From: Planctomycetota bacterium
GTDB taxonomy: Bacteria > Planctomycetota > MHYJ01 > WSZJ01
Direction: 5' to 3'
Length of the DNA stretch: 32,980 nucleotides
Assembly: GCA_021413805.1 (NCBI GenBank)
Contig: JAIOPR010000158.1
Coordinates: 1 to 32,980, forward strand
Shown here piece by piece: positions 1-32,980 of the stretch. Position numbers and translations under genes: made by a program. How positions within the stretch are numbered: the stretch's first letter is position 1; every line of letters begins with the position of its first letter. The notes under the pieces were generated by a model, which was not told the DNA's origin, did no database searches, and saw only the letters and a program-made list of their open reading frames with translations.

Positions 1-1188
1 CACGATTAACAGCCCGCTTCCCACCATGTACAACCCGATCGTGCAGAGCATCGGCAGCGTGTAGCCGTCGCGGCCGAGGGTGACGTGGTGGATCATCCAG
101 CCGCCGGCGGAAGCGGAAACGGTCCACGCGGCGTTCCAGGAGAGCTGCTTCATGGAATTCGTGACGGCCTGCTGGTCGGCGGCGGCCATGTCCATGACGA
201 AGGCGGAGGCGACGGGCTGGGACATGTTCATGAGGAGGGACCGGAGGAGGAAGGCGGTGACGGAAACGGAAAGCCACGGCGAGAACGCGAGCGCGGCGAA
301 GAACGGGATCGAGAGGAGCTGCGAGCCGGCGATCGTCGCGATGCGCCCGAACCGCTGCGCGATGACGGGGGCGAGAAAGAACCCGACCATGTTCATCGCG
401 GACGACGCCGCGAAGAAATACGAAATCTCACTGGCGCTTCGGCCGAAGCGCCCCTGGAAGTACAGGTTGATGAACGGGATCGTGAGGCCGGCGCCACAGC
501 CGACGAGCGCGTCGGGGAGGCAGAGCTTGACCGTCGTGCGCCAGTCCCGCGCGAGGAGAAAGTCGCGGAAATGCCGGCGCACCGTCGCCACCGCCGTCTC
601 CGCGATCAGCACCATCGGCGCGACCGCGAGCAGCCCGCCGAGCGCGCCGCAGAGCATCATCGTGCGAAGCGCGTCGGTCCCGTGACCCAGCCAGTGTTCG
701 AGCGGCGCGACCGCCAGCGTCCCGATCGTCCCCGCAAACGCGCTTCCCCCGATCGAAACGCCGAACAGGTGGCCGCGCTCGGACGGCGTCGAATTCCTCG
801 CGTAGAACGGGCTCGAGGCGACGCCGAAAATGGCGCTTCCCGCGCCCGCCACGAACGACGCGACCGCGACGGCGTTGCGTCCCGCGAGGAGCGCAGTGCC
901 GACGTTTCCGGCCATCGTGACGAGGACGGCGAGGATGAGAAGCGGCTTCATGCGCCAGCGGTCGAGGAGAACGGCGGCGGGGATGGTGCAGAAGACGGCG
1001 CCGAGCTGGACGGCGGAGAGGAAGTTGCCGATCTCGGCTTCGTTGTAGCCGGACTGCTTGAGGTAGAGATTGCGGGTGACGCCGAGGAGCGCCTGGCCGA
1101 GGGCCCAGAGAGCGGTGGCGACGAGGAAGAGGCGTGCGTTCGGGGAGAAGGAACGGACGTGGGAGGCGTAGTCGCGGGAGAAGGACAT
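1..1188 (-). CDS. MFS transporter, 3' end truncated by window edge
   Basis: Reverse complement from ATG at 1188 reads MSFSRDYASHVRSFSPNARLFLVATALWALGQALLGVTRNLYLKQSGYNEAEIGNFLSAVQLGAVFCTIPAAVLLDRWRMKPLLI..., open to base 1. Multiple hydrophobic helices and MFS-like loop (LLDRWRMKPLL). Absent from the ORF track because it has no stop in the window. Confidence 0.85.
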   Translation of the reverse strand, partial: MSFSRDYASHVRSFSPNARLFLVATALWALGQALLGVTRNLYLKQSGYNEAEIGNFLSAVQLGAVFCTIPAAVLLDRWRMKPLLILAVLVTMAGNVGTALLAGRNAVAVASFVAGAGSAIFGVASSPFYARNSTPSERGHLFGVSIGGSAFAGTIGTLAVAPLEHWLGHGTDALRTMMLCGALGGLLAVAPMVLIAETAVATVRRHFRDFLLARDWRTTVKLCLPDALVGCGAGLTIPFINLYFQGRFGRSASEISYFFAASSAMNMVGFFLAPVIAQRFGRIATIAGSQLLSIPFFAALAFSPWLSVSVTAFLLRSLLMNMSQPVASAFVMDMAAADQQAVTNSMKQLSWNAAWTVSASAGGWMIHHVTLGRDGYTLPMLCTIGLYMVGSGLLIV

Positions 1189-1209
1189 GGGACGGGAAGG
1201 CTACGGACG

Positions 1210-1251
1210 AATTTTCAATTTTCAATTTCCAATTTTCAAATACCAATGAAA
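1210..1251. repeat. AT-rich heptanucleotide array (AATTTTC AATTTTC AATTTCC AATTTTC AAATACC AATGAAA)
   Basis: Six 7-nt units in the spacer between divergent genes 1188(-) and 1341(+), an AT-rich island in GC-rich DNA. Confidence 0.75.
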
Positions 1252-1340
1252 GGCGTGACGGCTGGCGCCGGGGGCCGCTCCTTGGGATAGAGTGCGGTCC
1301 TTCCTGGCATCCACATTCTCGCGCTTCCCGGAGCCCTCGC

Positions 1341-2453
1341 ATGCGATTTCTTCGTGTCCTCGCCCTCCTCGCCATTTCGCTCCCTGTCTTCGCCGACGAC
1401 CTTTCGGACGCCCTCGCGAAGGCCCTCGCCCAGACAAAACAGGCGCCGGCGTCGGCGCGCGGCGATGCGCTTTACGGCGACAAGAAGTACGAGGAAGCCG
1501 CTTCGGCCTATCTCGAGTATGTGACCTCGCACCCCGACGACTCGAACGCCTGGTACAACCTCTCCTGCTGCCTCGCGCTTCTCAAGCGCAAGGACGACGC
1601 CATCGCCGCGCTCGACCAGGCGGTGAAAGCCGGGTTCACGGACGTCACGCACATCAAGGCGGACCCGGACCTCGAGGTGATCCGGAAGAAGAAGGCTTAC
1701 AAGGCAATCGTGAAGAGCCTTTCCGCGGAAGCCGGCGCGAAGCCGAAAACGGAGTGGATCCCCGCCAACGCACTCCTTCCGTGCTACATCGCGAAACCGA
1801 AAGGCTTCGATTCCAAGAAGGAATACGGGCTGCTCCTTCTTCTCCACGGGCGCGGCGACACCGCGGACCATTTCCTCGGCAACGTCGCGGACTGGGGCGG
1901 GGACGACTTCATCGTGGCCGCGGTCGAGACGCCGTATGTGCTCGGCCTGCCGGGGGGACGCGCGGGACGGTGCTGGGCCCCCTGGGAGTCCGGGAAAGAA
2001 AACACCGCGACCGCCTACAAGCTCTCCGCGGACACGGTCGGCCGGACGCTCGACGCGCTCAAGAAAAGCTACAAGCTCGACCCGAAGCGCGTTTTCGTCC
2101 TCGGGTTCAGCGAAGGCGCATTCATGTCCGCCCACTGCGCCCTTCTCCTCGCCGACAAGATCGCCGGCGCCATCGTCATCAGCGGCGGGTATGACCCTTC
2201 GCTCGTCACCGACGCCGATTTCGCGAAGGCGAAAGGTCTCCGGATTCTAGTGGCGCACGGGACCAGCGACTCGACCGTGCCGTTTGGGAGCGGCAAGAAA
2301 CTGAAAGAAGCGCTGGATTCGCACGGGGTGCCGGTCGAGTTCTTCCCGTTCGAGGGCGGGCACCAGATTCCCAAGACGGTGCGCGACGGCGTCGGCGGCT
2401 GGATTCGAGGCGAAGAGATCCCGGAAGATTCGAAAGTGGAGATCCCGAAGTAA
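1341..2453 (+). CDS. Exported TPR-containing alpha/beta hydrolase (esterase/phospholipase-like)
   Basis: Signal peptide MRFLRVLALLAISLPVFA; TPR-like GDKKYEEAASAYLEYVTSHPDDSNAWYNLSCCLALLKRKDDAIAALDQAV; hydrolase motifs LLLLLHGRGDT and LGFSEGAF (GxSxG), late GGHQIP His. Confidence 0.8.
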   Translation: MRFLRVLALLAISLPVFADDLSDALAKALAQTKQAPASARGDALYGDKKYEEAASAYLEYVTSHPDDSNAWYNLSCCLALLKRKDDAIAALDQAVKAGFTDVTHIKADPDLEVIRKKKAYKAIVKSLSAEAGAKPKTEWIPANALLPCYIAKPKGFDSKKEYGLLLLLHGRGDTADHFLGNVADWGGDDFIVAAVETPYVLGLPGGRAGRCWAPWESGKENTATAYKLSADTVGRTLDALKKSYKLDPKRVFVLGFSEGAFMSAHCALLLADKIAGAIVISGGYDPSLVTDADFAKAKGLRILVAHGTSDSTVPFGSGKKLKEALDSHGVPVEFFPFEGGHQIPKTVRDGVGGWIRGEEIPEDSKVEIPK

Positions 2454-2459
2454 CGCGGC

Positions 2460-2678
2460 CTACTCCCGCACGGGCTCCTCGGCGTACTCCTCGAGAACCT
2501 CTTCCACGACCAGCCTGACCCGCGTCACTTTCCGGCGCTTCCCTGACGTCGTGAAATGGTAGTCGTCCATCTTGGCCTCCAGGAACGCCGCGCTCTGGCC
2601 GCAGGCGAGCACCTCGGGATAGCCGATGGAGGGGTCCTCGCGCAGGACGGCGTACAAGGGCATGCCTTTGGTGATCAT
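2460..2678 (-). CDS. Small hypothetical protein (72 aa)
   Basis: MITKGMPLYAVLREDPSIGYPEVLACGQSAAFLEAKMDDYHFTTSGKRRKVTRVRLVVEEVLEEYAEEPVRE; the upstream part of the 348-aa track ORF is low complexity and antisense to the 2806 gene, so the ATG at 2678 is preferred. Confidence 0.5.
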   Translation of the reverse strand: MITKGMPLYAVLREDPSIGYPEVLACGQSAAFLEAKMDDYHFTTSGKRRKVTRVRLVVEEVLEEYAEEPVRE

Positions 2679-2805
2679 CGGGCGCTCCTTTCGTGGAGTC
2701 CCATTTTCCCATTTTGGCCAACTCTGTGGGGCGGCATCGCGTATCTTCTGTACGGAAACGGTCGCGGTCGGGGGACCGCGGCGCCACCCCAAAGGGAGAT
2801 CCCGC

Positions 2806-3570
2806 ATGTCGCGTTCCACGGTCGTGCTCGGCGCGCTGGTCCTGGCGCTTCTCGCCATCTCGATCGGGACCTCCCTCAAGCTGGTGAAACTGCAGGAGCA
2901 GGTGGCGAAGCTGGAAGAGCGGCAGGGTGGGGCTTCGGTCCCGGCGGGTGGGACGGCGGGTTCGCAGGTCGCTTCCGGCGGCGCCAAAGACTCAACGGGC
3001 ACGGCAACGGCAGGAAACGGCGCGGTCTCCGATGCCGGGACCGCGAACGGGAACACTTCACCGGGAAGCGATTCTCCCGCGGGCGGAGGTGGAACGGGAC
3101 GCAAGCCGGCAGCGCGCGCGACGGACGGGACGCTTTCCGAAAAAGACATCGAGGCGATGATCGAGAAGAAGCTGGCGGCGCACGACCAGAAGAACCCGCT
3201 GGCCACGTTTATGAACTTCGAGGACCCGATGGTCGTGATGGAGCGCGAACTCAAGCTTTCTTCCATCCAGAAGACCCGCATCCAGCAGCATATCAAGGAG
3301 CGCGACGAGGCGACGATGGAGCTGTACCAGGCGCCGGAAGCGCGCAAGGACTGGAAGGCGGCCGAGGAGAAGGCAACGGAGCTCCGGAAAACGTGCGACG
3401 AGTCCGTGAAGCGCGAACTCGACCTGGCGCAGCAGGACAAGTATGAGGAGCTCAAGAAGTCGGGCAAGCTGATGGACTTCGGCAGCGGCGGCGGCATGTC
3501 GATCATGATCGGGGGCCCGGCGACGAAGGAAGATGACCCCGCGAATCCGGACCCCGCGGGAGGAAAGTAG
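2806..3570 (+). CDS. Membrane-anchored coiled-coil hypothetical protein
   Basis: N-terminal TM segment VVLGALVLALLAISIGTSL, coiled-coil LVKLQEQVAKLEERQ, Gly/Ser/Thr-rich linker, helical C-terminal domain; purine-rich RBS-like AAAGGGAGA upstream of ATG. Confidence 0.7.
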   Translation: MSRSTVVLGALVLALLAISIGTSLKLVKLQEQVAKLEERQGGASVPAGGTAGSQVASGGAKDSTGTATAGNGAVSDAGTANGNTSPGSDSPAGGGGTGRKPAARATDGTLSEKDIEAMIEKKLAAHDQKNPLATFMNFEDPMVVMERELKLSSIQKTRIQQHIKERDEATMELYQAPEARKDWKAAEEKATELRKTCDESVKRELDLAQQDKYEELKKSGKLMDFGSGGGMSIMIGGPATKEDDPANPDPAGGK

Positions 3571-3593
3571 CCCGCCGCCGCGCGTTCCGTTCC

Positions 3594-3622
3594 TTGGCCG
3601 CACTCCCCGCTCCCCTTACCAT
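3594..3622 (+). promoter_or_regulatory. Sigma70-like promoter of the LOG-family gene, leaderless spacing
   Basis: TTGGCC-17 nt-TACCAT, -10 box ending 6 nt before ATG 3629. Confidence 0.45.
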
Positions 3623-3628
3623 TCCTCG

Positions 3629-4747
3629 ATGCCCCCCGAATCCCAGCCCGGCGTCCCCGGTTTCCGGCGCGACTACGGCGCCTTTGATCGCGCCGCCGAC
3701 GAACTTCTCCAGAAGCTTGCGATCACGACGAACGCCGACCTGGTCCGCGAACTGATCGTCACGGCGCTCCGCCTCGCCGACGACCAGGCGGAACGCGGCG
3801 ACGTGAAAATCGTCTCTTCCGCGATCAAGGAACTTCGCTACGCGTTTAAGACGTTCGCGCCGTGGCGGGATGTGCGCAAAGTGTCGATTTTTGGAAGCGC
3901 GCGGACGCCGGCGGACAATCCTTCGTACAAGCAGACGGCGGAGTTTGCGAAGGAGATGGTCCGGCGCGGGTTCATGATCATCACGGGGGCCGGCGGCGGG
4001 ATCATGCGCGCCGGGAACGAGGGCGCCGGGGCCGAGAAATCGTTCGGCGTGAACATCCGCCTGCCCTTCGAACAACGCGCGAACACCGTCATCACCGGCG
4101 ACCGCAAGCTCGTCACGTTCCGGTACTTCTTCACGCGCAAGCTGATGTTCATCAAGGAAGCCGACAGCGTCGCGTTCTTCCCGGGCGGATTCGGCACGAT
4201 GGACGAAATGTACGAGACGCTCACGCTCGTCCAGACGGGCAAAACCGTCCCCATTCCCCTCGTCATGGTGGACACCTCCGGCGGCACCTTCTGGGCCGCC
4301 TGGCACGAATTCGTCGAGCGCCTCATCTACCGCGGGCTCGTCAGCGCCGAGGACAACCACCTCTTCAAGATCTGTACCAGCGTCACCGACGCCTGCGACG
4401 AAATCTGCAACTTCTACCGCGTTTACAATTCGTCGCGCTACGTGAAGGGCAAGTTCGTGATCCGCCTGAACCAGCCCGTCTCCGCAGAAACCGTGGCGAG
4501 GCTCAAGAAGGACTTCGTCGACATCCACGGCGGCGACCTCGAGTCCACCGCGCCGCTTCCCGACGAAGCGCACGAAGAACGCGTGGTTCACCTGCCGCGG
4601 ATCGCGATGAATTTCAACCGGCGGAACCAGGGACGGCTGCGACAGCTGATCGACATCCTGAACCAGGAGCCGGGCGCAGCGGCGCCGGTACCGCAGAGGC
4701 AGACCGGGCCGGCGGACGACGATGTCGGCGGTGCCACGGGGGAATAG
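3629..4747 (+). CDS. LOG family protein (TIGR00730-like Rossmann fold)
   Basis: VSIFGSAR, MIITGAGGGIMRAGNEGA, and the LOG signature PGGFGTMDEMYE. Confidence 0.85.
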   Translation: MPPESQPGVPGFRRDYGAFDRAADELLQKLAITTNADLVRELIVTALRLADDQAERGDVKIVSSAIKELRYAFKTFAPWRDVRKVSIFGSARTPADNPSYKQTAEFAKEMVRRGFMIITGAGGGIMRAGNEGAGAEKSFGVNIRLPFEQRANTVITGDRKLVTFRYFFTRKLMFIKEADSVAFFPGGFGTMDEMYETLTLVQTGKTVPIPLVMVDTSGGTFWAAWHEFVERLIYRGLVSAEDNHLFKICTSVTDACDEICNFYRVYNSSRYVKGKFVIRLNQPVSAETVARLKKDFVDIHGGDLESTAPLPDEAHEERVVHLPRIAMNFNRRNQGRLRQLIDILNQEPGAAAPVPQRQTGPADDDVGGATGE

Positions 4748-4831
4748 GTTCGTTCATCCGCGGCGCCCTCCAGGATCGTACAATCAACCCAGCGCCCGCA
4801 TCCGGGCCCCGCCCTCCCGAAGGAGTCCGCC

Positions 4832-5713
4832 ATGCGCAAATTCGCCGTCATCGCCCTCCTTGCCGCCTGCGCTTCGCAGGCCCTCGCCAAGCCGCCCGAA
4901 GTGCGCTATGCGGGGACCTGGAACGAGGCCGTCGTGGAGGCGAAAGAACGGAACGTGCCGATCGTGATCGTCTTCGTGAAGCAGGACGCGGATGGCGGCG
5001 CGGTGGAGCGGTTCGTGCTGGGATCGACGGAATTTATCGCCGCTTCGAAGAAATGGATCACGATCTACTGCAACCGTGACGAGGGGCAGCCGACGAAAAA
5101 GGTCGGGGAGAAGGTGGTTTCCACGGTGACCCCGAGGCTGACGGTGGAGGCGCACATTGCGGCCTGGAAGGAAATTGCGCCGAAATTCCTCAAGGGTGAG
5201 GACCCGGCGACGCCGACCGTGGTGTGGTGCGGGACGGACGAGACGGAGATCGGCCGGCTTGAGGGGAAGATGACGTCGCGGGAGCTGCTGCTGAAGCTCG
5301 CGGAGGCCTCGAAGAAAACCGGGCCCGGGTTGGACGGGGACGACTATGGCGAAGCGATCGAGCACCTGGCGGCCGGCGATGCCGCTTCGAGCGACAACAA
5401 AATTGGCGACGCGGTGCGCGAGTTCGGTGAGGTGATGAAGCTTGAGAAAGAGCCGGGCTCGAAGGTAGTCGTCGAACGTGCGAGAACGGGGCTGAACCGC
5501 ATGAACGACTCGGGCAAGGCGACGTACAGCAAGGCGATGGAATGCGTGGCCGCGGAAGACTACACGCGTGCGAAGAAGATGCTGATGGATGTCCTGACGA
5601 ATTTTGCGGGGCTTCCCATCGGCAAGGAAGCGAAGAAGACGTACGACGAGGTCGTGGAGAAGGAAAAGCAGAAGGTCAAGAACGGGGTCGGCGGGGACGG
5701 GAAGCGCCGGTAG
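4832..5713 (+). CDS. Secreted hypothetical protein, possibly thioredoxin-fold
   Basis: Signal peptide MRKFAVIALLAACASQALA; segment TWNEAVVEAKERNVPIVIVFVKQDADGG resembles the start of thioredoxin-like domains but has no CxxC. Confidence 0.6.
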   Translation: MRKFAVIALLAACASQALAKPPEVRYAGTWNEAVVEAKERNVPIVIVFVKQDADGGAVERFVLGSTEFIAASKKWITIYCNRDEGQPTKKVGEKVVSTVTPRLTVEAHIAAWKEIAPKFLKGEDPATPTVVWCGTDETEIGRLEGKMTSRELLLKLAEASKKTGPGLDGDDYGEAIEHLAAGDAASSDNKIGDAVREFGEVMKLEKEPGSKVVVERARTGLNRMNDSGKATYSKAMECVAAEDYTRAKKMLMDVLTNFAGLPIGKEAKKTYDEVVEKEKQKVKNGVGGDGKRR

Positions 5714-5729
5714 TTAGCCGAGCGACCGC

Positions 5730-6077
5730 TCAGGCTTTGTGGCCGAACAGCTCCTGGATCCGGGCGTCCAGCGCCGGCATGAGGATGCCCTGGAACTCCT
5801 GAATGCTCCCGCCGCGATAGCTCCGCATTTTCTCGCCCACGACTGAATTGGCCTGTGTCAGGATCGCCAGCGGGTCCAGGTTGTGGGCGATTTTCTGCGC
5901 CTGCGGAATCCGGTCGATGCGGTCGATTACCCAGCGCGAAATCCCCATCACGAGGCGCAGGTTTGCCTTCTTGTCCTCGGCGCGCATGGCGGCGAACAGC
6001 GGGTCATCGGCGGAGGTGAGCTCCGGGTGCGCGCAGACCTTGCGCTTGTACAACTCGTAGGCCGCGGCGGGATCCAT
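5730..6077 (-). CDS. Hypothetical protein (115 aa), translationally coupled to the upstream histidine kinase
   Basis: MDPAAAYELYKRKVCAHPELTSADDPLFAAMRAEDKKANLRLVMGISRWVID...; start codon overlaps the kinase stop by 1 nt (TGATG). Confidence 0.6.
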   Translation of the reverse strand: MDPAAAYELYKRKVCAHPELTSADDPLFAAMRAEDKKANLRLVMGISRWVIDRIDRIPQAQKIAHNLDPLAILTQANSVVGEKMRSYRGGSIQEFQGILMPALDARIQELFGHKA

Positions 6078-8983
6078 CAGGCCTGCCCGCGCTTTTCGAG
6101 AACATGGCGCACCCTTTCGGCGAGCGTGCGCGGGGTGAACGGTTTGGGCAGGAACTCAACGTCGGTGTCGATGAGGCCGTGGCGGCCGAGGGCATCGTCC
6201 GTGTAGCCCGAGATGAACAGGACGCGCATCCCGGGACGCGACCTGGAGAGCTGTTCGGCGACCTTGGGACCGCTCAGCCCGGGCATGACGACGTCCGTGA
6301 TGAGCAGGTGAATCTCGGCGGGGTGCGCGGCGGATACCGAAGCGGCGATCGCCCCATCCCCCGCCTCGAGGACGGTGTACCCGAGGCCCCGGAGAGCGCG
6401 GACCATCAGCACGCGAAGCGGTTCCTCGTCCTCGACGACCAGGATCGTCTCGGGCCCGGTCGGCGCCGGGCGGGGAGCCTCCGTCCTGCGCTCGAGGCCC
6501 GCTTCTTCAACGCAGGGCATGTCGATGTCGAACGTCGTGCCCTCCCCGGGAACGCTGTTCACGGAGATGCGGCCCCCGCTCTGGCGGACGATCCCGTAAA
6601 CCGTGGCAAGACCGAGTCCCGTCCCGCGCCCCCGTTCCTTCGTGGTGAAGAATGGCTCAAAAATATGAGCGAGGACCTCGGGGGACATCCCGACACCCGT
6701 GTCGGCGATGCTGAACCGGACGCACGCCGCGTCGGGCGGAGGTGTCCCCGGCGCACTCGCGACCGCCACGGCGGCAACCCGCGCGGTGCGAAGCGACAGC
6801 CGGCCTCCGGCAGGCATGGCGTCACGGGCGTTGACGGCCAGGTTGATCAGGACCTGCTCGATCTGGCCGCGGTCGGCCCGGACCCGCCCCGCGTCGGGGG
6901 CGAGTGTCATCTCCAGCTGGATGTTCTCGCCGATCAGGCGCCGAAGCAGCTTCTCCGTGTCCGCGACGATCGCGTTGACCTCGATGACCTGCGGCTGCAG
7001 CACCTGCTTGCGGCCGAACGCGAGAAGCTGCCTCGTGAGGGACGACGCCCGGTCTCCCGCCTTCAGGATTTCGTCCATCTCCTTCCGCAGGGGGTCGCCT
7101 TCAGCAAACCGGTCCCGGGCCAGCTCCGCGTACCCGATGATCGCCGTCAGCAGGTTGTTGAAATCGTGCGCCACGCCGCCCGCCAGCCGCCCGATCGCTT
7201 CCATCTTCGTGGACTGGCGCAGGTTCTCCTCCAGGTCCTGCAGCTGCCTCTGCGCCTGCCGGCGCTCTTCTTCAACTCCGATAGCGCTGGCGATGATCCC
7301 CATCAGGCGCGCGTCCTCGCGGCTGGGATCGGCCTCGCCCGGCAACCCGATGCAGAGGGCGCCGCGGGGCACGCCTCCGCACCACACCACACGCCCCGCC
7401 AGCGTCATCTGCGGCCCCTTGAGGATGTTCGGGTTCGTATCCCCGTGGCGCAACACCGGTCGCCCTCCACCAAGGACCACATCCGTCCGCGCCGACCCCA
7501 GGACCTGGTGACAGAATGCCAGCAGCGGACTCCCGGGCGAAACGTGCGCCGGCGGAACCTGCCACTGCGCCGCCGGCGAAAGCCGTCCTTCCGCGTCGCA
7601 GGTGGCAAAAAGCGCCCACGCCGCAGACATCGTCTCCCCGCAGAAGGCCACCAGCCGGTCGATGTTCCCCGTCGGGTCCGGCCCGAAACTCAGGAAACAG
7701 TCATTCAGCCTCGCAAGCCGGTCGGCCGCGTTCCGCCGGTCGCTGATGTCCCTCACCGCGCCCAGCCGCGCCGGGCGGCCCTTCCACCGGTGGTTGAACC
7801 CCAGGACCTCGGCATGAAACCGCGTGCCGTCCTTGCGCAGCCCGACGATTTCGTACGCGCCTGCGTGGCCCGACCGGTACTTCTCCTTCACCATCTCCCG
7901 CTCTTCGGGAACCACAATCTCCGTGATCTCCCTCCCCACGAGCTCCGCCGGGGTGTATCCGAACAAACCCGCGATCCCCGCGGTGATCTCCCGGATAACG
8001 CCGTCCTCCTGGATCAGGTACCCGTTATAGAGGGAATCGACGATTTTCCTGAAGTGCTCCTCGCTCTCGTGCAACTCGCCCTCCATCTTGCGGCGGAGGA
8101 AGGCCTGCCCGAGCTGCGCGGCAACGGCGGCGATGAGCCTCACGAGGCTCTCGTCCTCGGGGCGCGGCGCACACATCAGGAACTCGATGACAGCGACGAC
8201 GTCGTTCCCGGCAAGGACGGGAATGAAGAGCCCGCCACGAAGGCCGGCCTCTGTGGCGGCGGCAATCCGGCGAAACGTCGGTTCGGCGGCGAGGTCGAGG
8301 CAGAGAATCGGGCGACGGTTCAGAAACGCGCCCCAGAGCAGCCCGATGCCATACTTCGTCTCGGCGCGCTCGCTGGCCGCGCGAAAAACCTGAAGCGACG
8401 AGTCGCGCATCCAGACCGGGCCCGCGTCGAGGCGTTCTTCTCCTTCGGCCGGGATCCACGCCTGCCCGATGTCCCAGCCCGTGAACGCGCAGATGTCGCG
8501 AAGGGCCAGCTTCAGCGCGCCATCCAGGTCCTGCGCCTGGCTCACCGCCAGCGACAGCACCGTCAGGAGCCGCGCTTCCTCGTCGATCCGTTTCCGCTCG
8601 ATCGCGCTTCGCAACCGCCGGGAGAGAAAGGTCGGGTTGATCGTCCCGCGGACGACATAATCCTGGGCGCCGGCGCGGAGGAATTCGGCGCTGAGGGCGG
8701 AATCCTCCGGGGAGACGACGATCAGGATCGGGGCGAGGGGGGCGCGGTCGCGAAGGGCCGCGACGGAGGCGGGGCCGTGGGAGTCGGGCAGGTCGAGGCT
8801 GAGCAGGATCGCATCGACACCGCCCGCGGTAACGCGGTGCATCGCGTCCGCCATCGTCCCGGCCACGGAGAGCACAATGGAGCATTCGCCGGATTCGGAG
8901 AGCCGGGCGCGGATTTCCTGCACCGCGGCGGGGTCGCCCTCGGCAAGCAGGACGCGGATTTCAGTGGGAACTCGTGAAGCCAT
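6077..8983 (-). CDS. Hybrid sensor histidine kinase: REC-GAF-PAS-GAF-like-HisKA-HATPase-REC
   Basis: GGVAHDFNNLLTAIIGYAEL (HisKA), NLAVNARDAM (N box), DTGVGMSPE, GRGTGLGLATVYGIV (G boxes), PAS EITAGIAGLFGYTPAELVGREI, C-terminal REC ILVVEDEEP...LLITDVVMPGLSG. Confidence 0.95.
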   Translation of the reverse strand: MASRVPTEIRVLLAEGDPAAVQEIRARLSESGECSIVLSVAGTMADAMHRVTAGGVDAILLSLDLPDSHGPASVAALRDRAPLAPILIVVSPEDSALSAEFLRAGAQDYVVRGTINPTFLSRRLRSAIERKRIDEEARLLTVLSLAVSQAQDLDGALKLALRDICAFTGWDIGQAWIPAEGEERLDAGPVWMRDSSLQVFRAASERAETKYGIGLLWGAFLNRRPILCLDLAAEPTFRRIAAATEAGLRGGLFIPVLAGNDVVAVIEFLMCAPRPEDESLVRLIAAVAAQLGQAFLRRKMEGELHESEEHFRKIVDSLYNGYLIQEDGVIREITAGIAGLFGYTPAELVGREITEIVVPEEREMVKEKYRSGHAGAYEIVGLRKDGTRFHAEVLGFNHRWKGRPARLGAVRDISDRRNAADRLARLNDCFLSFGPDPTGNIDRLVAFCGETMSAAWALFATCDAEGRLSPAAQWQVPPAHVSPGSPLLAFCHQVLGSARTDVVLGGGRPVLRHGDTNPNILKGPQMTLAGRVVWCGGVPRGALCIGLPGEADPSREDARLMGIIASAIGVEEERRQAQRQLQDLEENLRQSTKMEAIGRLAGGVAHDFNNLLTAIIGYAELARDRFAEGDPLRKEMDEILKAGDRASSLTRQLLAFGRKQVLQPQVIEVNAIVADTEKLLRRLIGENIQLEMTLAPDAGRVRADRGQIEQVLINLAVNARDAMPAGGRLSLRTARVAAVAVASAPGTPPPDAACVRFSIADTGVGMSPEVLAHIFEPFFTTKERGRGTGLGLATVYGIVRQSGGRISVNSVPGEGTTFDIDMPCVEEAGLERRTEAPRPAPTGPETILVVEDEEPLRVLMVRALRGLGYTVLEAGDGAIAASVSAAHPAEIHLLITDVVMPGLSGPKVAEQLSRSRPGMRVLFISGYTDDALGRHGLIDTDVEFLPKPFTPRTLAERVRHVLEKRGQA

Positions 8984-9066
8984 CGTGAAGCGGCCCTCGC
9001 GCCGCGATGAGCATGGTATGACGGGAAGTCGGATGCCCGCTCACGCAAATCGAGTAACGGGCCGGC

Positions 9067-11073
9067 CTACCTGTTCACGAACGCCGCGTTCACCTTCGGC
9101 CCATTCTTGAGGAAACTTTCCATCCCGATCCTCATGTCCTCGGTCTTGAGGCAATCGCCGAAGAGCTTCGCTTCGTGGCGCAATCCCTCGTCGAGCGATT
9201 TCGCGGCGCCCTCCAGGATCGCGCGCTGCAGGAGTTCATCAACCTTCTTTGAGAGGTGGCCGAGCTCGACGGTGGGCAGGGTCGCGGGGACAGCGATCGG
9301 GTCTCGCGGGATCGGCGCAAGCTTGCGTTTCCCGGAGGCGACTTCGAGGATGATTTCGGAAGCCCTCGAGACGGGGTCCTCGCATTCCTCGAGGATGAGG
9401 CCCCATTCTTTAGCCTTGGCGCCGCTGATCATCTGCCCGGTGCGAAGCGGGCCCCAGGCGTTGGCGAGGCCGACGAGCCGGGGGAGGCGCTGGGTGCCGC
9501 CCATCCCGGGGATGATGCCGAGGCGCGGCTCGGGCTGTGCGAACAGGACGGAAAGGCCTTTCCGGGCGACGCGGGCATGGCAGGACATGGCGAGCTCGTT
9601 GCCGCCGCCGAACGCGAGCCCGTTATAGGCACAGATGACCGGCTTTTCGAACGCCTCGATCGCGTTGGCGACCTGCTGCCAGGAAAGCGCGTGCCCGGTC
9701 GCCTGCTGCGGCGTCTTGATCGCCGCAAGTTCGTTGATGTCGGCGCCCGACACGAACGCTTTCGAGCCGTAGCCCGTCAGCACCACGCCTTTCACCGACT
9801 TGTCCGCGCGGATCGCCTCGAGGTGCGCCGACAGCTGCTTCATGACTTCGCTGTTCAGGGCGTTCAGCACCTTCGGCCGCCGGAACGTCAACAGCGCGAC
9901 GCCCGCCTTGTCCTCGCGCAGCACCACGGGAATTTCCCACGGCTTCCCCGTCGCCGCCTGTTTCCGCAGCGATTCGGACACCTTGAAACCCGGGTTTTTC
10001 GCCGCGTACGCCTGCACCAGCTCGAGCGCGGCCGGGACGCCGAGCTGGTTCATCATCGTGAACGGGGCGTTCATCACGAGCGCGGTTTCAACACCCAGCT
10101 CGAGGTCGGCGACCGAGGCAATGCCGCTGTCGAGGATCTCGGTGACGAGGCCGAAGAAGCAGCCGCGAAGCGCATCGCCGACGACGCAGAACGTGTCGTC
10201 GCTCCACGTGACCTTTTCGCCTCTCCCTGCGGTCTCCCACGGCTTCCCCGCCGCGACCTGCGCCTCCAGGCTCTTCGGCGTGTCGTACCAGGCCATGATC
10301 TTCGAGTTGTAATGCTTCAGCCCGACCGCCGTCAGCGGATTCCCCCCGGTCAGGTTCATCGCCATGAACGGCCCGATGCCGAGCCCCAGCACATTCTGGG
10401 CAATCGCGTCCACCTGCTTCAGGGTCCCCGCACCGCTCTCCACCAGCCGCGCCGCGCCGAGGAACATCCCCTCGAACACCGGGTCGATCGCATACCCGTA
10501 CCGGCTCCCGATCTTGAGCGGCACTTTGCCGATCGATTCGTACAGCTTCATGATCCCGTCCGTCACGTCCGGCGACGTTTCTTTCCCGGGCACCACCTCA
10601 ACGATGATGTTCCGCTCGGCGGGAAAGAAATAGTGGATCACCAGGCACCGCGACGGCTCCTGCGCGTTCGCGAAAATCACCTCCGGTTCCAGGTGCGAAC
10701 TGTTCGACGCCAGCACCGCCGTCTTCGAGACGCTCTTCTCAAGCCCCTCGAAAATCCGCTGCTTGATCTTCAGGTCCTCCGTCGCCGCCTCGACCACGAA
10801 GTCCGCCCCGGCCAGCGCGCCGTAGTCCGTCGTCCACGAAGTGTTCGCCAGCATCGAGTCCACCTCGGCCTGCTTGAACGCGCCGCTCTCCACCCCCTTC
10901 AGCAGCTTCTTCTTCACCTTCTCCCGCCCCGCATCCAGCGCCTCCTGCCGGATGTCCACGACCACAACCGGCACCTTCGCCGCGTGGAAAACCTTGGAGA
11001 AATACAGCGCGATGTCGGGGCCGATCTGGCCGCTTCCGACAACGCCGATCTTGCGGGGATTCAGGGCAGGCAT
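9067..11073 (-). CDS. Bifunctional 3-hydroxyacyl-CoA dehydrogenase / enoyl-CoA hydratase, HCDH domain N-terminal
   Basis: N-terminal GVVGSGQIGPDIALYFSK (Rossmann GxGxxG), ECSNSSHLEP-type active-site region (ASNSSHLEPEVIF, HYFFPAERNIIVEVV); C-terminal crotonase KAFVSGADINEL, AYNGLAFGGGNELAMSCHARVA, EPRLGIIPGMGGTQRLPRLVG. Confidence 0.93.
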   Translation of the reverse strand: MPALNPRKIGVVGSGQIGPDIALYFSKVFHAAKVPVVVVDIRQEALDAGREKVKKKLLKGVESGAFKQAEVDSMLANTSWTTDYGALAGADFVVEAATEDLKIKQRIFEGLEKSVSKTAVLASNSSHLEPEVIFANAQEPSRCLVIHYFFPAERNIIVEVVPGKETSPDVTDGIMKLYESIGKVPLKIGSRYGYAIDPVFEGMFLGAARLVESGAGTLKQVDAIAQNVLGLGIGPFMAMNLTGGNPLTAVGLKHYNSKIMAWYDTPKSLEAQVAAGKPWETAGRGEKVTWSDDTFCVVGDALRGCFFGLVTEILDSGIASVADLELGVETALVMNAPFTMMNQLGVPAALELVQAYAAKNPGFKVSESLRKQAATGKPWEIPVVLREDKAGVALLTFRRPKVLNALNSEVMKQLSAHLEAIRADKSVKGVVLTGYGSKAFVSGADINELAAIKTPQQATGHALSWQQVANAIEAFEKPVICAYNGLAFGGGNELAMSCHARVARKGLSVLFAQPEPRLGIIPGMGGTQRLPRLVGLANAWGPLRTGQMISGAKAKEWGLILEECEDPVSRASEIILEVASGKRKLAPIPRDPIAVPATLPTVELGHLSKKVDELLQRAILEGAAKSLDEGLRHEAKLFGDCLKTEDMRIGMESFLKNGPKVNAAFVNR

Positions 11074-11103
11074 GGGTGCAGACTCCTGTGGCGGTGTGGC
11101 TCG

Positions 11104-11131
11104 ATTCTAGCCGCGCGGGGGGAACGGGCAA
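11104..11131 (-). promoter_or_regulatory. Sigma70-like promoter of the HCDH-ECH gene
   Basis: Minus strand TTGCCC-16 nt-TAGAAT, 30 nt upstream of ATG 11073, with AGGAG between. Confidence 0.45.
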
Positions 11132-11155
11132 CGATTGCGGCGTGCGGGACGGCGT

Positions 11156-13450
11156 CTACCCCATCACCACGTCGATCAGGTTCCCGATCGGCCGCCCGAT
11201 CACGAGCATCGTCGTGTCGTCGCTTCGCGGCGCCTTCCCCACAAATTTGTCGATGTCGAGCATGACGGCGTCGAGAAGCGGCTTGGCGGGGGTGTTGGCC
11301 TGCGAGTTGAAAATCGCGAGCAGGCGGTCTTCGCCGTACATGTCGCCGTCGGCCGCGAACGCTTCGGTGACGCCGTCGGTGTACGTGAAGATCTTGTCGC
11401 CCGGCTGGAGGTCGTAGACGATTTCCTGGATCGAGTTGTCGAAACTCACGCGCTCGGTCAGGCCGAGGGCCATGCCGGGAAGCGTCTGGTATTCGCCGGT
11501 GCTGGTGGCGTGGCGCCAGAGGACGGGCGGGTTGTGCCCGCCGTTCGCGATGATCACCTTCTGCGAATCCACGTCGTAGATCCCGTAGAGCGCCGACACG
11601 AAGATTCCCTTTTTCACGTCCCGCGCGAGCATCCGGTTGACCTGGATCATGGTCTCGCGCGCCGTCGGGGCCGTCGCCGCCACGCTGCGGAAGACGCTTC
11701 GCACCATGACCATCACCATCGCGGCGGCCACGCCCTTGCCGGAAACGTCGGCGATCACGAACCCGAGCTTGCCGGGGGCGACCCAGAACAGGTCGAGGTA
11801 GTCGCCGCCGACCTCGTTGCACGGTCGGTAGGCGACGGCAATCTCGGCTCCCGCCACCTGCGGGACTTCCTTCGGGATCAGGCGTTCCTGGATTTCGCGG
11901 GCGCGCGCGAGGTCGGCCTTCATGTACCTGGAAGTGCTCTCGCGCATGTCCATCCCGGGCGTCTGCCCGGCGAGCTTGGGAACCTTGGTCTGGTTCTTCT
12001 TGTCCTCGAAGAACGACAGCAGGATGTCGGAGGGGACGGGCTTCTGGAGCACGGTCGTCCGGCTCACGCCGAGATCGTAAAAGGGCGTCATGTCCACCGC
12101 GCCCTCGTTGAAAACGATGATCGCCGTCTTTTTGCTCCCCGCGGCAACCTGCTTCAGGTGCGCCAGCCCCGGCGCGCCGGCCTCCGGCGCATCGAGGATC
12201 GCGATATCGGGCTGGATTTCGATCCCGGCGCTCGACGTGTCCGACCCGTCCCACAGGAAAACCCCGTAACCGCGCTTCGACAGCAGTTTCCGGATGTTGT
12301 CGTAGTCCGTACCCGACTTGCCGATGAAGAGCACGATCCGGCGCCGCACGGCCTTCGCGGGGTCGAACCCGAGCACGTTCAGCATCTTCTGGAGATTTGC
12401 GCGGTCGTCGGGCGACAGGTCGGTCGCCAGCAGCCTCTTCGCGAGATGCTCCACCATCTGGATTTCTCCGCCCGGCGCGACGATCAGGCTCGACAGGTCG
12501 CGCAGGTCCTTCATCGCGCCCATCGTCTTCATGCGCTCGAGCATGAAATTCGTGCGGAAATCCGGGGAAGTGCAGCGGAGGGCCTCGACGGTCTCGTCGC
12601 GGTCCGCCTTCTTGAAAGACTTCGTGAACATCTGTTCCTGGACTTCAGGGGGAAGTGCGCGCAGGACGTGGCCGAGGGCGGTGAGGAATTCTTCGGCGGG
12701 GCGGCCGCGGGTGAGCTCTCCGAAATCGCGCTCGAAATACCCGCGCAGGAATTCGCCGGGAGCCTTCTTGTCGAGCGCGGACAGTTTCTCGAGGGAAGGC
12801 ATCACCTGCTCGATTTTGCGCGCCATCTCGCGGCTCGACACCTTGAGCGGGTCGGACTTTTCGCCGCCCCAGCCTTCGAACGCGTCGTCCAGGGCGCCCA
12901 GGACGTCGGCCTCCTGGTGAAACAGTTCCTTGTCAACCCCGGAGACGTTGGCGGTAGCACCCTCGGCGGGCGTCGGCATCCCGACCTCGGGGTCCGTCTG
13001 CTGCTCCCCGGCGAACACCACGATGTATTTCACCGGGTTCAGCGTGACGTACTTCATCGATTCCTGCACCGGCCGCAGCTCTTCCGGGTGCGCCAGGATG
13101 TAGGCGAGCATCTCGACGTTCGCGATGTCAATGCGGTGGTCGACGCCGATCGAGTAAATGCCCGCGGCGTCCATCAGGCGCACCATCGGCGCGGCGACGA
13201 TTTCAGCCGTCGGGAATGACGTCACGACGGTCTCGTTCACGGTCAGGTAGGTCTTGTACGTGCCGAGGAGCAGGTCCTTCTTGTAGCGCCGCAGCCGCTC
13301 CAGCGACTTCGCGATCTCCAGGAACGCCACCTGCACCGTGGGATCCGCCACGTCGCACTTCTTCAGGAGATGAGCGATCTCCGTGATCCAGCGGGCGAAG
13401 TCCAGCCCGTGCGTGACGCCGAAATCCTGTGCGGGGGGTGCCGTTTCCAT
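11156..13450 (-). CDS. SpoIIE/RsbU-type PP2C serine phosphatase with internal receiver-like domain
   Basis: ARAREIQERLIPKEVPQVAGAEIAVAYRPCNEVGGDYLDLFWV, FVIADVSGKGVAAAMVM, ANGGHNPPVLWR, GDKIFTYTDGVTEAF, SDDTTMLVIG. Confidence 0.92.
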   Translation of the reverse strand: METAPPAQDFGVTHGLDFARWITEIAHLLKKCDVADPTVQVAFLEIAKSLERLRRYKKDLLLGTYKTYLTVNETVVTSFPTAEIVAAPMVRLMDAAGIYSIGVDHRIDIANVEMLAYILAHPEELRPVQESMKYVTLNPVKYIVVFAGEQQTDPEVGMPTPAEGATANVSGVDKELFHQEADVLGALDDAFEGWGGEKSDPLKVSSREMARKIEQVMPSLEKLSALDKKAPGEFLRGYFERDFGELTRGRPAEEFLTALGHVLRALPPEVQEQMFTKSFKKADRDETVEALRCTSPDFRTNFMLERMKTMGAMKDLRDLSSLIVAPGGEIQMVEHLAKRLLATDLSPDDRANLQKMLNVLGFDPAKAVRRRIVLFIGKSGTDYDNIRKLLSKRGYGVFLWDGSDTSSAGIEIQPDIAILDAPEAGAPGLAHLKQVAAGSKKTAIIVFNEGAVDMTPFYDLGVSRTTVLQKPVPSDILLSFFEDKKNQTKVPKLAGQTPGMDMRESTSRYMKADLARAREIQERLIPKEVPQVAGAEIAVAYRPCNEVGGDYLDLFWVAPGKLGFVIADVSGKGVAAAMVMVMVRSVFRSVAATAPTARETMIQVNRMLARDVKKGIFVSALYGIYDVDSQKVIIANGGHNPPVLWRHATSTGEYQTLPGMALGLTERVSFDNSIQEIVYDLQPGDKIFTYTDGVTEAFAADGDMYGEDRLLAIFNSQANTPAKPLLDAVMLDIDKFVGKAPRSDDTTMLVIGRPIGNLIDVVMG

Positions 13451-13459
13451 TCGCCCGCG

Positions 13460-13488
13460 ATTCTATCGGTTGGTGGCAATCGGCGCAA
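13460..13488 (-). promoter_or_regulatory. Sigma70-like promoter of the SpoIIE phosphatase gene
   Basis: Minus strand TTGCGC-17 nt-TAGAAT, -10 box ending 9 nt before ATG 13450. Confidence 0.5.
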
Positions 13489-13509
13489 AGGAGGCTTCTC
13501 CGGGCGAAA

Positions 13510-14472
13510 TTACTCCAGCACGCCGTCCGCGACCAGTTTCGCGATCTGCTTCGTCGGAAGCGCCGCTTTCAGGTCGTCGCGGAGGCCCTTCAGCCGGCGA
13601 TTGTGGATGTCGAAGAGCGTCCCGTACTCGTACATCGCCGTCCAGACCTCCGCCTCGGGGCGCTTCTGGAGGAGAGTCATCAGGAGTTCCTTGCCCAGCC
13701 CGCGGCGCAGGTTGGCGTTTTCCTCGAGGTGCCAGAGGATGGCGGCGACGAGCGTCTGGGCCCGGTCGCTCTGCGCGCCGTCGGCGAGTTCAAGGCCTTT
13801 CATCACGTGATCCAGGTGGTCCAATTCCGATCGCGACAGCTTCTCGGCCGGCACCTTGACCCAGGTCTTGAGGTACCCGGTAAATTTCAGCCGCTCGGTC
13901 GCTCCCACGGCGTCGCCCATCTTCTTGACCGCGTCCTTCCGCAGTTCGTTCACGGCGTCCCCGATCGCCCCGACCGCCGTCCCAGCGGTGCGCAATTCGA
14001 CCAGCTTCTTGCGGATGTCGATGACCGACTGGTCGGCGATCTTCTGAAGCTTCTCCAGCGAATCGCCCGAGAGCGAAAGCTTCAGTTTGACCTCGGTGCA
14101 ATTCGGGATGCCGAAGAGCGCCTTGTCGTACTCGTCGCCGAGGCGGCGCTTCTTCTCGAGCCAGGTTTCGTAGGCCGAGAGCTGGTTGGGATGAAGGACG
14201 TCCTTGACCTTCTGGCGGAACGCGTCCTGCCAGGCGATGAGCTGGTCGATCGGGACGGCCGCATTCCGCGAGCGGGCCGTGTCCCGGAGGCGCTGCAGGT
14301 CGTTGTCGGCGTCGCGGAAGAGTCCCTGGATGCGGGTGAACTGTTGAGGCTCGAGATCAAGCACGGCGCGGAGTTCCTCAAGCGATCCGCCGCCGGCGCG
14401 GTTGGCTTCCTCGCTGGCGCGGGCAAACGCCGCGGCGAAAAGCAGGGCGCCGATCGCGAGAAGCGACTTCAT
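13510..14472 (-). CDS. Secreted hypothetical protein
   Basis: Signal peptide MKSLLAIGALLFAAAFARA; helical charged protein; 4-nt ATGA overlap with the upstream gene. Confidence 0.65.
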   Translation of the reverse strand: MKSLLAIGALLFAAAFARASEEANRAGGGSLEELRAVLDLEPQQFTRIQGLFRDADNDLQRLRDTARSRNAAVPIDQLIAWQDAFRQKVKDVLHPNQLSAYETWLEKKRRLGDEYDKALFGIPNCTEVKLKLSLSGDSLEKLQKIADQSVIDIRKKLVELRTAGTAVGAIGDAVNELRKDAVKKMGDAVGATERLKFTGYLKTWVKVPAEKLSRSELDHLDHVMKGLELADGAQSDRAQTLVAAILWHLEENANLRRGLGKELLMTLLQKRPEAEVWTAMYEYGTLFDIHNRRLKGLRDDLKAALPTKQIAKLVADGVLE

Positions 14473-14957
14473 TTGTGGTCGTCCTTCTTCTCGTCTTTGC
14501 CGGCGTCGCCGCCACCGGAGGAGCCGTGTTCGCCGGCGCCTTCCCCGAAGGCCCCGCCTGCGGCCTCCGCCGCCGCTGCGTCCTCATCGGTCGGGGGTTT
14601 GCGGTACCCACCCACACCCGGTTTCGGCTCGGTCTCGCTGCATCCCGCGGGCGCCGCGTCCCCCCGATGCTTTGCCGCGTCCATCATCTCCCCGATGTCC
14701 GGCGGCTCGGGCCAGCCGAGGTCGTCGCCCTCGCGCTTGTCCCAGTTCTCCGCCGCTTCCCGCTCCCGGCGCTTGGCTTCTTCTTCCTTCCGCTTCTTTT
14801 CTTCCTCGCGCTCCTTGTCCGTCTTTTCCTTGTCCCCCGCCTTCTTGTCCGGCTTGCCGTCCTTCTTGTCCTCGGCGGAGGCAACGGGGCCCCACGCGAC
14901 CGCGAGAAGAGCGGCGAGCGTTGCGACGAAGATGACTTTGTGGAGGAGGGTTCGCAT
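14469..14957 (-). CDS. Secreted low-complexity Lys/Glu-rich hypothetical protein
   Basis: Signal peptide MRTLLHKVIFVATLAALLAVAWGPVASA then (K/E/D)-rich region DKKDGKPDKKAGDKEKTDKEREEEKKRKEEEAKRRERE. Confidence 0.6.
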   Translation of the reverse strand: MRTLLHKVIFVATLAALLAVAWGPVASAEDKKDGKPDKKAGDKEKTDKEREEEKKRKEEEAKRREREAAENWDKREGDDLGWPEPPDIGEMMDAAKHRGDAAPAGCSETEPKPGVGGYRKPPTDEDAAAAEAAGGAFGEGAGEHGSSGGGDAGKDEKKDDHK

Positions 14958-15343
14958 GGGGAGCGTCGGAGGCCCGGGCCGATTCTAGCGCGGCCCGGGT
15001 CATAAACCGTCGCCTTCATCCGGATGACCTCGCCCGCGTTGTTGAGCGGCTGGGCGCCTTCCCGGTTGTACGGCGTGATGATGTACAGCTTGTCATCGAA
15101 CGTCAGCATCGCGGCCGGCGTGCCCGCCTGGATGAACGCCTTGGCCATCTTGGCGTGGTCCTTGCCGTGCGACCCGTCCTTCAGGTAGCTCGTCAGGTCG
15201 ATGATCTCACCCTCGAGCCACACGTCTTCCGCCGGCTTGTTGTCCGCGGGTTTGCCGTCCGCAGGCTTCTTGTCATCCGCCACCGCCAGGACCGCCATCA
15301 CCGCCATCACTCCCGCCGCAAACCCGCCCATGAGTCCCTTCAT
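14684..15343 (-). CDS. Secreted hypothetical protein; 3' end uncertain (reads into the next gene)
   Basis: Signal-like MKGLMGGFAAGVMAVMAVLAVA; plausible domain DVWLEGEIIDLTSYLKDGSHGKDHAKMAKAFIQAGTPAAMLTFDDKLYIITPYN...VIRMKATVYD, followed by about 90 residues of Arg/Ser-rich shadow-frame sequence. RBS-like AAGGAGAGA before ATG. Confidence 0.55.
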   Translation of the reverse strand: MKGLMGGFAAGVMAVMAVLAVADDKKPADGKPADNKPAEDVWLEGEIIDLTSYLKDGSHGKDHAKMAKAFIQAGTPAAMLTFDDKLYIITPYNREGAQPLNNAGEVIRMKATVYDPGRARIGPGLRRSPCEPSSTKSSSSQRSPLFSRSRGAPLPPPRTRRTASRTRRRGTRKRRTRSARKKRSGRKKKPSAGSGKRRRTGTSARATTSAGPSRRTSGR

Positions 15344-15355
15344 CGCGATCTCTCC

Positions 15356-16360
15356 TTAGTGCGTTTTCCGCAGGTTTTCCCAGTAGCGCTTGCGCTCCGT
15401 CTCCGAGCTCTCCAGGTAATTGAGCACGCTGGATTTCTGCTGTTGATTGAGAAGTGACTCGGCGCCGGGCCGCAGTTTTCCGCCGAAGCCGATGAGGCGA
15501 GCGACGAGTTCGCGCCGGGCGGCGTCGGAAAGGAAATGGAAGTCGCGGCGCCAGGCGGTCTTGTCCACGATGTAGGTTTCGAGGTTGGACGCCTGGGTCT
15601 GGTCGAGGCCCGCCGCGGCCTGGAGGTCGCCGACCAGGGAGCGGGCGGCGGCGATCGCATCGGCACGTGAACGCCGCTCGATGCCGGCGACCAGCGCCGT
15701 CCAGTCCTCGTGATCGAGCGCATGGAGATCGACGTTGTTGAGATCGGCGAGCGTGTCTGTCGTCTCGAGCGCGTCGAAATCGATCCTGCCGTGCGCCAGA
15801 GCCGCGAGCATCTCGCTCGTCGTGTCCGCCGCGGCGAGCAGCTCCCGCTTGGCTTCTTCCGCCGCGCCCGCCGGCAGGTGCCGCGTGTCCACCATCACCG
15901 CAACATCGCCCGCTACATTGTCGCGAGCCATCTGCCGCAGGATGTCCGCCATCTCGTCCGGCTGGTTCGCCACCACCGGCACCGGCGCAGGCCGCGAAGC
16001 GAGCTCCTTTTCAATCCGGCTCAGCCGGCTTAGGGCGTCGGAACGCTCGTGCATCGCCCACGCCGCCGCCGTCGCGAACAGCGCTGCGGCCGCGACGCCG
16101 AGCCACGGCGCAAACCGGAAACCACCGCCCGCGGACGGCGCAGCGGGAGTCGCTGCATCCAGGATCCGCGCCGACAACCCCTCAGGCACGGATGTCTCCA
16201 GCGCCGCGGAAATCCGCCGCGCTTCGGCCCGCACCCGCTCCACTCGAAGCGCGCACAAGGCGCACTCGGCGACATGCCGCTCGACGGAGTCAGCCTCGGC
16301 GCCCTCCAGGGCGTCCCAGGCGAATTCCGCAAGCCGATCGTTCGTGGGGTGCAAGCTCAT
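15356..16360 (-). CDS. zf-HC2-type anti-sigma factor with TM segment and extended C-terminal domain
   Basis: HVAECALC (HxxxCxxC), TM helix FAPWLGVAAAALFATAAAWAM; directly downstream of an ECF sigma gene. Confidence 0.8.
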   Translation of the reverse strand: MSLHPTNDRLAEFAWDALEGAEADSVERHVAECALCALRVERVRAEARRISAALETSVPEGLSARILDAATPAAPSAGGGFRFAPWLGVAAAALFATAAAWAMHERSDALSRLSRIEKELASRPAPVPVVANQPDEMADILRQMARDNVAGDVAVMVDTRHLPAGAAEEAKRELLAAADTTSEMLAALAHGRIDFDALETTDTLADLNNVDLHALDHEDWTALVAGIERRSRADAIAAARSLVGDLQAAAGLDQTQASNLETYIVDKTAWRRDFHFLSDAARRELVARLIGFGGKLRPGAESLLNQQQKSSVLNYLESSETERKRYWENLRKTH

Positions 16361-16397
16361 GATCTCCAGGTCTCTGCCTCCAGCCGTCGTTTGTCCT

Positions 16398-17066
16398 TCA
16401 CTCCCGACCCCGAACTCCCGTCTCCGAACTTCCCTTCCCCTGCCCCGCCGCCGTCCTCAACGCCGCAATCGCCCGGTGCAGCAACACTCTCGCCGTCCCC
16501 GGCTCCAGCCCCATCACCTCGGCGATCTCCTGCGGTTTCATGTCCATGTAGAAATGGTGGTGAAGAACGACCCGGTACCGCTCGGGCAACTTCCCCATCC
16601 ACTTCCTCAAGAGCTCGATCTCCAGCCCGTCCACCGGCTCGGCCGTCTCAGCCGCGGGGGCGAGCTCCGGCTCCAGCTCGACTTCTCTTCCCCGCACCCG
16701 TTTCATGTCGATCGCGCGGTTCATCGCGACCGTCACGGCCCATTTTTTCACGTCCCGGATTTCCGTCCCTTTCCGGACCTCGGCGCACATCCGGGCGAAC
16801 GTCTCCTGCGCCGCATCCTGCGCATCCGCGTCGCGACCGAGAATCCGGAAACACAAGCCGTGGATACCCGGAAGCATGTGCCGGAGAAGCTCCTCGCCGC
16901 TGGCCCGGTTGCCCCGGGACCAGTCTCGAAGAAGCGCCCGTTCCTGCTCGTTCTCCAGCGGTGTTGTCACGCGTCTGCCGATGAAAGGACGGTGGGGAGC
17001 GGGAACGTTACACGGGGTAAAGGAGATTTCTGGAAGCGGGGGAGGCCGAGGAGGGAGGTTCGCCAC
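16398..17066 (-). CDS. ECF-family RNA polymerase sigma factor
   Basis: RILGRDADAQDAAQETFARMCAEVR (region 2), LPERYRVVLHHHFYMDMKPQEIAEVMGLEPGTARVLLHRAIAALR (region 4). Start uncertain: GTG 17066 or GTG 16970. Confidence 0.88.
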   Translation of the reverse strand: MANLPPRPPPLPEISFTPCNVPAPHRPFIGRRVTTPLENEQERALLRDWSRGNRASGEELLRHMLPGIHGLCFRILGRDADAQDAAQETFARMCAEVRKGTEIRDVKKWAVTVAMNRAIDMKRVRGREVELEPELAPAAETAEPVDGLEIELLRKWMGKLPERYRVVLHHHFYMDMKPQEIAEVMGLEPGTARVLLHRAIAALRTAAGQGKGSSETGVRGRE

Positions 17067-17187
17067 ACCGCAAGTACTGTGAGCAAATGGCTTTACGAAA
17101 TCGATCCAGCGATGCTCAATTCCGGCTCTTCATGAGCAGGCCGGCATCATAATGTCCCGGGGCGGCAATCGCATCAGGACGAATCCC

Positions 17188-18063
17188 ATGAAACGCGCAT
17201 ACCACACGATCTGGCTCGCCGTGCTCCTCGCGGCCTGTGCGACCACCTCGGCGCCCCAGGGCCGCGGGGGTGCGCTTCAGGAGGCCATGAAGGAAGGCGA
17301 CCGTTGCCTCGCCGCGAACGATCCGAAAGGCGCGATTGCGGCGTATGGATACGCGATCGATCTGTCGCCGGGATCGGCGCTGGCGTGGTTCTGGCGCGGG
17401 CAGGCGAGGGTCGCGGCGGACGACCCGGCCGGTGCGGCGGCCGACTTTTCGAAGGCGATCGAGATCAACCTGGCCGACGCGACGGCGTGGTTCCACCGCG
17501 GCAAGGCCCGGCAGGCGCAGGGCGATAACGCGGGAGCGATCGACGACTACACCCATGCGCTTTCGATCCGCACGGCGGGCGAATTCTTCCGCGCCCGTGG
17601 GCACGCCAAGTTCTGCGCGGGCGACCTCGCGGGGGCCATCGCCGACCTCGACGAGGCCGCGCACTCCCAAAAGGACGGCCTGCAGCTCGATTACACCGAA
17701 CTCGAGCTCGGCGCCGCACGCCTCCGAAACCGCCAGCGCGCCGAGGCCGTCGAGGGCCTCAAGCGCCATTTCCGCCTCGCCAAGCGCACCACCGAAAGCG
17801 CCTGGCCGCGCCAGATCGCTTCGTTTCTCGAAGGCGAACTCCCTGAGCCCGAATTTCTGCTCACCGCCCGGTCATCCGAAGAACCCACCCGCCGCGAACG
17901 CGTCTGCGAGGCCACCTTCTACGCCGCCATCGCCCGCGACGCCGCCGGCGACGAGCCCGGCGCCATCCCGCTCTTCCGCGAATGCCTTGAAAACGCCATC
18001 CCCGGGTTCGTGGAGCCGGACATGGCGCGGGCGGAGCTGAAGCGGCTGGGCGCGGAAAAGTAG
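17188..18063 (+). CDS. TPR lipoprotein
   Basis: Lipobox LAVLLAACATTS; TPRs GDRCLAANDPKGAIAAYGYAIDLSPGSALAWFWRGQARVAADDPAGAAADFSKAIEI...; NlpI-like C-terminus FYAAIARDAAGDEPGAIPLFRECLENAIPGFVEPDMARAEL. Confidence 0.85.
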   Translation: MKRAYHTIWLAVLLAACATTSAPQGRGGALQEAMKEGDRCLAANDPKGAIAAYGYAIDLSPGSALAWFWRGQARVAADDPAGAAADFSKAIEINLADATAWFHRGKARQAQGDNAGAIDDYTHALSIRTAGEFFRARGHAKFCAGDLAGAIADLDEAAHSQKDGLQLDYTELELGAARLRNRQRAEAVEGLKRHFRLAKRTTESAWPRQIASFLEGELPEPEFLLTARSSEEPTRRERVCEATFYAAIARDAAGDEPGAIPLFRECLENAIPGFVEPDMARAELKRLGAEK

Positions 18064-18114
18064 GGCGACCATTTTTCTTCGCCGGGCGTGGCCGTGCCGC
18101 CCACAATCGCGCGG

Positions 18115-19713
18115 ATGAGCCAACCCCTGCCGCCGCGCGACCCGCGGCAAGTCAGCAGTTCGCCGACGATCCCGAAGCCCGGGGCGGCGCGGCCGCGCGA
18201 GTTCGACGTCGCGGACCTGTTCCGCGGGCCGTCCACCGTGGCCGATTCCTCGATCCCGATGGCCACCGTGCCGCTCGACGACAAATTCCGGCAGGCGTAT
18301 TACTGGATCGTCAACCACGCGATCATCACGCCGTACTACGACATCGAGTTCAACGAAGCGGCGCCGCGCTCGTTTCGCTTCGGCGGCGCGGGAACGGATG
18401 TGCGGCTCCCCACGGCGGCGTCGTTCTCGTCCTTCGTCCTGCTCCCGCTGCTCACGTTCGCGGGCCGCAAAAAAGCCCTGTTCGTCGGCGGCCCCGGCCG
18501 CGGCAAGACCGCTTCCTCCCTCCTGATGGGCATCCTCGCGGGCTACTCCCTGAAGGACATGCGCCGCGCCATGCAGCACGGCCAGCCCCAGATGACCGTC
18601 TCCGATCTGCTCGGGTCGCCGCTTCCCAAGGACCTGATCCAGGCGGACGACATGGAGAAGATCCGGATCGGGTGGCGCCAGTGGATCAAGATGCGGGTGA
18701 AGATCGTGGACGAGTACAACCGGATCCCGACGCGCACGCAGTCGGCGCTCCTGACGCTGATGTCGGACGGGTACGCCGAGGTGCTGGGCCAGACGGTGGA
18801 GTCGCCGGAAAGCGCGTGGTTCCTGACCGCGAACGACGACGCAGGGGGCGGGACGTACCAGGTGATCGAAGCGCTGAAGGACCGGATCGACGTGGTGATC
18901 AAGGCGCTGAATTTCAACCCGCGGTTTCTCGGGGACCTGCTGACGCGGATCGAGGACGGGGTGAAGCCGGAAGCGCTGGTCCCGGACGAGATCAAGTTCA
19001 CGGAGCAGGAGCTGAACGAGACGTATGCGCAGATCCTGAAGGTCCCGGTGCCGCGCGGCGTGCGGCGGCGGCTCGAGTTCTTCGCGGCGCAGTTCGACTT
19101 CTGCGACCTGGCCGCGCAGGAGGTCGAGTACAAGTCGAAGGACACGATTCACCTCGCGGGAAAGACGTTGTCCGCGACCTGCGCGAATGACTGCGGCCGG
19201 GACAAGGTGAAATGCCTCTGCAGCCAGACGGAGAACGGCCTGTCGGTGCGGAGCCTGATGACGCTCCTGACGTTCACGAAGACTCTCGCATGGTTCCGCG
19301 GCAACCCCGAAGTAACCCCGGACGACGTCCGGCAGATCGCGCCGTTCGTGCTCCACGAAAAGCTCCAGATCAACCCGACGTCGCCGTTCTTCGACCAGCA
19401 GAGCGCGCAGATTTTCCGGGTGGACCGGATCGCGTGGCTTCGGAAAGCGTGGGAACTGTCGTGCGAGGAATTCGTGCGCCTCAATCTCGACCGCGAAGAT
19501 CCCGTCGCCGAGCTCGACGAGGATTTCGACAAGGGCCTCGAAGGCGTGCCGATGGCCGTCGTCGAAAAACAGGTCACGAAAATCGAGACCCACCTCGGGA
19601 AAATCGCGAAAAACTCCAAGCTCTACGCCCACGTGCAGGCCGACGTCCTGAAACTGAAGTACTACCACCAGCGCTACTCGAACTACCGGAGGTGGCTCGC
19701 CCTGCAGGGGTGA
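18115..19713 (+). CDS. MoxR-like AAA+ ATPase with four-Cys segment
   Basis: Walker A FVGGPGRGKT, Walker B VKIVDEYNRIPTRTQSALLTLMSDG, sensor FLTANDD, and C-terminal CANDCGRDKVKCLC. Confidence 0.85.
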   Translation: MSQPLPPRDPRQVSSSPTIPKPGAARPREFDVADLFRGPSTVADSSIPMATVPLDDKFRQAYYWIVNHAIITPYYDIEFNEAAPRSFRFGGAGTDVRLPTAASFSSFVLLPLLTFAGRKKALFVGGPGRGKTASSLLMGILAGYSLKDMRRAMQHGQPQMTVSDLLGSPLPKDLIQADDMEKIRIGWRQWIKMRVKIVDEYNRIPTRTQSALLTLMSDGYAEVLGQTVESPESAWFLTANDDAGGGTYQVIEALKDRIDVVIKALNFNPRFLGDLLTRIEDGVKPEALVPDEIKFTEQELNETYAQILKVPVPRGVRRRLEFFAAQFDFCDLAAQEVEYKSKDTIHLAGKTLSATCANDCGRDKVKCLCSQTENGLSVRSLMTLLTFTKTLAWFRGNPEVTPDDVRQIAPFVLHEKLQINPTSPFFDQQSAQIFRVDRIAWLRKAWELSCEEFVRLNLDREDPVAELDEDFDKGLEGVPMAVVEKQVTKIETHLGKIAKNSKLYAHVQADVLKLKYYHQRYSNYRRWLALQG

Positions 19714-19721
19714 CGCCTCCC

Positions 19722-20870
19722 ATGCCGACCCTCGCCCCCTCCTTCACCCGCGACTGGCTCGCCACCCGCCGCGAGGAACTCAATGGCCGCTTCCGCATCG
19801 CAAAGCGCCGCTCGCCCTCGCTGGACCCGCAGGCGGTGCTCGACCTGTGCGCCCAGTTGCTCCCGGCGCTGGGCGGCACAGGCGAGGAGGGCGCAGCCGA
19901 CCTGCTCTCCGCCGCGTACGACCTCATCCTTCTTCACGCCGGCCGCGGCACGCTCACGCGCAACGGCGGCTCGAACCCGGCCGTCCCCGTGCTTTTCCGC
20001 GAAACCTTCCCCAGCCTCCGGCCGCTTCTCCTCTCCCGCCCCCGGTTTCTCCCCGGCGCGCTCTCCAACGCCGCCGAAAACCTCGGCGCCCGAGGCGAAG
20101 AATTCGCCCGGCGCATCGTCGCCGTCGGCGGGCGCCTCGAACGCGGAAACGACCTCCCCGACGCGGTCGCGCTGGTCGCATGGCGGCTGGGGGAAGCGCG
20201 CCTTCGCGTCGAGGCGCTGAAAGGCGCCGGCCGCCTGCCCGCCGCGGCGGTGCTGGAGGCGCTTCAATTGGGAGATTGGCCGCCGGAAGCGGCGTCGCTG
20301 GCCGTTGCGGGACTCGAAGCGGACGGCTGGCGGCGTCCGGACGACGCGATCTCGGAGTCCACGGTCGAATCGCTTTCCAAAGCATCGCCGCGAAAGCTCG
20401 AGGATCTTCGCAAGGCGCTGTCAACTCCCCCGCGCGCCGGGTTGGGAGAGTGGGAACCTGCCGGAAGGGTCGGCGATTTCAGCGGATTCGGCGGGGGGTT
20501 CGACGAGCCGCCGCTTCTGCTCGCCGCGCCCGAAACGACGCGCCACCGGTTCTGGGCGCTCGCTGCGAACGGCGCTTTCCGGATCGAGGCCGACATCTGG
20601 GGATGGTCCTGCCGCCCGGACCCGGCGGCGGCGGGGCTTGGGGTGAGCGAAGCGAAACCGCGCGGAATTGTGTCGTCGATCCTGTTTGGCGGGGACGACG
20701 GTGCGCCCCGGCTGGATGCGGACGGGACGCTTTCCTTCGGGGGCGAGTCGCGCAAAGTTGCAGGTGCAAAAAGTGCGACCTCCAGCATCGCCGCGGCCGA
20801 TGCGGTCGCCTGGACCATTGCGGACAGCCACCGCATCCGCATCCTTGTGCCGCGGACGCCGGCACTCTGA
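19722..20870 (+). CDS. Uncharacterised protein between AAA+ and vWA genes (helical N-terminus, beta-rich C-terminus)
   Basis: Open frame of 383 codons beginning 9 nt after the AAA+ stop; MPTLAPSFTRDWLATRREELNGRFRIAKRRSP... and C-terminal PPLLLAAPETTRHRFWALAANGAFRIEAD...DGTLSFGGESRKVAG...VAWTIADSHRIRILVP. Confidence 0.75.
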   Translation: MPTLAPSFTRDWLATRREELNGRFRIAKRRSPSLDPQAVLDLCAQLLPALGGTGEEGAADLLSAAYDLILLHAGRGTLTRNGGSNPAVPVLFRETFPSLRPLLLSRPRFLPGALSNAAENLGARGEEFARRIVAVGGRLERGNDLPDAVALVAWRLGEARLRVEALKGAGRLPAAAVLEALQLGDWPPEAASLAVAGLEADGWRRPDDAISESTVESLSKASPRKLEDLRKALSTPPRAGLGEWEPAGRVGDFSGFGGGFDEPPLLLAAPETTRHRFWALAANGAFRIEADIWGWSCRPDPAAAGLGVSEAKPRGIVSSILFGGDDGAPRLDADGTLSFGGESRKVAGAKSATSSIAAADAVAWTIADSHRIRILVPRTPAL

Positions 20871-20895
20871 TCATGAGCTTCCCCGGGATGGATGC

Positions 20896-22731
20896 ATGAG
20901 CACGACGCGAAGACTCCGCCGTGCGGCTGCTTCCCGGTCGCCGCTCGAGATCCTGTGGCGGTCGCGCTGGCCTGAGGCCCTGGCGGCGTGGTCTCCCTAC
21001 ACACAGCTTGGCGAGCCGATTTTCTGCGAAACAGATGCGAAGGCCCGGCCCTGGGGGATGGCGGGCCAGATCGCGGCGATCCGGCTGACCGACCAGCTCG
21101 TGATGGTGAACCTGGAAACCGTGCGCGCCGACAAGCTCGACGACCTGGCGCTTCCCGTCCTCGCCCACGAGATCGGGCACCACGTCTTCGTGCCGGGAAA
21201 CCTGGCGGACAACGGGCGGATGCTCGCGGCGATCCGGCGCGAGCTTTACGGGCTGCCGGGGGACGTGGCGGCGATGGTCGCGAACCTGTACGGCGACCTG
21301 CACATCAACGACCGGCTGCAGGGGCAGGGCGTGGATATCGCCGGGGTTTACCGGAAGCTGCGGGAGTCCTCCCCCGACGAAGCGAAGTCCGGGCAGACCT
21401 CGGCGGTCTGGAAGGTCTACACGCGGGCCTATGAAATTCTCTGGAGGCTTCCAAAGGAATCGCTGGCGCCGCTCGGCGTGACTCACGAGATGGAACTCGA
21501 CGCGACCGTGGTGGCCCGCCTCGTGAAACACTTCGCGGGAGACTGGCTCCGCGGCGCCCGCCGCTTCGCCGCCCTCCTCTACCCGTGGCTCATCGAGGAC
21601 AGGGACAAACAGCGGGTGCCGGATTTCATCCAGCGCGGTCTGCACGACACTAAATCGGCCGGCGCGGGAGCGGATTCCCCCGACGCCGTCCCGGACGGGC
21701 TCGCGGAAATCGGCGAAGACGAAATGGACGAGGGCGACGACTTTGACGCCGAGATGGCGGACCCGCTGGACGAGGGAACGCGAAGCGGCCGCGGGCGGAG
21801 CCGGCACCAGGAGCGGAAAGCGGAGAACACCGCTCCGGACAAAGAGGGAAAAGGCCGCCCCGGCGCCCAGTTCCGCGAGCCGTTCGAGTACGGGGAATTG
21901 CTGAAGGCCCTCGGCCTGAACCTTTCGCAACACGAGGTCACCACGCGCTATTACCGCGAACGCGCGCTTCCCAACCTCATCCCGTTCCCCGAGCGACGGC
22001 AGCCTCGCACCCTGGAGCCGATGCCGGAGGGTTACGAGACCTGGGAAGCGCAGGACCCGTTCGAGCAAATGGACCTGGCGGGGACGATCGCGCGGTCGCC
22101 GGTGGTGATCCCGGGGGTGACGACGGTGCAGCGGACGTTCGCGGAAATCCCGGGAAGCGAGCCGGCGCCGCGGCCGCTCGACCTGGACATCTACGTGGAC
22201 TCGTCGGGCTCGATGCCGAATCCCGCGACGACCATCAGCTACCTGGCGCTGGCCGGGGCCATCCTCGCCCTGTCGGCGCTTCGGGCCGGCGCGCGCGTCC
22301 AGGCAACGCTCTGGAGCGGCGCGGGTCAGTTCGCGAAGACCGACGGGTTCGTGCGCGACGAGAAGCAGATCATCGGGATCATGACCGGGTTCATGGGAGA
22401 CGGGACGGCGTTCCCGCTCAACGTGCTTCGCAAGACCTACGAGGACCGCAAGCCCGACGACCCCAACGTCCACATCGTGGTCATTTCCGACGACGGCGTG
22501 GACACGATGCTCCAGAGCGACGAGAAGAACAACAAGGGCATCGACGTCGCGCGGACGGCGCTGAAAAACGCCCGCGGCGGCGGGACCCTCGTCCTGAACA
22601 TCCCGAAGGGCGGCGAAAAACGTCTCTCGGCACTCTCGGACGCCGGCTACCGGATCCACGGCGTCCAGCAATGGGAACAACTCGTGGATTTCGCCCGCAA
22701 GTTCGTCCGCGACAACTACGCGCCGAAGTAG
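20896..22731 (+). CDS. Zincin-like metallopeptidase domain fused to vWA domain
   Basis: LPVLAHEIGHHVF (HExxH) with downstream NLYGDLHINDRLQ; vWA MIDAS DLDIYVDSSGSMPNP, GDGTAFPLN, VVISDDGVD; acidic linker between domains. Confidence 0.85.
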   Translation: MSTTRRLRRAAASRSPLEILWRSRWPEALAAWSPYTQLGEPIFCETDAKARPWGMAGQIAAIRLTDQLVMVNLETVRADKLDDLALPVLAHEIGHHVFVPGNLADNGRMLAAIRRELYGLPGDVAAMVANLYGDLHINDRLQGQGVDIAGVYRKLRESSPDEAKSGQTSAVWKVYTRAYEILWRLPKESLAPLGVTHEMELDATVVARLVKHFAGDWLRGARRFAALLYPWLIEDRDKQRVPDFIQRGLHDTKSAGAGADSPDAVPDGLAEIGEDEMDEGDDFDAEMADPLDEGTRSGRGRSRHQERKAENTAPDKEGKGRPGAQFREPFEYGELLKALGLNLSQHEVTTRYYRERALPNLIPFPERRQPRTLEPMPEGYETWEAQDPFEQMDLAGTIARSPVVIPGVTTVQRTFAEIPGSEPAPRPLDLDIYVDSSGSMPNPATTISYLALAGAILALSALRAGARVQATLWSGAGQFAKTDGFVRDEKQIIGIMTGFMGDGTAFPLNVLRKTYEDRKPDDPNVHIVVISDDGVDTMLQSDEKNNKGIDVARTALKNARGGGTLVLNIPKGGEKRLSALSDAGYRIHGVQQWEQLVDFARKFVRDNYAPK

Positions 22732-22738
22732 GCGGCAG

Positions 22739-23476
22739 TTACTTCTTCGCGGCGTGAAGCGCCAGGAGTTCGCCGCGCGCGCTGCTCCAGGCGCTGATGC
22801 CTTTCGCATTCGTCGCGACCGCTTTCTCGAACGCCGATTTCGCGCCCGTCCGGTCGCCGGCCACCGATCGCTTTTCGCCCGCGAAATACCAGCCCTCGCA
22901 GGAGCGTTCCGGCGACGACGGCGCGGCCCCGCCGTCCATGCCCTCCAGGAATTCCTTCTCGGGAACGCTTCCGCCCAGGAACCCCGCGATGCGCAGGACC
23001 CACGGTGCCGGCGGCGGATCGACACGCTTGGAGAAGTGCGAGTTCAGGTCCTTCGTGGCCGCCGCCGCATCTCCGGCACGCCCGCGGCCCACCCAGAGAC
23101 GCAACATCGCGTTGTCCTCGTGGCTCGGCGAAAGTCCCAGCGCGAGCGCCTTGCGCAGGTCCGCGACCGATTTCGCCCAGTCCAGCTGGATCGCCTGGGC
23201 GTACCCGCGCAGGCACCAGGCGCGCGCCAGGGCCCCGTCAATCTTGATCGCTTCCGCGAAATCGCTGATCGCCGCCGCCGTCTCGCCGCGGTGAAGCCGG
23301 TCCACGCCGCAATTCAGGAAAGCCGCCGCGAGCGACGGCGCGAGGACGGCCGTGTCCTCCGCTTCCGTGAATTCCCCGCCCGGGGCGGCCTTGCGTGCAG
23401 GAGCCGCCGGCCCCGGCTTGGAGGCCGGGCGGACCAGAGGAGGGTTCGTCGGGGTGTCTTTTGGGCGTTCAGTCAT
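22739..23476 (-). CDS. TPR protein, paralogous to the 17188-18063 lipoprotein but without signal peptide
   Basis: AAFLNCGVDRLHRGETAAAISDFAEAIKIDGALARAWCLRGYAQAIQ; C-terminal PWVLRIAGFLGGSVPEKEFLEG...ERSCEGWYFAGEKRSVAGDRTGAKSAFEKAV. Confidence 0.8.
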   Translation of the reverse strand: MTERPKDTPTNPPLVRPASKPGPAAPARKAAPGGEFTEAEDTAVLAPSLAAAFLNCGVDRLHRGETAAAISDFAEAIKIDGALARAWCLRGYAQAIQLDWAKSVADLRKALALGLSPSHEDNAMLRLWVGRGRAGDAAAATKDLNSHFSKRVDPPPAPWVLRIAGFLGGSVPEKEFLEGMDGGAAPSSPERSCEGWYFAGEKRSVAGDRTGAKSAFEKAVATNAKGISAWSSARGELLALHAAKK

Positions 23477-23628
23477 ATTGAAGAGTTGGGTATCGTGCGG
23501 GAAGAGGGGGGTGCGATTCAAGCACCTTTGCAGTAGGAAGGCGCGACCCTCTGATACGTTGAGACTTGGGGAATTATTCCCACCATCTCTTCCGTCAGGC
23601 TCGAAACCAGAACCGTTCCGGAGAACCG

Positions 23629-25293
23629 ATGATCCGCGAGATCGAACAGGACGGCGTGCGCCTCCGCATCGATGCGGGGCCACAGGTGATTTCGCTCGAC
23701 TGCCCCGACGATGTGGAGTGGAGCAACCCGGGGCTCGTGCCGTCGGTCGCCGCCGCGCACCCCTGGGGGTTCGTGTCCGGGTCGGTGCTCGCCGCGAAAG
23801 CGAAAGCGTTCGACGACGGGCTCATCGCGGCGGTCGAGCTGGCGATGCAGGCCGGCGCGGGAACCTTTGCAGGAAAATCGGCGTTTCTCGCGGCCGTTTC
23901 GGCAAAGTTTGCCGACCCCCGCGTCTCGGCCCTCATCCACGGCGCCCGCCAGCTCGGGTCCGGCACGCCTCCGCCATCCGCCCTGGCCGCCGCGACGCAG
24001 CAGGTCGTGGGCGACTTCCTGCGCGACGAGCGGCTGTCCAAGCCGCTCGGCTTCTACACCTGGTCCGCCGCCCTCGAGAAGATCTTCCAGCAGGATCGCC
24101 TGCTCCAGACCGAACTTCCCGACGCCGCTGCCTTCACGGACGCCGCCCGAGCTCTTCAGCCGCACCGCGCCGCCTACGAAACGTGGATGTCCCTCGCCGA
24201 GCGCCTCACCAATCCCTTCACTCGCCCCGACCTTCGCGCCGCCCTTCGCGACCTCGATCGCGGAGCCTCCCCGGAGTTTCGACGCGGCGTCGCGTTTTCG
24301 CCGCCTTCCGAATCGCCCGAGGGAGCCCTCGTGAAGCGCCTGTTTGCCACCCGGCCGATCCCCGAGGGGTTCAACCTCGCCGACGCGCTGATCGCGGAAA
24401 TCCGCAAAGGGTCCGTGGACCTCTCCCCGAAACCCGATTCCGGCTGGTACGACCGCATCGCGTGGTCGCTCGAAACTCTCGCCGCGCCGGACCGCGGGCC
24501 GGAGGCGACGAAACTCGACCTGCAGAAGAACTACCGCGACACCCTGACCGAGCTCTTCAAGGGAATCCTCGCCCTCGCCCGCGAATCGCACGTCAAGCAG
24601 CTCGAGGAACCGCGCGCCGGGTGCGGCCCGCCGCGCCCGAAGATCCGCCCGCAGCTCAGCGCCGAACCGCTCCCGACGCACTACCTGCGCCGCGCGCTCG
24701 GCTACCGGTTCGTCCGGGAGGTCCTGGAATCGACGTTTGGCGCCGCCGCGCTTCGCGACATGCGCCGGCTCACCGCCGACGGCCCGGTGGCGATTCCGCT
24801 CCCGGACGAGCTTGCCTCGACGGAAGAGCTCTTTTTCGGTGCGCACGCCGCTTCGTGCGCCGAGATCGGGCTTCCCGCCGACCCGCAGACGCCGGCGCAG
24901 GCCGCGGCGCGCTTTGCCGGCTGGGTTAAGGACCTCGCCGCTGACCCCGACCTCAAGACGGACAACCGGATGATGGTCCCGGTCTTCTTCGACGTGCAAC
25001 GAAAGCAGGTAAAAGTCTGGGTCCTGCTCGGCTGGACGAGCCGCCCGCTCAAGGCGTCGTTCAAGACGGCGCCGAAGGTGGAGATCCTGGCGACGGCGGA
25101 AAAGAAAGGCTGGTTCGGGATCGGCAAGAAGAAGGCCGAAGCCCCGGCGATCGAGTTCGAAACGGCGACGCACTCCCTGATCACGCCGGTGACAGCCGAG
25201 GTCTACGTCACGCAGCGCCTGAACCGGCAGGAATTCCGGGCGCACTGCGACAAGTACAGGACGAAGGAGGAGATCCTCGCGAATTTGAGGTAG
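23629..25293 (+). CDS. Uncharacterised 554-aa protein
   Basis: Long ORF with balanced composition and divergent promoter region; distinctive segments KPLGFYTWSAALEKIFQQDRLLQ, AAYETWMSLAERLTNPFTRPDLRAALRDLDRG; no family confidently recognised. Confidence 0.75.
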   Translation: MIREIEQDGVRLRIDAGPQVISLDCPDDVEWSNPGLVPSVAAAHPWGFVSGSVLAAKAKAFDDGLIAAVELAMQAGAGTFAGKSAFLAAVSAKFADPRVSALIHGARQLGSGTPPPSALAAATQQVVGDFLRDERLSKPLGFYTWSAALEKIFQQDRLLQTELPDAAAFTDAARALQPHRAAYETWMSLAERLTNPFTRPDLRAALRDLDRGASPEFRRGVAFSPPSESPEGALVKRLFATRPIPEGFNLADALIAEIRKGSVDLSPKPDSGWYDRIAWSLETLAAPDRGPEATKLDLQKNYRDTLTELFKGILALARESHVKQLEEPRAGCGPPRPKIRPQLSAEPLPTHYLRRALGYRFVREVLESTFGAAALRDMRRLTADGPVAIPLPDELASTEELFFGAHAASCAEIGLPADPQTPAQAAARFAGWVKDLAADPDLKTDNRMMVPVFFDVQRKQVKVWVLLGWTSRPLKASFKTAPKVEILATAEKKGWFGIGKKKAEAPAIEFETATHSLITPVTAEVYVTQRLNRQEFRAHCDKYRTKEEILANLR

Positions 25294-25308
25294 CGGACGG
25301 CGGCTGTC

Positions 25309-25421
25309 GTTGTATCAGCGCCGTTTCTGCGAAATCCGCCTTTATCAGCGTCCGCCTTTTTCGAAAAACAAACTGCGGACGCAGATACGGCGGATCTCGC
25401 TGAAACGGCCGCAGGTACAAC
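25309..25421. repeat. Long imperfect inverted repeat between convergent genes (possible bidirectional terminator / REP-like element)
   Basis: Arm 25309-25355 GTTGTATCAGCGCCGTTTCTGCGAAATCCGCCTTTATCAGCGTCCGC versus reverse complement of 25375-25421 GTTGTACCTGCGGCCGTTTCAGCGAGATCCGCCGTATCTGCGTCCGC; about 40 of 48 aligned columns identical by hand. Confidence 0.8.
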
Positions 25422-25426
25422 AGATC

Positions 25427-26410
25427 CTAAAACACCCGCTCCGTCCCGCTCCGCTTCGTCGCTTCGTCCAGCAGCCTGCCCACGAGCGGGACATACTTGA
25501 ATCCGCCCAGCCGCGCGGCCCGGGCGAACTCCCCGCGGATCTCGAGGTAGGGGTTCGGGTTCACCTCGATCACGAACGGCTCGTCGAGCTCGTTCACGCG
25601 GATATCGACACGCGCATAACTCCGGACCTGGCACGCCCGGCAGGCTTCCCGCGCCGTGTGCTCGATCTTGCGCCGAAGCCCCGCCGACAGCGCGCGGACC
25701 CGCTTCACCTGCGTCCCCTTGTACGCGGCCGACTTCGTATAGAACTTCGCCGCGCGCCCCATGATGTGAAGTTTGCGGGCGCCAAGGCCGGTGAAATCGA
25801 CCTCGAGAAGCGGCAGGACGCGGTCGAAGAGGACGGCGGCGTAGATTTCGCGGCCCCGGATGTATTCCTCGGCCAGGACCGCGTCCTTGGTCTTGTGCAG
25901 CAGTTGCTTCACCCGCGTCTGCATTTCGTCCCACGTCTTCACGAACGAGACGTCGCCGATGGAGAGTGAAGCGTCGGAGCGCATGGGCTTGACGAACATG
26001 GGGAAGTTCAGGTGGCCGCCGACGAGGTCAGGTTTTTCGCGCGTGAAGACCGCGAACTCCGGGTAGGCGATGTTGTGGAACTCGTAGAGTTTTTTCGACA
26101 GCGCCTTGTCCCCGGCAAGGGCGAGGCCCAGCGACGAATTGCCGGTGAACGGGATGCCGAGCAGTTCGAGCACCGCCGCGACGCGCGATTCCTGCTTCCC
26201 ATCGCCGCGCCATTCTTCGCACAAGTTGAAAATCACGTCGGGCGCGGTCTTGCGGATTCCCGCGACGAGCGCGTCGAGTTCCAGCGGAACGGGGAACGGG
26301 ACCGGCGCGTGGCCGAGACGGACGAGCGCGCGGGCGACCTGGAGGACGACGATGTCGGGCTTGCGGCCGCCGGGCGTGTAGGGAGAGTAGAGGACGAGGA
26401 CGCGTTTCAT
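25427..26410 (-). CDS. ATP-grasp ligase, D-alanine--D-alanine ligase-like
   Basis: PDVIFNLCEEWRGDGKQESRVAAVLELLGIPFTGNSSLGLALAGDKALSKKL, VAEEYIRGREIYAAVL-type segment (VLAEEYIRGREIYAAVLFD), ARVDIRVNELDEPFVIEVNPNPYL. Confidence 0.88.
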   Translation of the reverse strand: MKRVLVLYSPYTPGGRKPDIVVLQVARALVRLGHAPVPFPVPLELDALVAGIRKTAPDVIFNLCEEWRGDGKQESRVAAVLELLGIPFTGNSSLGLALAGDKALSKKLYEFHNIAYPEFAVFTREKPDLVGGHLNFPMFVKPMRSDASLSIGDVSFVKTWDEMQTRVKQLLHKTKDAVLAEEYIRGREIYAAVLFDRVLPLLEVDFTGLGARKLHIMGRAAKFYTKSAAYKGTQVKRVRALSAGLRRKIEHTAREACRACQVRSYARVDIRVNELDEPFVIEVNPNPYLEIRGEFARAARLGGFKYVPLVGRLLDEATKRSGTERVF

Positions 26411-26461
26411 GCGGGGCGGATGGTATCACGCCGCGGGGAGAGTTTCTCGCGACCGGTGGAG

Positions 26462-26496
26462 AGTGGCCAGCGGCGAGCGGCCAGCGGCCAGTGAAA
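26462..26496 (+). repeat. Degenerate heptanucleotide array (AGTGGCC AGCGGCG AGCGGCC AGCGGCC AGTGAAA)
   Basis: Five consecutive 7-nt units read directly from sequence. Confidence 0.75.
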
Positions 26497-26643
26497 ACTG
26501 CGGGGTCCGAGCGGCTATTTGTGCAAAGCGATGCCTGATCGGGTGAGTGCCACTGAAATTGTGGTACCGCCCGGACACATCACCACCCGCGCCGCAGCAT
26601 CCACGCAAATGCCCTTCACCAGAAAACCGGACAGGCCTTTCCT

Positions 26644-26685
26644 CGCCGCTCGCCGCTCGCCGCTCGCCGCTCGCCGCTCGCACTT
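26644..26685 (-). repeat. Heptanucleotide array (CGCCGCT x5 plus degenerate CGCACTT)
   Basis: Five perfect CGCCGCT units (reverse complement AGCGGCG) abutting the stop codon of the metallopeptidase gene. Confidence 0.9.
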
Positions 26686-27706
26686 ACAACTCGATGAATT
26701 TCCCGCTTCTCACCCAGTTCGCGGCCAGCGTCGTCACAAACGCCGTGAATCGCACGATCGCTTCCTCTTCCCCGCCCGCCGGCATCGAGAGCTTCATCTC
26801 CCGGAGCCGCGCGATGAGCTGTTTCGCCATCGCCAGCACCACCGGCTGCCGCGCGCCCGTCCAGTACGCGACCTGCTTGACGATCGCCCGGTGCTTCGCG
26901 TCCGCCCAGGTCGCCGCGCCGTCCGCCTCCGTCGCCGGCCCGAAAAGCTCGCGCAGGTCGCCGTCCGCGTACCCCGCGATCTGCCCCGCGACCACCTCGT
27001 GCTCGTCGCGCCGCTCGTAGTGCTCCTTTACCGTCACCGCTCCCAGTTCTTCCTCCGGCGGCGCATCCACGTCCACCGTCGGCGGCGTCCGGCCGATCGC
27101 CGTCATCGTCCGCTCGACGTACTCGAGCTTCGGAAGCGCCCCGTGCCCCTTGTACTTCTCGCGCCAGTCGATCCCCGGCGTCAGCCACACCGCAAACGTC
27201 TCGGCGAAATCCTCGTCGGGGTGCTTCTGGGCGTACCAGCCGGGGATGTGCTTGACGAATTTTTTGGAGAAGGGGTTCGCCTCGTAGTCCTCGACGTAGG
27301 GGCGGGAGTAGGGGCCGAAGAGCTGGTGCCACTCCTCGGTCTGGTAGAGGCGGTAACCGTAGTTGAAGGCGTGGCCGGCCTCGTGGCGGAGGTACATCAT
27401 CGTGAGGCGGTCGTCCTCGAGGTCCTCGCTGAACTCGTCCTCGAGGCGCTTGAGCCGCTCGTCGGCGAGGTAGAACGGGATGCCGATGACCGGCACGCCT
27501 TCGGGGCAGCCCCACTCGTCGGAGAGGTAGGCCTTGGGGCGGAACTGCAGCCCCTTCCCCTCCAGCTCCTCGGAGAGTTTCTTCAATGCCGACTCCAGCG
27601 GCGTCCCCTCGATGCGGAGCTGGAGCTCGTCGATTTTCTTGGAAAGCACGGCGAGCTTTTCGCTCTCCCAGCTTTCGCGCGGCGTCAGCTCGCGGAAATC
27701 AGCCAT
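26684..27706 (-). CDS. Putative zinc-binding metallopeptidase
   Basis: MMYLRHEAGHAFNYGYRLYQTEEW (HExxH) and downstream HPDEDFAETFAVWLTP; starts 3 nt after the upstream lipoprotein stop. Confidence 0.8.
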   Translation of the reverse strand: MADFRELTPRESWESEKLAVLSKKIDELQLRIEGTPLESALKKLSEELEGKGLQFRPKAYLSDEWGCPEGVPVIGIPFYLADERLKRLEDEFSEDLEDDRLTMMYLRHEAGHAFNYGYRLYQTEEWHQLFGPYSRPYVEDYEANPFSKKFVKHIPGWYAQKHPDEDFAETFAVWLTPGIDWREKYKGHGALPKLEYVERTMTAIGRTPPTVDVDAPPEEELGAVTVKEHYERRDEHEVVAGQIAGYADGDLRELFGPATEADGAATWADAKHRAIVKQVAYWTGARQPVVLAMAKQLIARLREMKLSMPAGGEEEAIVRFTAFVTTLAANWVRSGKFIEL

Positions 27707-27709
27707 GGC

Positions 27710-28441
27710 TCAGCGGATGACCCGGTCGCGCACGACGCGCTGCTGGAGGCCCGGGGCGGCGAAGGCGGTGACCGTGCCGGCGGCATCGACGGTGAGGTCG
27801 ATACGCCACGCCGGGGCGCCGTCGGGGCCAAGCCCTTCCCACGAGTACGTCGTCTCGTCGAGGCGCGTCAGGCGGCGCTTGACGCGTTCGAGGTCGGCTC
27901 CCGGAAGGCGCACGAGGAGCCGGTCCAGGTCCTTCGTTTCGCCGGGCTTGAGGGCGAGCCGGCGCACGGCGACCGTCGAAGTGGCGTGGTCGTGCTCGAT
28001 CTCGAGGTCGTCACAGCCGTCGAAGGCTGCGAGGTCTTCCGGCGATCCTCCGGGACGCGCCCGGGTCCATCTTCCCGCAGCTCCGCGTTCGAGGACCAGG
28101 CGGACCGGGGAACCTGCGGGCTCGTGCCCCCGCCCCACCTCGATGAACGCCCGGGAGGACTTGCCATCCGGAAGCGTCTCCAGCGCGACATCGGCCCAGA
28201 AGGCCGGGGTCTCCGCGTCGAGGGAGTCGCAGGACTGGAGGTGTTCGCGGGTGACGAAAGCCCCGTCGGCGCAGCGGCGTTCGGAGACGAAGGCGGACCC
28301 GAAGCCGATCTGGTCGGTCCAGAACAGGGTCCGGACGTCGGCGAAGTTACCCGCGTGGGGTTCGTCGGGGCGCGTGGGTTGCGGGTCGGAGCCGCAGCCG
28401 GCGAGGAAGAGGGCGAAAAGGAGGGCGGAGGGGAGTCTCAT
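27710..28441 (-). CDS. Hypothetical lipoprotein
   Basis: MRLPSALLFALFLAGCGSDPQPTRP lipobox LAGC; otherwise unknown. Confidence 0.7.
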   Translation of the reverse strand: MRLPSALLFALFLAGCGSDPQPTRPDEPHAGNFADVRTLFWTDQIGFGSAFVSERRCADGAFVTREHLQSCDSLDAETPAFWADVALETLPDGKSSRAFIEVGRGHEPAGSPVRLVLERGAAGRWTRARPGGSPEDLAAFDGCDDLEIEHDHATSTVAVRRLALKPGETKDLDRLLVRLPGADLERVKRRLTRLDETTYSWEGLGPDGAPAWRIDLTVDAAGTVTAFAAPGLQQRVVRDRVIR

Positions 28442-28641
28442 GGGGGGCGAAGAGCGTACAACAACGAGAAAGGGTTGAATATCGGGAATTAGGGTGCAAT
28501 CCGGCCCCAATCAGCAGCACCGAATACGCCGCAACTTATTGCAAGCCATAATGTTCCATCGTTTTGTCGATCTCAAAGGCCAACCCGCTCCGCATTTCCC
28601 GATCCGACCGCGAAGCGCCAATGTCCCTGTGCAGTGCCGTT

Positions 28642-28676
28642 CACTCGCCGCTGGCCACTCGCCACTCGCCGCAATC
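28642..28676 (-). repeat. Degenerate heptanucleotide array (CACTCGC CGCTGGC CACTCGC CACTCGC CGCAATC)
   Basis: Five 7-nt units just downstream (minus strand) of the 28680 stop codon; reverse complement shares AGTGGCCAGCGGCGAG with the 26462 array. Confidence 0.75.
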
Positions 28677-28679
28677 ACT

Positions 28680-29621
28680 TCACTCCCCCACCGTAAACTC
28701 CACCTCCACCCCCCGATGGTCCGAAGCTCCCGACGTCCCCAACCGGCACCCCCGGATCCTGAGCAAGCTATTCACCCAGCAGTGGTCGATCGGCAGAAAG
28801 GGCATCGCCGACGGCCAGGTCCCGTCCATCCCCCTTCCCGCCGCTTCGAAGGAATGCGTCAGGTTTCCTCTCCAGGCGTCGAAGAAGGTCGAATCGCGCG
28901 GGGTGTTGAAGTCGCCGCCGACGAGAAGGGGGCCGGGCGGTCCGTCCGCGATCGCGGCGTCGAGGGCTTCGAAGGCCGTCCCGCGATGGCGCCAGGGAGC
29001 CCCGTCCATGTCGACGATGAGGACGCGGAGGTCCACGCCTTTCAGGGTGACGTGGCATTCCGCCGCGCGGCTGCGGCCGTCGAGGACGAAGGCCCGGGCG
29101 TCACGGATGCGCCCTTTCGTGATCAGGACGAGCCCGCCGTCGAGCTCGCGGCGGTCGTAGCCTTTCAGCGCTTCGTGCCAATGCGGTCCGGGCAACGGCT
29201 TGGGATCGGCAGCCTCCACGAACCACCCTAGGTCCGGATCGCGCTCGCGGATGGCGTCGAGGACGCCGTCCCATCCCCGGGCCCCGCGCTCCAGGTTCCA
29301 GCCGAGTCCCCGCACCAGGTCGCGCGGCGGCGTTCCCTCCGGGGGCGGCGCCAGGACCAGCGAGGTTGCAAACCACCAGGCCACCGCGGCCACGGCCCCG
29401 CCCGCGGCGGCGAATCCCGGGCGCCACGCCCGGCGCGCCAGCCAGAGCCCCGCCACCACGAAGAGCACGACCGCCATCGCACACGGCGGCGTCGCGTAGG
29501 ACACCATCGAGAAAACCGGCCACCGGTCGCGCACCGTGAGATTCACGAGCGCCGACAGCGCCGTCCCGGCGGCCAGCACCGGAGGCGTGAAACGGACGAC
29601 GGCGAGGGCGAAGCGGCGCAT
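28680..29621 (-). CDS. Membrane-anchored endonuclease/exonuclease/phosphatase-family protein
   Basis: Two or three N-terminal hydrophobic helices; catalytic-type motifs LGWNLERG, LLVGGDFNTPRDS, FLPIDHCWVN, GASDHRGVEVEF. Confidence 0.85.
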   Translation of the reverse strand: MRRFALAVVRFTPPVLAAGTALSALVNLTVRDRWPVFSMVSYATPPCAMAVVLFVVAGLWLARRAWRPGFAAAGGAVAAVAWWFATSLVLAPPPEGTPPRDLVRGLGWNLERGARGWDGVLDAIRERDPDLGWFVEAADPKPLPGPHWHEALKGYDRRELDGGLVLITKGRIRDARAFVLDGRSRAAECHVTLKGVDLRVLIVDMDGAPWRHRGTAFEALDAAIADGPPGPLLVGGDFNTPRDSTFFDAWRGNLTHSFEAAGRGMDGTWPSAMPFLPIDHCWVNSLLRIRGCRLGTSGASDHRGVEVEFTVGE

Positions 29622-29639
29622 CGGTCGAGGCAGGATAGC

Positions 29640-29675
29640 CAAAAAAAGAGGGCACGGCATGGTCGCCGTGCCCTC
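29640..29675 (-). terminator. Rho-independent terminator
   Basis: Perfect 11-bp stem GAGGGCACGGC / GCCGTGCCCTC with 6-nt loop, followed on the minus strand by seven T (29647-29641); just downstream of the VIT-vWA stop. Confidence 0.9.
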
Positions 29676-29692
29676 CCGTGGTGCGTGCTGGC

Positions 29693-31834
29693 TTATTCTT
29701 CCGTGCGGTACGTCTTGCCCTGGTACACGACCATGACTTTGCCGAGCGACAGGTACTTCGCGATCCCCGGCTTCTCGTCGATCAGCTTCATGTAGTCGTC
29801 GCCGCCGATCTTCAGCGTCACGACGTCCTTGTTCTTCTCAGGGTCGTAGACGCTGTCGGTCCAGAGGCCGCCGACGTTGTAGAAGCTCTTGGAAGCGATG
29901 ATGCGCATCTTCAGCATGACCTGCTCTTCGCTCTCGCCCGTGACACGGCCGGCGGCACCGTAGGCATCGAACGCCTTCTCGCCGTCGCGAAGGTCCTTGG
30001 CCGCTTCGGCGGCCGGGGCGCTGGGAGCGCCGAACGCGCCGCCCTGCTCCTTGCGGAAACCTTCGGCAACTTTGCGCCGCATCTCGTTCATGTCGCCTTT
30101 GACGGAGTCATCGGCGATCAGGAAGCTCGTGTACGGCGTGACGATCCCGTACTGCTTGGCGAGGCGGGTGATCTCGTCCACCAGCTCCTTCGACTGCCCG
30201 TTGCGCTTCACTTCCTCCATCAGGTACCCGACCTTGCGGCCGGCCCAGACGCGGGGGAGGAAATCGTTGCGGGCGCTGACGGCGGGGAACTTGAGCGTAT
30301 AGGGGAAGGAGACTTCCTTGCCGCCAAGGTGGCCTGTGACGAGCACGTCGCGGTCCGGCGTCCAGGAATCGCCGTCCACGAGGTAGCGGCCGAAGAGGAC
30401 AATCTGCTGGCCCTTGAAGAGGTCCGGCAGGCGACGCGGGTAGAGCTCTTCGACTTTCATGTTCATGAACTTGACGGAGATGTCGGTGAGGACGGGATTG
30501 GCGATGCGGTCGTAGAGGTCGGTGATGCGGGTGGTGAGGTCTTCCTTGGGCATCACGTAGGCCGCGCTGCCGCCGTTGTCGGTCGCGAGCATGTCGAGCA
30601 GGCGTGTGTTGAGCTCGTTGCCGACGCCGAAGGTGAACATGCGGGCGTTGTGGGTGTTCTTCTTGTGCAGGATGTCGGCGAGTTTGTCGGTGTCGGTCTC
30701 GCCCTCGTTGGGGAGGCCGTCCGTCAGGAAGATCAGGTTCTTCGCGTCCGTCTTGTCGGTGAACATCCCGAGCGACAGCGTAACGGCTTCCTCGATCGCC
30801 GTACGGCCGCGCGGCTTGAGCTTATCGACATGGGCGAGCGCTTTCTTCACGTTCTCAGGCGTCGCGGGGAGCAATTCCTCCTTGAAGGCCCGCGCTTCCG
30901 TCCCGAAATCCACGATGTTGAACAGGTCCTCGGGTTTCAGGCGGTTGAGGCAGTACTTGAGGGCGGCCTGGAGCTTGACGAGCCGGTCCTCCTCGATCAT
31001 CGAGCCGGACGAATCGACGCAGAAGACGACCTGCTGCGGGATGACGGGGACCTTCGAGGGATCGATGGTCGGGGAGACCATCATCATGAAGTACCCGCGT
31101 TCTTCCTCGTCGCGGTAGGTCATCGCGGAGACGCCGACATCGCCGCCGGCGACGTGCCAGTAGAGCGCCATCGGCGTCTTCGGCAGGTAGTTCTCCTGCT
31201 CGTAGTGCACCGTCGCGTTGAAATCGTCCGCCCGCGTGACCGTCACGTTGTGCGTCGGCGAGTAGATCGACTTGACCGGTTTCGAGGACTTCATCGTGAC
31301 GTCCACGACGACCCTCTTCAGGGGCTTGAGAAGCGCCTTGGGATTGGTGTTAAGGAATCCCATGCGGTAGACGCCGTCCTCGGACCGGAGGACCTGCGTG
31401 TAGCGCAGCACCGCGACGACTTTCCCCTGCGGCGGGATGTTCGGGACCCCGGCGCGGATCAGGCCTTTGCCGTAGAACTCGAGAAGCGCCGTCTTGCCGC
31501 CCTTCGCCGCGATCTCCGCGAAAACCTTCTTCGCTTTCTCGGCGTCGAGCATCTCGGCCTGGACTTCGTGGTCGCCGAGCTGCATCGACAGCTTGTCGAT
31601 CTGCGCGTCGGCCTCGAACTCCATGTAGCACGTGCCGCCGACCACCGCCTGGGCGTTCGGGTTGAAGAACGTGCACGTGTACTGCTTCACCGCGATGTTG
31701 TCCGTGATGTCGATCGTGATGTGGTCTTCGATCAGCTCCACCGGAAGCGGCGAATGGATGAAACACGCGTGGACAAAGGGAGCGATCGCCGCAAGCGCCG
31801 CTGCCGCCACGACTGCTGCAAGGAACCTTCTCAT
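29693..31834 (-). CDS. Exported VIT domain plus vWA domain protein
   Basis: Signal peptide MRRFLAAVVAAAALAAIAPFVHA; VIT-like DITDNIAVKQYTCTFFNPNAQAVVGGTCYMEFEADAQIDKLSMQLGDHEVQAEMLDAEKAKKVF; vWA QVVFCVDSSGSMIEEDRL, KPRGRTAIEEAV, IFLTDGLPNEGE. Confidence 0.92.
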   Translation of the reverse strand: MRRFLAAVVAAAALAAIAPFVHACFIHSPLPVELIEDHITIDITDNIAVKQYTCTFFNPNAQAVVGGTCYMEFEADAQIDKLSMQLGDHEVQAEMLDAEKAKKVFAEIAAKGGKTALLEFYGKGLIRAGVPNIPPQGKVVAVLRYTQVLRSEDGVYRMGFLNTNPKALLKPLKRVVVDVTMKSSKPVKSIYSPTHNVTVTRADDFNATVHYEQENYLPKTPMALYWHVAGGDVGVSAMTYRDEEERGYFMMMVSPTIDPSKVPVIPQQVVFCVDSSGSMIEEDRLVKLQAALKYCLNRLKPEDLFNIVDFGTEARAFKEELLPATPENVKKALAHVDKLKPRGRTAIEEAVTLSLGMFTDKTDAKNLIFLTDGLPNEGETDTDKLADILHKKNTHNARMFTFGVGNELNTRLLDMLATDNGGSAAYVMPKEDLTTRITDLYDRIANPVLTDISVKFMNMKVEELYPRRLPDLFKGQQIVLFGRYLVDGDSWTPDRDVLVTGHLGGKEVSFPYTLKFPAVSARNDFLPRVWAGRKVGYLMEEVKRNGQSKELVDEITRLAKQYGIVTPYTSFLIADDSVKGDMNEMRRKVAEGFRKEQGGAFGAPSAPAAEAAKDLRDGEKAFDAYGAAGRVTGESEEQVMLKMRIIASKSFYNVGGLWTDSVYDPEKNKDVVTLKIGGDDYMKLIDEKPGIAKYLSLGKVMVVYQGKTYRTEE

Positions 31835-31898
31835 GACCACCTCCTGTGCCCCCGGAATTTTCGACGGCCGGGCGCGACGATCGCGCTTCGGCCTGGAT

Positions 31899-32723
31899 CT
31901 AATGCGCCCCGAACCCTTTGCGGATCCGGTCCAGCTCCGGCCACGGCAGACCTTCCGACACCAGCGTGATCTCGACCGTTCCCGCGACAAAGCGGGACAG
32001 CTTGTACTCGCGGCCGTTGCCCACGATCGTTTCGGTCCCGGGCTTCCCCGTCGGGTCCGTGCTCTGCAGGACCGTCAGCGGCCCGAACGGCGTGGCCCAC
32101 GCGGCTTCCGCCGTCGCGATCGACGGATCGACACGCTTCAGCACCGAGCCGCGCGGCACGTACGCCGGCGGCACGATGAGCCCCGCGGTGGAAAGCTCCG
32201 CCACCGGGGCCGCCGCCACCGCCTTGTCCGACCACGCGTCGTACGACCGAGTGTTAAGCGCTTCGTCGTACGAGCCGATGTAGGCGTAACAGATCCGAGG
32301 TTGCGAGCCGGGAAGCGCCGCGATCTCGACGTGGCGGGCGACCACCCGGTTTTCGGGAGACGCTGCGGCGACCGCGCCGGAGAGAGGCAACCCGTTCTTC
32401 ACCGGATCCACCCGGTCTGTCTTTCCGCCATGCCCCGCGAACCAGACCGCCACGCCCGCCGCCGAAACGAGCACCGCCGCCGCCGCCCCTTTCAGCATCC
32501 AGCCTTTCCGCGGCAATTTCGCCGACACCGCCGGCCAGACGTCCACCGGCCCCGGATCGGCTTTCCAGCCACCGAGCAGAGCTTCGACACGCTCGAGCTC
32601 GCGCATCTCCCGGCTGCACGACTCGCAACCGGCGAGGTGCTCGCGGGCCGGCGAGGCTTCTTCGGCGGTCAATCCGCCGCCGAGAAGCGCCGCCAGCCGT
32701 GGTTTGAGTTCGTGGCAGGTCAT
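31899..32723 (-). CDS. zf-HC2-type anti-sigma factor-like membrane protein
   Basis: MTCHELKPRLAALLGGGLTAEEASPAREHLAGCESCSREMREL (HxxxCxxC), TM helix GAAAAVLVSAAGVAVWFAG. Confidence 0.8.
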   Translation of the reverse strand: MTCHELKPRLAALLGGGLTAEEASPAREHLAGCESCSREMRELERVEALLGGWKADPGPVDVWPAVSAKLPRKGWMLKGAAAAVLVSAAGVAVWFAGHGGKTDRVDPVKNGLPLSGAVAAASPENRVVARHVEIAALPGSQPRICYAYIGSYDEALNTRSYDAWSDKAVAAAPVAELSTAGLIVPPAYVPRGSVLKRVDPSIATAEAAWATPFGPLTVLQSTDPTGKPGTETIVGNGREYKLSRFVAGTVEITLVSEGLPWPELDRIRKGFGAH

Positions 32724-32727
32724 GGGG

Positions 32728-32980
32728 TTAGCGGGTGATGACCAGGTTGTCAAACGAGGTGCCGGCGTTCCATGAGAAGAGGCCGACGCGCCCGGAGCTG
32801 GTGCCGACGTTGGATTCGCCGACTTTCTTTTCGCCGATGTAGACCGTCACCTTGCCGCCGTCGATTTCCAGCTTCACGTGGACGGTGCCGTTCCACTGGT
32901 AATTGAAACCCCAGTTCGCGGTCTGGTTGTTGTACCAGGTGCCGCCGCTCATCAGCCGGACGTTGTTCGGGTTCAGCCAG
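32728..32980 (-). CDS. LamG/concanavalin-like domain protein, 5' end truncated by window edge
   Basis: ...WLNPNNVRLMSGGTWYNNQTANWGFNYQWNGTVHVKLEIDGGKVTVYIGEKKVGESNVGTSSGRVGLFSWNAGTSFDNLVITR*, open to the window end; typical beta-jelly-roll ending. Confidence 0.65.
   Translation of the reverse strand, partial: WLNPNNVRLMSGGTWYNNQTANWGFNYQWNGTVHVKLEIDGGKVTVYIGEKKVGESNVGTSSGRVGLFSWNAGTSFDNLVITR

Follow-up and report, generated by a model that had tools for sequence, protein, structure and literature searches.

A MoxR AAA+ ATPase, a third conserved protein and a HExxH-vWA protein apparently form the core of an undescribed protein machine

MoxR AAA+ ATPases are paired with vWA proteins carrying a complete MIDAS in the NorQ-NorD and CbbQ-CbbO systems. 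These are two-gene systems dedicated to one enzyme, and the literature consulted mentions neither a HExxH domain on the vWA protein nor the further components described below (MID, H190 and a ligase). In CbbQO, the vWA MIDAS of CbbO requires an acidic residue of Rubisco, the target carboxylate, and ATPase activity is stimulated by a peptide from the Rubisco C-terminus (PMC4660213). In NorQD, the NorD vWA domain is docked in the NorQ ring, and NorQ drives NorD by a twist (PMC13036017). MoxR-vWA ternary conflict systems comprise a third conserved gene and fall into VMAP, iSTAND, FtsH and beta-propeller classes (Kaur et al. 2020, PMC7159879). A further arrangement is that of the DUF2201_N/DUF2201 proteins (PF13203/PF09967), HExxH-vWA fusions encoded directly downstream of an AAA+ gene (10 of the 12 loci that we examined).

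The locus studied here lies in a contig of a Planctomycetota bacterium (JAIOPR010000158.1), and we call the window the whole stretch of 32,980 nucleotides that was analysed. The first-pass annotation had reported three closely spaced plus-strand genes, namely an AAA+ with a DEYNR Walker B motif, a 382-aa unknown protein and a protein combining HEIGHH with a vWA MIDAS. Our check of the open reading frames recovered all of these in tandem, with their motifs in place (Table 1), and we refer to them as AAA, MID and ZVW. The gaps are 8 nt between AAA and MID and 25 nt between MID and ZVW, the latter starting at the ATG at 20896 and not at the longer TTG start at 20668. A TPR gene is found 51 nt upstream of AAA; 3′ of ZVW there is a TPR gene on the opposite strand, and then a 555-aa gene without known identity.

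Table 1. Position of the cassette genes and of their motifs in the window.
Feature	Position	Strand	Description	Conservation	Basis
AAA	18115..19713	+	MoxR-clade AAA+ ATPase, 532 aa, ATG 18115		ORF, Pfam
AAA Walker A GGPGRGKT	18487..18510	+		identical in 81/81 rows (80 relatives and the window)	
AAA Walker B VDEYNR	18706..18723	+		DEYNR identical in 81/81	
MID	19722..20870	+	third component, 382 aa, ATG 19722		ORF
ZVW	20896..22731	+	611 aa, N-terminal HExxH domain, C-terminal vWA domain		ORF, AF2 model
ZVW HEIGHH (residues 91-96)	21166..21183	+	putative zinc site	H, E, G, H, H 61/61	
ZVW N130-x3-D134-x3-N138 helix	21283..21309	+	candidate third metal ligand	invariant 61/61	
ZVW MIDAS DxSxS (DSSGSM, 435-440)	22198..22215	+		D435, S437, S439 61/61	
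ZVW MIDAS Thr (GDGT, 501-504)	22396..22407	+		T504 50/61	
ZVW MIDAS Asp (SDDG, 531-534)	22486..22497	+		D532 61/61	

AAA matches the Pfam models AAA_lid_2 (5.5e-10) and AAA_3 (3.4e-7), both above cut-off, and has features of the MoxR clade, namely an AAA_3/AAA_5-type core, Walker A and B motifs, an Arg finger and an AAA lid. Its KDRID motif is, like Walker A and B, invariant or near-invariant across the 81 aligned rows. A four-Cys site (C330, C356, C360, C369) that looked invariant in six sequences was considered as a feature of the system and dropped as lineage-specific, three of the four Cys being retained in only 15 of 81 rows. MID of the window gave no Pfam match at E<1, nor any NCBIfam or PADLOC match. 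Its AlphaFold2 model (pLDDT 94.9) predicts a helical solenoid (residues 1-240 approximately) followed by a beta-rich C-terminal domain (about 241-382), and a fold search returned no significant PDB match. As some of the non-significant neighbours of the beta domain are beta-propellers (best E 0.43), MID may have a propeller-like origin. A Pfam scan of 64 MID proteins matched no AAA domain, no VMAP-named family (provided that Pfam holds a VMAP-C model) and no Pfam NTPase, the iSTAND profile lying outside the scan. In these Pfam and fold searches MID matched no described third component of MoxR-vWA systems.

ZVW of the window likewise had no Pfam match at E<1; among its relatives, 23 of 61 matched VWA_2 (best 3.1e-4) and three matched Peptidase_M48 weakly (0.029). 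The AlphaFold2 model of ZVW is confident (pLDDT 89.9) and places HEIGHH within a helix (85-97) and N130, D134 and N138 within a later one (122-143), making D134 a possible metal ligand. Since the HExxH residues, N130/D134/N138 and D435/S437/S439/D532 are identical in 61/61 sequences, these motifs are far beyond chance; four of the five MIDAS residues are invariant over many phyla. In the model the vWA domain is the last one, with no domain C-terminal to it, and its best match in the fold search was the NorD vWA domain in NorQ-NorD complexes (1.6e-5). The earlier description of the N-terminal domain as a zincin holds in part. A HExxH helix followed by a helix bearing a candidate third ligand is the arrangement expected of clan MA, and the invariant N-x3-D-x3-N is collinear with the corresponding motif of DUF2201_N, but none of the 50 Foldseek matches listed for ZVW was a solved zincin, vWA domains dominating. 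We consider it a putative, possibly catalytic, metallopeptidase-like domain.

The resemblance to DUF2201 extends to sequence. The HExxH, D-x3-N and VYxxL motifs of both families are collinear, with N130-x3-D134-x3-N138 of ZVW lying over the D-x3-N of DUF2201_N, and hhalign aligned the HExxH domains with P=4.6e-5 and a 25-residue DxSGS segment with 2.1e-5, the cross-domain controls giving 0.44 and 0.23. In contrast, DUF2201 proteins are about 390 aa long and their AAA partner about 340 aa, against some 610 aa for ZVW, and 0/61 ZVW members match PF13203/PF09967 at E<=0.1. The most fitting view of ZVW is that of a larger and remote relation of DUF2201, outside the Pfam family. A metallopeptidase-like domain on the vWA partner had been put forward as the distinctive point of the cassette; this does not hold, as DUF2201 proteins beside AAA+ genes already have one.

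A search for ZVW in 99 genomes (the window's own and relatives) matched nine. We then used an AAA alignment from six genomes as the sole query for a scan of about 85,000 prokaryote species, one genome per species, and found 317 AAA relatives. The best 80, which were kept, come from Planctomycetota, Verrucomicrobiota, Pseudomonadota, Chloroflexota, Spirochaetota, Myxococcota, Acidobacteriota, Gemmatimonadota, Thermodesulfobacteriota and Bacteroidota, as well as in cyanobacterial and Asgard MAGs. Because AAA alone served as query, the neighbouring genes constitute an independent test. Among these 80 loci, ZVW was found downstream of AAA in 66 and MID in 68 (recognised by homology or as an ORF of fitting size and place). 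In 12 of the 14 loci lacking ZVW the contig ends within 1.8 kb of AAA; for the last two (L118 and L109), a complete ZVW is encoded at another place in the genome (E 3e-255 and 2e-228). The order AAA-MID-ZVW is kept in nearly all uncut contigs of this set, and at many junctions the genes share 4 bp, an overlap like that of translationally coupled operons. The first-pass annotation had made its reading depend on co-occurrence of the homologues and had asked for a neighbourhood survey of gene order; our results show both co-occurrence and conserved order, in that strict linkage joins a MoxR-clade AAA+, a vWA protein whose MIDAS is complete and a conserved third protein. The MID-ZVW gap varies among close relatives, holding an opposite-strand WD40 gene in some and AlbA-like and ParA genes in others. 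The WD40 gene (G001/G002) was a candidate for a missing beta-propeller partner and was ruled out by its opposite strand, its signal-peptide-like start and its absence elsewhere.

Downstream genes were counted in the 52 loci whose sequence continues for at least 4.5 kb beyond ZVW. A protein of about 195 aa, H190, which matched no Pfam or NCBIfam family, follows ZVW in 47/52 loci, and a PaaK-like AMP-binding ligase is present in 45/52. Accessory genes encode NadR (33/52), PnuC (23/52) and a radical-SAM/SPASM-like protein (19/52); a second rSAM type occurs in five loci. The families matched in Pfam and NCBIfam by these downstream genes are AMP-binding, NMN_transporter, NadR-like and Radical_SAM. 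In NCBIfam and PADLOC the accessory rSAM is nearest viperin, the match falling short of the NCBIfam cut-off and covering only part of the model. The rSAM of the L076 type was tried as a core gene and rejected, since the window's genus and most carriers with split genes lack it; G003 has a second rSAM type.

The window itself lacks all of these downstream genes, but its genome holds H190-ligase-PnuC-NadR on another contig (C72; L151 4065-7591). A profile search of 51 genomes found H190 in 14/14 carriers of the trio, six of them without H190 at the fetched trio locus, and in 0/35 non-carriers (Fisher 1.5e-12, a value that is a guide only, as relatives are not independent); two genomes with only very divergent ZVW were negative. 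The ligase gave a strong match (E<=1e-57) in the carriers tested, except the distant G008, and generic partial matches of at most 65 bits in non-carriers. Carriers with split genes include Chloroflexota, Bacteroidota, Verrucomicrobiota and Pseudomonadota, so that co-inheritance is not explicable by adjacency. H190 lies several kb from ZVW in L060 and L063, and where the operon is split H190 and the ligase mostly remain adjacent. The full set thus comprises a core of AAA, MID, ZVW, H190 and AMP-ligase, with PnuC, NadR and radical-SAM proteins as frequent accessories.

The best conserved part of H190 is its C-terminal half, whose consensus (..IREALARKAAEEAAdKwtRE) reaches the last residue: Glu in 63/67 sequences and Asp in 2/67, with RE as the last two in 51/67. 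This conservation up to the free C-terminus suggests that a partner reads it, and the tail may be the handle of the machine. Two copies lack the acidic tail, one adjoining ZVW (G005 C12, the same as L061) and the distant one of G085; not every ZVW therefore needs an acidic tail. Generally, the client contributes a carboxylate to the MIDAS ion. We find the best overall explanation, at a probability of roughly 0.4, to be a MoxR-vWA remodeller of the NorQD/CbbQO kind that grips the acidic tail of H190 through its MIDAS and adds a metal-dependent zincin step. By analogy with those systems, AAA would assemble as a hexamer onto which the vWA domain of ZVW would dock as NorD does onto NorQ. The MIDAS ion would bind an acidic residue of the client, for which the Glu at the end of H190 is the likeliest candidate, and ATP turnover would pull or twist the captured complex, with MID as a possible bridge or selector. 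The zincin domain would then perform a metal-dependent step on the remodelled client, be it peptide cleavage or metal handling, with the AMP-ligase and NAD-salvage genes providing or modifying the material loaded. The client may be a protein other than H190, and the tail could serve the AMP-ligase instead of the MIDAS.

Whether the machine serves conflict or cofactor maturation does not affect this mechanism. A fifth class of MoxR-vWA ternary conflict system, with the zincin or an rSAM effector set free upon sensing, is rather unlikely. Its appeal lies in the third conserved component beside MoxR and vWA and in a radical-SAM effector, described for the FtsH class, whose simple form has an rSAM neighbour as our viperin-like accessory is (PMC7159879). 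The variable MID-ZVW gap is in the same vein, as is a protein with the ternary-complex-associated domain TCAD9 (PF19974), fused to isochorismatase and DSP-phosphatase domains (203 bits), near the operon in seven loci; TCAD9 has been tied to vWA-MoxR-VMAP systems (PMC10910872). Yet PADLOC matched none of AAA, MID, ZVW, H190 and ligase, its sole hit being the partial one to the accessory rSAM. The cassette had no match in plasmids, phages or viral contigs, which led us to reject a mobile-element origin, and a quick tree of AAA agrees fairly well with phylum membership (20 changes, the minimum being 13). The architecture is also uniform: there is no hypervariable effector and no effector swap on the vWA protein, and the metallopeptidase domain sits at the N-terminus and is universal, unlike a rare effector. 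Moreover, the cassette falls outside the VMAP, FtsH and beta-propeller classes as defined, its third component being neither VMAP nor FtsH. The FtsH class has two FtsH AAA domains in that component, where MID is predicted to have a solenoid and a beta domain, and often a GXXXTAKS P-loop, unlike the GGPGRGKT of AAA; the beta-propeller class has a propeller C-terminal to the vWA domain and in the third component, while ZVW ends with its vWA domain. The earlier proposal of a ternary system variant is sustained for anatomy and linkage and not for the third component. Its conflict and proteolysis roles are not supported; the linked AMP-ligase, NadR, PnuC and rSAM look equally like a modification or cofactor pathway.

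Such a pathway underlies the idea of a maturation machine, which would serve a metalloenzyme or an NAD-derived cofactor: AAA-ZVW would insert or activate a cofactor in the AMP-ligase, the rSAM or another client, with HExxH holding the metal and not cleaving peptides. We regard it as unlikely: the closest structural match, NorD, is a metal-insertion co-chaperone and the linked genes encode small-molecule enzymes (AMP-binding ligase, PnuC, NadR, rSAM/SPASM), but PnuC, NadR and rSAM are not always present, the loci have no obvious target metalloenzyme in common, and the HExxH Glu, which serves hydrolysis and not metal binding, is invariant in 61/61. Pup tagging involves a protein whose conserved tail ends in Glu, the ATP-using ligase PafA, an AAA+ and a peptidase-like protein. 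The present set resembles it in joining a Glu-tailed protein to an ATP-using ligase, an AAA+ and a peptidase-like protein. H190 could be a tag like Pup in logic, not in ancestry, its ligase-activated Glu being joined to a target that an ATP-driven AAA-MID-ZVW reader would unfold and, with the zincin domain, either cut or detag. Hints in this direction are the tail conserved to its end, the H190-ligase adjacency and the fact that the tail-less copy of G005 C12 lies away from the ligase; H190, however, is about 195 aa long and the ligase belongs to the AMP-binding (PaaK-like) superfamily and not to that of PafA, and we hold the idea to be improbable. Chance adjacency of a housekeeping MoxR gene and a vWA gene in one lineage is virtually negligible: MoxR genes are indeed common (weak matches in 94/99 relatives), but in different phyla this specific AAA is accompanied by MID and ZVW, and also by H190 and ligase where those are unlinked; the co-occurrence counts refute chance adjacency.

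Our literature search found no description of this gene set, although novelty is provisional as most subscription papers lay outside it; for MoxR with PnuC, for PnuC-NadR-rSAM operons and for MoxR-vWA-rSAM-ligase sets, only Kaur et al. 2020 was relevant. AAA-MID-ZVW is apparently the core of an undescribed protein machine, and a three-gene cassette without annotation becomes a definite core system of five genes, plus accessories, that occurs in at least ten phyla. It links a MoxR-vWA machine to an AMP-ligase and NAD salvage, and its hosts include named, mostly cultivable genera (Janthinobacterium, Massilia, Hahella, Chitinimonas, Uliginosibacterium and Verrucomicrobium). The H190 tail provides one such machine, of a class with mostly unknown clients, with a client handle that can be put to the test, and, if the tail does prove to be a tag, it would represent a new route of protein marking in prokaryotes.

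Within the genus (G001-G003), the gene for the 555-aa protein is kept adjoining the cassette, and in G003 a radical-SAM gene adjoins its homologue. The ATP-grasp gene of the window lies near that for the Peptidase_Mx protein, and the second vWA-type protein is apparently of the VIT-vWA kind.

Other genes of the window
Feature	Position	Strand
555-aa protein, without family	23626-25293	+
ATP-grasp gene	25427-26410	
Second HExxH protein (Peptidase_Mx, HEAGH)	26684-27706	-
Second vWA-type protein (CVDSSGSM)	29693-31990	-

The gap between MID, the 382-aa middle protein, and ZVW, the HExxH-vWA protein, holds a WD40-type protein gene in two same-genus relatives of the window (L042:4549-6864; L043:5426-7828), on the opposite strand and with a signal-peptide-like start. 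In G005, AlbA-like (427 aa) and ParA-like genes are inserted there (L045:7741-10046). The ZVW-adjoining copy of the ~195-aa protein H190 in this genome (contig C12, L045:11995-12741) has lost its acidic tail and ends ..GKTKGAPPK; a second copy, adjoining the PaaK-like AMP-ligase gene, retains a ..DTRE tail.

A protein combining isochorismatase, TCAD9 (PF19974) and dual-specificity phosphatase domains is encoded close to the operon (L096:7531-9927), as also in L060, L063, L069, L070, L097 and L127; in betaproteobacterial loci it lies immediately 5′ of AAA, the MoxR-clade gene.

In G058 (L049:6753-13659), the gene immediately before that of a distant ZVW relative encodes a protein of 1614 aa, part of which is MoxR-like AAA; this is possibly a separate giant subfamily.
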